Source of the DNA: Paenibacillaceae bacterium
GTDB lineage: Bacteria; Bacillota; Clostridia; Lachnospirales; Lachnospiraceae
Assembly: GCA_015057705.1 (NCBI GenBank)
Contig: SVDU01000004.1
Span: 1-64,000, forward strand
DNA length: 64,000 nucleotides
Direction of reading: 5' to 3'
In this document: positions 1 through 64,000 of the stretch, piece after piece
Numbering within the stretch: position 1 is the first letter of the stretch
Layout of the letters: each line of letters starts with the position of its first letter
The notes under the pieces: generated by a model
What the model saw: the letters and a program-made list of their open reading frames with translations, nothing else
Database searches by the model: none
What the model was told of the DNA's origin: nothing
Program-made: the position numbers and the translations under genes

Positions 1-54
1 GTTGAACAAAGAAAAACCCCAAACCCCTCATGAGTGAGGGGCAGGGGAGTTGAG

Positions 55-79
55 AGTGTCGAAGACACTTTTTTATTTT
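55..79 (+). terminator. Rho-independent terminator of an upstream gene
   Basis: The six-base stem AGTGTC/GACACT has a 3-base loop and is followed by a T-rich run. A larger GC-rich hairpin lies just upstream (stem 24-30 with 35-41, possibly extended by 17-20 with 44-47). Together they look like the 3' end of a gene whose coding part lies left of the window. Confidence 0.7.
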
Positions 80-99
80 AAATCTTAAAAAGAAAGGAT

Positions 100-195
100 G
101 TGCCTGTTTTGGATAGTGGTAATTGTCACAGTTGTATGAAACGGATGATGGCAGTATATGATATCGGTGACAGGCAGTCTTTGCCTGTTACTTAG
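100..195 (+). CDS. possible 28-31 residue peptide with a CxxC motif
   Basis: This short open frame begins at GTG 100 or TTG 109 and ends at TAG 193-195. It contains the pair NCHSC followed by KRMMAVYDIG. A GA-rich stretch (AGAAAGG at 91-97) could serve as ribosome site for TTG 109, but the spacing of about 11 bases is long. The frame overlaps a region of strong RNA pairing (144-228), so it may be chance. If real, it would be a leader peptide ahead of the Mg2+ ATPase. I recognise no family. Confidence 0.18.
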   Translation: MPVLDSGNCHSCMKRMMAVYDIGDRQSLPVT

Positions 196-228
196 TTGTG
201 CTGTTCAGCCATATATTACGGCCATCAT
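144..228 (+). promoter_or_regulatory. possible three-way-junction RNA in the ATPase 5' leader
   Basis: The outer stem GATGATGGC (144-152) pairs with GCCATCAT (221-228) and continues with TATATG (155-160) to CATATA (210-215). Inside are one arm at 166-191 (GGTGACAGGCA with TGCCTGTTAC) and a small hairpin GCTG-TT-CAGC at 200-209. The nested pairing looks like a folded RNA rather than chance. I could not match it to a known riboswitch class. Confidence 0.35.
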
Positions 229-275
229 TCTCAAAAGCACGTTTTTTGATAATGGTGGTTTTTTTGTGCCCAATT

Positions 276-468
276 TTGGGTTATTAATTATTTTGAAAGT
301 GAGGTGAGGAGAATGGATGCAGACGGAAGTAGTGGCGCGGCCCCCGGGAAGCGAAGTAGCAGGAGTGATTTAGATGGAGACGTACACTTGTCTGCACCAG
401 GCACCTGAACCCAATACGCTTCTCTTGGCTGCCATAATTTTTGAAATTACAAACTATAATTATGGAGG
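276..468 (+). promoter_or_regulatory. candidate cis-regulatory leader RNA with a Shine-Dalgarno-sequestering hairpin
   Basis: Nested complementary segments can close a long aptamer-like domain: TTGGGTT 276-282 with AACCCAA 408-414, AGGTG 302-306 with CACCT 402-406, and TGCAGAC 318-324 with GTCTGCA 390-396. Immediately downstream, CCATAATT (432-439) pairs with AATTATGG (458-465). This buries the first two bases of the GGAGG ribosome site (464-468) of the ATPase gene. The layout, aptamer then SD-blocking hairpin, is that of a translational riboswitch. Mg2+ transporters often carry M-box leaders, but I do not see the conserved M-box core, so the class is left open. Confidence 0.42.
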
Positions 469-476
469 TAGAAACC

Positions 477-3185
477 ATGAAGAAGATTTTTTTAAACAAA
501 GAAGGGAATGGGAGACTTTTGGCCGATCATTCCCGTTACAATGAAACAAAACAGAGACTGATAAAGGCTTCTGATGGAAATACAAAACAGGTATTGAATG
601 CATTGGGAACCTTTGAAGACGGACTCACAGAGGAAATGGCAGAGGAATCCAGAGAAACCTATGGAAACAATGTGATCACACATGGTAAGAAAGACTCCAT
701 ATGGAAACGGATCTGGGCTGCATTTGTTAATCCATTTACTTCAATCCTGTTCCTTCTGACGGTGGTCTCTTTATTCACCGATATTATTTATGCAGAGCCC
801 CAGAATAAAAGCTATACAACCGTTATCATTATCACTACCATGGTAATGATATCCGGGATTCTCCGTTTTGTTCAGGAAACAAGAAGCGGCAATGCTGCAG
901 CCAGATTATCTCAGATGATTCACACCACCACCTGTGTGGAGCGAAAGGAAGCCGGCAGGCAGGAAATTCCCTTAGAGGATGTGGTTGTGGGGGATATTTT
1001 ACATCTCTCAGCAGGAGATATGGTGCCTGCAGATGTACGGATCCTCAGCTCCAAGGATTTATTTGTGAGTCAGTCTGCACTGACTGGAGAAAGTGAGCCA
1101 GTGGAAAAGCTTGCTGTAAATCATACAGATACCAAGGTGCTTACTGAGATTACGGACCTGGCGTTTATGGGAACCAATGTGATCAGTGGAAGCGCAAAAG
1201 CAGTTGCAGTTGCAGTTGGAAATGATACCGTGCTTGGAACGGTTGCTAAGGAATTGACGGTAAAACCGCCCATGACCGGTTTTGAACGGGGAGTGAATTC
1301 AGTCTCCTGGGTACTGATCCGTTTCATGCTCATTATGGTACCCATTGTACTTTTTGTTAATGGATTTACCAAAGGTGACTGGCTGGATGCCACACTCTTC
1401 GCTATCTCCATAGCAGTGGGGCTGACCCCTGAAATGCTGCCTATGATTGTAACCACATCTCTTGCCCGGGGAGCGGTTGCCATGAGCAGAAAAAAGGTGA
1501 TTATTAAAAATTTAAACGCAATCCAGAATTTAGGCTCCATAGACATCCTCTGTACGGATAAAACCGGAACACTGACTCAGGATAAGGTGGTTTTGGAATA
1601 TCATCTCGATATCCATGGAAATGAAGATGACAGAGTTCTCCGTCACGCATTCTTAAACAGCTATTATCAGACAGGGCTTAAAAATCTTATTGATTTGGCA
1701 ATTATTTCAAAGAACCGCGAGCTTGAGAATATCCATCTTGAAACTGGATATACAAAGGTGGATGAAATTCCCTTTGATTTCAACCGCCGCCGTATGAGTG
1801 TAGTGGTATCGGATTTAAACGGTAAGACTCAGCTGATCACAAAAGGAGCTGTAGAAGAAATGCTCAAATGCTGCTCCTTTGCAGAATATAATGGTAATGT
1901 TGAGCCGCTTACAGAAGAGATCCGTGAATTTATTTTATCTAAATCCAATGAGCTCAATGCCGATGGAATGCGTGTAATAGCAGTGGCTCACAAGACAAAT
2001 CCGGCACCGGAAGGTCAGTTTTCTGTCTCCGATGAGACGGATATGGTGCTGATCGGATATCTGGCTTTTTTAGATCCGCCCAAAGAAACCACTGCCCAGG
2101 CAATCAAAGCACTTTATGAGCATGGTGTGGATGTTAAAATACTGACTGGTGATAATGAGAAGGTTACCTGCTGTATCTGCAGACAGGTGGGACTTCCGGT
2201 CAATGAGCTTTTACTTGGCTCTGAGATTGATGATCTTGATGACAAAACGCTGGCAGAAAAAGCCGAGAGTATAACTGTTTTTGCAAAATTATCACCTGCC
2301 CAGAAAGCCAGAGTGGTAAGAGTTCTCAGAGAAAATGGTCATATGGTGGGCTACATGGGGGATGGAATTAATGACGCTTCCGCCATGAAAGCATCGGATG
2401 TGGGCATCTCGGTTGATACTGCAGTGGATATCGCCAAAGAATCGGCTGATGTGATTCTTCTTGATAAGGATTTAATGGTACTGGAATCGGGAATTATAGA
2501 AGGCAGAAAGACTTATGCCAATATGATAAAGTATATAAAGATGACAGCTTCTTCCAACTTCGGAAATATGTTTTCCGTGCTGGCAGCCAGTGCATTCCTT
2601 CCCTTTCTTCCTATGGCATCCATTCATCTGATTTTATTGAATCTGATTTATGATGTTTCCTGCACGGCCATACCGTGGGATAATGTTGACAGAGAGTATT
2701 TATTAAAGCCAAGAAAATGGGATGCATCGTCTGTGGGACGTTTTATGGTCTGGTTAGGACCTGCCAGCTCTGTTTTTGACATAGCCACTTATTTACTGAT
2801 GTATTTTGTCATCTGTCCGGCAGTATGCGGCGGGCTTATGTTCCATCAGATTACGGATCCGGCAATGCAGGCTCTCTTTATCGCAACGTTTCAGGCGGGA
2901 TGGTTTATCGAATCCATGTGGAGCCAGTCACTGGTTATTCATATGATCAGAACACCTAAAATACCATTTATTCAGAGCTGGGCTTCTAAACAGGTGGTAT
3001 GCCTTTCCTTTGCAGGGATTGCAGTTCTTACTATGATCCCATTCACTCCTGTGGCACAGGCATTAAAGCTGGCAAGACTGCCCGGAATCTATTTTGCATG
3101 GCTGGCACTGATTGTAGTCTGCTATATGGTGCTTGCCACTGTTTTAAAAACAGTTTATATTAAACGGTACGGAGAATTGTTGTAA
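477..3185 (+). CDS. mgtA: magnesium-translocating P-type ATPase (MgtA type)
   Basis: This is a membrane ATPase that imports Mg2+ at the cost of ATP (P-type class IIIB). The protein shows the phosphorylation motif DKTGT with the aspartate near residue 361, the actuator motif TGES, the hinge motif GDGIND near residue 627, and hydrophobic segments at both ends. The length of about 902 residues fits MgtA/MgtB. An upstream TTG at 441 keeps the frame open, but GGAGG at 464-468 lies 8 bases before ATG 477, so 477 is the likely start. The long folded leader suggests control at the RNA level. MgtA is favoured over Ca2+ pumps by overall layout, including its N-terminal region. Confidence 0.9.
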
Positions 3186-3267
3186 AAAAATAAGATAAGA
3201 AACCAGAAAATATGATATACTGATCTCATCAAATAGTTAACTGCAAGATATAGAAAGGGAGATCCAA

Positions 3268-3576
3268 ATGAAAATCATTATGTATGGGGCAGAAATCTGT
3301 CCGGATTGTGTAGCAGCAAAGGCTCAGCTGGGGGAATTTACCACAGTCCAGCTGGATTACAGGAATATCACAGAGAATACTGCAACATTAAAAGAATTTC
3401 TTCGCCACCGGGATCATGATGAGATGTTCAAACCGGTTGTGGAAGAGGGCAGAATCGGAATTCCTCTTTTTATTCTGGAAGATGGAACTCAGACCTTTGA
3501 TATCGCTGATTTTATGGATGATGTCAAATCCCAACCGGTTCAGAATGCCTGTTCCATTGATGGAAAAGGGTGCTGA
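3268..3576 (+). CDS. glutaredoxin-related small thiol protein
   Basis: This is a 102-residue thioredoxin-fold protein. It has a CPDC active-site pair at residues 11-14 after a first beta strand, and an IGIPLF segment that supplies the cis-proline loop. A further C-terminal pair (ACSIDGKGC) ends the chain. It should act in the cytoplasm as a thiol-disulfide oxidoreductase. AAAGGGAG precedes ATG 3268. It sits 82 bases after the ATPase and 26 before the flavin reductase-like gene, so the two small redox genes may be co-transcribed. The physiological partner cannot be read from the sequence. Confidence 0.8.
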   Translation: MKIIMYGAEICPDCVAAKAQLGEFTTVQLDYRNITENTATLKEFLRHRDHDEMFKPVVEEGRIGIPLFILEDGTQTFDIADFMDDVKSQPVQNACSIDGKGC

Positions 3577-3602
3577 TTAACAATTATATCAGGAGGTAAT
3601 TT

Positions 3603-4112
3603 ATGAACACGTTTCAAACTATAACTGCAAAAGAGTTTAATTACAATCCATTTCAGTTAATTGGGGATGAATGGATGCTGATTACTGCTGAAAAAGACGG
3701 GAAGGTAAATACTATGACGGCTTCCTGGGGCGGACTCGGGATTTTATGGAACAGAAGTGTTGCCTATGCTGTGATCAGACAGAGCCGTTTTACAAAAGAA
3801 TTTGTTGACGGTGCAGATCATTTTTCCCTCTCGTTTCTGGATCATAAAGCATATGCAAAAGAACTGGGGTATTTAGGCAGCGTATCAGGAAGAGACGAAG
3901 ATAAGATAAAAAAGACCGGAGTAACAGTAAATCATGAAGACGGTGTGCCGTTTATTGATGAAGCGTCCAAAGTTTTAATCTGCGAGAAACTCTTTGTAAC
4001 AGATATGAAACCGGAGAACTTTATAATTCCAGAAATAGACACTAAATTTTATGCAGATAAAGATTATCATTATCTGTATATTGGAGGCATCACAAAGATA
4101 CTGAGCAGATAA
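3603..4112 (+). CDS. flavin reductase-like FMN-binding protein
   Basis: The 169-residue protein matches the flavin reductase/FMN-binding split-barrel family. It shows an N-terminal strand with MLITAEKDGKVNTMTASWG, a central RQSRFTKEFVDG segment typical of the flavin phosphate region, and a C-terminal YLYIGGITKIL strand. Members bind FMN and act as NAD(P)H:flavin reductases or small oxidoreductases. A strong AGGAGG precedes the ATG. Its position right after the glutaredoxin-like gene suggests a shared redox role. The substrate is unknown. Confidence 0.8.
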   Translation: MNTFQTITAKEFNYNPFQLIGDEWMLITAEKDGKVNTMTASWGGLGILWNRSVAYAVIRQSRFTKEFVDGADHFSLSFLDHKAYAKELGYLGSVSGRDEDKIKKTGVTVNHEDGVPFIDEASKVLICEKLFVTDMKPENFIIPEIDTKFYADKDYHYLYIGGITKILSR

Positions 4113-4181
4113 ATGACCGGCAGGCATACATAGGATTCCAAAAATGACGCATCCTAATTAAAAAATGAAAGGAGCCTGTTT

Positions 4182-4316
4182 ATGCCAAAAGACAGTCAGC
4201 CGGATAATAAGGAAGCCAGAATGGAAAAATGCAATGGTCAGACGCCTCTTACAAGAGAAAATCAGAATAAGAATAAAAATGCGAAGCGTAAGTCCATTAA
4301 GCACAATGATGTCTAG
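4182..4316 (+). CDS. 44-residue basic hydrophilic small protein
   Basis: This short gene starts at ATG 4182 behind AAAGGAG and ends at TAG 4314-4316. A clean terminator follows within 30 bases. The product begins MPKDSQPDNKEARMEK and continues with an Asn/Lys-rich stretch (ENQNKNKNAKRK). It has no hydrophobic segment and one cysteine. The good ribosome site plus dedicated terminator argue for a real gene. I do not recognise a function; a nucleic-acid-associated or intrinsically disordered small protein would fit the composition. Confidence 0.65.
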   Translation: MPKDSQPDNKEARMEKCNGQTPLTRENQNKNKNAKRKSIKHNDV

Positions 4317-4339
4317 CGACTCATTGTAAAATCATAAGC

Positions 4340-4374
4340 AAGCCCCGGAGCTCAAACCTCTGGGGCTTTCGTTT
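4340..4374 (+). terminator. Rho-independent terminator
   Basis: AAGCCCCGGAG (4340-4350) pairs with CTCTGGGGCTT (4358-4368) with one G-T pair, followed by TTCGTTTG. It closes the small-protein gene. Confidence 0.85.
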
Positions 4375-4452
4375 GCGCTAACTGATATTTATCACTCATT
4401 TATGTGTTTAAGCATACCATAAATGAGACTGTTGATGAAAGAGGTTTATCAG

Positions 4453-4899
4453 GTGAAAAAACTTAATTCTCAAAAGGTATTTGTACAATATCGGGATATA
4501 ATGGAACCATACGGGCCTGTAAAGGGCAGATTATATACGATTACACATTCAGATATAACCGCAGAACTGTTTGTGTTTGTAGCCCCTGAGTATGCAGATG
4601 ATCAATTTACCAAAATGCATGATGAGGTGAAAATTGCCTGGGAATTATATAATGAAGGAATTGCTTTAATTGGCTCTGTGATTGTTGATGGTGAGGGTGT
4701 AACCGGAGATCCATCCATAAGAAATAAGATATTCTATAACGAAATGCCTACAGCACTTCAGGCATTACGCCAGGCTGACAGATTTTTGTTTGACAAAGAA
4801 CCTGATCTGGATCAGGCACCAGTGTATATTCAATTTATCTCAGGCAATCCTGAATATAACAAAACATATGATTTTGGAGTTATTGGTATGTATCAGTGA
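4453..4899 (+). CDS. staygreen (SGR) family protein
   Basis: The protein of about 148 residues matches the staygreen domain known from plant Mg-dechelatases and their bacterial homologues. It has the hallmark run YTITHSDITAEL near the N-terminus, then a DEVKIAW segment equivalent to the DEV-AEW helix, and a GSVIVDGEG strand. In plants the enzyme removes Mg2+ from chlorophyll a. Bacterial homologues exist in non-photosynthetic species, where the natural substrate is unclear. AAAGAGG at 4438-4444 lies 8 bases before GTG 4453, so this start is preferred over ATG 4423. The gene stands alone between two terminators. Confidence 0.8.
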   Translation: MKKLNSQKVFVQYRDIMEPYGPVKGRLYTITHSDITAELFVFVAPEYADDQFTKMHDEVKIAWELYNEGIALIGSVIVDGEGVTGDPSIRNKIFYNEMPTALQALRQADRFLFDKEPDLDQAPVYIQFISGNPEYNKTYDFGVIGMYQ

Positions 4900-4935
4900 A
4901 AATCAGCGGTGATGTTTGATCTACCGGCTAAAATC

Positions 4936-4978
4936 GGGGCTGGAGCACTAAGTAATCTAGTGCGACAGCCCCTTTCTT
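4936..4978 (+). terminator. Rho-independent terminator after the staygreen gene
   Basis: GGGGCTG (4936-4942) pairs with CAGCCCC (4966-4972), with an inner stem GCACTA/TAGTGC, followed by TTTCTT. It lies between two converging genes and may also slow transcription from the right. Confidence 0.85.
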
Positions 4979-4999
4979 AAACACCCTCTGGGTTAATAG

Positions 5000-5767
5000 T
5001 TATTTTTCTACTTTTATATTATCCAAAATAAATGATTTATCTTCATTGATTACAACATCAGCTTTTATGGTCCCAATATATTGTGGTGTAACAATATTAG
5101 TGAAATAAGCTTCCATTCCTAAAGTTATATTTACTCCACTGTCAAAAGAAAATGATACATTGTTACCATAATAAATTTTTTCAAAATTCCAATTTGAATC
5201 ATTAAAGCTTTTAAGATCAATGTCATATAAATCTTTCTTATTGATAATTATATCTAAAACATTGTCACTCTGTAATTTGTAGTTAATTGCTTCATTTAAC
5301 TGTTTTTTATAATTATCCGCTGAAAAATTCATAATATTTAAAGAGTTCTTAGAGTCCTGGTAAAAACCATATAAATCCTCAATATACACTTCAGATCCAG
5401 ATTCAGTATTAAAAGAGCATAATATAATATCCTGTTGACCAATTTGAATTACTTTTAATTTAGGAAGAACAAACATTGGTGTCATATATTTGATGTCATA
5501 TTTTTTTAACTCATTTCCATATCTGACAATTATACCTTTATAATGATCAGTATTATCATTTATGCCATATACATAAAAATTCTTTTCTGGAATTTCAGCT
5601 AATAAAGGAAATTTAGATTTTTTAAATGTATCTTCATTTGTAATATTCTTATCTAATTTGTCAATATTTATTTTTTTACTTGCTTGATGTTTGCTTAAAT
5701 ATAATATGGCTATTCCAGCTAATATAACTGCTATTCCAAAATAAATATACTTTCTTTTACCGTTCAT
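5000..5767 (-). CDS. hypothetical membrane-anchored protein, AT-rich
   Basis: The 255-residue product has a short basic N-terminus, one hydrophobic segment (about residues 8-25, IYFGIAVILAGIAILYL) and then a long polar, Lys/Asn/Asp-rich outer part without cysteine pairs or a lipobox. It is probably an N-terminally anchored extracytoplasmic protein. I recognise no domain. Base composition is clearly more AT-rich than its neighbours and codons for Ile, Asn and Lys dominate, which suggests acquisition from elsewhere. GGGAG precedes the ATG. It has its own near-consensus promoter and points away from the helicase gene. Confidence 0.75.
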   Translation of the reverse strand: MNGKRKYIYFGIAVILAGIAILYLSKHQASKKINIDKLDKNITNEDTFKKSKFPLLAEIPEKNFYVYGINDNTDHYKGIIVRYGNELKKYDIKYMTPMFVLPKLKVIQIGQQDIILCSFNTESGSEVYIEDLYGFYQDSKNSLNIMNFSADNYKKQLNEAINYKLQSDNVLDIIINKKDLYDIDLKSFNDSNWNFEKIYYGNNVSFSFDSGVNITLGMEAYFTNIVTPQYIGTIKADVVINEDKSFILDNIKVEK

Positions 5768-5797
5768 ACTTATTTTCTCCCAAATATTTTAACTACT

Positions 5798-5826
5798 ATA
5801 ATAGTTTACAGATAAAATTTTGTCAA
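5798..5826 (-). promoter_or_regulatory. promoter of the AT-rich hypothetical gene
   Basis: On the minus strand TTGACA (5826-5821) is followed after exactly 17 bases by TATTAT (5803-5798). This is a near-consensus sigma-A promoter about 31 bases ahead of the start codon at 5767. Confidence 0.75.
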
Positions 5827-5836
5827 CTCATGACAA
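5820..5836. promoter_or_regulatory. inverted repeat between divergent promoters
   Basis: TTGTCA-N5-TGACAA forms a perfect 6-base dyad that covers the -35 box of the minus-strand promoter and lies just upstream of the -35 of the plus-strand promoter. It is a possible operator; no cognate regulator is evident nearby. Confidence 0.35.
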
Positions 5837-5847
5837 ATAATAATAAA

Positions 5848-5876
5848 TTGACAGGTAACGTACCATTATCTATAAT
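5848..5876 (+). promoter_or_regulatory. consensus sigma-A promoter of the Lhr-type helicase
   Basis: TTGACA (5848-5853), 17 bases, TATAAT (5871-5876): both boxes and the spacer match consensus exactly. The spacer contains the small dyad GGTA-ACG-TACC. The start codon of the helicase is 40 bases downstream. Confidence 0.85.
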
Positions 5877-5916
5877 AAAGAGATACACTTGTGAAATATA
5901 AAAAGCGGAGGCGTCT

Positions 5917-8900
5917 ATGTCAGATCATTCCATAGAACTTTTTCAAATAGATACCAGACACTGGTTTGAACGTGCACTGGGAACCCCTACCCTGGTTCAG
6001 AAACAGGCATGGCCTGAAATTGCAGCAGGCAGGCATACGCTTGTTTCCGCCCCTACCGGAACGGGTAAGACTCTGACGGCGTTTTTGATATTTCTTGACA
6101 GGCTTTTAAACGAAGCAGAAAGGGGTGAGTTAAAACAGGAACTGCAGCTGATTTATATCTCTCCTTTAAAATCCCTGGCTGTTGACATCAGGGAAAATCT
6201 CCGCCGGCCCCTGGAAGGAATTGTGGAGGAGAGAAAAAAGTCAGGGAATTATAACGGTCAGGAGCTTTTCGTGGGGATCCGAACCGGTGATACCACACAA
6301 AAAGAGCGGAATCAGATGATTAAAAAACCTCCTCACATTCTCATAACAACTCCGGAATCGCTCTATCTGATGCTGACCAGTAAATCAGGACAAAAAATCT
6401 TAAAGACAGCAAAAGCACTGATTATCGATGAGCTGCATGTGATGATTGACACCAAAAGAGGAGCCCATTTAATGCTTTCTGCAGCCAGACTGGACAAGCT
6501 TTGCAGTAAGCCTTTGCAACGGATCGGATTGTCCGCTACCATTGAACCTCTTGAGCTTGCAGCAAACTACCTGGCTCCCGGAGAGGTTTCCGTTGTGGCG
6601 CCTAAGATGAACAAGGAGATCCGGATCGAAATAAAAAGTCCATTTTCAGATAAAGGCATTCAGAGTAAGGACTCTGTCTGGAAAGACATTGCAAAAACCA
6701 TATACTCTTATATGGGAGGAACAGGCAGTTCTCTGGCATTTGTGGAAGGACGGGCATATGCAGAAAAGCTTGCCCACTTTATTAACGAGTTAGGCGGAGA
6801 AGGATTTGCCCGCACCCATCACGGGAGCTTATCCAAGGATCAGCGTTTTGAAGTGGAGCAGGCACTGCGTGATGGTTCTTTGAAACTTCTTTGTACCACT
6901 TCCTCCATGGAACTTGGAATTGACGTAGGGGAAATCAAACAGGTATTTCAGGTTGGCTGCCCCCGTTCTGTCTCCAGCACCATGCAGCGGCTGGGCCGCG
7001 CCGGGCATAATCCCGGGCGTGTCAGCGTCATGTATATGTTTCCCAGAGAGGCTTCGGAAGGCTTATTTTGCGGATTTACTGCAGAAGCGGCCAGAAGCGG
7101 GAAGATAGAAAATGCCAGACCGCCCAGACTTTGCCTGGATGTACTTGCCCAGCATCTGGTATCCATGGCATGCACCCAGGAATATGGGTTGGAAGATGTG
7201 ATGGATATTTTAGCCGGAGCCTATCCTTTTTATGAGGTAACGGCAGAGGATGTGAAAGGTGTTTTGCGAATGCTTGCAGGTGATTATGAGCATGAACGGG
7301 ATATTCCGGTAAGACCCCGGATTATTTACGACCGGATTCATAATCGGATCAGCGGAGATGCTTACAGCCGTATGCTGGCAGTCAGTGCAGGTGGAACCAT
7401 TCCTGACAGAGGCCTTTACACAGTCCGGTCAGAAAGCGGAGTCAGGCTGGGAGAACTTGATGAGGAGTTTGTCTTTGAAAGCAGAATCGGGGACCGGTTT
7501 TTACTTGGTACTTTCGCATGGCAGATTGTGAGTATCATGCGGGATACAGTGATCGTATCACAGGCAAATACTTCCGGCGCCAGGCTTCCCTTCTGGCATG
7601 GAGATATTAAGGGGCGAAAACTTGGAACCGGACTTGTATTCGGTGAGATTTTCCGCAGATTCAATGAGTCCGGCAGTTCAGAAGCTTTATATAAAGAATT
7701 AACAAAGCTTGGTTTAGATGAAGTGACAGGAGAGCGTGCCCTTGATTTTCTGCTCAGTCAGCAAAAAAGCACGGGAATCCTCCCAGATGACAGAACCATA
7801 CTGGTGGAGCACTTTATGGATGAAAACAGCAATCATCAGATGATGGTTCACTCTGTGTTTGGACGTCAGATCAATGAACCTCTGTCTCTTCTTGTGACTG
7901 AAGCAGCAAAACTTCATATGGATACTACCATTAACTGCACGGCAGATGATGATGGTTTTTTATTGTTTCCTTATGATGGAACCCCTTTACCTGATGGACT
8001 TATTTATGAAGTATCTCCTCAGAAAGCAGATGCCATTGTGGCTGCATTACTTCCGGTCACCCCTTTATTTAACATGAATTTCCGTTACAATGCCGCCAGG
8101 GCACTTCTTATGGGAGTAAGAAATCAAAAGCGTCAGCCCCTCTGGATTCAGCGAATGAAAAGCGCACAGATGCTGTCTGGCCTGGTAAAAGAGGACACCC
8201 ATCCCATACTAAGGGAGACAAAACGGGAATGTCTGGAGGACTTTTGGGATTTAAAGGGACTGCAATCTGTTTTATATGAGATACAATCAGGAAACATCCA
8301 GATACGGGAAATGTACTTGGAGACACCTTCCCCCATGTCACTGCCTTTAAGGCGCCAGACAGAAGCTTCCATGATGTATGATTATGCTCCCACGCCCCAG
8401 AGCATCCATGAGACGGTAAAGGAGGCGGTTCATGAGGCAGCTAAAATCACCCCCGAGCCTGAGCATCTGGCTCGTGTTTCCCAGAGAATGCATCTTCCGG
8501 AAGATGAGGAACAGCTTCATACACTTCTTATGATAGAAGGTGATATGGAAGCAGGAGAACTTGATATTCCCATTGAATGGCTGGAGTCCCTGGCTTTAAA
8601 AGGAAGGGCACTCTACGTAGAACCCGGTTTATGGATTGCGGCAGAACATGCCGATGAATATGAAAATGCTCTGATTAAGGGACAGAAAAATGGGGGAAAA
8701 CGTCTTGTTCAAAGAATGCTTAAATATCGGGGAGCAAAATCTTTAGAACAGACAGCTGAACGGTATCTGTGGTCAGAGGAAAAGGCACTTGATATTTTAA
8801 CTTCTTTGTGTGACCAGAAAAAAGTAATTTTACAGGATGGAGTTTATTATCACGCAGACCTTTATGACAGAGCCAGAAATGAGACTATTAAAAGCAGAAG

Positions 8901-10044
8901 AAGGCAGATTACCACCCTCCCTTCCGGATGCTATGCCGCTCTTATGGCAATGCGCCTTCGGATATCCGCCTCCCCTCTTGAGCAGCTTCAGAATGCCTTG
9001 GAAGGACTACTGGATCAGCCTTTTCAGGTAGATCTGTGGGAGAATGTTCTTTTGCCTGCACGAGTAGGAAACTATCGCCCAGAGCTTATGGATTCGCTGT
9101 TATCAGCGGGTAAAGTATTCTGGCAGCTGGAAAACGGTTCTGACCTTACGTTCCATCAGACTGCTGATATTGACTGGAGTGCAGATTTGTGGGAAGTTCA
9201 TGAACAGCTGGAGGGAGAGGAAAAAGCCGTATATGACGCCCTGTTGAAACATGGGGCAAGTTTCATGCAGAGATTGGAAGAAATCATAGGGGGATCGCCT
9301 TATGAAGCCTTGTTTTCGCTGGCAGAAAAGGGGCTTGTAAGTGCAGACAGCCTGATTCCGGTCAGGCAGCTTATGAACCGTGATAAACTGAGTAAAGGAA
9401 CCCTTCGCCAGCGAGTAAATGCAAGGACAAAAATTTTATTAACCGGCAGATGGGAAGTCGTACGTCCGCGTAAGGAAGCTACTGTTGAACAACTGCTTGA
9501 CCGCAGCTTTGACAGAACCGTGATTGTGTGCAGAGAGACTATCAAGGGACTGACCTGGAGTGCGGCACTGGAAACACTGCGGATCTGGGAATATACTGGC
9601 AGGGTTCGGAGGGGTTATTTTATTGAAGGCCTGTCAGGAATCCAGTTTATCCGGGATAAAAATTTTGCAGGAACCATGGCAGGTCTTTCCAATCCCGGTA
9701 AAGAGGTAATCTGGTTAAACGGAGCTGATCCCGCCCAGCTTTGGGGGAAAGTGTTAAAGCATCAGGAAGGAAGATCATTTCTAAATGTACAGGGAACAGC
9801 AGTGGCATTATGCAAAGGAATACCGGCAGCCATTTTTGAACGTCAGGGAAAAGTCTTAAAGATATTTGATATGGATTGTGCAGAAGATGCGCTTAAGGTG
9901 TTTGTAATAGAATTTATGGGACATAGAATCTACTCTTCACGAAACAGAATAGTAATAAAAGAATACCCCAGGGAAGCAGAAGATTTGCTTCGGCTGGCAG
10001 GCTTTCGCCGTGAACTTCAGGATTATGTACTGTATTGTCTTTAA
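5917..10044 (+). CDS. lhr: Lhr-family superfamily 2 DEAD/DEAH helicase
   Basis: This is a 1375-residue ATP-dependent helicase of the large helicase-related family, implicated in DNA repair in other bacteria. Visible motifs are Walker A APTGTGKT at residues 45-52, Walker B DELH, motif III SAT, and motif VI QRLGRAGHNPGR. These are followed by the winged-helix and beta-barrel part of the Lhr core and a long C-terminal extension. The length is close to full-size bacterial Lhr. GGAGG precedes ATG 5917. The gene is monocistronic behind a perfect consensus promoter. The family is more often described in actinobacteria and proteobacteria than in Clostridia. Confidence 0.88.
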   Translation: MSDHSIELFQIDTRHWFERALGTPTLVQKQAWPEIAAGRHTLVSAPTGTGKTLTAFLIFLDRLLNEAERGELKQELQLIYISPLKSLAVDIRENLRRPLEGIVEERKKSGNYNGQELFVGIRTGDTTQKERNQMIKKPPHILITTPESLYLMLTSKSGQKILKTAKALIIDELHVMIDTKRGAHLMLSAARLDKLCSKPLQRIGLSATIEPLELAANYLAPGEVSVVAPKMNKEIRIEIKSPFSDKGIQSKDSVWKDIAKTIYSYMGGTGSSLAFVEGRAYAEKLAHFINELGGEGFARTHHGSLSKDQRFEVEQALRDGSLKLLCTTSSMELGIDVGEIKQVFQVGCPRSVSSTMQRLGRAGHNPGRVSVMYMFPREASEGLFCGFTAEAARSGKIENARPPRLCLDVLAQHLVSMACTQEYGLEDVMDILAGAYPFYEVTAEDVKGVLRMLAGDYEHERDIPVRPRIIYDRIHNRISGDAYSRMLAVSAGGTIPDRGLYTVRSESGVRLGELDEEFVFESRIGDRFLLGTFAWQIVSIMRDTVIVSQANTSGARLPFWHGDIKGRKLGTGLVFGEIFRRFNESGSSEALYKELTKLGLDEVTGERALDFLLSQQKSTGILPDDRTILVEHFMDENSNHQMMVHSVFGRQINEPLSLLVTEAAKLHMDTTINCTADDDGFLLFPYDGTPLPDGLIYEVSPQKADAIVAALLPVTPLFNMNFRYNAARALLMGVRNQKRQPLWIQRMKSAQMLSGLVKEDTHPILRETKRECLEDFWDLKGLQSVLYEIQSGNIQIREMYLETPSPMSLPLRRQTEASMMYDYAPTPQSIHETVKEAVHEAAKITPEPEHLARVSQRMHLPEDEEQLHTLLMIEGDMEAGELDIPIEWLESLALKGRALYVEPGLWIAAEHADEYENALIKGQKNGGKRLVQRMLKYRGAKSLEQTAERYLWSEEKALDILTSLCDQKKVILQDGVYYHADLYDRARNETIKSRRRQITTLPSGCYAALMAMRLRISASPLEQLQNALEGLLDQPFQVDLWENVLLPARVGNYRPELMDSLLSAGKVFWQLENGSDLTFHQTADIDWSADLWEVHEQLEGEEKAVYDALLKHGASFMQRLEEIIGGSPYEALFSLAEKGLVSADSLIPVRQLMNRDKLSKGTLRQRVNARTKILLTGRWEVVRPRKEATVEQLLDRSFDRTVIVCRETIKGLTWSAALETLRIWEYTGRVRRGYFIEGLSGIQFIRDKNFAGTMAGLSNPGKEVIWLNGADPAQLWGKVLKHQEGRSFLNVQGTAVALCKGIPAAIFERQGKVLKIFDMDCAEDALKVFVIEFMGHRIYSSRNRIVIKEYPREAEDLLRLAGFRRELQDYVLYCL

Positions 10045-10105
10045 AGACATGGAAGCCATAAGGGAATCATAGAATTAAAATGATTGTATGATTGAGGAGG
10101 AGAGT

Positions 10106-10954
10106 ATGAATCTGTTAATTTCAATTTGTGATAGTTTTTTAACACCGGCTAAGGTGATGCTGTATTCCCTTTCCAGATTTCATGAAGATGTTGATATATA
10201 CTTATTATACAGTTCATTGTCCCAAGAAGATATCAATGATTTGGAACTTTTTCTGATTAACAAGTGTAAAGCAAGGCTTCATCCGGTCTGTGCCTCTGGA
10301 TTTTTTACCAATGTTCCTCTTTCCAGCCGGTATAAAAAGCCGGAATTGTATTACCGTATTCTGGCACCATATCTGCTTCCTGAAGAACTTGAAAGGGTTT
10401 TATATCTGGATGCGGATATTATTATTAATGGCTCCCTGAATGAGTTTTACAATCAAAGCTTTGAAAATAATTATGCAGCTGCTGTCAGAGACCGGTTTGA
10501 AAATATCGATAAAGTGGTTGTCCTTAAAGAAAAGCTTGGATTAAAAAAAGAAGATTCGTATTTTAATTCAGGGGTCATGCTGTTTAATCTGGCACTGTTT
10601 CGAAAAGAAATTACGCTTGAAGATATTATGGCACTAATTGAAGAGAAGAGGGAAGCTTTGCGTTATTTTGATCAGGATGTATTAAACTGCCTATTAAAGA
10701 ATCACATAAAGCTTTGCAGCCAGGAATACAATACCCAGACGTATCCCTTTGACCAATGCAGTCTCTCCGATATAAAAGATACTGCAGTTGTCATTCATTA
10801 TACCGGACTCCCTAAACCATGGAGTCCGGTATACAACGGTACACTGGACTATCTATATTGGAAAAATTCATTGAATGCCGGATTTACCCAAGATTATCAG
10901 GATTATTGGGAGAAAAAATTTGGCGGTCAGGAAGTAGAGCAGACTCAGAAGTAA
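10106..10954 (+). CDS. glycosyltransferase family 8 protein
   Basis: The roughly 282-residue protein carries GT8 features: an N-terminal NLLISICDSFLTPAKVML strand-helix, the YLDADIIINGS motif with the metal-binding DxD at residues 102-104, FNSGVMLFNL, and YFDQDVLNC near the acceptor site. GT8 enzymes are retaining transferases (galactosyl- or glucosyl-, LPS- or capsule-type) using nucleotide sugars. GAGGAGG at 10094-10100 fits ATG 10106 better than the upstream ATG 10088. It is an orphan gene with no adjacent polysaccharide cluster, so the acceptor is unknown. Confidence 0.87.
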   Translation: MNLLISICDSFLTPAKVMLYSLSRFHEDVDIYLLYSSLSQEDINDLELFLINKCKARLHPVCASGFFTNVPLSSRYKKPELYYRILAPYLLPEELERVLYLDADIIINGSLNEFYNQSFENNYAAAVRDRFENIDKVVVLKEKLGLKKEDSYFNSGVMLFNLALFRKEITLEDIMALIEEKREALRYFDQDVLNCLLKNHIKLCSQEYNTQTYPFDQCSLSDIKDTAVVIHYTGLPKPWSPVYNGTLDYLYWKNSLNAGFTQDYQDYWEKKFGGQEVEQTQK

Positions 10955-10959
10955 AAAAC

Positions 10960-11003
10960 GGGCAGATTATCGGAGTTTCCGGTTAAATCTGCCCATTTTA
11001 TAT
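10960..11003. terminator. bidirectional terminator between converging genes
   Basis: GGGCAGATT (10960-10968) pairs with AATCTGCCC (10986-10994), with a GGA/TCC inner region. T-rich sequence follows on both strands (TTTTA rightwards, GTTTTTTAC leftwards), serving the GT8 gene and the M6 protease gene. Confidence 0.85.
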
Positions 11004-11025
11004 TAAATTCAGCTATTTATCATTA

Positions 11026-13101
11026 TTATTTCCCATATACTTTCCATTCAAGAATCCCAGTTGAGCTGGTTCCTTTTGATTCCATAACAATGGAAATTGC
11101 CCTTGTATTTACTGGCGTAAAAGTAGTTGTATTATACTGGTTAATTTTAGTTTCAAGGCCTTTGGCATTTTCCACCTCCTGCCATGTATTTCCATCCCAG
11201 TAATAGATATGACAGGAAGCTGGAACATCGATCCCCTGACCGTCTTTAAACCAATAGATATCACAGCCTGTAATGGTGTGATTTTCATTAAATGTGTACT
11301 GAACCCATTGTGCTCCGGTTTCTGGCCAGTTACCGTATACAGCGCCGCTCCGGTCGTTTGAACTGGAAGGATCAATTCCATCATTTAATGCAGTTATAGT
11401 TTCCCAATCGGATACATAAGAAGCTGTGGCAGCAGCTAGTCCGGCGATGTTTTTTAACTGTGGTTCCGGATCAGGATCAGGAATTTGACTGGAGGCCGAT
11501 TGAACAAATGTCATTTCCTTACCTGGATTGCTGATTTGAGATAACTCCAAACCAGATTCCCATTGATTCCACCATTTGGAATCAGGAGTTGTGGTGCTGG
11601 TAAAGGAATCCCTGTATCCTGCACGGAATAAATCGCCCCGGTTTCCTCCGTTTATATTTCTTTCCAGATCATATTTTCCGTCTGCCTGTTCAAGGGATAC
11701 TAAATAATGGCTGCCGGATGTCATTTCATTTTTAGAATTATTCCCTTTTTCATCTACGTGCCAGATTGCCAGTCCGGCATCTGGTACGTCTGCATATCTG
11801 CCGTTTCTTTGTATATTTTCTATTAAAAAATATTCATTGGTCTGATTGCCTGACCATTTATAACAATAGGAATTTCCATTTCCATCAGCTGCAGCAGTAA
11901 ATTTTGTACCAGCTCCATATTCATTCATGCTCATGGGAAGGTTCCAGCGGGATATAATATTTCTACAGTATGGATCTGGCGGGACTGGATTCTTTTCATT
12001 TAATACGGTACTCATCAGGCTGTATGCTCCTGTACCCTGTGAATCTCCATCATAATCATAAAGATCCGGATATCCGTAAATCATATGACCGCTCTCGTGA
12101 CATATTGTGTAGAGTGACATATCACTTCCGATACTGGACATCTCATATTTCTGGATTTTGACACCACTGATATAGTCGGACTTTGGATACCAGGACTGAT
12201 GGGGCCATAATCCTTTTGCCCATCCTGCCTCCGGAGTGCCTGCATAAAGAAGATTAACTGCTTTTAAGTATCCCCTGGAATCAGTGGTAAGTGAGGAAAG
12301 GTTAAAACCAGAGGATTTAAGCCACTGAAATGCTTCTTCTGCAAGCTCGTCTGATTTGGCATAGGAACCTGTTTGTTCATAAATATCGTCGTAATAGGAT
12401 TTTGGATGCTTTGCTGTATAAAATCCGATTAATTTATTGGTATAAGTAACTTTTCCTCCGGAGACATCGTAATAATAATCTTTTACAGATCCATTGTTGT
12501 TAAAACCTGTGTAGCTTGTTTCGTTAAAGAAACGCTCTATTTCTGATTCAGGAATATCACTCTTTACATCTGGAAAATCCACTAAGATCGTCAGGCCTTT
12601 TACGTCTCCGGAAGCTTTTATTTTTGAATCCAGGAGACCTCTTTCAAAATCGTCATCTGATTCGGGAGCATTTTTTAAATCAGTTCCATGCAGTCTTTTT
12701 CTTACTTCATCAACTTTCTCACGAACTGCTTCATTTTTTATTTTTACATGTTTTTCCAGGTTTGTGATTCCCTGTTCGCCTTCGCCCGCTGAGCCTGTAT
12801 TACTCCGGTTTTGAGTTCCTTTGTAAACAATTCCCGATGATATGTATTCGGTCTGATCCTCATTTAATTTTGCATAACAGATCCAGCCATTATCGTCACG
12901 GCAAAGAGTATACCCTTCGGGAGTCTCTATCTGCTGGAAATATTCATCTCCTGTGGCATTTACTAAAACTTTATTACCGTCCGGCTGGATTAACTCAAAC
13001 TGTTTATTGACATAAGGTGCCGCCAAAACATTGAAACTCATCATTGCAAGCATTGCAGCTGCAGTAATTCCTGTTGTTAAAAATTTAATCTTTTTGTGCA
13101 T
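11026..13101 (-). CDS. secreted M6-family (immune inhibitor A-like) metalloprotease
   Basis: The 691-residue precursor has a basic start and hydrophobic signal segment ending in an LAA-PYV type cleavage site near residue 28. A propeptide-like region (about 30-150) and an M6 peptidase domain follow. The zinc motif HESGH is at about residues 335-339, followed by GYPDLYDYDGDS with the further ligand region. The last roughly 140 residues (from about ATASYVSDWETI) form a discoidin-like beta-sandwich probably binding carbohydrate or the cell surface. It is a secreted zinc protease digesting external proteins. AAAGGA precedes the ATG. It stands alone with terminators on both sides. Confidence 0.87.
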   Translation of the reverse strand: MHKKIKFLTTGITAAAMLAMMSFNVLAAPYVNKQFELIQPDGNKVLVNATGDEYFQQIETPEGYTLCRDDNGWICYAKLNEDQTEYISSGIVYKGTQNRSNTGSAGEGEQGITNLEKHVKIKNEAVREKVDEVRKRLHGTDLKNAPESDDDFERGLLDSKIKASGDVKGLTILVDFPDVKSDIPESEIERFFNETSYTGFNNNGSVKDYYYDVSGGKVTYTNKLIGFYTAKHPKSYYDDIYEQTGSYAKSDELAEEAFQWLKSSGFNLSSLTTDSRGYLKAVNLLYAGTPEAGWAKGLWPHQSWYPKSDYISGVKIQKYEMSSIGSDMSLYTICHESGHMIYGYPDLYDYDGDSQGTGAYSLMSTVLNEKNPVPPDPYCRNIISRWNLPMSMNEYGAGTKFTAAADGNGNSYCYKWSGNQTNEYFLIENIQRNGRYADVPDAGLAIWHVDEKGNNSKNEMTSGSHYLVSLEQADGKYDLERNINGGNRGDLFRAGYRDSFTSTTTPDSKWWNQWESGLELSQISNPGKEMTFVQSASSQIPDPDPEPQLKNIAGLAAATASYVSDWETITALNDGIDPSSSNDRSGAVYGNWPETGAQWVQYTFNENHTITGCDIYWFKDGQGIDVPASCHIYYWDGNTWQEVENAKGLETKINQYNTTTFTPVNTRAISIVMESKGTSSTGILEWKVYGK

Positions 13102-13330
13102 TATTAATTCCTTTCGTTTTTATCATTTGCTTTTCATACCCCTGTTACATTAGTTCTGAATCAATTTGGTTTATTATTGTAAACTCCACATTGGAACCAC
13201 CTCCTTTACTTCATAAATTATTTATCGTAATTATTTTCGCACTCATAACATATGTCAGTAAATATTAAGAATTATTAATTATTGTTAATAATATTACTAA
13301 AAATAAAATAAAATAAAAACAATTATAAAA
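13102..13330 (-). other. 5' region of the M6 protease, with a possible 5-codon leader ORF
   Basis: This gene-free stretch is AT-rich. On the minus strand a strong AAAGGAGG precedes ATG at 13191, which opens a frame of only five codons (MWSLQ) ending at 13174, about 70 bases before the protease start. A CTGACA (13260-13255) with an AT-rich -10 region could be the promoter. The strong ribosome site on a tiny ORF is the only notable signal; nothing else was found. Confidence 0.3.
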
Positions 13331-13366
13331 AACAGGCCGATTTATTAAAGATCGGTCTGTTTTTTA
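13331..13366. terminator. bidirectional terminator
   Basis: AACAGGCCGAT (13331-13341) pairs with ATCGGTCTGTT (13351-13361), with T runs on both strands. It serves the minus-strand 69-residue gene to its right. Confidence 0.8.
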
Positions 13367-13425
13367 TAATTTCCAGATTGTTATTACAATCATTATTTAC
13401 ACTTGTTTCTAAATCATGTATCATA

Positions 13426-13635
13426 TTAATAAGTGTGATTGTCAGAGGATCCTGAGTTCACAATTGATTGAACGTAAGCCAGCATTTCCAGTTTTGACTG
13501 GATCGTTTCTGCATGGTCAACCATATGCCGCTGTTCTTTTTCCGGCAGGGAGAAAAAGTAATTCATCGCCTGAAATTCTTCCAGTGCCAGCCCAAAGCCT
13601 AAAGGCAATTCAATACCCTGAGTGTATTTTTTCAT
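13426..13635 (-). CDS. conserved-looking 69-residue small protein
   Basis: AAGGAGG lies 6 bases before ATG 13635 on the minus strand, making this start far better than ATG 13659. The product begins MKKYTQGIELPLGFGLAL and contains an acidic middle with LPEKEQ followed by a helix ending AYVQSIV. It has no membrane segment and no cysteines. Small proteins of this look are common in Lachnospiraceae but I know no function. It has its own terminator and is divergent from the membrane gene at 13788. Confidence 0.7.
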   Translation of the reverse strand: MKKYTQGIELPLGFGLALEEFQAMNYFFSLPEKEQRHMVDHAETIQSKLEMLAYVQSIVNSGSSDNHTY

Positions 13636-13787
13636 AAAGAACCTCCTTGTATTTTGCAAAACAGATTATTTGTTATTATTGTATTTTTTAAAGTAACTAT
13701 TCGGGAATAAGAAATAATTATAAAACCGGTTCATTTGAGGAATCATTATATACAATTAGTAATCTCATAAAAAAAGGAGGAGCTGAA

Positions 13788-14156
13788 ATGTTATTTTTCG
13801 CTGTGCTTTTTATTACATTAGCTTTAATCTTTTATACGCTGGGAGTGTTCGGTGAAAAACTGCAAAAGATTTTAAAACCATGGCATCTTGTTGCTTTCTG
13901 GGCTGGATTTGTCTGTGATACTACGGGAACATCATTAATGAGCCGTCTTGCAGTTGGACAGAGTGCCATTAATTTTCATTCAGTAACCGGAATTGCGGCA
14001 ATCTTACTCATGCTTATCCATGCAGTCTGGGCAACGGTGGTTCTAATACGAAATAATAAAGATATGATGGCTGGATTTCACAAATTCAGCCTGTTTGTAT
14101 GGCTGATCTGGCTGATACCTTATTTCTCCGGTATGTTTGCCCATATGATCAGGTAG
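13788..14156 (+). CDS. HsmA/TIGR03987-like small membrane protein
   Basis: The 122-residue protein has four hydrophobic segments (about 2-20, 32-50, 62-82, 95-118). It shows conserved-looking features GFVCDTTGTSLM, HSVTGIAAILLMLIHAVWA and FHKFSLFVWLIWLIPYFSGM. The spaced histidines resemble a haem- or quinone-type membrane bundle, but no function is proven for the family. AAAAGGAGG precedes the ATG. The next gene follows after 16 bases, so the two may be co-transcribed. Confidence 0.75.
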   Translation: MLFFAVLFITLALIFYTLGVFGEKLQKILKPWHLVAFWAGFVCDTTGTSLMSRLAVGQSAINFHSVTGIAAILLMLIHAVWATVVLIRNNKDMMAGFHKFSLFVWLIWLIPYFSGMFAHMIR

Positions 14157-14172
14157 TGGTAAAGGAGGTACA

Positions 14173-15120
14173 ATGATACTCAGTGCCAGCCGCCGGACTG
14201 ATATTCCGGCATTTTATTCTGACTGGCTGTTAAATCGTTTAAAAGAAGGGTTTGTACTGGTTCCCAATCCAAGAAATCCTTCTCATTACAGCCGGGTACA
14301 GCTAAGCCCACAGACCGTGGACTGTATCGTATTTTGGACGAAAAATCCCAGAGAAATGATATCTAAGCTTGAAGTAATATCCGCTATGGGATATGATTTT
14401 TATATCCAGTTTACCCTTACTCCATATGGAAGAGATGTGGAGGAATATTTACCGGATAAAATAGAATTGATTAAAGATTTTTTAAAGTTAAGCGCTAAAA
14501 TTGGTTCCAATCGTGTTATCTGGCGCTATGATCCTGTGGTTTTAACCGACAATATGAATGTGGAATACCATTTAAAGTGTTTTGAAAAAATGGCAGGTTT
14601 ATTGGAAGGCAGCACAAACCGATGTATTTTCAGTTTCCTAGATTTTTATACCAGACTGAAATCCCAATTGCAAAATCTGGGAGTCCGAGACATACAGGAA
14701 GAGGACATGCTAAGGATCGGGGAAGGATTTTCAAAAATTGCAAAAAAACATGGAATTTTATTGTCCACATGCTGTGAATCTGTTGATTTAAGCCAATTCG
14801 GGGTCAGCCATGCTTCCTGCATCGATGGGGACTTAATTGAAGAATTGACTGGATGCAGCCTTCGCAAAAAGAAGGATAACGGACAGCGTCCCGGGTGTGG
14901 ATGTATGGAAAGTGTGGATATCGGCAGTTATGACAGCTGTGGGAATGGCTGCAAGTACTGCTATGGAGTTTATTCAAGAGAACGGGCACGTGTGAACCGG
15001 GAGAATCATGATCCCAAATCCCCGGTTTTGTTTGGATCAGTTCCTCCGGATGCAGTTATAACAGAAAGACCCGTAAAGTCCTTAAAGGATGGGCAGATGG
15101 ATTTCTTTCATCTCATATAA
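14173..15120 (+). CDS. DUF1848 iron-sulfur protein
   Basis: The 315-residue protein begins MILSASRRTDIPAFYSDW and has the VFWTKNPREM motif typical of DUF1848. Its C-terminal third contains a cysteine cluster: CGC, then about ten residues on CGNGCKYCYG. This resembles the 4Fe-4S site that radical SAM enzymes carry at their N-terminus. The family is uncharacterised; a radical-type or repair function is plausible only by analogy. AAAGGAGG precedes the ATG. It follows the HsmA-like gene closely. Confidence 0.85.
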   Translation: MILSASRRTDIPAFYSDWLLNRLKEGFVLVPNPRNPSHYSRVQLSPQTVDCIVFWTKNPREMISKLEVISAMGYDFYIQFTLTPYGRDVEEYLPDKIELIKDFLKLSAKIGSNRVIWRYDPVVLTDNMNVEYHLKCFEKMAGLLEGSTNRCIFSFLDFYTRLKSQLQNLGVRDIQEEDMLRIGEGFSKIAKKHGILLSTCCESVDLSQFGVSHASCIDGDLIEELTGCSLRKKKDNGQRPGCGCMESVDIGSYDSCGNGCKYCYGVYSRERARVNRENHDPKSPVLFGSVPPDAVITERPVKSLKDGQMDFFHLI

Positions 15121-15298
15121 CATTTAATTGACAGACATATCTATTACATTTGTTGAGTTAACAACTATCTGAAATTTTCTGACATTAAAATCATAAGACG
15201 AATGCAGCAAAATATATATTAAATAGGGCTGATTACCAGAAAGACAAGCTGGAAATCAGCCTTGGAACCTGAATTAAATTGGAAGGGGGGTTCAGATT
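15121..15298 (+). other. intergenic region before the two-component system
   Basis: It holds a TTGACA at 15128-15133 without a convincing -10 box at 17 bases, and a small dyad GTTGA-GTTA-ACAAC near 15152-15165. A very strong GGAAGGGGGG ribosome site lies at 15281-15290. No gene is seen. Confidence 0.35.
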
Positions 15299-15337
15299 CT
15301 GATCGACAGAAAACGAATAGCCGGAAAAAAATTCAGA

Positions 15338-17140
15338 ATGCTGTCACTGAGCAGTAAATTTACATTGCTGATTCTTGGTGTTTTAATGGTACCCATTGGA
15401 ATTTTTATTCTGCTGTTTTTTCATAATATGGAAGCGTCCTTATACAAGGATGGACAAACACAGATGATTTATGAACTGGATAAAAGCTGCCAGAATGCGG
15501 AACAGATTGCAGTAAACTGTAAATTATCCTCTGAGATTATTGTAAATAATGAATCCATCAACGATTTCTTAAATCAGATTGCGTCCGATAAAAAATTCAG
15601 TTTTATGGATATTCTGGACTTTTATGGGAAAGAGATCAGCGGAGTGCAGAAGATTGTCAAAAGCAATCCCTATATTTATAAGCTGCGAATATTTGTCAAC
15701 TCCAATACCGTGAAGGAGATTATTCCCCTTCTCTACAAAGAAGACAAAATTGCTGACTTAAAATGGGGCAAAGACGGGGTACCGCCTACAGGAACCTGGT
15801 GTTTTGATTATGAGGACGCTTTGGGCCAGGCGGATGATCAGGATCATTTTCCCAGAATTGCTTCACTCATAACAAGGCTCAATGATTACCGGTACGGAAG
15901 ATATGGCATTGTGGAATCTGCGGTAACCATGGAAAATATGTTTCCTGATCTCTATCATTCAACCGTGACAGACAGAACCTGCTTTATCGATTCAGACGGC
16001 ATCCTATACAGCAGTCAACAGCTTTCCCCTCTGTGGGAAAAGCAAAAAGAAGATATGATGGATTTTATACATAGTCTGGAAGAATCAGACTCGCTTTCAA
16101 ACGGTGCAGTCAGCAAAAGGACAAGAATTGGGGGAGAAGAGGTTTTAGCCGGCTGCGTGAAAATTAAATCCATTCAGGGATACTTAATCAGGATTGTCTC
16201 CATGAAAAATGAAAAAATGGCGCTTCGTACTTCTAAATTACAGTTTTCTCTTCTATGGATTATGATTCTCATCGTGCTGTTTTTATTTTCCAATAAGCAG
16301 GTAACCCATATATTAAGGCAGTTTTTTGAGATCTACGATACGGTTTATCAGGTACAGAAGGGCGATTTAAAGGTAAGAGTAAAGAATATGAGCCGGGATG
16401 AATTCGGAGAACTGGGAATTGAGTTAAATACCATGCTGGACCGGATACAGAAGCTGATGGATGAAACCCTGCACCGTGAGCTGCTTGTGAAGGATGCCCA
16501 GATTAAGGCATTGCAGAATCAGATCAATAATCATTTTATTTACAATGTATTGGAATCAATCAAAATGATGGCGGAAATTGATGAAAAATATGAGATTGCA
16601 GATACTGTGGCTTCCTTTGGCGAGCTTTTGCGTTACAGCATGCGGTGGAAATCAGGCTACGTTATGGTGGAGGCAGAAATTGATCAGATCCGGAATTACC
16701 TGGCGCTTGTGAATTTGTGGTATGACGATGAAATAGGCTTAAGTATGGAACTTCCCCAGGAAATTCTGTGTCAGGAAATACCCAAGATGTCACTACAGCC
16801 CATTGTTGAGAACGCAATTGGCCACGGGATGCGGGAATTTACGGAAGATACCTGCATCTATATGAAAGGAGAGATCATTGAAGATATCTGCTATATTCAC
16901 ATCACAGATTATGGGTGCGGGCTGGAAGAAGCAGAGCTGGAAATACTGCGCAAACGGTTAAGCGGAGAAATAGAAGATACATCCGGGCAGGAAAATGGAA
17001 TTGGATTAAAGAATGTTCATGACAGGTTACAAATTGGCTTTGGTCCGGATTATGGAATCGTTATTGATTCCAGAAAGCATGCTTTTACAGAGGTTACGGT
17101 AAAAATTCCATATCAGAAAAGAAAGAAGGGGATCACATGA
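15338..17140 (+). CDS. YesM-type membrane sensor histidine kinase
   Basis: This is a membrane sensor of the LytS/YesM class, controlling sugar-uptake genes with its paired regulator. It has a first transmembrane segment at residues 7-30, a long extracytoplasmic sensor part, a second transmembrane segment near residue 310 and a HAMP domain. The kinase core has the phospho-acceptor region NQINNHFIYN and the ATP-binding box NAIGHG plus GIGLKNV. The ATG at 15338 lacks a nearby ribosome site. GGAAGGGGGG at 15281-15290 fits a non-AUG start in the same frame at ATT 15296 or CTG 15299, adding 13-14 mostly basic residues. The stop overlaps the next gene by 4 bases. Confidence 0.88.
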   Translation: MLSLSSKFTLLILGVLMVPIGIFILLFFHNMEASLYKDGQTQMIYELDKSCQNAEQIAVNCKLSSEIIVNNESINDFLNQIASDKKFSFMDILDFYGKEISGVQKIVKSNPYIYKLRIFVNSNTVKEIIPLLYKEDKIADLKWGKDGVPPTGTWCFDYEDALGQADDQDHFPRIASLITRLNDYRYGRYGIVESAVTMENMFPDLYHSTVTDRTCFIDSDGILYSSQQLSPLWEKQKEDMMDFIHSLEESDSLSNGAVSKRTRIGGEEVLAGCVKIKSIQGYLIRIVSMKNEKMALRTSKLQFSLLWIMILIVLFLFSNKQVTHILRQFFEIYDTVYQVQKGDLKVRVKNMSRDEFGELGIELNTMLDRIQKLMDETLHRELLVKDAQIKALQNQINNHFIYNVLESIKMMAEIDEKYEIADTVASFGELLRYSMRWKSGYVMVEAEIDQIRNYLALVNLWYDDEIGLSMELPQEILCQEIPKMSLQPIVENAIGHGMREFTEDTCIYMKGEIIEDICYIHITDYGCGLEEAELEILRKRLSGEIEDTSGQENGIGLKNVHDRLQIGFGPDYGIVIDSRKHAFTEVTVKIPYQKRKKGIT

Positions 17141-18606
17141 ATCATGTGCTGATTGCAGAAGATTGTAAAATTATAAGAAAAGGAATCTCTGCCATGATTG
17201 CCCGGTGTCAGGTTCCGATTAACCAGATTATAGAATGTAAAAATGGTCTGGAGGCACTGGAGATTATCCGGAACATGCCCATTGATGTTCTCATTACAGA
17301 TATTCGTATGCCGGATATGGATGGAATCACGTTGGTGAAAGAACTTCAGAAGAGCCAGTACATACCAAGAATTGTTGCAATCAGTGGATTTGATGATTTT
17401 TCCTGCGCTGTTGATTTGCTTAGATGTGGAGCAAGAGAATATCTGCTAAAGCCAGTGAAAAGGGAAGAACTGAATTCAATTATGATGAAGCTGGAGGAAG
17501 AGATACAGAAGGAGCAGTCTGAAAAACGGGCAAAGAGGGCGTTGTGTTACAGTCAGATAAGGCGAATTCTTTTATCTGAAAATATTACCAGAGAAGAGAT
17601 GAATGAGGCAGAGCGGTTAAACTGGTTCAATGAGGAAACTTATTCAGTAGTAATAAGCAGCGGGACTTTTAATGAGTCAGATGATACACAGATAGTTACG
17701 TTCCCTGATGTGGAGGGGTGCCAGGTGACCTTAATGGCAGAAAAAGAAGTGAAAGATTTTATTTTAAACAGGAGTGGCAGCTCAGACTTTGGAGTCAGCG
17801 ATCCCTTTCAGGGAGTCTCAAATTTAAGGAAAGCGTATGAACAAGCCAGACAGCGGAGAATCCGTGGTTTTTGTATGCAGGAAAGAGAAGGGATAACCAG
17901 TAAAAACTGCCTGATGCGCCAAAATGAAATGGAGTGTTTTGTTCAACGGATCGGAACTCAGAAAAACAGTAAAAACGAAGCAATTCTTCTGGAACTTGCA
18001 GACCGAGTGAAAAAAGGAGAAGTGGAAGGATTACAGTTTCAGGATTTTATGAGTCACATTATTATGAGAGTCAGAGAATTTTACGGCAGAATCCTGGCAG
18101 AGGAAGAGATATCTTTGGAAAAACTCTGCCATATGCTTGAATTTAACAACATTGATGAGTACTGTACAGAAATCAGGCGGGTGTTCTCCTGCATCAATGA
18201 ACGGGTGCTTCGTGAAAATGATGATTATAAAAGCCGCTTAAAGGTGGAGGAGGCGCTGGCCTATATGAATGAAAATTATTCCAGAAATATCAACATGGCC
18301 ATGGTCTCCAATTACGTAAACATGAATTACACCGTATTTTCCATTGCATTTAAGGAATACACCGGTGATAACTTTGTTAATTATTTACGAAAGATCCGGA
18401 TGAATGAAGCAAAGCGGCTGCTGGCAGAAACTGATTATAAGATCGGCGAAATCGGACAGATGACAGGGTATGAAGATCCCAAGCATTTCATGAAGACTTT
18501 TAAGTGGGTGGCTGGTATCACTCCCAGCGAATTTCGGAAAAATTTAAGAGTGAAGGATGGGAAAACTGAAAATATTACACCAAAAACGAAAATAGTAACA
18601 TTTTAA
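17137..18606 (+). CDS. YesN-type response regulator with AraC DNA-binding domain
   Basis: The 489-residue regulator has an N-terminal receiver domain (phospho-acceptor aspartate in LITDIRMPDMDG, about residue 56; conserved lysine in LLKPVK). A middle linker follows, then a C-terminal AraC-type double helix-turn-helix (about residues 385-475, ending GYEDPKHFMKTFKWVAGITPSEFR). ATGA overlap with the kinase gene indicates translational coupling. Its target is most likely the ABC importer and glycosidase genes immediately downstream. Confidence 0.9.
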   Translation: MNHVLIAEDCKIIRKGISAMIARCQVPINQIIECKNGLEALEIIRNMPIDVLITDIRMPDMDGITLVKELQKSQYIPRIVAISGFDDFSCAVDLLRCGAREYLLKPVKREELNSIMMKLEEEIQKEQSEKRAKRALCYSQIRRILLSENITREEMNEAERLNWFNEETYSVVISSGTFNESDDTQIVTFPDVEGCQVTLMAEKEVKDFILNRSGSSDFGVSDPFQGVSNLRKAYEQARQRRIRGFCMQEREGITSKNCLMRQNEMECFVQRIGTQKNSKNEAILLELADRVKKGEVEGLQFQDFMSHIIMRVREFYGRILAEEEISLEKLCHMLEFNNIDEYCTEIRRVFSCINERVLRENDDYKSRLKVEEALAYMNENYSRNINMAMVSNYVNMNYTVFSIAFKEYTGDNFVNYLRKIRMNEAKRLLAETDYKIGEIGQMTGYEDPKHFMKTFKWVAGITPSEFRKNLRVKDGKTENITPKTKIVTF

Positions 18607-18622
18607 TCAAACCTTTTAACAT

Positions 18623-18670
18623 CTACAATAGAATTGTAGCAGATAATTGCCCCAGGTTAAAAGACCTGGG
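18623..18670 (+). promoter_or_regulatory. two adjacent hairpins ahead of the binding-protein gene
   Basis: CTACAAT/ATTGTAG (18623-18629 with 18633-18639) and CCCAGGT/ACCTGGG (18651-18657 with 18664-18670) form two small hairpins. They lie in the 88-base gap between the regulator and the binding-protein gene. No T run follows, so they are more likely an RNA-stability or processing element than a terminator. Confidence 0.4.
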
Positions 18671-18694
18671 AGATCATTGGGCGGAGGTTTATGA

Positions 18695-20572
18695 ATGAGA
18701 AAGAGATTTAACAAGTGGTCTGCGCTGCTTACTGCTGGCGCAATGACTATGACCCTTCTTTCCGGATGCCAGAAAGCAGCATCAACGGATGGAACCGGAC
18801 AGACAAGCAAGGCTGAGGAGACAACACAGACTACTGCACAGACGACAACGGCGGAAGAAAAAAAGGATTCGGCAGATGCCGGTTCCACACCAAGGAATGA
18901 AACTCTTTATTTCAACGGACAGCAGTGGGGGACAATTAATGACTGGAATCCCTTAAGCTCTAACTCAAACAATGCAATGGCAGTTACACAGCAGGATAAT
19001 GCAAGGGTGCTTGTATATGAGACTCTTTTCATGTATAACATGCTGGACGGAAAACTTTACGGACTTCTAGGTAAGGATTATTCCTGGAACGATGCACAGA
19101 CAGAGCTGACCATAACCTTAAATCCGGATGCCAAATGGAGCGATCAGACTCCGGTTACTGCACAGGATGTTGCGTACACCTTTGACTGCCATAAAAAATA
19201 TGCCTCTGCACAGGGCAGTGATTATTCCAATTACATTGATTCAGTTGTAGCAAAGGATGATCACACCGTAATATTTAAGGCGAAGCTGGATGACAAAGGT
19301 CTTCCGGAGAATCCCTTAAAGGTTGTGGAATATGTTCCGAAAATTTATGTTTTGCAGAAAGCTTATCTACAAAAAGTGGAGCAGCGTAATGGCAACGATG
19401 CAGACAAAATCAAACAGGATCGTATGGACGATTTCGTCGCTTCCGGACCTTATAAATCCTATTACAATGACGACCAGAAAGTTGTTTTTGTTAGAGATGA
19501 TAATTATTGGGGAAAGGCCTTGTGGGGAAAGCTTCCTGCACCAAAATATATCACCCATGTAATCTATGAGAATAATGCCGCAGGAGATACTGCGTTTAAA
19601 GCCGGAGAGGTTGATGTTTCCCAGCAGTTCATCACCAATGTGCAGAAACTTTGGGAAGAAGATGGTCTGCCAATCTCCACCTATATTGATGAGGCACCTT
19701 ACGGCGTCTGTGCCACCATGCCAACCGCTTTCTTTAACGTGGAGAAACCAGGACTTGACCGGAAAGAAGTAAGAAAAGCCATTGCCATGGCAGTTGATTA
19801 TGATCAGATCATCGCTTCCGCCATGTCCAATCAGTCACCAAGCTTTAAAGATGTACCCCGTTCCATTATGAATCCTACTTCTGGGGAACAGGCGCTGGTG
19901 AATCAGGATGCGTTAAAAGATTATCAGTTTACAGGCAATGATGTGGAAGGAGCGAAAGCTCTCTTAGACAAGGCTGGTATTGTAGATAAAGATGGAGACG
20001 GAATCCGTGAAATTGACGGTAAGAATCTTACCTTTAAGGCCGAATGTCCGGATGGCTGGACGGACTGGAATGCATCTTTGGAAATCGTTGCAGCAGCAGG
20101 AAGCAAAATAGGAATAGGAATTGAGACTTATTTCCCAGATGCCAATACCTTCTATGACGATATGACGACCAGGAAGTTTGATATCTGTATGTGGAGTCCG
20201 CCTGCAGCTTCTGTTGCAAACCCATGGGGCAGAGCTATGGCCTTTATGTCCACTGATTACGCTAAGCTTAAGGTAAACTGGACTGGCAACTACGGCGGTT
20301 ATATCAATGAGGATGCAAACAATCTGTTAAAGAAGATCCCGTTAGAGACCAATAAAGATACACTGAAAGAGTATTATACAGAACTGAGCAGAATTTACTT
20401 GGATGAGGTTCCTTCCTTCTCCCTGATGTACAGACCGATGGTGTTTCATGCAGTGAATGAAAGTGTATGGACCGGATTCCCACAGCTTGATGATGGTGAT
20501 AACATTCCGCCAACAGACTGTACCGATGGTTACGGAATCGCAGCGCTTTATAATCTGGTGAATGTAAAATAA
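18695..20572 (+). CDS. ABC transporter substrate-binding lipoprotein, family 5
   Basis: The 625-residue precursor has a lipoprotein signal peptide with lipobox LLSGC (lipidated Cys25), then a Thr/Glu-rich linker and a family 5 (oligopeptide/DppA-type) binding domain. The domain shows [27 protein letters not shown] and an [15 protein letters not shown] segment. It should capture a ligand outside the membrane for the permeases that follow. Family 5 proteins beside glycosidases often bind oligosaccharides rather than peptides, and the GH2/GH3 genes downstream support that. GGCGGAGG precedes the ATG. Confidence 0.9.
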
Positions 20573-20600
20573 GAGGAATTACAAAAGGGGTGAGACTTTG

Positions 20601-21602
20601 ATGGGATATAAAAAATATTATACCAATAAAATCATCTGGTATCTGATAACTCTGGTAATTGCTGTGGTGCTGAATTTCATTCTGCCCAGACTGATGCCAG
20701 GTGATCCGGTCTCAGCCATTGCGGCCAGGGCGGTAGACGGCATGACCGATTCTACCGCAATCCAGGCCGTATATGAGGACTATGCGGAAAAATTCGGTGT
20801 CAATTTGCCTATGAGCACGCAGTTTCTTATTTTCATTAAGAATGCTTTAAGAGGGGATTTTGGAGTTTCCTTCAGCCAGTATCCCAGAACCGTGGGGAAT
20901 ATTATTGCTTCATCCGTATGGTGGACCGTCTGTCTTCAGCTTCCTGCAATTTTGCTTGGCTGGATTCTTGGTAATGTCCTTGGAGCGGTTTCTGCCTATA
21001 AGAAGGGTATATTTGATAAAGGAATTCTTCCTGCATTTTTATTTATGAGCAATGTACCGGCTTTTGGTATGGCGACTGTTCTTCTTTATGTATTTTCACT
21101 GAAGCTGGGTCTGGCTCCTTCCAGCGGAGGCTATGGTTTTGATTTAATTCCCAGCGCAAGCATTACATTTTTCCGTTCTGTTCTGGCTCATTACCAGCTT
21201 CCATTCTGGTCTGTTGTTCTCATAACGGTAGGTGGTCAGGCGATCGGAATGCGTTCCATGTCAATCTATGAATTGAATGCAGATTACGTAAAATACAGCC
21301 GCTTTATGGGTATTAAGGACAGAAAGATTGTGGGATATGTATTTCGCAATGCCATGCTTCCCCAGATCACAGGTCTTGCCATGTCCATTGGAACCATGAT
21401 CGGAGGGGCACTGGTTGCGGAAATTATCTTCAGTTATCCGGGTCTTGGAACCACACTGCTGGCCGCTGTCAAAGGAAGGGATTACCCCTTGATATCAGCC
21501 TGTACACTGATTATAACAATCATGGTATTACTGGCTAATTTAATTGTAGAGCTGATTTACGGTGTCATTGATCCCAGGATCAAGGCAGCACAGCAGGATT
21601 AG
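20601..21602 (+). CDS. ABC transporter permease, DppB/OppB type
   Basis: The protein of about 333 residues has an N-terminal membrane helix, the PGDPV motif after it ([13 protein letters not shown]) and several further helices. It contains the cytoplasmic EAA-type loop ending [25 protein letters not shown], which contacts the ATPases. It forms one half of the membrane channel of this importer. AAAGGGGTGAG precedes ATG 20601. It lies 28 bases after the binding-protein gene. Confidence 0.9.
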
Positions 21603-21613
21603 GAGGGCGAGTG

Positions 21614-22864
21614 ATGAAAAACCAGATCAGACAGATTTTCCATTCCCCTAAATTTACAGTGGGATTTATCATATTTGCAGCATTGCTTGTGTTAACCGTT
21701 TTTTATCCTTTGATTGTGACCAATGATCCTTTGGAGATGGTTGGACAGGGGAACTTTTTTAAGCCGGGAACCTATATCTCAGTCTCGGAAGCGGTAAATA
21801 CAAATCCATATACCTTAAATTTAAATGCGTCATCTGGCAGGCTTGAGCAGAATTTAAGCATGGAGGAACGTATGGCCATGGCTGACTGGCTTAATCAGTT
21901 TGCAGGCATTTCTTCAAAGGAGATGGATGTAACGGATGCCGGGGGGCTTGTTTCACTGTGGAAGGACCATTATGATTCTGCCAGTGAGCAAAAAGGTCTT
22001 ATCGCCGCCAGAAAAAAGTATTTCAGCCGTCTTGATAAAAAGATTACAGGACTGCTTGAGGACAGAGATGTTCTTCTGGCTGAAAAGAATCAGGAGACAG
22101 GGGAAGTATCGGTTAAAAAGACCATACCATCCACCTCTTATGTCAATGTTAAGGATGTAGGAAGCAGACGGGTATTCATACTGGGGACAGATAATTTCGG
22201 ACGTGATGTATTGACAGAGCTGGTGGCAGCCATTAAAACCTCTTTAAAAATAGGATTTATTGCAGGACTGATTGCCACAACCATTGGACTTTCTCTGGGT
22301 CTGATTGCCGGGTATCTGGGGGGAATCATCGATGACTTTATTTTGTTTATCACCAATCTGTTTACTGTAATCCCCAGCTTTATTCTTCTTATTCTCATTT
22401 CCTACAGCATAGGCAAAAATGCCAGAGGGGTGATGATGGTGGCAATTATTATCGGACTTACCTCATGGACCTGGACTACCAGATCGGTTCGTTCCCAGGT
22501 GATTTCTCTTCGAAACAGAGATCACGTGAATTTATCGAAGCTTTCCGGGCACAGTCTGTTTCGGATTATTCTGACAGATATTCTTCCATACATAGCATCT
22601 TACGTTGTAATGGCACTGATTTTACAGATTTCCTCCGGGATTCTTGCAGAAGCGCAGTTATCGATGATCGGGCTTGGTCCTGCGACTACGACGGTATCCA
22701 CTCTTGGTCTTATGATGAACTGGGCGATGTCTTACAGTGCACATTTGAATGGGGACTGGTGGGCTTATTTTCCTGTCATCATTTCCATCGCACTGATTTC
22801 ATTTTCCTTAAATCTGATGAATACGGGCCTGGATCAGATATTTAATCCACAGTTAAGAGAGTGA
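21614..22864 (+). CDS. ABC transporter permease, DppC/OppC type
   Basis: The protein of about 416 residues is longer than a usual DppC because of a roughly 150-residue soluble insert between the first membrane helix (about 17-38) and the main membrane block. The block starts near the LGTDNFGRDVLTEL motif that marks this family. The EAA-like loop (SKLSGHSLFRIILTDILPYI) is present. AGGAGGG at 21601-21607 better fits ATG 21614 than GTG 21611. It is the second half of the channel. Confidence 0.88.
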   Translation: MKNQIRQIFHSPKFTVGFIIFAALLVLTVFYPLIVTNDPLEMVGQGNFFKPGTYISVSEAVNTNPYTLNLNASSGRLEQNLSMEERMAMADWLNQFAGISSKEMDVTDAGGLVSLWKDHYDSASEQKGLIAARKKYFSRLDKKITGLLEDRDVLLAEKNQETGEVSVKKTIPSTSYVNVKDVGSRRVFILGTDNFGRDVLTELVAAIKTSLKIGFIAGLIATTIGLSLGLIAGYLGGIIDDFILFITNLFTVIPSFILLILISYSIGKNARGVMMVAIIIGLTSWTWTTRSVRSQVISLRNRDHVNLSKLSGHSLFRIILTDILPYIASYVVMALILQISSGILAEAQLSMIGLGPATTTVSTLGLMMNWAMSYSAHLNGDWWAYFPVIISIALISFSLNLMNTGLDQIFNPQLRE

Positions 22865-22876
22865 GGAGGATAAAAA

Positions 22877-23884
22877 GTGGGAAAGACAATGCTGGAAGTG
22901 GATCACTTAAAAACGAAATATATTACCAGATTTGGGGAAAATGTCTTTGCAGTTGACGGAGTATCGCTTAAAATAGAAGAAGGGAAATCTCTTGGAATCG
23001 CAGGGGAATCAGGCTGCGGAAAATCCACACTGGCACTGAGCCTGATGGGGTATTATTTTGCGCCCCTTCATTATCAGAGCGGGACCATAAAGATGGATGG
23101 AGTGGATATAACCGGAATGAAGCCGGATGAGATCCGTAAGAAGGTACTTGGCAACGAAATTGCTTATATCCCTCAGGCTGCCATGAATGCCTTAAACCCC
23201 ACACAGAAGATTATTTCTTTTATCGAAGATGTCATACGGGCTCATGACCCTGGTGCTTCAAAAAAGGAGATTTATGATCTTGCAAGGGAGCGGTTTGAAA
23301 TTCTGGGACTGCCGGAAAGTGTATTAAAGAAACATGCAGTGGAACTGTCCGGAGGCATGCGGCAAAGGACAGTCATCGCCATATCCACTATTTTATCACC
23401 CAAAGTACTGATTGCAGATGAACCTTCCTCTGCTCTTGATGTGACTTCCCAGAAGATGGTAATCAAGATGCTTCGGAACTTAATGGAAAAAGGCTTTATA
23501 AAATCTATGATATTCATTACCCATGAGCTTCCTCTCCTTTATAATGTTACGGATGAGATTATGGTGATGTATGCGGGGCAGATCGTGGAGCATGCAACTG
23601 CCAAGGAGATGGTTTTTGATCCTCTCCATCCATATTCCAAAGGCCTGATGGGTTCCATCCTGGTTCCGGAGAAGGGGGCAAGAGATGCCAAGCTGACTGC
23701 CATACCCGGCACTCCGCCTAATTTAAAAAATCCACCCAAAGGCTGCCGGTTTGCAGACCGCTGCCGCTATGCCAAGCCTGCCTGTATGCTTCACCCAATT
23801 GCGGAAAGCCGCCTGGAAGACGGCCGGATGTACCGCTGCTATCTGGAAGAAAAGGAATTAAGGGAGGTATACCAGGATGAGTGA
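22877..23884 (+). CDS. ABC transporter ATPase, DppD/OppD type
   Basis: The 335-residue ATPase has Walker [10 protein letters not shown], a Q-loop near [11 protein letters not shown], signature LSGGMRQR, Walker [13 protein letters not shown] and a switch histidine in FITHELPLL. The C-terminal oligopeptide-type extension carries four cysteines ([18 protein letters not shown]) that bind an iron-sulfur cluster in some homologues. The start is GTG 22877 behind GAGGAGG. It overlaps the next ATPase gene by 8 bases. Confidence 0.9.
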
Positions 23885-24704
23885 AGAAAAAAAGCAGGTA
23901 CAGAACAGCTCCTGTTTAAGCGGAACTGGTGTGACTAAGATCTTTGGAATGGGTAAGGAAAAAACAGTGGCGGTGGATCATGTGGATTTCCAGTTTCGGG
24001 AAGGTGAGATTGTATCTATCGTGGGTGAGAGCGGTTCGGGGAAGACAACTCTATCTAAGATGCTGCTGGGATTAATCAGTGTCACAGAAGGGGAAATTTG
24101 CTTTCAGGGAAAGCCGCGGGATATTAAAGGCTATCGTAAAAAGAAAGAGTATTGGAGGGGAATTCAGGCGATTTTTCAGGATCCGTTTTCCTCCTTCAAT
24201 GTATTTTATAAAATTGATCAGGTGCTTTTAGACTGCATTAAAATGAGAGGCGGCGCCAGACTCCCTTATGAGAAAAAGGTGGAGATGATGACGGAAGCCT
24301 GCCGTTTTGTTAATCTGAAATTTGAAGAACTGACCAACAAATACCCCTTTGAGCTTTCCGGAGGTCAGATGCAGCGGCTGATGATTGCAAGGATCTTTCT
24401 TTTAAAACCGGCGATTCTGCTGGCAGATGAGCCTACCTCCATGATTGATGCCTGTTCCAGAGCCACCATACTGGATATGCTGTTAAAGCTGAGAGATGAG
24501 ACCAACATGACCATTATTTTCATCACTCATGATATCGGGCTTGCTTTTTATATTTCTGATTCCATCTACATAATGGAACATGGAAAATTTGTGGAATCAG
24601 GAACTGCCGAAGCTGTGATTCTAAATCCCAAGGCGGCATATACAAAACGCCTCATTAATGATGTACCCAAAATTCATGAAGAGTGGGACTTATCAACTGT
24701 CTGA
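23877..24704 (+). CDS. ABC transporter ATPase, DppF/OppF type
   Basis: The 275-residue partner ATPase shows Walker [10 protein letters not shown], signature LSGGQMQR, Walker [13 protein letters not shown] and FITHDIGLA with the switch histidine. It lacks the long OppF C-terminal cysteine tail and ends shortly after the nucleotide domain. It completes the five-gene importer and is followed 22 bases on by the GH2 gene, which implies one transcript. Confidence 0.9.
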
Positions 24705-24726
24705 CTGCGGATTGAAAGGAGAATGT

Positions 24727-27213
24727 ATGAAAAAAAGGGTAATAGACAAAGCATTTGTAATGCGGATTGCTTCAGAAGAAACCTGGTATCCGGCAACGGT
24801 GCCTGGCAGCGTGTATGGTGATCTTCTGGCCAATGGAGTGATAGAAGATCCTTACTGGCGGGACAATGAGTTAAAAGCGCTGGAGCTGATGAAAGAGGAT
24901 TTCGAATATGTAGGCGTTTTTGACGGAGATGACGAAATATTAAAGCAGGAAAAAGTCTGCCTTCACTTTATGGGACTTGATACTCTGGTAGACATCTATT
25001 TCAATAACACCCCTCTTGGCAGTGTAAATAACATGCACCGTCAATGGGAATTTGAAGTAACAGATGTAATAAAGCAGACAGAAAATAAGCTTCGGTTAGT
25101 ATTCCATTCTCCCACCAGGTTTATTGAAAAAGAATATGAAAAGGATAAAATCGGAGGTTCAGAGGATGCCATGCGGGGCTTTTCAAAGCTGAGAAAGGCG
25201 CATTGCATGTTTGGCTGGGACTGGGGTCCCAGACTTCCGGATGCCGGTATCTGGCGGGATATTTTCCTGACTGGTGTAACCGGCGCCAGTTTTAACAGTG
25301 TTTCGGTCAGTCAGCGCCATGAACCGGAAGGGGTATATTTAAATTTTAAAGTTTTAGTTGACCGAACTGTGGATAACCGTCTGCTTGATTGGGGGAGAGA
25401 TAACAAAGAGCTTCTGAAAGATGGTTATACTTTGGACATTACGGTCACAGACCTTGCAGATAAAAGCCAAAAGAAGGTTCATGCCTTTGGTGGAAAGCCA
25501 GAAGAGATTCTCATTGAAAACCCCAGACTTTGGTGGCCTAATGGGTATGGAGAGCAGAATCTTTATTCCGTACTGGTCCGGCTTTTGAAAAATGAGGAAG
25601 AGGTCGATTCATGGGAAAAAAGAATCGGTCTTCGTACGCTTACAATGAAAAGAACAAAGGATGAGTTTGGTGAATCCTTTGCTCATGAGGTTAACGGAGT
25701 CAGCTTTTTTGCAATGGGAGCTGATTACATTCCTGAGGATTGTATTTTAGGCAGATGCAGCGAGAAGAGAACAAGGCAGCTGCTAACCCAGTGCAAGGAA
25801 GCTAATTTTAATGTAATCCGGGTCTGGGGAGGAGGTCATTATCCCTTTGATGGGTTTTGGGATATCTGCGATGAGTTGGGACTGGTGGTGTGGCAGGATT
25901 TTATGTTTGCCTGCGCACTTTATGATCTGACAGAGGAATTTGAGGAAAACGTCCGAAGGGAATTAATTGATAATATCCGGAGAATCCGTAGTCACCCAAG
26001 TCTGGGACTCTGGTGCGGCAACAATGAGATGGAGATGTTTACGGATACGGAGATCTGGGGCTGTACCCCCAGACAGAAAGCCGATTATATTAAGCTATAT
26101 GAATATATAATACCGAAAATATTAAAGGAAGAAGATCCGCATACCTTTTACTGGCCTGCCAGCCCCTCATCCGGAGGAAGTTTTGACAACCCCAACGATG
26201 AAAACCGGGGAGATGTCCATTACTGGGATGTGTGGCATGGAAACAAGCCTATTACAGAGTACCGCAAATTTTATTTCCGTTACGTTTCAGAATTTGGTTT
26301 TCAGTCATTTCCATCTATAAAGACAGTGGAGACTTTTACGGAAAAAGAGGAAAGAAATATCTTTTCCTACGTCATGGAAAAGCATCAGCGCAATTCCACA
26401 GCAAACGGAAAGATAATGAACTATATGGAGCAGACCTTTTTATATCCCAGTGATTTTGATACCCTTCTTTATGCTTCCCAGCTTTTGCAGGCAGAGGCCA
26501 TGCGCTATGGGGTGGAGCACTTTAGAAGAAGCCGTGGACGCTGTATGGGAGCGATTGTGTGGCAGCTCAATGACTGCTGGCCTGTAGCTTCGTGGTCGTC
26601 CATCGATTATTACGGAAGATGGAAAGCGCTTCATTACTATGAGAAGCGGTTTTTTGCACCCCTTATGATTTCCTGTGAGGAAGAGGGAATACTTACCCAG
26701 GATACCAATCCCAACGCCCAGCCTTATGAGGTAATTAAATCCATTCGACTGTGCGTGGCCAATGAAACCCGAAGGGATGAAACGGTGACCGCTGTCTGGG
26801 AACTGAGAAAAAATAACGGAGAGATAGTGAAAAACGGGCTGGAAGAGTGTGTAGTTCCAAAGCTTTCATCTCTGTGGTTTGAAAAGATTTCAATGCAGGA
26901 TGCCAGTCTTTATGAGGATTATGTCAGCTATAAACTGGAGCAGGGGGGAGAAACCCTGTCCCAGGGAACAGTTTTATTCTGTCCACCCAAACACTATCGT
27001 TTTCTTGATCCCCAGCTGACCGTACGGTCAGACGGAGGATTTCTGATCGTGGAGGCAAAGGCTTATGCCCGCTCTGTAGAAATCCGTAACAAAGAGGATA
27101 ATCTTCTGTTAAGCGATAATTTCTTTGATATGAATCCGGGAGAAAGAAAAGTCAGGGTTCTAAAAGGTCTGCCAGAGGAGTTAACTGTGAGAAGTGTTTA
27201 TGACATCCGATAA
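24727..27213 (+). CDS. GH2 beta-mannosidase
   Basis: The enzyme of about 828 residues matches the beta-mannosidase branch of glycoside hydrolase family 2. It has an N-terminal jelly roll (WYPATVPGSVYGDLLANG), a middle sandwich with NPRLWWPNGYGEQNLY, and a TIM barrel with IRVWGGGHYPFDGFWDICDELGLVVWQDFMF. The acid/base glutamate is in GNNEMEMF (about residue 433) and the nucleophile in SEFGFQSF (about 522). It releases mannose from non-reducing ends of beta-mannosides. No signal peptide, so it acts in the cytoplasm on imported oligosaccharides. AAAGGAG places the start at 24727. Confidence 0.9.
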   Translation: MKKRVIDKAFVMRIASEETWYPATVPGSVYGDLLANGVIEDPYWRDNELKALELMKEDFEYVGVFDGDDEILKQEKVCLHFMGLDTLVDIYFNNTPLGSVNNMHRQWEFEVTDVIKQTENKLRLVFHSPTRFIEKEYEKDKIGGSEDAMRGFSKLRKAHCMFGWDWGPRLPDAGIWRDIFLTGVTGASFNSVSVSQRHEPEGVYLNFKVLVDRTVDNRLLDWGRDNKELLKDGYTLDITVTDLADKSQKKVHAFGGKPEEILIENPRLWWPNGYGEQNLYSVLVRLLKNEEEVDSWEKRIGLRTLTMKRTKDEFGESFAHEVNGVSFFAMGADYIPEDCILGRCSEKRTRQLLTQCKEANFNVIRVWGGGHYPFDGFWDICDELGLVVWQDFMFACALYDLTEEFEENVRRELIDNIRRIRSHPSLGLWCGNNEMEMFTDTEIWGCTPRQKADYIKLYEYIIPKILKEEDPHTFYWPASPSSGGSFDNPNDENRGDVHYWDVWHGNKPITEYRKFYFRYVSEFGFQSFPSIKTVETFTEKEERNIFSYVMEKHQRNSTANGKIMNYMEQTFLYPSDFDTLLYASQLLQAEAMRYGVEHFRRSRGRCMGAIVWQLNDCWPVASWSSIDYYGRWKALHYYEKRFFAPLMISCEEEGILTQDTNPNAQPYEVIKSIRLCVANETRRDETVTAVWELRKNNGEIVKNGLEECVVPKLSSLWFEKISMQDASLYEDYVSYKLEQGGETLSQGTVLFCPPKHYRFLDPQLTVRSDGGFLIVEAKAYARSVEIRNKEDNLLLSDNFFDMNPGERKVRVLKGLPEELTVRSVYDIR

Positions 27214-27242
27214 CAATGAATGAAAAGAAGGGATAGATAACA

Positions 27243-29510
27243 ATGGATATAAAAAAGTTGGTTGGGGAAATGACATTGGAGGAAAAAGCGGGACTGTGTT
27301 CAGGTGCGGATTTCTGGCATACAAAGACAGTGAATCGATTGAACATACCGGCCTCTATGGTGAGTGACGGCCCTCACGGGTTAAGAAAGCAGGATGAAAA
27401 AAGCGATCATTTAGGTGTCAATGACAGTATCAAAGCAGTCTGTTTTCCTACCGCATGTGCAACCGCTTCCTCTTTTGACCGGGAACTGCTTATCGCTCTT
27501 GGTGAGGCTTTGGGAGATGAGTGTCAGGCGGAGAATGTCAGTGTCATACTGGGACCTGCCGTTAACATTAAGCGTTCTCCTTTATGCGGCAGAAACTTTG
27601 AATATTTTTCGGAAGATCCCTATCTTGCAGCTGAGATGGCAGGAAGCCATATTAAGGGAGTACAGAGTAAGGCGGTAGGTACCAGTTTAAAGCATTTCCT
27701 TGCCAATAATCAGGAACACAGACGTATGACCTCTGATTCTGTAGTGGATGAAAGAACACTGCGGGAAATTTATCTGGCTGCTTTTGAAGGGGCGGTAAAA
27801 ACTGGAAATCCCTGGACTGTGATGTGTTCTTACAATAAAATAAACGGAACTTATGGTTCGGAAAACAGGCGTTATTTAACGGATATACTAAGAGACGAGT
27901 GGGGCTTTGACGGATATGTTATGAGTGACTGGGGAGCGGTGAATGACCGTGTTGCCGGAGTAATTGCAGGGCTTGATTTAGAGATGCCTTCCTCAGGGGG
28001 AGTCAATGATGCACGTTTGGTGGAAGCAGTGAGAGACGGACGGCTGATAGAAGAAGTTCTTGATCAGGCCGTTACCAGAATTCTGACCATTGTTGACCGA
28101 TACTTAAAGAACCGGAAGCCGGAAACCATATGGGATAAAGAAGCCCATCATGAATTGGCAAGAAAGATGGAGGGAGAGTGTGCAGTACTCTTGAAAAATC
28201 AGGGAATACTTCCTCTTTCTGATTCCGATGAAGTGGCATTTATCGGTTATTTTGCAGCTAATCCCAGATACCAGGGAGGCGGCAGCTCTCACATTAATTC
28301 TTCAAGGGTAGAGTCTGCTGTGGAGGCGGCCAAGGACAAGGGGGTAATCTATGCCCAGGGATATGAAATCGATGCAGATCAGATGAACAATACCTTGTTA
28401 GAGGAAGCTGTAGAAGTAGCAAAGAAAGTAAAAACAGCTGTTATTTTTGCCGGCCTTCCCGATTCCTTTGAATCAGAGGGGTATGACAGAATTCATATGG
28501 CTATGCCGGAATGTCAGAATGCCTTAATTGAAGCAGTGGCTGCCGTTCAGCCCAATACAGTAGTGGTGCTTCACAATGGTTCACCAGTAGAGATGCCTTG
28601 GATTCATAAGGTAAAAGGAGTGTTGGAGGCATATTTAGGCGGTCAGGCAGTTGGCGGTGCAGTTGTGGACATTTTATACGGTCATGTAAACCCAAGCGGA
28701 AAACTGGCTGAGACATTTCCGATCAAGCTGGAAGATAATCCGTCCTATCTTTATTATGGAGGAGAAAAGGATCGGGCAGAATACCGGGAAGGAGTATTTG
28801 TAGGATACCGGTATTATGATAAAAAGAAAATGGAAGTGCTGTTTCCCTTTGGTCATGGACTAAGCTATACCACCTTTGAATACAGCAATATGAAAGCTGA
28901 TAAATCCACCTTGAAAGATGATGAAACATTGACCGTTTCTCTTGATGTCACCAACACAGGTAAGGTTAAGGGGAAAGAGGCTGTACAAATTTACGTGGAA
29001 GCACCGGATAGCCAGGTAATCCGCCCGGTAAGAGAGCTGCGTGAATTTGCAAAGGTAGAATTAGAACCGGGAGAAACAAAAACAGTTGCGTTTACCCTTG
29101 GTAAACGGGCTTTTTCCTACTACCATGTGGAAATAAAAGACTGGTTTGTACAAACGGGGGATTATCTTATCCATGCAGCATCATCTTCCAGAGATCTTCG
29201 TCAGATGATAAGTGTGTACGTAGTATCTACAGTAAAGGAACTGGTGGTTTACGATTTAAACAGCACCATAGGGGACATTTTGTCAGATCCGGATGCTACA
29301 GAAATAATTACCCCACTTATTAACCGTTATAAAAAAGGTAGTGCATTGGGGAATTCCGACGGAGATGCTGCAAAATCGGCAATTACACAGCAAATGGACG
29401 ACGCCATGTTCCGATATATGCCTCTTCGCCAGATATTAAGCTTCGCGCCGGATGTCAGCTCTTTAAAAGAGCTGCAGGAATTGGTGGACCAGATTAATGA
29501 TAAGAAGTAG
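27243..29510 (+). CDS. GH3 beta-glucosidase
   Basis: The 755-residue enzyme has the GH3 N-terminal barrel (GPAVNIKRSPLCGRNFEYFSEDP) with the nucleophile aspartate in VMSDWGAV (Asp229). The second alpha/beta domain contains GGGSSHIN and GLPDSFESEGYDR, and a C-terminal fibronectin-like domain follows (GKEAVQIYVEAP). It hydrolyses terminal beta-linked glucose or related sugars in the cytoplasm. It follows the GH2 gene by 29 bases and is the last gene of the block. With GH2 it suggests use of mixed gluco-manno-oligosaccharides. Confidence 0.9.
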   Translation: MDIKKLVGEMTLEEKAGLCSGADFWHTKTVNRLNIPASMVSDGPHGLRKQDEKSDHLGVNDSIKAVCFPTACATASSFDRELLIALGEALGDECQAENVSVILGPAVNIKRSPLCGRNFEYFSEDPYLAAEMAGSHIKGVQSKAVGTSLKHFLANNQEHRRMTSDSVVDERTLREIYLAAFEGAVKTGNPWTVMCSYNKINGTYGSENRRYLTDILRDEWGFDGYVMSDWGAVNDRVAGVIAGLDLEMPSSGGVNDARLVEAVRDGRLIEEVLDQAVTRILTIVDRYLKNRKPETIWDKEAHHELARKMEGECAVLLKNQGILPLSDSDEVAFIGYFAANPRYQGGGSSHINSSRVESAVEAAKDKGVIYAQGYEIDADQMNNTLLEEAVEVAKKVKTAVIFAGLPDSFESEGYDRIHMAMPECQNALIEAVAAVQPNTVVVLHNGSPVEMPWIHKVKGVLEAYLGGQAVGGAVVDILYGHVNPSGKLAETFPIKLEDNPSYLYYGGEKDRAEYREGVFVGYRYYDKKKMEVLFPFGHGLSYTTFEYSNMKADKSTLKDDETLTVSLDVTNTGKVKGKEAVQIYVEAPDSQVIRPVRELREFAKVELEPGETKTVAFTLGKRAFSYYHVEIKDWFVQTGDYLIHAASSSRDLRQMISVYVVSTVKELVVYDLNSTIGDILSDPDATEIITPLINRYKKGSALGNSDGDAAKSAITQQMDDAMFRYMPLRQILSFAPDVSSLKELQELVDQINDKK

Positions 29511-29530
29511 AAACATAGTTATATAAGTTT

Positions 29531-29569
29531 AAAGAAAAGACGGGCATGATTTGTGCCTGTCTTTTCTTT
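29531..29569 (+). terminator. strong Rho-independent terminator closing the glycan block
   Basis: A 16-base stem (29531-29546 with 29554-29569, core GACGGGCA/TGCCTGTC) ends in CTTTTCTTT. Confidence 0.88.
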
Positions 29570-29603
29570 GCAAATTCCTGTTTTTGTGTATTTTTCCTTA
29601 TTG

Positions 29604-29632
29604 TTGACAGTTGTGGATCAATGCTTTATGCT
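29604..29632 (+). promoter_or_regulatory. sigma-A-like promoter resembling that of the WYL regulator
   Basis: TTGACA (29604-29609), 17 bases, TATGCT (29627-29632). The surrounding 45 bases closely resemble 30561-30605, in front of the WYL regulator gene, with identical spacing of the boxes. A TGA/TCA half-conserved dyad remains here. Confidence 0.55.
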
Positions 29633-29655
29633 GTATTAAAAAACAAATCAGTGAA

Positions 29656-29865
29656 ATGATAACAAATGAGTTCAATCTTCGTTTTGGATCCAGAGATGAC
29701 AAAGGACTAGTCATTGGACTGGCTCAATCCATTGGGGAATCATTAATGAATTTTGCCGACAAATTAAATCTGGAGGAAGTAGATCAGGGCGGAGTTAATC
29801 TGCAATTTTGCAGCTTTGGATTTTTCCATTTGTTATATGGAACAGGGAATTACGCAGAGGCTTAA
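29656..29865 (+). CDS. doubtful 69-residue ORF or gene remnant
   Basis: An open frame begins at ATG 29656 (the frame is open from 29611) and encodes MITNEFNLRFGSRDDKG followed by a part ending QFCSFGFFHLLYGTGNYAEA. There is no clear ribosome site. It sits behind a plausible promoter in an otherwise empty 420-base region between the glycan block and the DJ-1 gene. The rest of that region (29866-29931) holds only GGGG/CCCC-type small hairpins. I recognise no family; it could be a real small protein or the remnant of a larger gene. Confidence 0.3.
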   Translation: MITNEFNLRFGSRDDKGLVIGLAQSIGESLMNFADKLNLEEVDQGGVNLQFCSFGFFHLLYGTGNYAEA

Positions 29866-29931
29866 GCTCTAATTATATTTAGGGGTATTCCCCCAGACAG
29901 GTGAGGTCAGGGGAAATGCCCTGGGCTTTAC

Positions 29932-30525
29932 TTAGTTCTGATTTCCCTCATAAATGCCGTATTTATAAAATTTATACCAACTAAGAATCTCGTTTTCTGG
30001 CGCAATATTTAATGCCATAAGAACCTCTCTTGCAAATTCCAAAGGCGAAACTCCATTTGCAGTAATGATTTTTTCATCTCTAACCGCCGGCTCCACAATA
30101 TAGTTTTTTTCTCCTGTATAAGCATTTTTGGCCCACTGTTTTAAATTATCGCAGTCATTGCTGGTATGACGGACGTCATTTAACAGCCCAATTGTACCCA
30201 GGAATGCGGAAGCATCACAGATGCCAGCCAGAATTCTTCCATCATGAAAACATCTTTCTGCCAGCGGCCGGATCTGCTGCGCTGATTCCCCCCTCCATGA
30301 GGTTCCGCCGATAAGGATGAGAGCCTCATAATCCTTTGGCATATCGTGTATATCATAATCAGGAATAACCCGGAATCCGCCAATGGATTCCACTGCCTTC
30401 TTTTCTAAGGACACAGTCTTGACATCATATTGATTGGCATCAAATGTCCGGATTGCGGAAGATAAATAGGCTGCTTCCCAATCTGCAAATCCTTCTAAAA
30501 TTACAAATAATACATTCTTTTTCAT
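29932..30525 (-). CDS. DJ-1/PfpI family protein
   Basis: The 197-residue protein has the DJ-1/PfpI fold: an N-terminal VLFVILEGFADWEAAY strand-helix with the conserved glutamate, ALILIGGTSW, and the nucleophile elbow AGICDAS with the reactive cysteine near residue 102. Members act as class I amidotransferase-like hydrolases, deglycases or stress proteins. AAAAGGAG precedes the ATG. It is divergent from a WYL regulator and shares a perfect inverted repeat with it, so that regulator probably controls it. Confidence 0.85.
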   Translation of the reverse strand: MKKNVLFVILEGFADWEAAYLSSAIRTFDANQYDVKTVSLEKKAVESIGGFRVIPDYDIHDMPKDYEALILIGGTSWRGESAQQIRPLAERCFHDGRILAGICDASAFLGTIGLLNDVRHTSNDCDNLKQWAKNAYTGEKNYIVEPAVRDEKIITANGVSPLEFAREVLMALNIAPENEILSWYKFYKYGIYEGNQN

Positions 30526-30563
30526 AATATTCTCCTTTTTTTCTTAAGTATAACATTCCATTG

Positions 30564-30592
30564 TTGACATCTGTATGTCAATGATTTAAGCT
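30564..30592 (+). promoter_or_regulatory. promoter and operator between the DJ-1 and WYL genes
   Basis: TTGACA (30564-30569), 17 bases, TAAGCT (30587-30592) faces the WYL gene. The 18 bases 30564-30581 form a perfect dyad, TTGACAT-CTGT-ATGTCAA, which also supplies a TTGACA on the opposite strand towards the DJ-1 gene. This is a strong candidate operator for the WYL regulator. Confidence 0.6.
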
Positions 30593-30617
30593 GATCTAAA
30601 AAAATGGAAGTGATGAG

Positions 30618-31553
30618 ATGAAAATAGACAGGCTTATTGCAATTATCATGATTCTTTTGGAACGGAAGAAAGTAACCGCAAAATATCTGGCAGAGATGTT
30701 TGAAGTTTCCATGCGGACGATATACAGGGATTTAGATGTAATTAATCAGGCAGGAATTCCGGTCTTTGCCACCTCAGGACCGGGCGGCGGTGTTGAAATC
30801 ATGAAAGAATTTAAAGTGGAAAAACGAATCTTCTCTGCAAATGATATAAACGCACTTCTGATGGGATTATCCAGTATTAAAAATAATCTGCCTGGGGAAC
30901 AGACCATGGCAGCGTTGGCAAAAGTAAAGGGAATGATTCCAATAGAACATCATAAGGAGTGGGAATATCGTGCATATCAGATGAAAATAGATGCATTACC
31001 CTGGTTCAATGCCGGAAATTTATTTTCCACAGTAGAGATAATACAAGAAGCATTAAATCAGCAAAGGCTTCTCACATTCCAATACCGGGATATCAGAGAT
31101 AAAAAAAGCAGCAGAGAAGTAGAACCCTATCGTCTTTTATGGAAGGGAGAGGCATGGTATCTTCAGGGTTATTGTCTGTCACGAAGGGATTTTCGTACGT
31201 TTAAACTGTTAAGGATGAGCGATCTGCTAATATCAGATCAGCAATTTGAAATCCGGGATTTCCCCATGGAACGGTTGGATGAGATGCAGGCTAGAGAAAA
31301 TACACTAACAAGGGTAAAACTAAGGATTCAGGAAGGAGTAAGGGATTTAGTTATAACGCGTTTTGGGGAAGACTGTCTTACTCCCGATGGTCCGGATCAT
31401 TATATAGCCGAACTGCATATGCCTGTGGATGATCTGGCCTGTGGCTATCTGCTTGGCATGGGAACCAGATGTGTATGTCTGGAGCCGGAGGAAATGCGGG
31501 AAAAGATGAGACAGCTTTCTTCAGAGATCTGTGGATTTTACCAATCTTCATAA
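30618..31553 (+). CDS. YafY-type regulator (HTH_11 plus WYL domain)
   Basis: The 311-residue regulator has an N-terminal winged helix (residues 1-60, LIAIIMILLERKKVTAKYLAEMF then TIYRDLDVINQAGIPV) and a WYL domain in the second half (LLTFQYRDIRDKKSSREVEPYRL then WYLQGYCLSR). A WYL C-terminal extension follows. WYL domains bind small ligands or nucleic acid. The position next to the perfect 18-base dyad suggests autoregulation and control of the divergent DJ-1 gene. Confidence 0.88.
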   Translation: MKIDRLIAIIMILLERKKVTAKYLAEMFEVSMRTIYRDLDVINQAGIPVFATSGPGGGVEIMKEFKVEKRIFSANDINALLMGLSSIKNNLPGEQTMAALAKVKGMIPIEHHKEWEYRAYQMKIDALPWFNAGNLFSTVEIIQEALNQQRLLTFQYRDIRDKKSSREVEPYRLLWKGEAWYLQGYCLSRRDFRTFKLLRMSDLLISDQQFEIRDFPMERLDEMQARENTLTRVKLRIQEGVRDLVITRFGEDCLTPDGPDHYIAELHMPVDDLACGYLLGMGTRCVCLEPEEMREKMRQLSSEICGFYQSS

Positions 31554-31638
31554 GCTTCTATGTCATAGCTTCTCGGCATATAGATAGGATGTACTTTTTT
31601 GAAACTGCAAAAGGCTATAAAACGAAAGGAGTGCATCC

Positions 31639-32649
31639 ATGATTGTATCGTGGCTGACAACCAATGAGTGTAATTTAAGATGCAGGCATTGTTACCAGGA
31701 TGCCGGAAGCAGAAAAACAAAAGAACTGACAACAGCAGAAGCAGAAAAGATGATCGGTGAAATCGCAAAGGCAGGATTTAAAATCATGATTTTCAGTGGG
31801 GGAGAGCCACTGATGCGGCCGGATATTTATCATTTGGTATCCCATGCGTCAAAAGCCGGGCTAAGGCCGGTCTTTGGAACCAATGGGACACTTTTGACGG
31901 AAGAAACGGCGAGAAAGTTAAAAGACTGCGGTGCTGCAGCCATGGGAATCAGCGTGGATAGTTTAAATGAAGAAAAGCATAATGATTTCAGAGGCTGCTC
32001 CGATGCATTCCGCTTAACCATGGAAGGAATTGAAAACTGCAAAAAAGTGGGACTGCCATTTCAGATCCATACCACAGTTCTGGACTGGAATCAGGCGGAA
32101 GTAAGCCAGATCATTGATTTTAGTGTAAATGTGGGAGCCGTGGCAAACTACATATTTTTTCTCATTCCGGTGGGGAGAGGAAAATTTCTGGAAGACACTT
32201 CCTTGCAGGTTATGGAATATGAAGCACTATTAAAAACCATTATGGAGAAACAGAAAAATGTACCCATTGATATAAAGCCCACCTGTGCGCCTCAATTTGT
32301 CCGTGTGGCAAAGGAACTGGAGGTTCAGACTCGTTTTAAAAAGGGCTGCCTTGCCGGCTTGTCTTATTGTGTGATTACTCCGGAGGGGCTGGTAAGACCT
32401 TGTGCATATATGACGGAAATTGCAGGAGATGTCCGGGAGGAATCATTTGATAAAATCTGGTGTAAAAGCAGTGTGTTTAAAAAGTTAAGAAGCAGGGAGT
32501 ATAAGGGCACCTGCAGTACATGCATTTACAAAGAAGACTGCGGTGGCTGCAGGGCAAGAGCCGGATATTACCACGACGGTGACTATATGGCAGAGGACAG
32601 TTACTGTGGGTTTGGAACCAGGTGGAAGGAGGGACTTCCTGCAAAATGA
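31639..32649 (+). CDS. radical SAM/SPASM protein resembling AhbD/NirJ of haem biosynthesis
   Basis: The 336-residue enzyme has the radical SAM 4Fe-4S motif CNLRCRHC (Cys11, Cys15, Cys18), the SAM-binding GGEP motif, and a C-terminal SPASM region with cysteines in LVRPCAYM, CSTCIYKEDCGGCRARAGYY and a final DSYC. The pieces IKPTCAPQFVRVAKE and GCLAGLSYC are very like AhbD and NirJ, which modify iron-porphyrin side chains. Its stop overlaps the start of a FecB-type lipoprotein gene (ATGA). The operon therefore links a porphyrin-type radical enzyme with an importer. The exact substrate is inferred only. Confidence 0.8.
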   Translation: MIVSWLTTNECNLRCRHCYQDAGSRKTKELTTAEAEKMIGEIAKAGFKIMIFSGGEPLMRPDIYHLVSHASKAGLRPVFGTNGTLLTEETARKLKDCGAAAMGISVDSLNEEKHNDFRGCSDAFRLTMEGIENCKKVGLPFQIHTTVLDWNQAEVSQIIDFSVNVGAVANYIFFLIPVGRGKFLEDTSLQVMEYEALLKTIMEKQKNVPIDIKPTCAPQFVRVAKELEVQTRFKKGCLAGLSYCVITPEGLVRPCAYMTEIAGDVREESFDKIWCKSSVFKKLRSREYKGTCSTCIYKEDCGGCRARAGYYHDGDYMAEDSYCGFGTRWKEGLPAK

Positions 32650-33602
32650 ATTTCCGTTTGCTGAAAATAACGATAATAATTACGATACTTACTTCCTTCA
32701 TATCTGGATGCGCAGCTCGGACTGTGGCTGAAGCCAGAAATGAGGCAGATGATCAGACCGGGTATTATCAATTTACGGATGCCTTAGGACAGGAGATTCG
32801 GGTGAAAAATCCCAAACGTGTTGTTGCGCTCATGGGAAGCTTTGCGGATACCTGGCAAAAAGCAGGGGGAGAGCTATGCGGAGTGACCGATGATGCATTT
32901 GATGAAAGAGGTCTTGAACTTCCTGACAACGTGATCTCTGTGGGGATGTACAACAGCCCTAATCTGGAGACGATCATTGGGCTGAATCCTGATCTCGTCA
33001 TATTGTCGTCTGAGACGAAAGAGCACACAGCTTTAAAGGAAGCGTTGAAACAGGCAGGAATTACAGCTGCCTATTTTCATGTGACTTACTTTGAGGATTA
33101 TCTTTCCATGCTGCGAATCTGCACGGATATTACTGGAAGAGAGGATTTATATAAGAAAAATGGATTGGAGACAAAGCAGCAGATTGAAACTGTGATCAAT
33201 AAGAATATCCCGGAAAGTTCTCCAAGAGTTCTTTTTCTTATCACCTATTCCGGCGGTGTCGTGGCTAAAAATTCTGAATGCATGACAGGAAAAATGTTGA
33301 AAGACTTAGGCTGCATCAATCTGGCAGATGAAAACAAAAGTCTGTTAAAAGAATTTACCATGGAAGCTATCCTGAAAGAAGACCCGGATTATATTTTTGT
33401 TGTTCCTATGGGTAATGATGATGCGCAGGCAAATAAAAATCTAAAAGAGAGTATCGAGAAAAATCCGGCGTGGAATGGTTTGAAAGCAGTTCAGAATCAG
33501 CATTATATCCTTCTTCCCAAAGAGAAGTTTTTATATAAGCCCAATGAGAAATGGGGGGAGAGCTATGTTTACCTTTCTGAAATTCTCTGCGGCACCAGAT
33601 AA
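32646..33602 (+). CDS. FecB/BtuF-type ABC substrate-binding lipoprotein
   Basis: The protein of about 318 residues has a lipoprotein signal with lipobox FISGC (Cys22). The binding domain has YYQFTDALGQEIRVKNPKRV, an LNPDLVILSSE segment and a C-terminal lobe. These are typical of periplasmic-binding proteins for iron-siderophore, haem or cobalamin. AGGAGGG precedes ATG 32646. The overlap with the radical SAM stop means translational coupling. The ligand could be a tetrapyrrole or a metallophore. Confidence 0.87.
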   Translation: MNFRLLKITIIITILTSFISGCAARTVAEARNEADDQTGYYQFTDALGQEIRVKNPKRVVALMGSFADTWQKAGGELCGVTDDAFDERGLELPDNVISVGMYNSPNLETIIGLNPDLVILSSETKEHTALKEALKQAGITAAYFHVTYFEDYLSMLRICTDITGREDLYKKNGLETKQQIETVINKNIPESSPRVLFLITYSGGVVAKNSECMTGKMLKDLGCINLADENKSLLKEFTMEAILKEDPDYIFVVPMGNDDAQANKNLKESIEKNPAWNGLKAVQNQHYILLPKEKFLYKPNEKWGESYVYLSEILCGTR

Positions 33603-34593
33603 GAAGGGCTATTTGTTTCTGTTGATTTCTTTTACTTTTCTTATTGTTTCTGCTTTGCTTGGATTATTTTCCGGTGCCAGCTTTATTCCGCCCTCTGTGA
33701 TATTTGAGGTTATATGTTCCGGCAGAACGCAGGACCCTGTTTACCGTATTTTTATGACTGTGCGGCTGCCGCGGGTCTTGGGAGCACTGCTTGCAGGAAG
33801 TGGTCTTGCTGTTTCCGGATCAATTCTTCAGACGGTGTTTCATAATCCGCTGGCAAGTCCCAATATCATAGGTGTCAATGCAGGGGCAGGACTGTTTGTG
33901 CTGATCTGTTCTATTTTTTTTCCAGGTGCCCATGACCTGATACCTTTTGCTGCATTTTTAGGAGCGCTTCTTGCATCGGTTCTGATTCTGCTTATTGCGA
34001 TGACCAGCCGGATGTCGCAGTTATTGCTTGTTCTGTCCGGATTTGTGATCAACAGTCTGTTTACAGCCGGAATGAATGCAGTGCTGATATTGTTTCCCGA
34101 TGCTTATGTAGGCGCGGGTAACTTTCTGGCAGGAGGTCTTTCCGGGGTTACTACGGATCGGCTGATTTATCCCACTTTTGCCATACTGGGAGGGATTTTG
34201 CTTTCTTTCTGCTGTGCAAAAGTTTTAAATCATCTGGGGCTTGGCACAGAACGTGCCGGTGCTTTAGGAATGAATGTACCTGTGATCAGATGCCTGGCAA
34301 TCGCCATCGCTGCGGCATTGGCGGGTGCAGCTGTAAGCTTTGCAGGGCTCATTGGTTTTGTGGGTCTTATTATTCCTCATGGAGTGAAGCTTTTAATCGG
34401 TACGGATAACCGCTTCGTATTACCCGGCAGCGCACTTCTTGGCGGAATGTTTGTTATATTATGTGATTTTTTTGCACGGACGTTATTTATTCCTTATGAA
34501 CTTCCGGTAGGGATCCTGTTGTCTATTGTGGGCTGCCCATTCTTTCTTTATCTGATTTTGAAAAACAGAAACAGGAGGGATTTGGAATGTTAA
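33565..34593 (+). CDS. FecCD-family ABC permease
   Basis: The protein of about 342 residues has some nine to ten membrane helices. Family motifs are RLPRVLGALLAGSGLAVSG, QTVFHNPLASPNIIGVNAGA and the ATPase-contact loop ending in LIGFVGLIIPH. ATG 33565, behind GGGGGGAG, is preferred. The gene overlaps the lipoprotein gene by 38 bases. It forms the homodimeric channel of the importer. Confidence 0.9.
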   Translation: MFTFLKFSAAPDKKGYLFLLISFTFLIVSALLGLFSGASFIPPSVIFEVICSGRTQDPVYRIFMTVRLPRVLGALLAGSGLAVSGSILQTVFHNPLASPNIIGVNAGAGLFVLICSIFFPGAHDLIPFAAFLGALLASVLILLIAMTSRMSQLLLVLSGFVINSLFTAGMNAVLILFPDAYVGAGNFLAGGLSGVTTDRLIYPTFAILGGILLSFCCAKVLNHLGLGTERAGALGMNVPVIRCLAIAIAAALAGAAVSFAGLIGFVGLIIPHGVKLLIGTDNRFVLPGSALLGGMFVILCDFFARTLFIPYELPVGILLSIVGCPFFLYLILKNRNRRDLEC

Positions 34594-35375
34594 AAATGGA
34601 GGGGGTTTCTTATTCTTATCATAAAAACAGACCGGTTATCACAAATCTGGATTTAGAAATAGAGGATGGGAAGATAACTACAATCGCCGGTCCAAATGGC
34701 TGCGGAAAGAGTACGGTCTTAAAGCTGGCTTCCCACCTGCTGAAACCCCAGGCTGGCGAAATTTTTTTAGGCGAAAAAAATCTCTCTCATATGAGTAAGA
34801 GAGCGGTGGCGAGAGAAGTATCGATGCTCTTTCAGAATAGCCAGATCCCGGATATGACCGCTCTGCGAGCAGTAATGGCCGCAAGATATCCCTACCAGTC
34901 TTCTTTTTCCGGCTATACAAAAGAAGAGGAAGAGATGAGCGAATGTGCCATGGAACTGACTGGCTGCAAAGAGTTTCGGCATAAAAATATGGCAGAGCTT
35001 TCGGGCGGTGAGCGGCAGAGAGTGTTTCTTGCAATGATTTACAATCAGGATACTCCCCTGATTCTTCTTGATGAACCGACTATCTATCTGGACATTCATG
35101 TTACCTACGAAATAATGGAGCTGATACGAAACCTGAACAAAAATCGAAAAAAAACCATAGTGATGGTGCTTCATGATCTAAATCTGGCTCTTCAGTATTC
35201 TGATTCTATTGTCTTAATGAATCATGGCAGTATTTTTAACCTCCATACACCAGGTGATGAGCGTATTTTAGAAAGCATCAAATCTCTTTTTGGCATAGAA
35301 GTTCGCAATTTCAGAGATAGCCAGAATTCTTTTTATTGCTTTGCCCAATCTATTGATAAAGATATTATCGTATAG
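34587..35375 (+). CDS. FecE-type ABC ATPase
   Basis: The 262-residue ATPase has Walker A GPNGCGKST, a Q-loop near MLFQNSQIPD, signature LSGGERQR, Walker B LILLDEPTIYLD and MVLHDLNLALQ with the switch histidine. It overlaps the permease gene by 7 bases and completes the radical SAM, FecB, FecCD, FecE operon. Confidence 0.9.
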   Translation: MLKMEGVSYSYHKNRPVITNLDLEIEDGKITTIAGPNGCGKSTVLKLASHLLKPQAGEIFLGEKNLSHMSKRAVAREVSMLFQNSQIPDMTALRAVMAARYPYQSSFSGYTKEEEEMSECAMELTGCKEFRHKNMAELSGGERQRVFLAMIYNQDTPLILLDEPTIYLDIHVTYEIMELIRNLNKNRKKTIVMVLHDLNLALQYSDSIVLMNHGSIFNLHTPGDERILESIKSLFGIEVRNFRDSQNSFYCFAQSIDKDIIV

Positions 35376-35410
35376 TTGATAAATACAAATAAAATACTTG
35401 ACAAAAGCAA

Positions 35411-36107
35411 CACACCAATGTTCTCGGATTGCTTAACCAGCATTTTCTGGATAGTCCCTATTCCCTTTCAGAAGTGCGGATCCTTCATGAGATCGAAAAA
35501 ACAGAACAATGTACAGCCAGCATGCTGGCGGATATGCTTTCCATGGATGTGGGGTACTCAAGCCGGATATTAAAAAAGTTTCAAAAGTCCGGATTGATTG
35601 AGAAAAAACAGTCTGCAGAAGACAGACGTTCTCAATATCTTACTGTAACCATTTGGAAAGGAAAATCAGGACCAGTTTAATGACCGATCTGACCAACAGA
35701 TAGAAAAGCTGGTGGAGACCCTTCCTGAGGAAGAGATTAAGGTGCTGGCACGGAACATGACTTCCATTGAAACCATATTGACAAAAGGGAAAAATATCAG
35801 GCGCAGTGATATTAAGATTCGTAATGATGTAAGACCAGGGGATGCAGGCTATCTTACTTATTTACATGGCTGGATTTACAAAAAGGAATACGATTATTCT
35901 GTGGCGTTTGAGGGATATGTTGCAGAATCCTTTTATCAGTTTCTGGTCCAGTATAATCCGGAGAAAGACAGGCTCTGGTGTGCAGAGCATGAGGGAGAGA
36001 TCGTGGGCTGCATCGGTATCGTCGGTCATGGCGGGATGATTTGCTGGGGCTGGAATTCGAATTGGAGATATAAACCTGAAATTATTTTAATACAATATAA
36101 TAATTGA
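35411..36107 (+). pseudogene. decayed MarR-GNAT fusion gene
   Basis: The first part (from about 35411) encodes TNVLGLLNQHFLDSPYSL and a MarR winged helix up to DRRSQYLTVT, with the normal N-terminus missing. Near 35655 the reading frame shifts by one: reading on in the next frame gives GKENQDQFNDRSDQQIEKL and joins the linker VETLPEEEI. A GNAT acetyltransferase start follows (RNDVRPGDAGYLTYLHGWIY) and breaks off after CIGIVGHG near 36030, replaced by unrelated sequence. The gene is thus truncated at both ends and frameshifted. The intact family couples a MarR regulator to a GNAT acetyltransferase. Confidence 0.8.
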
Positions 36108-36129
36108 AAGAAAGAAGAGGTACTATTGA

Positions 36130-36450
36130 ATGAATTATGATGGAATCATCATTGGCATAGGGACATTTCTGATTATCGGACTGCTGCATCCGGTTGTAAT
36201 TAAGGCAGAGTATTATTTTACTACTAAAATATGGCCCTTGTTTCTGATATTTGGACTTTTGTGCTTTGGAATTTCTCTTGTGTCTCCTTCTTCCACGGAA
36301 CGGTCTCTGTCAGCAGTCCTTGGTTGTTCTCTTTTGTGGAGTATAAAAGAAATTTTTGAGCAGAAGAAGAGAGTGGAAAAGGGCTGGTTCCCTGAAAATC
36401 CAAAAAGAAAAATATTCAAAGCTGCGGAACTGGGCGGGAAAGAAAAATAA
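36130..36450 (+). CDS. DUF4491 small membrane protein
   Basis: The 106-residue protein matches DUF4491. It has an N-terminal membrane helix (IIIGIGTFLIIGLLHPVVIK), the short EYYFTTKIWP motif, further hydrophobic segments (LFLIFGLLCFGISLV and LSAVLGCSLLWSIKEI), and a basic C-terminal tail WFPENPKRK. The function is unknown. AGAAGAGG precedes the ATG. Confidence 0.8.
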   Translation: MNYDGIIIGIGTFLIIGLLHPVVIKAEYYFTTKIWPLFLIFGLLCFGISLVSPSSTERSLSAVLGCSLLWSIKEIFEQKKRVEKGWFPENPKRKIFKAAELGGKEK

Positions 36451-36533
36451 AAAGATATTTCATATAAGATGGTTATAAGAAAAACATTAATGACGATATT
36501 AATCTGTAACCATTCTAATTATGTAAGTTATGG

Positions 36534-36557
36534 GAGACACTGAAAGGTGTCTCTTTT
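36534..36557 (+). terminator. Rho-independent terminator
   Basis: GAGACAC (36534-36540) pairs with GTGTCTC (36547-36553), followed by TTTTCG. Confidence 0.78.
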
Positions 36558-36601
36558 CGTTCCCTATATACCAAAGTATGCAAAGCCTGTGAAGCAAATT
36601 G

Positions 36602-36634
36602 GTTTTGCGGGCAAAACATCCGAAATGCTATACT
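36602..36634 (+). promoter_or_regulatory. promoter with inverted-repeat operator of the PTS operon
   Basis: TATACT (36629-36634) is a good -10 box; TTGCGG (36605-36610) at 18 bases is a weak -35. A perfect dyad GTTTTGC-GG-GCAAAAC (36602-36617) covers the -35 region. It may be the binding site of the PRD regulator encoded directly downstream, which would then act as a DNA-binding activator. Confidence 0.5.
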
Positions 36635-36655
36635 GAGCACATAAAGGAGGAAATC

Positions 36656-38683
36656 ATGGAAAACCGACTTCCAAAAATATTTGAACTTGTCTGTCAGAAC
36701 AAACGGGAATTAACAGTCCGGGAGTTTGCCACTCAGTTTGGAGTGAGTACCAGAACCGTTTACAGTGATGTAAAAAAGCTGAATGAGCTTCTGGAGACAG
36801 GCGGATATCCCATTATACAGGCAGATAAAGGGAAGCTGCATTATGCAGAACCGTTAACAATTGAATTTGAAAGTCTTATTGCTTCCACCTCGGATTTTGT
36901 TTTAACCAATCAACGGATCCGGCGTCTGCGGATTGTAGAGACCATACTTCTGGCAGGAGACCAGTTTACGGTAGAGGATTTACTCAAGGTTCTGGATATC
37001 TCCAGAAACACGCTGATTGCAGATTTAAAGGAAATAAAAGAAATGCTGGCCATTCATTCAATCGCAATAGAATCCACACCTTTTAAAGGTTATCGTGTGA
37101 TTGCGAAAGAGTTAAATATCCGAAATCTACTGATCCTGTCAGTCAGTGAAGACCCTTTGTTTTTTGAAAACAGGCCTTTGGGCGATCTGGAAATCATAAA
37201 GAAGTGTGAAGCTTTTTTAGACGATGTGTCAGGGAGACTGAGCGTGGAACTCAGTGATGTTTCATTTCACCGGATGCTGGCTGCATTCTGGGTCACCTAT
37301 GCAAGAATTTCCATGGGAAAGGTCTTTCCGGAAGGTCCCAAAGATCCGCTGACAAGAGAGGAAATCACCTTTTTACAGAAAAGAAAAGAGCTTGCATACA
37401 TCTTTGGAATGGAAGTGTCCTTAGATGACTGTTTTTATCTGGCTAATAAGCTGACGGAAGCGTCTGTGGTAAAGTATGAAGAACTGCTTTCCGAACAATG
37501 GCTTCCCTTTCATCTGGTAACCAACCAGTTTATTGAAGCGGTCACCAAGGAATACCCCTTTGAAGCATTTGTTACAGATACTAAGCTGTACGAGGGACTT
37601 CTCAATCATCTCCGGCCAGCCTATAAAAGGGCTTTATCCGAAGAGTGGGCGGAAAATCCGCTGTTGGATTATGTAAGGGAGAACTTCTCACAGCTTAACG
37701 ATGCTGTCTCAAAAGGGGTTATGTTGGTAGAAGATAAGCTGAAAGTTCATTTTAATGAGCATGAAGTATCATACTTCACACTGTTGTTTGCTTCTGTAAT
37801 TGAGAGAAATGAAAAACAGGTACGCAGAACGCCCAATGTAATTATTGTCTGCAATGCCGGAATCAGCACCTCCGAGATTTTAAAAAGCAGACTGGAAGCC
37901 ATGTTTCATGTAAACATACTGGGGACATTCAGCCTTCGCAATGCGGCTTTGTGGCTGATGGAACACGTACCCGATTTTATTGTTTCAACGGTACCTTTTA
38001 AATGGAAAGATATACAGGTATTAAAAGTCAGTCCGTTCCTGTCGGATTATGATATCAGAGAAATACAAAACCAGTTATCCTTTTTAACTGCCAGAATTCA
38101 TCTGGGAGATGTTATGGGCATTATCCGCAAATACGCAGATATCAAAGAAGAACAGTTTCCAGCTCTGAAAAAGGAATTAAGTCTATATTTGGGGTTCTCT
38201 GAAAAAACGGAACCCAGGAAAGGAATTTACCAACCTATGCTAAAAGAAATACTGACAACCGATTTAATACAGGCAAAGTTTTCTGCAGGCAGCAGAGACG
38301 AAGCTGTCAGGGAGAGCGGCAGACTGCTTGTTGAGAAAGGTCTGGCTGATGAAGCTTATATTGAGGCAATGCTTAAAAATGTGGAGGTCAACGGAACCTA
38401 CATTGTAATTGCTCCCGGAATCGCCATGCCTCATGCAAGACCGGAAGAAGGAGCACTTGGGATCGGACTTAGCATTGTTACGCTGAAAGAGCCTGTGGTT
38501 TTTGGACATCCGAAAAATGATCCTGTTAAAATCGTCGTTGGTCTATGCGCCATCGATCACCAGTCTCATTTGAAAGCTCTGACAGAACTTGCGGACATTC
38601 TTATGGATGAGAAGAAAGTAGAAGAAATTATAAACGCAGATTCGCAGCAGGAAATCATGAAAATTATAAAGGGGGAATCCTAA
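36656..38683 (+). CDS. PRD-domain transcriptional regulator with EIIB and EIIA modules
   Basis: This is a 675-residue MtlR/LicR-type activator. It has an N-terminal HTH (residues 1-60, ELTVREFATQFGVSTRTVYSDVKKL) and a second HTH region (FTVEDLLKVLDISRNTLIADL). Two PTS regulation domains follow in the middle, then an EIIB-like module with Cys399 (VCNAGISTSE) and a C-terminal EIIA module with His593 (MPHARPEEGA). Phosphorylation by HPr and EII proteins sets its activity. No other EIIA gene lies in the operon, so this C-terminal module may also serve transport. AAAGGAGG places the start at 36656. Confidence 0.9.
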   Translation: MENRLPKIFELVCQNKRELTVREFATQFGVSTRTVYSDVKKLNELLETGGYPIIQADKGKLHYAEPLTIEFESLIASTSDFVLTNQRIRRLRIVETILLAGDQFTVEDLLKVLDISRNTLIADLKEIKEMLAIHSIAIESTPFKGYRVIAKELNIRNLLILSVSEDPLFFENRPLGDLEIIKKCEAFLDDVSGRLSVELSDVSFHRMLAAFWVTYARISMGKVFPEGPKDPLTREEITFLQKRKELAYIFGMEVSLDDCFYLANKLTEASVVKYEELLSEQWLPFHLVTNQFIEAVTKEYPFEAFVTDTKLYEGLLNHLRPAYKRALSEEWAENPLLDYVRENFSQLNDAVSKGVMLVEDKLKVHFNEHEVSYFTLLFASVIERNEKQVRRTPNVIIVCNAGISTSEILKSRLEAMFHVNILGTFSLRNAALWLMEHVPDFIVSTVPFKWKDIQVLKVSPFLSDYDIREIQNQLSFLTARIHLGDVMGIIRKYADIKEEQFPALKKELSLYLGFSEKTEPRKGIYQPMLKEILTTDLIQAKFSAGSRDEAVRESGRLLVEKGLADEAYIEAMLKNVEVNGTYIVIAPGIAMPHARPEEGALGIGLSIVTLKEPVVFGHPKNDPVKIVVGLCAIDHQSHLKALTELADILMDEKKVEEIINADSQQEIMKIIKGES

Positions 38684-38962
38684 ATGTTAAAAATAGTTAC
38701 GGTATGTGGTGCAGGAGTGGGGAGCTCCATGATGCTTCGTTTGTTTACCCAGCAGATTTTAGATGGGGAAAAGATTGAAGCAGTGGTAGACGCGTCTGAT
38801 ATTGGTTCTGTGAGCCCGGATTTTTATGATATCTTAATAACCACTTCAGATTTTGCTGATGTGTTAAGAGATTCAAAGGCTCATATTATCCGCATTGATA
38901 ATATGATGGATAAGCAGTATTTGAAAGAACAGCTTATGGAAGCAATTAATACAAAGAGATAA
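38684..38962 (+). CDS. PTS EIIB component, ascorbate (Ula/Sga) type
   Basis: The 92-residue EIIB has the phospho-cysteine loop VCGAGVGSS (Cys8) typical of UlaB/SgaB. It hands phosphate to the sugar carried by the EIIC. It starts directly after the regulator stop codon, with the ribosome site inside that gene. Confidence 0.9.
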   Translation: MLKIVTVCGAGVGSSMMLRLFTQQILDGEKIEAVVDASDIGSVSPDFYDILITTSDFADVLRDSKAHIIRIDNMMDKQYLKEQLMEAINTKR

Positions 38963-38991
38963 CAGGTGTAGAAGCCCTGGGAGGGAGAACT

Positions 38992-40272
38992 ATGGAAGTA
39001 ATGATGTATCTGATTCGCAATGTGTTCAGCCAGGCGGTGTTCATCATTGGAATCGTAGTAATTATAGGAATGGCTGCGCAGAAAAAGACCTGGGACCAGA
39101 TTCTGCCAAGCGTAATCAAAACCATGATTGGTTTCACCATGATCAATGTAGGCGGACAGACGCTTGGTGTGTCGCTGCTGCCTTTGCAGACCATGATCAC
39201 AAAAATATTTAATCTGCCGGAAATTCCCGTTGATATCGGCGCGGCACAAAGCGAAAGTCTTTCCGGAATCGGAACGGAGATGGCGCTGATCTTTGCACTG
39301 GGATTTGTTGTCAATCTTCTCCTTGCAAGATTCACCCGCTTTAAATACGTACATTTATCTGCTCACGTATCCTTTTTCTATGCAGGACTCATTGCAGCAC
39401 TGCTGAAATTCGGAACCAATTTAAGCACGATACCGTTAGTAGCAGTAGGTGCTGTTTTACTTGGCTCTTATATGACATTTTCCTGCGCTTACGTCGCTCT
39501 GTTTATGAAAGAGGTAAAAGGCGGGGAAGGGTTTACTCTGGCTCACTCCAGCTCTGTGGGAATCCTTATTTCTTCCCTTCTGGCAAAAGCGTTTGGCAAC
39601 AAGGAGCATGATCTGGAGAATATCAATGTACCAAAAAAACTGAACTTTTTAAGAGAAATGACTATATCACTGACCATTGTTATGACCATCCTTTTCCTCG
39701 CCATCAGCCTTCTTTCCGGTCCATCCTGGGCACTTAAAAACGTTACCGGCGGACAGGATATCCTGGTTTTCAGCTTCTTAAAAGGTTTATCCTTTGGTAT
39801 GTGGATTACAGTTATTATTACCGGTGTCAGAATGATGCTTTCCGAAATTATTGCTGCATTCCACGGAATTGCCAATAAAATTATTCCTAATTCCGTACCT
39901 GGACTGGATATTCCGCTGTTGTTCCCCAATTACCCCAATTCAGTTATACTTGGTTTCCTGACCAGCCTGATTGCAGGACTTTTGGGAATGATGGTTCTTG
40001 GTTTACTGAATTATCCGGTAGTGGTATTCCCGGCACTGATTCCAACGTTCTTCACAGGTGCAGTAACCGCAATCTTCGGCAATGCCCACGGCGGCCGCAG
40101 AGGCGCCATAATCGGATCCTTTGTAAATGGACTGATTCTGATCTTCGGACAAGCCCTTTTACTGCCAATGATCGGAACCTACGCACCGATTATGAGGATC
40201 TTAAGTGAGACAGACTACTCCTTATACGGACCGATTTTAGGATGGATCCTGAGAATGTTTGGAGGAATGTAA
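38992..40272 (+). CDS. PTS EIIC component, UlaA/SgaT family
   Basis: The 426-residue membrane protein has about ten or eleven helices. It shows the SgaT hallmarks MIGFTMINVGGQTLG near the N-terminus and GNAHGGRRGAIIGSFVNGLI near the C-terminus. The family is named for L-ascorbate but many members carry other sugars. GGAGGGAG precedes the ATG. Its TAA shares one base with the ATG of the next gene. Confidence 0.9.
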   Translation: MEVMMYLIRNVFSQAVFIIGIVVIIGMAAQKKTWDQILPSVIKTMIGFTMINVGGQTLGVSLLPLQTMITKIFNLPEIPVDIGAAQSESLSGIGTEMALIFALGFVVNLLLARFTRFKYVHLSAHVSFFYAGLIAALLKFGTNLSTIPLVAVGAVLLGSYMTFSCAYVALFMKEVKGGEGFTLAHSSSVGILISSLLAKAFGNKEHDLENINVPKKLNFLREMTISLTIVMTILFLAISLLSGPSWALKNVTGGQDILVFSFLKGLSFGMWITVIITGVRMMLSEIIAAFHGIANKIIPNSVPGLDIPLLFPNYPNSVILGFLTSLIAGLLGMMVLGLLNYPVVVFPALIPTFFTGAVTAIFGNAHGGRRGAIIGSFVNGLILIFGQALLLPMIGTYAPIMRILSETDYSLYGPILGWILRMFGGM

Positions 40273-40967
40273 TGAAACATCTGGCTTTTTATATCCCACT
40301 GCATTATCCGGACAGAGAACGTTTTTTTGAAATTCTTCAGCTGCTTGATGAACAAGGGGCGGGGTATGTGGAAGTTGGGATTCCTGTTTCAGATCCTTAT
40401 ATGGATGGGGAGATTATCCGTGAAACAAACAGAGTGATCCTGAAGCAGGGGTTAACCGGGGAAGACATTGCAGCTTCGTTAAAGGAGATTCGCAGCCGTT
40501 TTTATTTTAAAGTTGTTATCATGACATATCAGGAAGGTGTGGAACGCTTTTCGCTTACCCACATTCCCCATGAGCTATATGATGGTTTTATCTGTGTCAA
40601 TGGTGATTATCCGGCGGATATCCTTCATGATCCAATCAAAGTACTCAGTCAGTCAAAAAGTAATGATGAACTGAAACAGGCATTAGAACACAATCATTTG
40701 TTTGCCTATGTGGTATCGGGAGAAGGAAAAACAGGCTCTTTTGATAAACTGCCCGATCAATATATCGACGTTGTAAAAAGAGTGAAATCATTTACTTCCA
40801 TTCCCGCATTTGTAGGTTTTGGTATCAAGTCTGCCTCAGATGTTGAAACGGTGATGAAAAATGGCGCAGACGGCGCCATAATTGGAACCGAATTTATCCG
40901 CCGCTATCAGCAGGGAGGATTTGATACACTAAAAAGCTACATAAACGAACTAAAAAGAGCGTATTAA
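40272..40967 (+). CDS. TrpA-like TIM-barrel lyase in a PTS operon
   Basis: The protein of about 231 residues is homologous to tryptophan synthase alpha subunit. It has VEVGIPVSDPYMDGEII, with the catalytic glutamate and aspartate positions kept, and VSGEGKTG and FVGFGIKSASDVE as phosphate-binding strands. No trpB or other trp gene is near; it is coupled to the EIIC gene by TAATG overlap. TrpA cleaves indoleglycerol phosphate by retro-aldol reaction. Here a retro-aldol cleavage of the phosphorylated PTS sugar product is a reasonable inference. The stop overlaps the converging AraC gene by 4 bases. Confidence 0.82.
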   Translation: MKHLAFYIPLHYPDRERFFEILQLLDEQGAGYVEVGIPVSDPYMDGEIIRETNRVILKQGLTGEDIAASLKEIRSRFYFKVVIMTYQEGVERFSLTHIPHELYDGFICVNGDYPADILHDPIKVLSQSKSNDELKQALEHNHLFAYVVSGEGKTGSFDKLPDQYIDVVKRVKSFTSIPAFVGFGIKSASDVETVMKNGADGAIIGTEFIRRYQQGGFDTLKSYINELKRAY

Positions 40968-42256
40968 AACAGGGGAGTTTTAATAGAATCTGCAGAAGTC
41001 TGACTTATCTTACAGTCAGGCTTCTGCTTTTGTGTTTTCTTTTTTCCAGTGTGTATAAACTCTTTTACACCATAACAGTCCCTGTATTGCTTTAAGGTCA
41101 AGCCAGTCACTTCCTTAAACTGCTTTCCTAAGTGGCTCTGTGATGAAAATCCCAGATAGGCCGATATCTCAATATATTGATATTTGGAATAAATTAAAAG
41201 ATTTTCAGCCAGCTTTATTTTTTCATTTCGAATATAGTCTGTAATAGAAATCCCTTCCTCCTTTTTAAACAGATCGGAAATATAGTTGGGGTTCATCTGA
41301 AGCTCCAAAGCCATATCCCCAATTTTGATTTTATCGTGAAGGTGGGAAAAGATATAATCCTTGCATTCCTCAACGCGGGGATTTTTCTCCTTTTTCTGTG
41401 TTCCTTTCTGTTTTTCCTTTCCTTCCTGTACCAGCCTGGCATACTCATATTCCGCACTGTTTTTGATATGAATCAGAGTGGCGATGTCGTTGGATTCTTC
41501 TATTTTCATGATAAATATGTCACTGAGGGAAAATGAAATTTCCGGGCTTAAACCTCCCCGGATGGCAGCCCGGCTTGCCAGTGTAATAACTACAATACAG
41601 ACATTTTTAAAACTGCGCATCCGGTCTTTTGCCAGGATGCCCAGCTGTCCGGTGTAGTCCTCCGCCCAGCTTTGCTCCAGTTGCCGGATATCTCCGTTTT
41701 CAATGCTGGAAAATTCCCTGACCTCCTGATCATATGGGTTGTGTTTTTTCCTGTTTTCTTGATTCTCAAAGATCAATTCTGAAAAATTCTTCTGTATCTG
41801 CTCTTTCGTCATGGAATCCACACAGTTTTCCTTTATGATGTCACCTGCTGTGAGCATTTCCTTGTGAAACAGGTTATAAATGAGAAGGATATCCCGAAGA
41901 AAATCATCGAAATCACAGATACTCAGACTCTGGATCCAGTTGGAGTCAATTGGAACAGCCTGGATGCTTCGGTTAATATTCACCTGTGTATGAAAGCCCA
42001 CTGGTCCAATCACGTAAATCATGTTCTGAGCAGGAACTGCTGCATATATGATATTGCCGTTGACAGAGGTAAGTGTGGGAAAAGGTTCTGCTTTCATCTC
42101 AAGTACGGCGTCCCTGACTTTCATGGAAGAAAAAGGGAGATCAGAGAAGTCCTTGCGGGCACATACAGTCTCTCCTGGTTTTTTATCCATCGTATAGGAT
42201 TTTACAAAGGTATGAAGATGATAGGAAATATGTTTCATGAAATAATTAGTAATCAT
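40964..42256 (-). CDS. AraC-family transcriptional regulator
   Basis: The 430-residue regulator has a roughly 300-residue N-terminal sensor part of unknown fold and a C-terminal AraC double HTH (about residues 300-395). The HTH shows LHDKIKIGDMALELQMNPNYISDLFKKEEGISITDYI and IEISAYLGFSSQSHLGKQFKEVTGLTLKQYR. AAAGGAG precedes the ATG. It is divergent from the GH5 gene and very probably controls the GH5-GPH-GH42-GH43 operon. Its last codons run through the terminator of the converging PTS operon. Confidence 0.88.
   Translation of the reverse strand: MITNYFMKHISYHLHTFVKSYTMDKKPGETVCARKDFSDLPFSSMKVRDAVLEMKAEPFPTLTSVNGNIIYAAVPAQNMIYVIGPVGFHTQVNINRSIQAVPIDSNWIQSLSICDFDDFLRDILLIYNLFHKEMLTAGDIIKENCVDSMTKEQIQKNFSELIFENQENRKKHNPYDQEVREFSSIENGDIRQLEQSWAEDYTGQLGILAKDRMRSFKNVCIVVITLASRAAIRGGLSPEISFSLSDIFIMKIEESNDIATLIHIKNSAEYEYARLVQEGKEKQKGTQKKEKNPRVEECKDYIFSHLHDKIKIGDMALELQMNPNYISDLFKKEEGISITDYIRNEKIKLAENLLIYSKYQYIEISAYLGFSSQSHLGKQFKEVTGLTLKQYRDCYGVKEFIHTGKKKTQKQKPDCKISQTSADSIKTPLF
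40992..41035 (+). terminator. terminator of the PTS operon inside the converging AraC gene
   Basis: GCAGAAGTCTGAC (40992-41004) pairs with GTCAGGCTTCTGC (41015-41027), followed by TTTTGTGTTTT. The hairpin lies in the coding sequence for the AraC C-terminal tail on the other strand. Confidence 0.82.
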
Positions 42257-42312
42257 ACAAACTCCTTTATCTGAGAAAGGTGATAAAAAACTGTGAATAT
42301 TGATATAAGATC

Positions 42313-42340
42313 AGTATAACTTAATTTAAAATGAAAGCAA
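42313..42340 (-). promoter_or_regulatory. promoter of the AraC gene, overlapping a divergent -10
   Basis: On the minus strand TTGCTT (42340-42335), 16 bases, TATACT (42318-42313). On the plus strand TATAAC (42315-42320) could be the -10 of the GH5 operon with a poor -35 (TGTGAA 42292-42297), which suggests activator dependence. The two -10 boxes overlap, so the promoters should exclude each other. Confidence 0.5.
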
Positions 42341-42369
42341 CTAAAAAATGATAAAACAAGGAGATTTAT

Positions 42370-43545
42370 ATGAAAGTGAATGGTGTAAATCTGGGAAACT
42401 GGCTGGTACTGGAGAAATGGATGAGCCCCGGATTATTTGAAGGGACGGATGCAGCCGATGAATACTGGCTTCCCCGCAGTTTGACAAAAGAAGTCTATGA
42501 AGCCAGGATTTTAATACATCGCAGTGAATATATTACGGAGCGGGATTTTGTAACCATCAGATCCTGGGGCATGGATACCATACGTATTCCGGTTCCATAT
42601 TTTATTTTTGGTGACAGAGAGCCTTTTCTGGGCTGCATCAATGAGCTTGATAAGGCATTTAACTGGGCTGAAAAGTATGGCCTTAAAATACTGATTGATT
42701 TACATACGGCACCGGAAGGTCAGAACGGATTCGATAACGGAGGAATCAGCGGCGTATGCAAATGGGCTCAAAATCCTCAGGAGGTGGAGTTTGTACTGAC
42801 TGTTCTGGAACGCCTGGCAAAACGATATGGAACAAGGAGTGGACTGTGGGGAATTGAGGTTCTCAATGAGCCGGCTACGGAAGCAATCTGGGAGTTAATG
42901 AATGTGCAAAAAAGATATCCTCCCAAAGATGAGACCATGGGAAAGGGAAGCTGTGGAATCCCCATTTCATTTATTAAACAATTTTACCGGGAGGCCTACA
43001 AAAGAATCCGAGCATTTATGCCGGAGGAAAAGCATGTGGTCTTTCACGATGCATTTGACTTGTCCGGCTGGAAGGAATTCTTTGAAGAAGAAAATTTCCA
43101 AAACATCGTTCTGGATACCCATCAGTATCTGATGATGGCAGAAATGATGGGATGTGGTCAGAACTTAAACGAATATCTGGATTATATTAATACTCATTTT
43201 GCAAAAGAGATAGAGAAAATACAGGCATATGTCCCGGTAATATGCGGGGAATGGTGTCTCTTTAATTCTCTGGCATGCGGCTGGGATACAAAAGGGGGTC
43301 AGACTGTCTTAAACGGTGTAGAGGGATCTGACAAAGAGCTGAAATCTGCAGAAGAGAAAAAAGAAATCTATCAGGCGGTGGCAAAGGCCCAGCTGGAAGC
43401 ATGGAATAAAGGTTCTGGTCATTTTTACTGGAGTTATAAGCTTTTAACGGATACTGTCAACACCAGCGGCTGGGGTGGCTGGGACAGCTGGGATTTGGGA
43501 AGATGTGTGGATTTTGGCTGGTTTCCTGTAAAAAGTAAAATATAA
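42370..43545 (+). CDS. GH5-family beta-glucanase/glucosidase
   Basis: The 391-residue enzyme starts MKVNGVNLGNWLVLEKWM, typical of the exo-beta-1,3-glucanase-like branch of GH5. The acid/base is Glu167 in LNEPAT and the nucleophile Glu294 in CGEWC. It has no signal peptide, so it cleaves imported oligosaccharides. AAGGAG precedes the ATG. First gene of the operon, 21 bases ahead of the symporter. Confidence 0.87.
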   Translation: MKVNGVNLGNWLVLEKWMSPGLFEGTDAADEYWLPRSLTKEVYEARILIHRSEYITERDFVTIRSWGMDTIRIPVPYFIFGDREPFLGCINELDKAFNWAEKYGLKILIDLHTAPEGQNGFDNGGISGVCKWAQNPQEVEFVLTVLERLAKRYGTRSGLWGIEVLNEPATEAIWELMNVQKRYPPKDETMGKGSCGIPISFIKQFYREAYKRIRAFMPEEKHVVFHDAFDLSGWKEFFEEENFQNIVLDTHQYLMMAEMMGCGQNLNEYLDYINTHFAKEIEKIQAYVPVICGEWCLFNSLACGWDTKGGQTVLNGVEGSDKELKSAEEKKEIYQAVAKAQLEAWNKGSGHFYWSYKLLTDTVNTSGWGGWDSWDLGRCVDFGWFPVKSKI

Positions 43546-43565
43546 TTCAGAAAAGAGGAGAAGAT

Positions 43566-44951
43566 ATGAAACAGACAAAAGCTAACGGATCGCTTTCTTT
43601 TGTGGAGCGTTTTGGATATGGTATGGGAGATTACGCCGGAAATCTGGTTTATTCTTCAATCAGCGCATTCCTGCTGGTTTATTATACCAATGTGGTAGGA
43701 GCGAGTGCAGCGGCAGCTGCAGGAATTATTGCTATATCAAAATTTTTTGACGGGGTCTCGGATCTTGCGATGGGATACATTGTAGACCATACGAAAAGTA
43801 AATGGGGAAAGGCCCGTCCCTGGCTTGCCAGATTATGTGTGCCTCTTGCAGTGTGCACAGTTTTGATGTTTACCGTGCCTCAAAGCATGGAGGGGAAGGC
43901 ACAGCTGGTATATATGTTCCTGACTTATAATCTTGTTTCCACCATATTTTATACTGGAATCAACATTCCATATGCAACCATGCACGGCCTGATGACGACC
44001 AACCAGTATGAGAGAGGTCTTCTGGGCAATTTCAGAAATCTTCTGGCAACGGCGGGTACAATGACCATTAATACGGTGGTCTTAAAAATGACCGGTTACT
44101 TTGGCGGTGGGGATAAATACAGCCAGAAAGGCTGGACAATTACCATGATCATCCTGATGATTATATTTATTGTAATCAATCTTTTCACATTTGCAGTGTG
44201 CAAAGAGCGGGTAGTGGATGAACAATCAGAGAAAAACCAGGAAGTGAAAATATCTTTTGCTAAGGGCATAAAAGGGTTATTAGTGAACAAATACTGGATT
44301 TTACTTGTAATTGCCATTTTCGCCCTGTACTTTATGATGTCCTGTTTCTTTGGATCTGCGGTTTATTTTGCACAGTACCGTCTGGGAGATGCCAACTATT
44401 TTACACCTGTTTCCAACTTCCTGTCCATGTCCCAGATCATAACCTTATTCATTACACCGTTTCTAATGAAGAAATTTACAAAGAAGCAGCTGATGCTTAC
44501 AGGTCTTACAGTTGCAACCCTGGGATTCGCTTTAACAGGAATGTCTTATAATATAACCTTTATCAGTGCCATGTCAGTAATCAAGGGAATTGGATTCGGG
44601 TTATCGGGAGCGTGTATGTTCGGGCTTTTGCAGGATGCCATTACATACGGGGAATGGTATAACGGATACGGTACTGCTGGAATGGGAAATGCGGCATCTT
44701 CCTTCTGTATGAAAGTTGGCTCCGGTATTGGAACAGCAGCACTTGGCTGGGTACTGGCAGCAGGCGGATTCCATGCAGACAAGGCAGTGCAGAGCGGGGC
44801 TTCCTTAGCAGCAATCGACTGGGCGTTTATCTGGATTCCGGCTCTTACCATGGGAATCGGGGTTGTCTGTCTCTTATTATTTGATCTTGATAAAAAATAT
44901 GATAAAATAGTTTCAGATTTATCAGCAGGAAAACACAGATTGGAGAACTGA
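43566..44951 (+). CDS. GPH-family sugar:cation symporter
   Basis: The 461-residue, twelve-helix transporter of the glycoside-pentoside-hexuronide family begins SFVERFGYGMGDYAGNLVY. It has the loop DHTKSKWGKARPWL between helices 2 and 3 and GEWYNGYGTAGMGNA later. It imports oligosaccharides with Na+ or H+. The TGATG overlap couples it to the GH42 gene. Confidence 0.9.
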   Translation: MKQTKANGSLSFVERFGYGMGDYAGNLVYSSISAFLLVYYTNVVGASAAAAAGIIAISKFFDGVSDLAMGYIVDHTKSKWGKARPWLARLCVPLAVCTVLMFTVPQSMEGKAQLVYMFLTYNLVSTIFYTGINIPYATMHGLMTTNQYERGLLGNFRNLLATAGTMTINTVVLKMTGYFGGGDKYSQKGWTITMIILMIIFIVINLFTFAVCKERVVDEQSEKNQEVKISFAKGIKGLLVNKYWILLVIAIFALYFMMSCFFGSAVYFAQYRLGDANYFTPVSNFLSMSQIITLFITPFLMKKFTKKQLMLTGLTVATLGFALTGMSYNITFISAMSVIKGIGFGLSGACMFGLLQDAITYGEWYNGYGTAGMGNAASSFCMKVGSGIGTAALGWVLAAGGFHADKAVQSGASLAAIDWAFIWIPALTMGIGVVCLLLFDLDKKYDKIVSDLSAGKHRLEN

Positions 44952-46975
44952 TGAAAGATAACACTGTATATCAAAGAAAAACTCTTTTGTTTGGAACTGC
45001 ATATTACCCGGAATATATGCCTTATGACAGGGTGGACACAGACCTGTCCATGATGTGTGAGGCAGGGATGAATGTGGTTCGGATTGCGGAATCCACATGG
45101 AGTACTCTGGAACCTTCCGATGGAATTTATGATTTCAGCTATATTGACCAGGTTCTTGAAGCTGCCAAAAAGAAGGGGATGGAGGTAATAATCGGTACGC
45201 CCACATACGCCATCCCAAGCTGGCTGGAAAAAAAGGATAAGAATATAATGGTAAAGACGAAAGCGGGACAGGCTGTTTATGGGCGAAGACAGGCGATGGA
45301 TATTATGAATCCTTCTTACCGCTTTTATGGAGAACGGGTGATTCGCAGACTGTTAGAACACACCGCAGGTCATCCATGCGTCACAGGCTTTCAGATTGAC
45401 AACGAAACGAAGCATTATGGTACCTCATCAGAATTGGTGCAAACGCTGTTTGTGGAACATCTCCAGCAGAAATTTGTTACAACTGAGCGGTTGAATGAAA
45501 CTTTTGGTCTTGCCTATTGGAGTAATTCCATCCATGACTGGAATGATTTTCCCGATATGAATGGCTGTATTAATGCTGGTTTATCCTGCGAATTTGAACG
45601 TTTTAAGAGAAGCCTTGCAGCTGGATTTCTCTTATGGCAGTCGGAAATAGTAAAAGAATATAAAAGAGAAGATCAGTTTATTACCCACAATTTTGATTTC
45701 CAGTGGAAGAAATTCGGAGCAGATATTGCTCAGGATGGATATTCCTATGGTGTCCAGCCAGACATTAATCATTATGAAGCTGCAGCAGCGATAACAATTG
45801 CCGGTACTGATATCTATCATCACACCCAGGATCAGCTTACCGGAGCGGAGATCGCTTTTGGCGGAGATTCCATACGCTCTTTAAAAGAAAGAAATTATCT
45901 GGTACTGGAATGTCAGGCTCAGGCGTTTAAGTACTGGACGCCTTATCCCGGACAATTAAAGCTTCACGCTTACAGCCATCTGGCAAGCGGAGCTGATGGA
46001 ATCATGTATTGGAACTGGCATTCCATTCACAATGGATATGAAACCTACTGGAAAGGGCTTTTAAGCCATGATCTGGCAGTCAATCCCACATACGAAGAGG
46101 TATGTGAGATCGGAAACCAGTGGAAAAAGATGGGGAATAGTCTTTTGAATCTGAGAAAAGACAATAAAATTGCGCTGGTAGTTGACAATCAGTCCCTTCA
46201 AGCACTGGAATGGTTCCCTATAGACCGGGATTTAACCTATAATGATGTGGTGAGATGGATGTATGACAGTCTCTATGAATTAAATATGGAATGTGATGTA
46301 GTGGATGTCAACGGTCTGGATCCTTTTAAATACCAGATGATTGTAACACCTGCTCTTTACAGCATTACAGAAGATAAATGTAAGCAGTTAAAAGAATTCG
46401 TTTCAAACGGAGGAGTATTAGTCAGCACCTTTAAATCCTTTGTTTCCAATGAATATTTAAGTGTTTATCCGGACACACAGCCTCATCTGCTTCATGAATG
46501 TTTCAAAATTCACTACAACCAGTTTACGGAACCGGGAACTGCGAAAATCAAAGGCAGATCGGTTCAGTACTTTGCAGAACTGCTTCATACAGCCGGAGCC
46601 AGGGTGCTGGCGTCCTATGACCATAAATACTGGGGAAAGTATGCGGGAATTACCCAGGCAGATTACGAAAAAGGCAGCACTTATTACATCGGCTGTTATA
46701 CAGATAAGGATATTGTAAAAGAAGTATTAAAAATGGCTGTAAAAGATGCAGGTCTTTCTGATACCATACCGGATGTATGTTTTCCGGTGATCATTCGCAG
46801 CGGAGTGAATCGGGATCATAAAAAACTACACTATGTACTTCACTATTCAGAAGAAGAAACGACCATTTTCTGCCCGTATAACCGGGTGAAAAACATATTA
46901 GACGGAACGAGTTATAAGATAGGAGACAGGATACCCCTGAAAGACTGGGATGCTGTCATTTTGGAGGAAGAATAA
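44951..46975 (+). CDS. GH42 beta-galactosidase
   Basis: The 674-residue cytoplasmic enzyme has the GH42 barrel start FGTAYYPEYMPYDRVDTDL and acid/base Glu152 in DNETKHY. The nucleophile is Glu320 in LECQAQ and YWNWHSIHNG follows. The trimerisation domain and a small C-terminal sandwich follow the barrel. It releases beta-linked galactose (or, in some members, arabinose). The stop shares one base with the GH43 start (TAATG). Confidence 0.9.
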   Translation: MKDNTVYQRKTLLFGTAYYPEYMPYDRVDTDLSMMCEAGMNVVRIAESTWSTLEPSDGIYDFSYIDQVLEAAKKKGMEVIIGTPTYAIPSWLEKKDKNIMVKTKAGQAVYGRRQAMDIMNPSYRFYGERVIRRLLEHTAGHPCVTGFQIDNETKHYGTSSELVQTLFVEHLQQKFVTTERLNETFGLAYWSNSIHDWNDFPDMNGCINAGLSCEFERFKRSLAAGFLLWQSEIVKEYKREDQFITHNFDFQWKKFGADIAQDGYSYGVQPDINHYEAAAAITIAGTDIYHHTQDQLTGAEIAFGGDSIRSLKERNYLVLECQAQAFKYWTPYPGQLKLHAYSHLASGADGIMYWNWHSIHNGYETYWKGLLSHDLAVNPTYEEVCEIGNQWKKMGNSLLNLRKDNKIALVVDNQSLQALEWFPIDRDLTYNDVVRWMYDSLYELNMECDVVDVNGLDPFKYQMIVTPALYSITEDKCKQLKEFVSNGGVLVSTFKSFVSNEYLSVYPDTQPHLLHECFKIHYNQFTEPGTAKIKGRSVQYFAELLHTAGARVLASYDHKYWGKYAGITQADYEKGSTYYIGCYTDKDIVKEVLKMAVKDAGLSDTIPDVCFPVIIRSGVNRDHKKLHYVLHYSEEETTIFCPYNRVKNILDGTSYKIGDRIPLKDWDAVILEEE

Positions 46976-48636
46976 TGAACAGACAGGATAAAATGATAAA
47001 AAATCCCATTATACCGGGTTTTAATCCCGACCCATGCATTTGCAGAAAAGGTGATGATTATTATCTGGCAGTATCAACCTTTGAATGGTTTCCCGGAATC
47101 CCAATATACCATTCAAAAGATTTAAAAAACTGGGAATTGTACACCCATGTTCTCACAGATGATGAAACAGTTGATCTAAAAAAGCTTCCATCAGCAAAAG
47201 GTATCTGGGCTCCATGTCTCACATACTGTGAAGAGGAAGATCTGTTTTATGTGATCTACGGAGTCATGAATTCCATGAACGCAAGATATTTTGATGTAAA
47301 CAATTATCTGATTACTGCAACAGATATCAAGGGACCCTGGAGTGAACCAGTATATCTTCATTCTTCCGGATTCGATGCCTCAATCCTTCATGATAACGGC
47401 AAAAAGTATATTGTATCTCTGGAATGGGAGACCAGGGAAGGCTATGAAAAGCCTGGTGCAATCTGTATGGTGGAATACGATCCCGAAAAAAAAGAAATTA
47501 TCGGTTATCCCAAACGCATCTGGAACGGCGGAACGGATCGGGGCTGCATTGAAGCACCCCATTTATACAAACGGGGAGAATATTATTACATCATGTGTGC
47601 AGAAGGGGGAACTGGCTATAATCATTGTGTAACCATGGGAAGATCCAAAGGAATCTGGGGACCATATGTAGCGGACCCAATGAATCCCATCGTAACCTCT
47701 GTTCCGGGTGAGTCCAATGAGCGCCACGATCCGGATCATTTAAAACCAAGATATTATAATCCAGATTCCATTCTTCAGAAATCCGGTCATGGCAGTGTGG
47801 TGGATACCCAGAACGGGGAAACCTATCTGGTGCATTCATGTGCCCGGCCTTTTGTACCAGAACTGAGTTGCACTCTTGGAAGAGAAACAGCCATTCAGAA
47901 GATGATATGGACAGATGATCATTGGCTGCGTATGGCAAATGGGGGTAATTTAGCGGAAGTTCTGGTTGAAGCAAGTAACCTGCCTGTAGTTCCGGTGAAG
48001 CAAATCCCTGATTTTGATGATTTTAATGAAGAGGAACTGGGGCTGCAGTATTACGCACCCAGAATCATGCCCCAGCGCTTTGCCGATTTAAAAGCCCGTC
48101 CGGGCTATGTGCGGATTCGCGGTCAGGAATCACGGACATCCTTAAATCAGGTGAGCATTCTGGCGAGGAAGCTGACCTCTGTCTATGCAACAGTGACTAC
48201 AAAGATGGATTTTGTTCCGGAAGTTCATCAGCACAGTGCCGGACTGATCTTATATTATGATAATATGAATTATATTAATTTAAGAAAATATTACAGTGAA
48301 ACCCTGGGACAAAGTGCACTTTCAATTATCCATCTGGAGAATGGAGAGAAGACCGAATTTTTAAATACCAGGATACCGGTAAGTGATGACCCCGTCTATT
48401 TGAAGCTTACAATAGAAGGCCGGCAGTCTTATTTCTCCTGGTGTTATGACGGAGTGAATTACCAGAAGATCGGACGGGTCTTTGACACCACCAGATTTTC
48501 GGATGAATACTGTAAGTATGGGGAATTTACCGGTACTATGGTTGGCATTACATGTGCAGACCGAGTAAAGCGCAGCCACTATGCAGATTTTGACTTTTTT
48601 GAATATTGTGCGGATGAGGACAGGTTACCCCTCTAA
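46975..48636 (+). CDS. GH43 beta-xylosidase/arabinofuranosidase
   Basis: The 553-residue enzyme has the five-bladed propeller start NPIIPGFNPDPCICRKG with the base aspartate, GFDASILHD with the pKa-modulating aspartate, and acid Glu193 in CIEAPHLYK. A C-terminal beta-sandwich (about residues 350-550, GLILYYDNMNYINL) as in GH43 xylosidases follows. It removes xylose or arabinose from oligosaccharides. Together with GH5 and GH42 it points to a mixed plant-cell-wall or gum oligosaccharide. Confidence 0.88.
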   Translation: MNRQDKMIKNPIIPGFNPDPCICRKGDDYYLAVSTFEWFPGIPIYHSKDLKNWELYTHVLTDDETVDLKKLPSAKGIWAPCLTYCEEEDLFYVIYGVMNSMNARYFDVNNYLITATDIKGPWSEPVYLHSSGFDASILHDNGKKYIVSLEWETREGYEKPGAICMVEYDPEKKEIIGYPKRIWNGGTDRGCIEAPHLYKRGEYYYIMCAEGGTGYNHCVTMGRSKGIWGPYVADPMNPIVTSVPGESNERHDPDHLKPRYYNPDSILQKSGHGSVVDTQNGETYLVHSCARPFVPELSCTLGRETAIQKMIWTDDHWLRMANGGNLAEVLVEASNLPVVPVKQIPDFDDFNEEELGLQYYAPRIMPQRFADLKARPGYVRIRGQESRTSLNQVSILARKLTSVYATVTTKMDFVPEVHQHSAGLILYYDNMNYINLRKYYSETLGQSALSIIHLENGEKTEFLNTRIPVSDDPVYLKLTIEGRQSYFSWCYDGVNYQKIGRVFDTTRFSDEYCKYGEFTGTMVGITCADRVKRSHYADFDFFEYCADEDRLPL

Positions 48637-48654
48637 GCCAGCGAAACAAAAATC

Positions 48655-48699
48655 AGCCAATTACCTGATATGAGATACTAATCAGGTAATTGGCTTTTT
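48655..48699 (+). terminator. Rho-independent terminator
   Basis: A perfect 15-base stem (48655-48669 with 48681-48695, core AATTACCTGAT) is followed by TTTTTAT, closing the glycosidase operon. Confidence 0.9.
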
Positions 48700-48723
48700 A
48701 TAATATTGCAGTTAAAAAAAGTA

Positions 48724-48752
48724 TTGACAATAAGTGAATGATCATTTATTAT
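48724..48752 (+). promoter_or_regulatory. tetR promoter with embedded operator
   Basis: TTGACA (48724-48729), 17 bases, TATTAT (48747-48752). An inverted repeat AATAAGTGA-N4-TCATTTATT (48729-48750), with an inner perfect AATGATCATT, fills the spacer and overlaps the -10. This is a typical self-repression site for the TetR gene that follows. Confidence 0.75.
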
Positions 48753-48772
48753 AAACCTATAGAGGTGATGAA

Positions 48773-49336
48773 ATGAGAAGGAAAGACGACGAAAAGGTGA
48801 GGAATATCAAGGAAGCAGTAATAAAGCTGATCCTGCAGGAGGGCTTTCACGGCACTTCTGTCTCTAAAATAGCCAGAATGGCAGGGGTTTCGCCGGCAAC
48901 GGTTTACATCTATTATGAAAATAAGGATGTGATGCTGCATGACATTTACCTGGAATATTCAGAAGAGATTTACGACTACTTATTAGACAGCATGAAACAG
49001 GAGTTGGAAGGGCGCAGACAGATTGAGCTACTGATCCGAAGCTATTATAACTACATTCTGGAGAATAAGGAAATTTTCAGTTTTGTGGAACAGTTTTCCA
49101 ACTGTCCATCTTTAGCCAACAGCTGCTCTGGAAAACAGGGCATCTGCAAAATTTATCATATGATGGCAGAGATGAAGCAAAATCATATATTAAGAGATTA
49201 CAGGGAAGATAATCTACTGGCAATTATTTTCCAGCCGGTGAAAGCCATTGCGGTTGATAACCGGAAAGATGAAGCTCAGAAAGAAGATTTGCTCACAGAG
49301 CTGATTATCATGATACAAGATGCAATTATGATGTAG
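48773..49336 (+). CDS. TetR-family transcriptional repressor
   Basis: The 187-residue protein has the TetR N-terminal HTH (VIKLILQEGFHGTSVSKIARMAGVSPATVYIYYENKDVML) and a helical ligand domain with cysteines in NCPSLANSCSGKQGIC. It should repress from the dyad in its own promoter. An almost identical dyad lies before the lon gene downstream, so lon is a likely target. The inducer is unknown. Confidence 0.88.
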   Translation: MRRKDDEKVRNIKEAVIKLILQEGFHGTSVSKIARMAGVSPATVYIYYENKDVMLHDIYLEYSEEIYDYLLDSMKQELEGRRQIELLIRSYYNYILENKEIFSFVEQFSNCPSLANSCSGKQGICKIYHMMAEMKQNHILRDYREDNLLAIIFQPVKAIAVDNRKDEAQKEDLLTELIIMIQDAIMM

Positions 49337-49400
49337 TATTTATTAGCGGGATTCTTTTATTGATACAGTAAGAGATATCTCGCCATTAAAAATCCGATTG

Positions 49401-49420
49401 TTAAATGAACATTCACTTAA
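49401..49420 (-). promoter_or_regulatory. second TetR operator, in front of lon
   Basis: Read on the minus strand, TTAAGTGAATGTTCATTTAA matches the tetR operator core AAGTGAATGATCATTT with one changed base. It lies 25 bases before the lon start codon, in the promoter zone. Confidence 0.65.
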
Positions 49421-49444
49421 AATACGCACAGAAAGGATAAAACT

Positions 49445-51862
49445 ATGAAAAATTATAATGATAATAATCTCGGCATAATTGTTCCGGTTTTTAATAAAGT
49501 TTTATTGCCTGGTGTCGCGACAATAATACATTTGGAACAACTAAATGAAAGACAGATCATGAGCCTGGAAGAGGAGAAAATCGTAAAGATTGCATTGCCC
49601 CTGAAACAGAATGCAGGCTCGGAAGATAAGACGGAAGATGATTTTCACCGGATTGGTGTTACCTTTTCCATAAACTCAGTGGAACAGACGGAAAAGGGGT
49701 TCCGCCTTTCAGTGGAACTGGGCAGCAGAATCATGGTGAACCAGATCGATGAAGATAAGGGTGTTTTATATGCTGCATTTGAGGAAGAGCCCGATCTGGC
49801 AGATTTAGATGAGGCAAGCCTTAAGGAAATGCTGGGATATATTAAAAAAGTCAGCAATGAGATCAGCGGTAAATTTACAGGCGGAGAACAGTACCAGCGA
49901 ATTGTAAACAGTTTTCAGGATATCAATGCACTTATGATGTATTTATCCCAGTTTTTACAGATCTCTTCCGAGGAACGCTACCAGCTGTTAGAAATAAACT
50001 CCTTAAAGGAAAGAAGCCTCCGTTTCATGGATCATATGCTGAAGCAGAAGGAAATGATTGAACTGCAGATGCAGGTAACGGAGAAGTTCTCTGAAAGAGC
50101 GAATAAAAATTATCGGGAAGCAGTTTTAAGAGAACAGTTAAAAGCGATTCAGGAAGAATTAAACGAAGGAAAAGAAGGGGACGGCAAGAAAGAGAATGAC
50201 TACCGTTCCAAGATTGAAGAAGCTGGCATGCCCCAGGATATAAAGGAATCTGCTCTGGAAGAATATGAAAAGATGGAAGAGCAGGGATCAAACCAGCCCG
50301 ACTACAAGGTAATGCGCAATTATCTGGATTTACTGGTAAAGCTGCCATGGAAAAAACAGCCCGCAAAATCCGTTGATTTAGACGGAGCAAGAAAAATTCT
50401 TAACGAAAGACATTACGGCCTTGATAAAGTAAAGGACAGGATCATACAGCATCTGGCGGTTATGGAACTGAACAAAGAAAAGAAAGGCTCCATCCTCTTA
50501 CTGGTGGGACCTCCGGGAACAGGAAAGACCAGTCTTGGAAAAAGCATTGCCGAAGCCCTTGACAGACCTTATACACGGTTAAGTCTCGGCGGTGTCAGGG
50601 ATGAATCTGAAATCAGAGGACACCGGAGAACCTATGTGGGAGCTATGCCTGGAAGAATCATTCAGAGCATGAAAAAGGCTGGCGCCACCAACCCGGTTAT
50701 GGTACTGGATGAAGTGGATAAGCTGATGTCAGGAGGATACAGCGGTGATCCTGCCAGTGCACTCCTGGAAGTACTTGACCCGGAGCAGAACAATACTTTT
50801 ACGGATCATTATCTGGATGTTCCTTATGATCTGTCCGATGTATTTTTCATCGCTACAGCAAACTCCTTAGAGACCATTCCCGGTCCCCTGCTTGACAGAA
50901 TGGAGGTCATAAACATCACAAGTTATACTGCCGATGAAAAGTTTCATATAGGAAAAGATCATCTGATTCCGGAAGTATTAAAAGAACACGGATTAACTGT
51001 AAAAGAGCTTGTGATTGCAGATGAAGTGCTGAAAGCGGTTATAAATGATTACACCATGGAAGCCGGGGTCAGAGGCCTGAAAAAGCAGCTGTCATCCCTT
51101 GCCAGAACTGCCGCAGAAAAAATAGTATCAAAAAAGACCGAGATACCAGTTGTAGTGAAACTTAGAGATTTGGAAGACCTCCTTGGAAGAAAAGTCTCCC
51201 GCCATGAGAAAGCCCAGCTTGACAACCCACCTGGTGTGGTAACCGGACTGGCCTGGACACCGGTAGGAGGAGAGATTTTATTTATTGAGGCGGCTGATAT
51301 GCCGGGTAATGGCAACATCATATTAACCGGAAAGCTGGGAGATGTGATGAAGGAATCCGCCAGAATTTCTTTAAGTCTTTTAAAATCCAGACTGCCCCTT
51401 AATACCTTTAATTTTAAAGAGAGGGATCTTCATATTCATGTACCGTCAGGTGCTGTACCAAAAGATGGTCCTTCCGCCGGAATTGCACTCTTTACTGCAC
51501 TGGCATCTTTAGTCACAGGTGCTAAGATTGATTCCAGACTTGCAATGACAGGTGAGATTACCTTAAGAGGAGCCGTATTACCAATCGGCGGACTGAAAGA
51601 AAAACTTCTGGGAGCACAGAGGGCAGGAATTAAGAAAGTTTTAATTCCTCAGGATAATGTGGTTGATTTAAAGGATGTGCCGGAAGAGACAAAAGAAGGG
51701 CTTACCATCATTGCGGTGGAGACCATAGAAGATGTTATAAGAGAAACCATAGGAATAGCGTTGCCGCGGATGGAGCAGGTACTCCTGCCAAAAGAAGGGG
51801 CAGGGCGGTTGTTTGAAACCATCGAGCCTATGAAAAACAATATGAGAAGAGAGGTAATTTAA
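49445..51862 (+). CDS. lon: ATP-dependent protease LonA
   Basis: The 805-residue protease has an N-terminal substrate domain (IIVPVFNKVLLPGV), a coiled-coil region (about 190-270), and an AAA+ domain with Walker A GPPGTGKT and Walker B VLDEVDK. The C-terminal protease domain has the Ser677 (KDGPSAG) and Lys718 (GGLKEK) dyad. It degrades damaged or regulatory proteins in the cytoplasm. The N-terminal domain is more divergent than in housekeeping LonA. Control by a dedicated TetR repressor suggests an inducible, possibly second, Lon. AAAGGA precedes the ATG. Confidence 0.9.
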   Translation: MKNYNDNNLGIIVPVFNKVLLPGVATIIHLEQLNERQIMSLEEEKIVKIALPLKQNAGSEDKTEDDFHRIGVTFSINSVEQTEKGFRLSVELGSRIMVNQIDEDKGVLYAAFEEEPDLADLDEASLKEMLGYIKKVSNEISGKFTGGEQYQRIVNSFQDINALMMYLSQFLQISSEERYQLLEINSLKERSLRFMDHMLKQKEMIELQMQVTEKFSERANKNYREAVLREQLKAIQEELNEGKEGDGKKENDYRSKIEEAGMPQDIKESALEEYEKMEEQGSNQPDYKVMRNYLDLLVKLPWKKQPAKSVDLDGARKILNERHYGLDKVKDRIIQHLAVMELNKEKKGSILLLVGPPGTGKTSLGKSIAEALDRPYTRLSLGGVRDESEIRGHRRTYVGAMPGRIIQSMKKAGATNPVMVLDEVDKLMSGGYSGDPASALLEVLDPEQNNTFTDHYLDVPYDLSDVFFIATANSLETIPGPLLDRMEVINITSYTADEKFHIGKDHLIPEVLKEHGLTVKELVIADEVLKAVINDYTMEAGVRGLKKQLSSLARTAAEKIVSKKTEIPVVVKLRDLEDLLGRKVSRHEKAQLDNPPGVVTGLAWTPVGGEILFIEAADMPGNGNIILTGKLGDVMKESARISLSLLKSRLPLNTFNFKERDLHIHVPSGAVPKDGPSAGIALFTALASLVTGAKIDSRLAMTGEITLRGAVLPIGGLKEKLLGAQRAGIKKVLIPQDNVVDLKDVPEETKEGLTIIAVETIEDVIRETIGIALPRMEQVLLPKEGAGRLFETIEPMKNNMRREVI

Positions 51863-52066
51863 ATGAATCTTACAGTGACAAAGGAAACATTAATCGGAGA
51901 AATCTTAGAAGCAGACCGTACCACAGCACCATACTTTTTTGAAATGGGAATGCACTGTCTCGGCTGTCCTTCCTCAACCATGGAAAGTCTGGAAGAAGCC
52001 TGTATGGTACACGGAGTTCCCGTTGAAGAACTGGTAGAAAAATTAAACGGACATATGTCCAAGTAA
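51863..52066 (+). CDS. DUF1858 domain protein
   Basis: The 67-residue protein begins MNLTVTKETLIGEILE and contains MGMHCLGCPSSTMESLEEAC, the CxxC-type motif of the DUF1858/hybrid-cluster-associated disulfide family. It starts on the base after the lon stop, with GAGAGG inside the end of lon, so the two are co-translated. A redox-sensing or Fe-S-related role is suggested for relatives. Confidence 0.85.
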   Translation: MNLTVTKETLIGEILEADRTTAPYFFEMGMHCLGCPSSTMESLEEACMVHGVPVEELVEKLNGHMSK

Positions 52067-52080
52067 ATGATATTTTAGAA

Positions 52081-52128
52081 AGTCCCCCATTCTGCATCAG
52101 TAAGAAATATGCAGAATGGGGGACTTTT
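52081..52128. terminator. bidirectional terminator
   Basis: A perfect 16-base stem (52081-52096 with 52110-52125, core CCCCCATTCTGCA) is followed by TTTTCATT rightwards; the leftward side reads TTTCTAAAAT. It separates the lon operon from a converging gene. Confidence 0.88.
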
Positions 52129-52136
52129 CATTATAA

Positions 52137-52526
52137 TCAGATGTCACTGTCACCAAGCATTGCCTCTGCCATGCTCTCATATCCGTAGATTCCTGATACA
52201 TAGCGAAGTCCGTCAGATATCTCAGATTTGGAAAAATCGTTTTTATCTAAGAAATCCCCGTCTTTGTCATTTAAGGTGTAATAGAACATCAAAGCCAGTT
52301 TTAAGTATTCCATATCATCAGAATCCAGTTCTTCTAAAAGAGTATTCTCGGCATCATTAATGGATCCTTCTTCAATCAATTTTTTCAGCTCTTCAAATTT
52401 CTCTTCCATTTCACGGCTTTTAAAAGCCCTGTCGTCATTTTTTCCCAGCTCTATGTTAAAAATCAGTTTTAACAGTGTATTAACCATTCCATTATTAATC
52501 CTTGTAGCGTAATCATCTGTCAGCAT
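52137..52526 (-). CDS. hypothetical acidic protein, DUF6483-like
   Basis: The 129-residue, acidic, helical protein starts MLTDDYATRINNGMVNTLLKL. The DY...R...N-terminal helix resembles DUF6483 proteins of Lachnospiraceae, but this is a weak match by eye. The middle has KFEELKKLIEEGSINDAENTLLEEL, suggestive of TPR-like helices. AGGAG precedes the ATG. No function is known. Confidence 0.65.
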   Translation of the reverse strand: MLTDDYATRINNGMVNTLLKLIFNIELGKNDDRAFKSREMEEKFEELKKLIEEGSINDAENTLLEELDSDDMEYLKLALMFYYTLNDKDGDFLDKNDFSKSEISDGLRYVSGIYGYESMAEAMLGDSDI

Positions 52527-52708
52527 AATATTCTCCTATTCTGATTCTGAATTCCTGATTTGATAAATTTCAGGCAAGAATTACTGTATCATAACGGAAT
52601 CAAAAAGTAAAGAATTTAAGCATATACCCATGATTGTTACAGATGGAAAAATATGTTAAGCTGTTATTGGCATGCAGCAGAGAAGGTCAGGAGGTAAGGT
52701 ATGATTGA

Positions 52709-53515
52709 AACAGATCTGGCAAGGAAATAAAAGATGCGTTAAATAGAGGGTTTACAGACATCTCCATTGCCATAGGAGGATCAGCAACAAATGATGGCGG
52801 AATGGGGTGTATGAGAGCGCTGGGTGTCCGGTTCCTGGATGTTAGCGGAGAGGAGTTAAATGGAACGGGTGAGGATTTAATCAGGGTATCTTCAATTGAT
52901 ACTTCCGGTCTGGATTCCAGGCTTAACCAGGTGAAGCTTACTGTTATGTGTGATGTAAACAATCCTCTGTGCGGTCCTGATGGAGCTGCCTATACCTTTG
53001 GGAAGCAGAAAGGAGGGACTCCGCCTGTTTTAGACCAGCTTGAAAATGGCATGATAAATTACAGAAACATAATGATACAGAAATTTGGAATCAATCCGGA
53101 TGAAATTCCTGGTTCAGGTGCTGCTGGAGGGCTTGGCGCTGCACTTTGTATATTTTTAGGGGGACAACTAAAATCCGGTATTGAAACGGTTCTGGATTTA
53201 ATTGATTTTGACTCCCGACTTAATGGCGTTTCCCTTGTAGTGACAGGAGAGGGGCGGGCAGACTGGCAGTCCTGCTTTGGCAAGGTGATGCAGGGGATTG
53301 GAAAAAGATGCAGACGGAGAGGGATTCCTGCTGTGGCCCTGACAGGATCCATGGGACCTGGGGCGGAGAAAATCTATGATTATGGAATCCGTTCTATTAT
53401 GACTACGGTAAATGCGGTTATGGATCTGAATGAGGCATTTAACCGGGCAGAAGATTTATATTATCAGGGAGCAATTCGTATGTTCCGGCTTATTGCACTT
53501 GGAATGGAATTGTAA
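52709..53515 (+). pseudogene. glycerate kinase (GlxK family) lacking the N-terminal third
   Basis: The frame 52709-53515 encodes the last two thirds of a glycerate kinase: GKEIKDALNRGF, IAIGGSATNDGGMGCM, CDVNNPLCGPDGAAYTFG, GSGAAGGLGAAL and VVTGEGRADWQSCFGK. The first 110 or so residues of the family are absent. Upstream, AGGAGG and ATG 52701 open only a nine-codon frame out of phase (MIETDLARK). So the gene is deleted at its 5' end. The remaining part is intact, which suggests a fairly recent event. The intact enzyme phosphorylates D-glycerate. Confidence 0.8.
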
Positions 53516-53520
53516 AGAAA

Positions 53521-53562
53521 AACGTACATGACAGGGATCAACCGTTCATGTACGTTTCTTGA
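53521..53562. terminator. bidirectional terminator
   Basis: AACGTACATGA (53521-53531) pairs with TCATGTACGTT (53546-53556). T-rich sequence follows on both strands, between the glycerate kinase remnant and the converging chemoreceptor gene. Confidence 0.82.
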
Positions 53563-53573
53563 ATTGATTGAAT

Positions 53574-55793
53574 TTAATACTTGGAATCTGTATTTGGTTC
53601 AGAAAACTCAGTAGAAGGCTTATGGCTGCGTTCTGTTAGTTGTGGAACATCTTCCTGCTGTTCCTTGCTGTTTACCAGCTGGAATTTTCCTACCAGAGAT
53701 TTTAAGTTCACTGCCTGGGCAGACAATTCCTCTGAAGTAGCGGCACTTTCTTCTGAAGTAGCGGAAGTCGTCTGAACTACTGCGGAAATCTGGTCAATTC
53801 CAGTTGTGATCTGTGTAATGGCATCTGCCTGTATATTAGAAGCTTCTGCAATTTCTGCGATTTTACCGGTGGAGATTTCAGACTTCTGAACAACCAGGCG
53901 AAGTGCATTCGCTGTCTCGTCAGCGATTTTCGTTCCGCTTCCAATTGCAGATATGGCATTCTCAATGAGAGAAGTAGTATTTTTAGCGGCTTCTGCTGAT
54001 TTACCTGCCAGGTTTCGTACTTCGTCAGCGACAACAGCAAATCCTTTGCCGGCAGATCCGGCTCTGGCTGCTTCTACAGCTGCATTCAGTGCAAGGATAT
54101 TGGTCTGGAAAGCAATATCATCAATGGTTCTGATAATCTTACTGATTTCGTTGGAAGTATTGGCAATCTCATTCATCGCTTCCGTCATTTCTTTCATTTT
54201 CTGATTGCTTTCCGTGATACCCATACCTGCTTCCTGAGAAAGGGTATTTGCCTCAGCTGCATTGGCTGCATTTTGTTTTACACGTTCTGAAATTTCCGTG
54301 ATTGTTGCGGACAATTCTTCTATGGAAGAGGCCTGCTCTGTGGCTCCCTGGCTTAAGGCCTGGGAAGCGTCAGCTACCTGGGAGGCACCTGTGGATACCT
54401 GCTCGGATGCCTCGTCAATTTCCAGAAGAGTACTGCTTAAATTTAATCGGATGTTATGCATTGCTTCATAAATATAGCGGTAATCTCCAGTATATCGATC
54501 CTGGCACCCAGATTGAACTTTGAAGTTCCCCTGGCTCATTTCCCCAAGCAGATAATTGATATCCTGAATAATTAATTTTAAATTTTGCCCCATGTCCACA
54601 AATGTTTTTGATAACTGGCCAATTTCATCATTACTTTTGACCTGAATCTCCACATTTAAGTTTCCTGCTGCAATGTTCTTTGCTGCTGCAACAACTCCAT
54701 CAATGGGTTTGAGAGTTCTCCGTAAAAATACAATTATTACTGAATTAATAAAAATAAGGGATAAAACAGCCAGTACGATCATGACAATAACGCTTTTTAC
54801 CACATCCTTATACAAATCGCTTTTGTCAAGACTGCTTGAAGCCCACCAGGTCTGGGATCCGCAGGTGATGGGATAGTAATGTCTGGTTTCCAGAGAACCG
54901 TCAGCCTTTTTTGTATCAATGTGGAATTCCTTCTTGTTTTCCTGCATTTTTACAATCCTGGCATATTCTGATGGAGGAATTAAGTCTTCCAGTTTTTTAC
55001 CAATGTTGTCACTTGATTTACTATCAAAAGCAATCATATTTCCTTCCGTATAAATATCCACATACATGGAAGGATATTTGGCATCGGTGGTTTTGATTCT
55101 GGAAAAATTAGATACGTTAATATCAGCCAGGATAACACCAATTACATGGTCTCCGTTCATAATTGGATATGCAATGGTACTCATCATGGTTCCTTTAAAA
55201 TCAAAAGGATCGGTAAGGAAAGGTGCCTTTGTTTCTCTTGCCACCCGGTAATAATCCTGATTGGAGTATTCGCTGTAGGCCCCAAGAGACTGGGCTGTGT
55301 TATTTTTTGCATTGTCACGGTCAACATAAACAGAGTAATCTTTAACTGCCGGATCAAATTGCCCAGGCTCAAAAAAGGCGCCGACGCCATATAAGGAATC
55401 GCTATTATTAAGCGCTGCCCAGGCTGAATTTGTAATGTAATTCTCTACCTCATAATTGACTTCTTTCAGCTGGGCATTGTATATTTTGCTTTTTCTGTTG
55501 ATGTTTTTCCAGTCACTGGTGGCTTCCCCGCCATTATACACCCGATTTAAATAATCCTGTAAATCTTTGGCAGTGCCAGATGCATCATTGATAATAGACT
55601 GAACCATGAGACCGTTCTGAGCTGCAATTCCTGTAAACTCACCATTGATTGCTTTGGATATTGAATTGCTTGCAAGTATGGAAGAGATGGTAATAAGCAC
55701 GGTCAAACTCATAATCAGTATGATACCTGTAGCAATGGATGTTTTCATTGCAAGCTTCATATCATTAAAATTAATTTTTTTCTTGTTTTTCAT
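53574..55793 (-). CDS. methyl-accepting chemotaxis protein with extracytoplasmic Cache-type sensor
   Basis: The 739-residue receptor has a first transmembrane segment at about 20-40 and a large double-Cache-like sensor (about 45-330, with [17 protein letters not shown] and [14 protein letters not shown]). A second transmembrane segment follows near 335-358, then HAMP and a long coiled-coil signalling domain. The signalling tip reads [21 protein letters not shown]. It senses an external small ligand and signals to CheA/CheW. GGGAG precedes the ATG. It is monocistronic. Confidence 0.92.
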
Positions 55794-56122
55794 CTTAATG
55801 CTCCCTCAAATTAAAAAAATAGTAAAAAACTTCCCTCCTGTCACCGGTAATATAGTTTGCTGACATGGAGAAATTTACCAGTTATGGTATAAAAAATAAA
55901 CTGCATGTTATGCAGCTGAATTTTTATATATTAAAAAAATGACCTCCTTTCCTGTCATTAGTTTCATTTTTCTTCACCATCAACTGTTATTCGACACAAA
56001 GTGACAATTTGTTAATAGAAATTTCATAAAAAAGATTACTATGATTATTAATAATGAGGGTGATGAAATAATTGAAACGGTAATTATCATAATTCAATCG
56101 GTTATAACACAGATGAACAACT
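55794..56122. other. AT-rich region between the chemoreceptor and the chromate operon
   Basis: No gene seen. On the minus strand it holds an orphan GGAAAGGAGG (55952-55943) not followed by a usable start, and a 6-base hairpin CTGCAT-AAC-ATGCAG followed by TTTATTTTTT (about 55913-55891). The hairpin could act as an attenuator in the chemoreceptor 5' leader. A GTGTCGAATA (55997-55988) only loosely resembles a motility sigma-factor -10. Confidence 0.35.
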
Positions 56123-56695
56123 TTATATATCGGGCATGATCAACTGAGCCGCTACTTCGGCAACACCGCAAAGAATCATAACCAGGATCGGGTCTTTCTT
56201 TTTCTTTCGGAGTAGAAATACGGCAGCAGCAAAATAGAGCACTGGACGAAGTTTGACCTGACCAGGTAAAAAAGAGAGGGAACCAGAGGGAAATACAGCA
56301 GGAAATAAAATATCAATTCCTGCCACTGCGATCATAGATACAACAGCAGGACGCAGGCTTTCTAATATATCTTGCAGAATGCTTAAATTTTTATAGCGGT
56401 TATATGCCCAGGATAAGAAGGTGACAAACAGGCAGGAAGGAAGAACGCAGCCCAAAGTCGCAGAGAAGGCGCCGGGTATTCCTGCAATTTGATTTCCTAC
56501 AAAGGTTGCAGAATTTATGGCAATTGGCCCAGGTGTCATCTGTGAGATAGTAATTAAATCGGTAAAATCGTTTATGGTGAGCCAGTGATAAGTAGTGATA
56601 ATCTGTTGTTTAATTAATGGCATGGCGGCATAACCACCACCGAAGCTGAACGCTCCGATCTGAAAAAATGCCCAGAACAATTTTAAATAGATCAT
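56123..56695 (-). CDS. chromate transporter subunit (short-chain ChrA half)
   Basis: The 190-residue membrane protein starts FWAFFQIGAFSFGGGYAAMPLI, with the FGGG motif and the later MTPGPIAINSATFVG motif of short-chain chromate ion transporters. Two such halves normally work as a pair, and the other is the next gene upstream, 2 bases away. In other organisms they export chromate. Its role here may be another oxyanion. Confidence 0.88.
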   Translation of the reverse strand: MIYLKLFWAFFQIGAFSFGGGYAAMPLIKQQIITTYHWLTINDFTDLITISQMTPGPIAINSATFVGNQIAGIPGAFSATLGCVLPSCLFVTFLSWAYNRYKNLSILQDILESLRPAVVSMIAVAGIDILFPAVFPSGSLSFLPGQVKLRPVLYFAAAVFLLRKKKKDPILVMILCGVAEVAAQLIMPDI

Positions 56696-56697
56696 AA

Positions 56698-57258
56698 TTA
56701 CGCCTCGTTTCTAAGTTTTCTAATGATAGTTTTACATATGCCGGTCAGTGCTGCAGCCAAGATAATAAAAATTACATTTACATGATAAAAGTAAGCGGCA
56801 ATAAAGGAAGCTGCCATCAGAATAATTAAAAGGGGATCTTTTCCCTTTACCACGTCACCTCCCATGTCATAAACAACGGAAAGGATCACAGCACCAACAC
56901 CTGCTGTCATACCGTTTAGCATCGCCTGGATGATGGAATTTCCTTTAAAGGCGGTGTAAAAAAAGGAGATAACAGTGAGAATAACAAAGGGAGGAATCAC
57001 TGCGCCTAAAACGGCACAAATTACGCCGGGTAATCTGGCAAGTTTATATCCCACAACGATGGCTCCGTTAACAGCAATAGCTCCTGGAGAGGACTGGGCG
57101 ATAGCTACCAGGTCAAGCATTTCCTGTTGATCAATCCAGTGAAGCTCATCTACAAATTTCTTCTTCAGCAAAGTGACAATTACATAGCCGCCGCCAAAGG
57201 TAAAGGAGCTTAAATAAAGTGTTGATAAGAATATATTGCTTAATATTTTTTTGTTCAT
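56698..57258 (-). CDS. chromate transporter subunit (partner half)
   Basis: The 186-residue partner has SSFTFGGGYVIVTLLKKKF and AQSSPGAIAVNGAIVVGY, the matching motifs in the second short chain. Five or six membrane helices. It overlaps the upstream gene by 4 bases (ATGA) and precedes its partner by 2 bases, so all three genes form one operon. Confidence 0.88.
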   Translation of the reverse strand: MNKKILSNIFLSTLYLSSFTFGGGYVIVTLLKKKFVDELHWIDQQEMLDLVAIAQSSPGAIAVNGAIVVGYKLARLPGVICAVLGAVIPPFVILTVISFFYTAFKGNSIIQAMLNGMTAGVGAVILSVVYDMGGDVVKGKDPLLIILMAASFIAAYFYHVNVIFIILAAALTGICKTIIRKLRNEA

Positions 57259-57779
57259 CTGTGTAAGTCTCCTGTTTCCGATACAAATTCATTTTCTCTG
57301 TCTAAATATCTGCAAAAAATAAAAAGTCCCATTAGAATAAAAGGAGAAAAAACCGGATCTGCCTCCACATACCAGCCACCACCCTTTATACTGTGCATAA
57401 GCCTTGCAGTTACCCAGCTGTCCTCATCCATGATGCAGTATTCTACACTGCTTCTCATAAATAAATCGTAAACTCTATGATCCATGGTAAACTTGATCTG
57501 ATTTACTGGCTGTCCAGTCACGAAAGACAGATTTTCCGGGGATACAAGACTTCCGGATAAAATGGTCTGATTGAGAGAATCAGAAAGGATATAAATTTGT
57601 TCCTGGCTGTGTTCACTGCCCTCACAGGTTTTTATATCTGCATATAATTTAATTCTGCCGTCAGGGGAAAGTATGGTCTTTCTCGTGGGATAATAGGGCA
57701 TTTTTAAACAGGCAAGCTTTGTGGATGGTCTTTCATTATCAAGCATATAAAGTTTTCCAGCTTTTATTAAGTATTTCAT
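57255..57779 (-). CDS. uncharacterised protein, possibly LURP-one/Tubby-like fold
   Basis: The 174-residue protein starts MKYLIKAGKLYMLDNERP. It is rich in short beta strands (TILSPDGRIKLYADI, QTILSGSLVSP) and ends with a hydrophobic helix (SPFILMGLFIFCRYLD). This order, a 12-strand barrel around a C-terminal helix, would fit the LURP-one/YxjI fold, but the match is weak by eye. It is the first gene of the chromate-transporter operon. AAAGGA precedes the ATG. The function is unknown. Confidence 0.7.
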   Translation of the reverse strand: MKYLIKAGKLYMLDNERPSTKLACLKMPYYPTRKTILSPDGRIKLYADIKTCEGSEHSQEQIYILSDSLNQTILSGSLVSPENLSFVTGQPVNQIKFTMDHRVYDLFMRSSVEYCIMDEDSWVTARLMHSIKGGGWYVEADPVFSPFILMGLFIFCRYLDRENEFVSETGDLHR

Positions 57780-57814
57780 AGAAGTATCCTTTCAGGTTGT
57801 TTATTTCCTTTACA

Positions 57815-57857
57815 AGTATAGCACTTGCTGGTTTATAATTAAAATAGTATAATTTTA
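57815..57857. promoter_or_regulatory. divergent promoters of the chromate operon and lysR gene
   Basis: Minus strand: extended -10 TGC-TATACT (57823-57815) with a poor -35, as expected for LysR activation. Plus strand: TTGCTG (57825-57830), 17 bases, TATAAT (57848-57853) towards the lysR gene. The dyad TAAAAT-N6-ATTTTA (57840-57857) covers the lysR -10 and flanks the minus-strand -35. It is a candidate LysR site. Confidence 0.5.
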
Positions 57858-57900
57858 TCAAAAACATATGATATTAGCTATAATAACAGGAGGTATCCCA

Positions 57901-58812
57901 ATGTCTATACGCCATCTGCGCATATTTCTTACTGTGTGTGAATGCAATAACAGTATAACCAGATCAGCAAAAAAACTATATATGACACAGCCATCGGTTT
58001 CCGTAGCCATACAGGAGCTTGAAAAATATTATGGGATTGTGTTATTTGACCGCATATCCAGAAGGCTTTATCTGACTGAGGCAGGCAGGCAGTTTCTGGA
58101 ATATGCCCAGCGTATATTTACCCTCCTTGATGATATGGAGAAGGGAATCAGAAACTGGGATACCATCGGGGTGCTGCGAGTCGGAGCAAGTATCACCATT
58201 GGTTCCCAGTTCATGCCTAGCTATGTGGAAAAATTTTCAGAAATGTATCCGGAAGCAGAAGTGCAGGTGTTTATCGGAACTTCCCATCAGCTGGAGCAGA
58301 AGCTTTTAAGTAATGAACTGGATTTTGCGCTGGTGGAGCGACCGGTTCATGAAAGCTCTCTGCTTGCAGAGCCTTATATGGAAGATTCTCTTGCAGTCAT
58401 TGCTCCTGGGCGTCACCCTTATTACCAGGGACAGGTGCTGAAAAAGGAAGAGTTAAGCGGACAGAAATTTCTTCTGCGTGAACATGGGAGTGGGACCAGG
58501 GAGCTGTTTGAAGAAGTGATGGAAAAATCAGGTATTACGGTAAAACCAGTATGGGAAGGGATGAGTACAACCGCACTGGTCAATGCAGTCATTCATGGAC
58601 TTGGAATTGCCGTTGTGCCAAAGCGCATGGTATCCGGTCCATTGGAGAAAAAAATGGTTTACCAGCTGGAAATAGAGGGAGCGGAATTTAAAAGGCACTT
58701 CTATATCGTCCATCACAAAGACAAGCTTTTAACCAGGACGATTCATGAATTCATTGATCTTTGCAGATGTTACGAACTTGATTTCCCCTTGCCAAAATAC
58801 AATGGACTATAA
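57901..58812 (+). CDS. LysR-family transcriptional regulator
   Basis: The roughly 303-residue regulator has an N-terminal winged helix (RHLRIFLTVCECNNSITRSAKKLYMTQPSVSVAIQELE by segments) and a C-terminal effector domain (LRVGASITIGSQFMP, AVIAPGRHPY). AGGAGGT at 57889 supports ATG 57901. It is divergent from the chromate-transporter operon and most likely controls it. The effector is unknown. Confidence 0.9.
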   Translation: MSIRHLRIFLTVCECNNSITRSAKKLYMTQPSVSVAIQELEKYYGIVLFDRISRRLYLTEAGRQFLEYAQRIFTLLDDMEKGIRNWDTIGVLRVGASITIGSQFMPSYVEKFSEMYPEAEVQVFIGTSHQLEQKLLSNELDFALVERPVHESSLLAEPYMEDSLAVIAPGRHPYYQGQVLKKEELSGQKFLLREHGSGTRELFEEVMEKSGITVKPVWEGMSTTALVNAVIHGLGIAVVPKRMVSGPLEKKMVYQLEIEGAEFKRHFYIVHHKDKLLTRTIHEFIDLCRCYELDFPLPKYNGL

Positions 58813-58856
58813 AAAACACTAATTTATGCAACAAATTGCAGGAACATTTGGTTATA

Positions 58857-58885
58857 TTTACAACTACATTTTTGGGTGATATAAT
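58857..58885 (+). promoter_or_regulatory. promoter of the DapA-like/Nramp-like operon
   Basis: TTTACA (58857-58862), 17 bases, TATAAT (58880-58885). Transcription should start near 58892, just before a palindromic operator. Confidence 0.75.
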
Positions 58886-58897
58886 CTGAATCACAAT

Positions 58898-58913
58898 ATA
58901 CAAACGTTTGTAT
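58898..58913. promoter_or_regulatory. LacI-type palindromic operator
   Basis: ATACAAACGTTTGTAT is a perfect 16-base palindrome with a central CG, as is typical for LacI/GalR-family operators. It lies just downstream of the expected start site, where a bound repressor blocks transcription. Confidence 0.7.
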
Positions 58914-59025
58914 CAAAATAAAATTGTGTATTATATCCAACCCGGGCTTGAAAATCATTCATGTGTAGGCGCATACATGTGAAGACAAAAACATTACATT
59001 CTTGCATGAAAAAGGAGATAAAAAA

Positions 59026-59976
59026 ATGTCTAAAGTAAAAAATTGGAAAACCATTTTCCCTGCAATCTGCGTTCCTATGAATGATGACTATAGCATTAAT
59101 GAAGTTGAACTGAGAAAATATGTCAGCTGGCTTGCCGGCTTTGATGAAATCCAAGGTCTCGTATGCAACGGCCACACCGGGGAGGTAACCGGATTAAGCA
59201 GAAAAGAGCGAAAAAGAGTGGTAGAAATTGTAGCAGATGAGGTTGGCGACAGACTGACAATCATTTCAGGAATCAACTGTGAAAATACGGTTGAGTCCAT
59301 CGAGATGGCAAAAGAAGTAAAGGAAGCAGGCGCTGATGGAATTTTGCTTATGCCTCCTCATATGTGGCTTCGTTTTGGAATGCATCCAGATGCACCTTTT
59401 AACTATATAAAAGACGTGGCAGACGGTGCAGATATCGATATTATTATTCATTTATATCCGGCAATCAGCAAGGCATTTTATCCAGTTGATACTCTGGTTA
59501 AAATGTGCAAAGAAATCGATCATGTAAAGGCAATTAAGATGGGAACCCGTGTGACTCCATTATATGAAAACGATGTCCGGATTCTGCGCAGGGAAGCTCC
59601 CCACGTTTCTCTCATTACCTGCCATGATGAAAGCCTGATGTCTTCTCTTACATTCCCTGGTATGGATGGTGCATTAATCGGTTTTGCAGCATGTATTCCG
59701 GAACTGATTACAGAAGCATTTAAAGCTTATAAAGCAGGAGACTTTAAAAAGATCCATGAATATGATGATAAGATTTTTCCAATCTCCAGAGCGATTTATG
59801 GCGGAGGACAGCCGTCAGGAGAAGCACATGCCCGTATGAAAGAAGCTCTTTATCAGAGAGGAATCTTTTCTTCAGCTCTGATGCGCCGGCCGGTGCTTCC
59901 GTTAACAGCTGAGGAGAAAGAACAGGTATCAGAAGGCTTAAAAGGAAGCGGCTATACATCTAAAATCACTCTTTAA
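59026..59976 (+). CDS. DapA/NAL-family class I aldolase
   Basis: The roughly 316-residue TIM-barrel enzyme has the family start TIFPAICVPMNDDYSINE, the GHTGEVTGLSRKER motif (in place of GTTGE), an HLYPAIS strand with the catalytic tyrosine position, and KAIKMGTRV with the Schiff-base lysine. It is longer than biosynthetic DapA and is in an operon with a transporter under LacI control. It is therefore more likely a catabolic 2-oxo-acid aldolase or dehydratase than dihydrodipicolinate synthase. AAAGGAG supports ATG 59026. Confidence 0.85.
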   Translation: MSKVKNWKTIFPAICVPMNDDYSINEVELRKYVSWLAGFDEIQGLVCNGHTGEVTGLSRKERKRVVEIVADEVGDRLTIISGINCENTVESIEMAKEVKEAGADGILLMPPHMWLRFGMHPDAPFNYIKDVADGADIDIIIHLYPAISKAFYPVDTLVKMCKEIDHVKAIKMGTRVTPLYENDVRILRREAPHVSLITCHDESLMSSLTFPGMDGALIGFAACIPELITEAFKAYKAGDFKKIHEYDDKIFPISRAIYGGGQPSGEAHARMKEALYQRGIFSSALMRRPVLPLTAEEKEQVSEGLKGSGYTSKITL

Positions 59977-60025
59977 GCAATTCAAACGTCAGGAAAATTA
60001 AGTTTCTTATGGTGGAGGTCAGTTA

Positions 60026-61336
60026 ATGGAAAATAATATAAGTACAGCTACTGTATCACTAGATGCAGCCTTTGACAACTCAGCGATAAAAACCCTGCCG
60101 TTTCTGGAGTTAGTGAAGAGAATCGGTCCGGGACTTGTACTTACCGGAATTGTTATTGGTCCGGGAGCCATCACAACTGCAGCCATGCTGGGAGCCAGAT
60201 ATGGATATGCAATGCTTTGGCTGTTCATTCCCATTTTGTTTATGGGGGTTACATTTTTACTTACTACTTATCGGATTGCCCTGCTAACAGGGAAACCGAT
60301 TATCCATGCCATCCGTCATTATTATGGAGGGAAAGCTGCAGCCTTTGTGGGAGTTACTTCATTCTTATCCTGTATGTTTTTCACAATGGGGAATATATCC
60401 GGGTCAGGATCAGGTATGAATCTGATTTTTGGTATGGACTGGAAATTAGGAGCAATCATTATGATTGCAATAACTGTATTCTGCTACTTGACAAAAGGTG
60501 TATATTCCAAGGTGGAAAAAGGCATTACAATCTGTATTATTGGTATGATATTTGCTTATTATGCGACTCTGGTAAAGGCTGGGGGGCCTTCCTTTGGAGA
60601 GTTTGGAAATGGTCTCACACATTGGACATTTCCAGCTGGAAGTCTGGCGACAGCCCTGGGTTTTATCAGCACTAATGCAGCTGTTACCACAGGTGTTTAC
60701 GGCACTTACCTTGGAAAAGAAAAGAAGTGGGAGAAAGAAGATTTGTTTAACGGTGCAATGCTGGTTGATTCTATCACACATATTGTAGGAGTGATCTTAA
60801 TCAGTGGAGCAGTCATGCTTGTAGGCGCAATCGTTCTTCACCCAGCAGGAATTGTGATTAAAAATCCTGCTGAATTAGGAGAAATGATGGTGCCGCTGCT
60901 GGGGAAGGCAGCCTATATGGTTATGGGGATCGCACTTTTAGCGGCTGCTTTTTCTTCTCTTCTTGGTAATACTCACCGCACGGTTGTTTTGCTAAACGCC
61001 GGTTTTGACAAGCCCACCAATCTGGATCATAAAAGTATAAAAATTGGTTCTATGATTGTCCTTGCAATTGCAGCTGTAATTTGCTTTTCCTATAATGGAT
61101 CGCCGACCCAGCTGATTCTTTTTGCCAATATTATGACAGCCGTTGCAACTCCGGTATCTGGCTTCTTTGTATGTATGCTGATCTGGAACAAGGATGTAAA
61201 TAAAGGTGTGAAGCAGCCTAAAATATTAAGAATCTGCATGGTAATCAGTTACATATTCTGTCTGGTACTGACTATTTCAGCTCTTAAAACGGCCCTGCCC
61301 AAATTTGCTGAATCCATAATGAAATTATTCTCCTGA
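60026..61336 (+). CDS. Nramp-fold transporter lacking the canonical metal-binding motifs
   Basis: The 436-residue protein has about eleven membrane helices and the overall Nramp pattern. Helix 1 reads VIGPGAITTAAMLGA instead of the DPGN signature. The helix 6 region reads LGFISTNAAVTTGVYGTYLG, without the usual MPH. The Asp, Asn and Met ligands of Nramp metal transporters thus appear to be absent. Lying behind an aldolase under LacI control, it may import an organic compound for that enzyme. GTGGAGG precedes the ATG. The Nramp family assignment is fairly sure, the substrate is not. Confidence 0.82.
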   Translation: MENNISTATVSLDAAFDNSAIKTLPFLELVKRIGPGLVLTGIVIGPGAITTAAMLGARYGYAMLWLFIPILFMGVTFLLTTYRIALLTGKPIIHAIRHYYGGKAAAFVGVTSFLSCMFFTMGNISGSGSGMNLIFGMDWKLGAIIMIAITVFCYLTKGVYSKVEKGITICIIGMIFAYYATLVKAGGPSFGEFGNGLTHWTFPAGSLATALGFISTNAAVTTGVYGTYLGKEKKWEKEDLFNGAMLVDSITHIVGVILISGAVMLVGAIVLHPAGIVIKNPAELGEMMVPLLGKAAYMVMGIALLAAAFSSLLGNTHRTVVLLNAGFDKPTNLDHKSIKIGSMIVLAIAAVICFSYNGSPTQLILFANIMTAVATPVSGFFVCMLIWNKDVNKGVKQPKILRICMVISYIFCLVLTISALKTALPKFAESIMKLFS

Positions 61337-61347
61337 TCAACAGTTTT

Positions 61348-61394
61348 AAATAAAAGTCTTCGGAGGGCTGTAAAGCCGCTGAAGACTTTTATTT
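61348..61394 (+). terminator. Rho-independent terminator
   Basis: A 14-base stem (61348-61361 with 61381-61394, AAAGTCTTC/GAAGACTTT core) with a T-rich 3' side closes the aldolase/transporter operon. Confidence 0.85.
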
Positions 61395-61404
61395 GTATCA
61401 AAAT
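61392..61404 (+). promoter_or_regulatory. half-operator repeat before the lacI-family gene
   Basis: TTTGTATCAAAAT is identical to 58907-58919, the right half and flank of the palindrome ahead of the aldolase gene. The left half is not present here. It lies just upstream of the regulator's promoter. Confidence 0.4.
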
Positions 61405-61413
61405 CACATCTGG

Positions 61414-61441
61414 TTGACAGGATGATTTTGTGTGGTATAAA
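61414..61441 (+). promoter_or_regulatory. promoter of the lacI-family gene
   Basis: TTGACA (61414-61419), 16 bases, TATAAA (61436-61441), 43 bases before the start codon. Confidence 0.7.
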
Positions 61442-61483
61442 GGATATAGGCGATTCATTGTATTGTGAAAGGAGACTGGTAAA

Positions 61484-62482
61484 ATGGCGACATTAAAAGA
61501 TGTGGCAAGGTTGGCCAATGTAGATGTCAGCACTGTTTCAAGAGCCCTCAATCATACCTCTTATGTGCATCCTGAGACAAAGAAAAAAATATATGCCGCA
61601 GTGGAGCAGCTTAGCTATAAGCCAAATCTTCTGGCAAAGGGGCTGAGACAGGGAAAACGGCACACCATTGGTGTTGTTATACCGGAAATCAATTTTTCCA
61701 TCTTTGGGGAAATGGTGCAGGGGATAGAAATTCAGGCGAGAAAGATGGGATACAGTATCATAATATGCAATACAAAAGACAGGCAGGATGCAGAAGAAGA
61801 GTGTTTAAACAGACTCCGGAACGGACTGGTAGATGGTATCTTAATAGCGGCAACCGGGCAGAACGGGCGGCTCCTAAGGGACATAAAAAGCAGTGGAATT
61901 TCGGTGATGCAGATCGTAAGAAATCAGGACAGCATATTAAGCAGTGTTGTAGCGGATTATTATGCCTGTGGCTATCAGGGGGTTAAATATCTTTATGGGA
62001 AGGGCTGCCGTCATATTGGCTTTATTAACGGTTCAACGGAAATTATCCCATACAAAGAACGGTATAAGGGCTACCGGAAAGCAATCCGGGAGCTGTCATC
62101 AACAGAACATGTGGTTGATTCCCCATTTCCCCAAAAAGATTATTTTAGAAACGGGTATAACGGAATTCTGGAGCTTATGGAGAATGCCCCAGAACTGGAC
62201 GGCCTTATGGTAGCCGTGGATATGCAGGGGCTGGGAGCAATCAGGGGTTTAAAGGAGCGGGGGATAAAGGTTCCGGAAGAGGTGAAGGTTATCAGCCTGA
62301 CGGGACATTCCATCGGAGGAATGCTGGAAACCGCAATGACTTCCATGGAAGTTCCGGCAAAAGAGATGGGAGAAGATGTTACCAGGATGATTATTTCCGA
62401 CATCGAAGGTGGAAGGGATAAAAAAAGCAGCCCGTTTCACAAAGTATTTGAAGCTTCTCTTATTGAGAGAGAAACAACTTAG
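61484..62482 (+). CDS. LacI-family transcriptional regulator
   Basis: The 332-residue regulator has the LacI HTH and hinge (ATLKDVARLANVDVSTVSRAL, then KPNLLAKGLRQGK) and a periplasmic-binding-protein-like effector domain (IGVVIPEINFSIFGEMVQG, GFINGSTEIIPYKERYKGY). It lies directly behind the aldolase and Nramp-fold genes, which carry a perfect LacI-type palindrome, so it is their likely repressor. GAAAGGAG precedes the ATG. Confidence 0.9.
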   Translation: MATLKDVARLANVDVSTVSRALNHTSYVHPETKKKIYAAVEQLSYKPNLLAKGLRQGKRHTIGVVIPEINFSIFGEMVQGIEIQARKMGYSIIICNTKDRQDAEEECLNRLRNGLVDGILIAATGQNGRLLRDIKSSGISVMQIVRNQDSILSSVVADYYACGYQGVKYLYGKGCRHIGFINGSTEIIPYKERYKGYRKAIRELSSTEHVVDSPFPQKDYFRNGYNGILELMENAPELDGLMVAVDMQGLGAIRGLKERGIKVPEEVKVISLTGHSIGGMLETAMTSMEVPAKEMGEDVTRMIISDIEGGRDKKSSPFHKVFEASLIERETT

Positions 62483-62508
62483 ACCTTGAAACGGGCATAT
62501 GATCAGGT

Positions 62509-63270
62509 TTATGACAGTTGGTTCTTATTTCTGCCGGATTTCCACAAAAGAATAAAACCTGCAAGAGCTACAAACAGAGAGATAAACTGGGATGTTGATA
62601 AACTTCCAACAGAGCCCCTGATTAAATCACCCCGGTAAAATTCAATTACAAATCTCCCCAGGCTGTAAAAAATCAGATAGAAAGCGCTGACTCTTCCGGC
62701 AGGGGGATTTTTCCGTGCCAGTATCAGCAGTACAAGAAAGTTGGCAAAGTCAAAAACACTGGATACAATCTGAGTTGGCAGCAGGGGTATTCCGTTAGGT
62801 GCAAACTGAGAACTCTGAAAGGTTATGGAAAAAGGTCCGGAGGTCTGACGCCCATAACAGCATCCGGCAAGAAGACATCCCATTCTTCCAAATCCCTGTG
62901 CCAGGGCAATTGACGGGACTACAAGATCCAGATAACGGACTGGACTTATTTTCTTTATACGGCAGTAAATAAATCCCGCACCAATTCCCCCGATGATTCC
63001 TCCATATACTACAAATCCTGTAGAGATATCAAGTAAAAGTCTGGGATTACTTCTGATCTCATCAAATATTGTAACGTAGTAAAGAAGCTTGGCGCAGACA
63101 AGACCGCCTCCCGCTCCCAGAATAAGCAGATAGAATAAGTGATCCGGTTCCAGTCCTGCCTTCCTGGCACGGTATTCTGCTGTTAAGTAGGCCGCGGCAA
63201 TTCCGATGCCGATCATCAGACCGTATCCGTGAAACGTAAAACTCCCGATGGAGAATAAATCGTTATGCAT
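62509..63270 (-). CDS. lgt: prolipoprotein diacylglyceryl transferase
   Basis: The 253-residue membrane enzyme attaches diacylglycerol to the lipobox cysteine of prolipoproteins. Visible are an FTFHGYGLMIGIG start, the GGIIGG loop, the family signature GRMGCLLAGCCYG and the C-terminal GRFVIEFYRGD, with about seven membrane helices. AAGGAAG precedes the ATG. Its substrates in this window would be the two binding lipoproteins at 18695 and 32646. Confidence 0.92.
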   Translation of the reverse strand: MHNDLFSIGSFTFHGYGLMIGIGIAAAYLTAEYRARKAGLEPDHLFYLLILGAGGGLVCAKLLYYVTIFDEIRSNPRLLLDISTGFVVYGGIIGGIGAGFIYCRIKKISPVRYLDLVVPSIALAQGFGRMGCLLAGCCYGRQTSGPFSITFQSSQFAPNGIPLLPTQIVSSVFDFANFLVLLILARKNPPAGRVSAFYLIFYSLGRFVIEFYRGDLIRGSVGSLSTSQFISLFVALAGFILLWKSGRNKNQLS

Positions 63271-63311
63271 GGTTATCTTCCTTCTTTTATCATTAGAATT
63301 AAAACGAATTC

Positions 63312-63340
63312 ATTATATCATAATTTTTTACACATTGCAA
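63312..63340 (-). promoter_or_regulatory. lgt promoter
   Basis: On the minus strand TTGCAA (63340-63335), 17 bases, TATAAT (63317-63312), about 41 bases ahead of the lgt start codon. Confidence 0.7.
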
Positions 63341-63364
63341 AGAAAGCCGAAAGGCCCCAGTACA

Positions 63365-64000
63365 TCAAACAATATACAAAATAGTCATTTCCTTTAATTT
63401 TTCATTCATCTGCTGTCTTAAAAACAGCTCCCCATCTTCTCTTAAATCATTTTTATAACAATATTTCCCCCTGCCTCTTCCCGTCATTAAATCTTTGTCA
63501 TAAAGCTTTCCTGCATCAGGAAATGCCTCACTGTTAATGGCATTATGAACAAAGCTGTAAGTCATGAAAATAATTTCAACCAGAGCAGTCCGCTTTACCT
63601 TTTCACTTAACTGCATGGAAAGAACTGTAATCAGTTCGGAATAAAGCTGTTTCCAGTCGTCAGTTAATATGACAGGTGCAATAAGGATTCCAACCCGGTA
63701 ACCAGCGTCGCACATTTTGTTTAAGGCAGTAATTCTGGCATTTAATCCGGAAGTTCCAGGTTCGAATCTGGTTATAATGGACTGTGGATTCACGCTCATA
63801 CGCATGATAATACGTCCTCTGTGGTTTAAATCAAGAAGAGAATCTACCTGATTAAATTTAGTGGGAAAGGTTAAAAAGCCTTTCTCTGTTTTTCCAAATT
63901 GTTCAATGGTCCATGATAAATTGCCGGTAATTGTATTTTCCAGAACCAGATCACTGTTGCTTCCGATCTCATAAGTGTTGTCTTTTACGGATTTAGCCTG
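63365..64000 (-). CDS. splB: spore photoproduct lyase, partial (5' end outside the window)
   Basis: The frame stays open from 63365 to the window edge. The part beyond the first internal ATG encodes YEIGSNSDLVLENTITGNL, GFLTFPTKFNQVDSLLDL and NHRGRIIMRMSVNPQSI, then FEPGTSGLNARITALNKM. These match the C-terminal half of SplB, a radical SAM enzyme that repairs the spore photoproduct (thymine dimer) in DNA of germinating spores. The N-terminal radical SAM cysteines lie outside the window. The gene indicates a spore-forming host. Confidence 0.88.
   Translation of the reverse strand, partial: QAKSVKDNTYEIGSNSDLVLENTITGNLSWTIEQFGKTEKGFLTFPTKFNQVDSLLDLNHRGRIIMRMSVNPQSIITRFEPGTSGLNARITALNKMCDAGYRVGILIAPVILTDDWKQLYSELITVLSMQLSEKVKRTALVEIIFMTYSFVHNAINSEAFPDAGKLYDKDLMTGRGRGKYCYKNDLREDGELFLRQQMNEKLKEMTILYIV

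Follow-up and report, generated by a model that had tools for sequence, protein, structure and literature searches.

Organization of the locus

The window (the whole stretch of DNA that was analysed, 64 kb) carries four intact open reading frames (ORFs), arranged head to tail at positions 31639-35375. An earlier note on this DNA had described them as four overlapping genes that join a radical SAM/SPASM protein to a FecBCD importer, and the intact frames, the overlaps and the family matches all agree with this description. The unit and its neighbors are as follows:

30618..31553, +, WYL/HTH_11 regulator (PF13280, PF08279), upstream of the unit
31639..32649, +, radical SAM/SPASM protein of the TIGR04055 ('NirJ2') family, putative AhbD-type haem synthase
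32646..33602, +, FecB-type substrate-binding lipoprotein (PF01497, 111 bits; listed ORF from 32622)
33565..34593, +, FecCD-type permease, FecC (PF01032, 273 bits; listed ORF from 33544)
34587..35375, +, ABC ATPase of the importer, FecE-like (PF00005, 105 bits)
35429..36107, +, MarR piece (PF01047), then a GNAT-like piece in another frame
36130..36450, +, DUF4491 small protein (PF14898, 135 bits), unit membership uncertain

Domains PF04055 and PF13186, like the three importer domains, were matched above cut-off. The gene junctions were read in the raw sequence. The radical SAM gene likely starts at ATG 31639, preceded by AAAGGAG, and its stop shares a 4-base ATGA overlap with the FecB start. 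For FecB, ATG 32646 (preceded by GGAAGGAGGG) is the likely start, the listed GTG 32622 seeming less likely. FecC likely begins at ATG 33565 (preceded by GGGGGGAG), which makes the FecB/FecC overlap 38 bases, and the ATPase at ATG 34587 (preceded by AGGAGGG), overlapping the FecC stop. Since the genes overlap when these starts are used, translational coupling across the four-gene unit is likely.

Among the close relatives of the host, only some Lacrimispora have the upstream regulator next to the unit. The MarR and GNAT-like pieces, the second of which has no Pfam match, are probably one broken gene and probably lie outside the unit; in close relatives both pieces are matched at the same place. 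DUF4491 lies close to the unit in a number of Lacrimispora genomes (flanks of L002, L005, L008, L010-L012, L054 and L073) and was not found in the Coriobacteriia loci. No Rfam element reached the gathering score within the window. The promoter scan returned 16 sites (13.6 in shuffled sequences) and the terminator scan 15 (5.3 in shuffles); the plus-strand terminator-like sites all lie within genes, and none follows the ATPase.

Family assignment of the radical SAM protein

The radical SAM protein scored 528.2 bits against TIGR04055 (cut-off 500), with 324 of 326 positions covered. The next best family was AhbD, TIGR04545 (327 bits, cut-off 500); relatives from genomes with AhbA/B (L157, L019, L056) also scored just 338-373 bits against it. 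The AhbC family gave 183 bits and the haem d1 enzyme NirJ (TIGR04051) 156 bits, below its cut-off of 515. A NirJ identity was rejected on these family scores. AhbC was also rejected; it is resembled instead by the NirJ1 proteins (528 bits for L056, 503 for L078).

The published AhbD signature consists of CX3CX2C and a full SPASM motif, CX20-33CX17CX36-37CX2CX5CX2CX17-35C (PMC10452713). The window's protein fits it exactly, with C11/C15/C18 for the former and C216-X20-C237-X17-C255-X36-C292-X2-C295-X5-C301-X2-C304-X18-C323 for the latter. None of the eleven cysteines varies among the 98 aligned rows, near-copies counted. The SPASM spacing fits 99 of the 101 radical SAM proteins longer than 300 residues (many of them near-copies) and none of the 29 NirJ1 proteins. 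Purifying selection acts on the protein in L005 and L073 (dN/dS 0.09-0.13 in pairs with them).

Gene contexts of relatives likewise involve haem synthesis. The order NirJ1-NirJ2-AhbA-AhbB is found in L078 and L080 (AhbA/B by PF17805), and in a Fibrobacter genome (L019) CobA-HemD, CbiX-SirC and HemL lie beside the NirJ2-type gene. Five Coriobacteriia have the unit at the head of a cluster with HemC, CobA-HemD, NirJ1, HemB and AhbA/B, joined by HemL in three of the five; no second AhbD-type gene was listed in these five. In the radical SAM tree, from which most Fibrobacter near-copies, L082 and proteins shorter than 290 residues were omitted, one clade (support 100/99) unites the window's protein with those of Fibrobacter and of the five Coriobacteriia that have the full cluster.

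The family matches, the spacing of the cysteines and the gene neighborhoods all point to an AhbD-type haem synthase, which would convert Fe-coproporphyrin III to haem b. The haem-biosynthesis type proposed in the earlier note is borne out by the TIGR04055 score, the AhbD spacing and the haem-gene contexts. As these contexts point to haem b, the 'heme d1' label of TIGR04055 is probably misleading for these proteins.

Conservation of the unit

One of the homologue searches was restricted to the best 80 of its 88 matches, which lie in 77 loci. FecBCD genes follow a NirJ2-type gene in 38 loci: 16 in the Lacrimispora clade, the window included and some of them near-copies, and 22 of 22 in Coriobacteriia. 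Lacrimispora-clade rows may repeat a species (the radical SAM proteins of L009 and L081 are identical). FecBCD follows in none of the 57 other loci for which 3.5 kb or more of downstream sequence was available. Since the order is kept in two phyla, a chance association seems improbable; the importer linkage that the earlier note read from a single locus recurs.

AhbA/B are missing from 32 of the 38 genomes in which FecBCD follows the NirJ2-type gene, and present in 23 of 23 tested relatives that lack FecBCD beside the gene and have at least 3.5 kb downstream (only four Fibrobacter genomes were tested for AhbA/B). Within the Lacrimispora clade, AhbA/B occur in all three genomes without FecBCD beside the gene versus 1 of 16 with it (Fisher test 0.004, relatedness uncorrected). 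Two of these three have a NirJ1-AhbA-AhbB operon with no NirJ2 within the stretch.

A few loci stand apart. G139 (locus L084), with a weak NirJ2 match (382 bits), no AhbA/B and too short a downstream stretch, belongs to neither group. L063, an Actinomycetota bin, has a NirJ1-NirJ2 pair and AhbA/B without FecBCD. L173 and L174 encode AhbD-type proteins (38%), not NirJ2, and AhbA/B are found in both genomes.

Haem pathway genes and haem proteins

The earlier note had remarked that no haem pathway genes are near, and tblastn of the window confirmed this: HemC, HemH, HemN, CysG, CobA-HemD, HemL, NirJ1, AhbA and AhbB queries revealed no second tetrapyrrole gene, the NirJ1 query matching only the radical SAM gene itself. 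That note had also considered a complete haem pathway elsewhere in the genome as a possible explanation of the gene. Key parts of such a pathway were not found in the host genome (G000) when searched for: AhbA/B (PF17805) had no match, no ferrochelatase was detected, and no second radical SAM protein at the level of NirJ1/AhbC was seen among the 8 of 16 first-look candidates that were scored. The single HemB match lies about 200 kb from the unit on the same contig, and the 19 kb around it contain no other recognizable tetrapyrrole gene. HemB is present in Lacrimispora genomes, and ferrochelatase is missing from all 24 non-Coriobacteriia genomes tested, the host's included. The classical haem proteins CydA, KatE, Hmp and NrfA were not found in 10 Lacrimispora-clade genomes including the host's.

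Coriobacteriia that carry the unit have ferrochelatase. The idea that ferrochelatase is a specific partner of the unit was weakened, because it is also present in 7 of 12 Coriobacteriia without NirJ2. HemB is absent from 12 of the 22 Coriobacteriia, and 7 of 8 tested HemB-less genomes encode CydA, a homologue of a cytochrome bd subunit.

The importer

Its overlapping genes and its PF01497, PF01032 and PF00005 domains make the importer a type II (FecBCD) ABC system. FecB has a lipobox-like SFISGC and the predicted fold of metal-chelate binding proteins. Among NCBIfam models it scores highest with the haem binder IsdE (TIGR03659, 85 bits), below the cut-off of 298.65. The fold comparison was tied (HtsA 24.8, IsdE 24.5, 5joq 24.5, CeuE 24.1), so siderophore and haem binders match about equally and the fold does not decide the ligand. 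The ATPase is closest to FecE (NF008409, 223 bits, below the cut-off of 375). In the permease tree, which omitted eight near-copies, close relatives of the permease group with those of Coriobacteriia and one from Subdoligranulum (100/100), and ten other FecCD proteins from plasmid records fall outside this group.

Proposed function and alternatives

We consider it probable that the unit salvages a late haem precursor, taking up external coproporphyrin III or coproheme and finishing it to haem b. Comparative genomics supports the earlier note's proposal that an external porphyrin is taken up and modified by radical chemistry, possibly in an undescribed salvage system. The sequences show the gene order and its conservation, the family, the cysteine pattern and the lack of those partner genes that were looked for; the ligand, its use and the reaction are inferred. 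The FecB-type lipoprotein would bind external coproporphyrin, in Lacrimispora most likely as the iron complex (Fe-coproporphyrin III, coproheme), and FecC and the ATPase would carry it into the cell. AhbD requires iron in its substrate, according to a passage in PMC11306076. The radical enzyme would then complete imported coproheme to haem b, so that the host could obtain haem without AhbA/B, AhbC or ferrochelatase. Because Coriobacteriia have ferrochelatase, metal-free coproporphyrin III could conceivably enter there and receive iron inside.

An unlikely alternative is that the importer carries a corrinoid or iron chelate and that its genes lie with the radical SAM gene only because both have a role in tetrapyrrole or iron metabolism. 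An importer relative is indeed located in a B12 operon (CbiB, cobyric-acid-synthase-like and CbiC genes, then SirC and CobA-HemD), and the FecB fold would accord equally with a siderophore. However, this does not readily account for linkage to the same radical SAM gene in two phyla, for FecBCD not being beside the gene in the three AhbA/B genomes, or for G301, where ferrochelatase (TIGR00109, 222 bits) directly follows the unit's ATPase. An AhbD-type enzyme deprived of substrate would also seem pointless in HemB-less Coriobacteriia. Moreover, a riboswitch that might hint at the ligand was found neither in the window nor next to the unit in the seven loci that were scanned (L008, L012, L013, L014, L155, L156, L158); a scan of L181 was also negative.

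It is still less probable that coproheme is made internally (HemB to HemE, an oxidase and an unknown chelatase) and finished by the radical SAM protein, FecBCD supplying only iron. Lacrimispora genomes do have HemB, and a CgoN orthologue is reported for Lacrimispora indolis in a passage of PMC10965808. Yet the lack of ferrochelatase in the 24 non-Coriobacteriia genomes and of other tetrapyrrole genes around HemB argues against internal synthesis, which is inapplicable to the 12 HemB-less Coriobacteriia.

We regard as very improbable that the importer takes up haem or another tetrapyrrole and that the radical SAM protein has changed function, for example to remodelling haem side chains. The IsdE match of FecB, though below cut-off, and the distinctness of TIGR04055 from TIGR04545 would fit this, but clade-mates in Fibrobacter and the five full-cluster Coriobacteriia fill the AhbD slot and the cysteine spacing is kept throughout. 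Finally, a peptide maturase next to an unrelated importer, which the SPASM domain and weak maturase-family matches might suggest and which the earlier note had kept in view, is strongly disfavoured and was rejected: the mycofactocin maturase family gave 135 bits (cut-off 265) with the other maturase families shown also below theirs, the 85 bases upstream (31554-31638) leave no room for a precursor gene, the MarR/GNAT pieces follow downstream, and relatives have haem genes as context.

Relation to known systems

The proposed coproporphyrin salvage unit has partial counterparts. AhbD of the siroheme-dependent pathway (Methanosarcina barkeri, sulfate reducers) shares CX3CX2C and the eight-cysteine SPASM spacing, is the second-best family match, and has its slot filled by relatives of the window's protein in gene clusters. 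The latter differs in its subthreshold AhbD score, in the lack of a detectable AhbA/B or NirJ1/AhbC-like gene and in its tie to an importer. It passes the cut-off of TIGR04055, 'putative heme d1 biosynthesis radical SAM protein NirJ2', although that name points to haem d1 and the contexts here to haem b. Haem importers of the IsdE, HmuTUV and ShuT type consist of a binding protein, a permease and an ATPase. The importer has the same three parts, and IsdE heads the NCBIfam matches of FecB and is among the tied top hits in the fold comparison, but FecB is far below the IsdE cut-off and is partnered with a putative haem-finishing enzyme.

Use of coproporphyrins from another microbe has a parallel in the haem-dependent Leucobacter sp. 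ASN212, whose growth is aided by coproporphyrins from a neighbor (cited in PMC6868719); the passages cited there connect this cross-feeding with neither a radical SAM enzyme nor a dedicated coproporphyrin importer. HmuW of the anaerobe Fusobacterium, as described in PMC10404700, is likewise a radical SAM enzyme that shares its operon with haem uptake genes. However, it is a methyltransferase of radical SAM class C and opens the ring in anaerobic haem degradation, whereas the window's enzyme belongs to the SPASM proteins and is of the haem synthase type. No description of the radical SAM-FecBCD unit was found in the literature searched (titles and abstract openings, mostly outside subscription journals).

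Implications

A genome that lacks a haem pathway is usually taken to mean that its bearer requires preformed haem. On balance, we lean toward viewing coproheme/coproporphyrin salvage as a dedicated, portable four-gene pathway common to two phyla, which would serve haem-pathway-less bacteria living on their neighbors' coproporphyrin; gain of an AhbA/B-AhbC cassette would make the importer dispensable. Some of these bacteria have no HemB and hence would have no tetrapyrrole synthesis at all. If this is true, some haem-pathway-less genomes, among them those of Coriobacteriia with a gene for a cytochrome bd subunit, depend on a precursor excreted by other microbes, and there are at least two kinds of haem auxotrophy. 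A testable function could then be assigned to the 'putative heme d1' NirJ2 label, a coproporphyrin importer family would be at hand, and porphyrin cross-feeding would become directly testable with two purified proteins.

Gene content of the unit and its surroundings

The window corresponds to contig 34 in a genome of 4.53 Mb. A homologue scan covered 84,980 species, one genome each (best 80 of 88 matches, 77 loci kept); among these matches the nearest named relatives of the radical SAM gene belong to Lacrimispora species (92–96% identity). Domains and overlaps confirmed the earlier note's description of four overlapping genes that join a haem-type radical SAM enzyme to a FecBCD importer:

31639–35375, + strand: radical SAM/SPASM protein (336 aa), FecB-type lipoprotein, FecCD-type permease and ABC ATPase, head to tail, overlapping

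The earlier note's observation that no haem pathway genes lie nearby was also borne out, as the queries used found no second tetrapyrrole gene within the 64-kb window. The unit is preceded by a WYL regulator and an opposite-strand DJ-1/PfpI protein, and followed by two pieces lying in different frames, one MarR and one GNAT-like, then a DUF4491 gene. Since match spacings for the two pieces (35429–36107) fit one frame in several relatives (loci L003, L004, L005, L006 and L058), this break may be recent. The DUF4491 gene (36130–36450) lies near the radical SAM gene in several Lacrimispora genomes, even without FecBCD (L005 and L073).

Identity of the radical SAM protein

In the family search, the protein passed the cut-off of TIGR04055 (528 bits against 500), named 'putative heme d1 biosynthesis radical SAM protein NirJ2', and was classed in this family. 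Scores for further families were all below cut-off (AhbD 327, TIGR04053 239, NirJ1 192, AhbC 183, NirJ 156). It fits exactly the full AhbD SPASM motif, as given by Fix et al. 2023 (PMC10452713). The eight cysteines of its SPASM motif and the three of its radical SAM motif never vary across the alignment (98 of 98 rows). The full motif occurs in 99 of the 101 radical SAM proteins longer than 300 aa (about one-third of them Fibrobacter near-copies), compared with none of 29 NirJ1 proteins, for which the next-best family score is AhbC. Relatives L078 and L080 have the gene order NirJ1-NirJ2-AhbA-AhbB, and in Fibrobacter (L019) NirJ2 adjoins CobA-HemD, a CbiX-SirC protein and HemL. Given the closeness of NirJ1 to AhbC, these contexts among haem genes and the AhbD motif, we therefore infer that NirJ2 takes the place of AhbD, converting Fe-coproporphyrin III to haem b. 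None of the TIGR04055 contexts read resembles a haem d1 context, and the naming of the family after haem d1 probably misleads, also in annotation.

Conservation of the unit in two phyla

Of 246 genomes in the window's order, 6 have a match above the TIGR04055 cut-off, as do 19 of 197 genomes of Coriobacteriia (the class of Slackia). The survey of gene neighbourhoods proposed in the earlier note revealed same-strand FecBCD genes after the radical SAM gene in 38 loci of two phyla, 16 from the Lacrimispora clade (window included) and 22 from Coriobacteriia, the latter being every examined locus of this gene in the class (22/22). The 57 other loci whose downstream sequence reaches 3.5 kb or more have no FecBCD behind the gene; in nine further loci the sequence is too short to judge. 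Instead, a NirJ1-NirJ2 pair is seen in L063, a bin of Actinomycetota. When 19 loci of the two phyla were compared all against all (single linkage), the radical SAM, lipoprotein, permease and ATPase clusters were common to all 19. A MerR regulator lies 5' of the unit in seven Coriobacteriia loci, and what is apparently thiamin pyrophosphokinase occurs in four loci; the remaining clusters are mostly antisense ORFs.

In the radical SAM tree, linked Coriobacteriia form one group (22 rows, 95/82), as does the Lacrimispora clade (18 rows, three of them with no adjoining FecBCD, 100/99). Fibrobacter is placed beside them, all 44 being joined at 100/99. The permease tree separates both phyla, together with one Subdoligranulum permease, from ten other plasmid-record FecCD proteins (100/100). 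A record called Subdoligranulum variabile plasmid (L181, OY725877.1, 4896–9855) carries a B12 operon including a relative of the FecBCD importer. In Lacrimispora xylanisolvens ASCUSBR21 (L054, 8984–10957) lipoprotein and permease read as a single 657-aa frame. At L013 (4776–7791) a divergent trio adjoins the radical SAM gene, namely a DUF1858-solute-binding protein, a CobW-type GTPase and an ABC ATPase (Pfam); by likeness of the listed ORFs, the same trio is present at L007 (4725–7686).

Haem genes, loci without an adjoining importer, and full haem clusters

AhbA/B (PF17805) was not found in 15 of 16 linked Lacrimispora-clade genomes or in 17 of 22 linked Coriobacteriia. HemB is present in all six tested Lacrimispora-clade genomes with the unit and was not found in 12 of the 22 Coriobacteriia with it, one of the twelve (G301, 1.1 Mb) being possibly incomplete. 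Ferrochelatase was not found in any of 24 tested genomes outside Coriobacteriia, the window's included, and every one of the 22 unit-bearing Coriobacteriia has it. As it also occurs in 7 of 12 Coriobacteriia without NirJ2, it does not appear to be a specific partner. In G301 a ferrochelatase gene (TIGR00109, 222 bits) lies directly 3' of the unit's ATPase gene.

Three Lacrimispora-clade genomes (L005 and L073, both L. amygdalina, and L007) keep the radical SAM gene without adjoining FecBCD, and all three have AhbA/B. Relative to the window, L005 and L073 carry different deletions, an 87-base lipoprotein remnant being left in L005; the radical SAM gene is under purifying selection (dN/dS 0.09–0.13 in pairs with either). 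In the L007 and L005 genomes AhbA/B is part of a NirJ1-AhbA-AhbB operon. Because the 18-kb stretch read around it holds no NirJ2, the old radical SAM gene could serve this operon as AhbD. Metagenome bin G259 (L004) has both the importer and the NirJ1-AhbA-AhbB cassette. Its match to the L. amygdalina cassette is limited to 2.35 kb at 92.7% in the compared stretches (L152 and L153), pointing either to a cassette that is mobile or to a mixed bin. A Paenibacillus polymyxa plasmid (L188, NZ_CP010270.1, 4803–8010) has two adjoining genes annotated as radical SAM, the second product 43% identical to the window's protein, and one gene annotated as an AsnC family regulator. The three might be a mobile AhbC-AhbD-AhbA/B cassette.

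In five Coriobacteriia (G317, G425, G357, G296 and G462) the unit stands first in a haem cluster that also contains SirC-like, HemC, CobA-HemD, NirJ1, HemB and AhbA/B genes (HemL in three), and the class-wide genome search listed no second AhbD-type gene in them. In these genomes importer and synthesis coexist, so the importer is not merely a replacement.

Proposed function and demand for haem

The linkage, the missing haem genes and these natural experiments make uptake and radical finishing of an external porphyrin, as the earlier note had suggested, the best supported explanation of the unit, and we consider it fairly probable. According to PMC11306076, AhbD abstracts a hydrogen from propionate side chains at their beta position, and it accepts coproporphyrin very poorly when this is metal-free or carries zinc. 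For this reason, in a host that lacks ferrochelatase the imported compound would have to be the iron complex of coproporphyrin; Coriobacteriia with ferrochelatase might import free porphyrin. The unit would be the radical-enzyme counterpart of salvage such as the coproporphyrin cross-feeding cited for Leucobacter sp. ASN212 in PMC6868719. Both the enzyme and the transporter family are already known; among the matches listed from open-licence literature, we found no description of stand-alone salvage use of an AhbD-type radical SAM protein with FecBCD.

A CydA homologue (39–46% identity) is present in seven of eight tested HemB-less Coriobacteriia with the unit, the exception being G301. Demand in Lacrimispora is likely, if weakly shown: CydA, KatE, Hmp and NrfA had no match in ten tested genomes of the clade, yet 11 of 12 encode a Cyt-b5 domain protein (30–44 bits). 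One such protein in the window's genome is lipoprotein-like and encoded directly 3' of an RnfB-like gene; it is followed by a small membrane protein, which contains several histidines and matches no Pfam family:

L176, 399–2130 (around G000:C34:193794–194003): RnfB-like gene, Cyt-b5 lipoprotein-like gene, 130-aa membrane protein

The Rnf names at this locus are our assumption from sequence, and the trio is possibly an Rnf-linked cytochrome.
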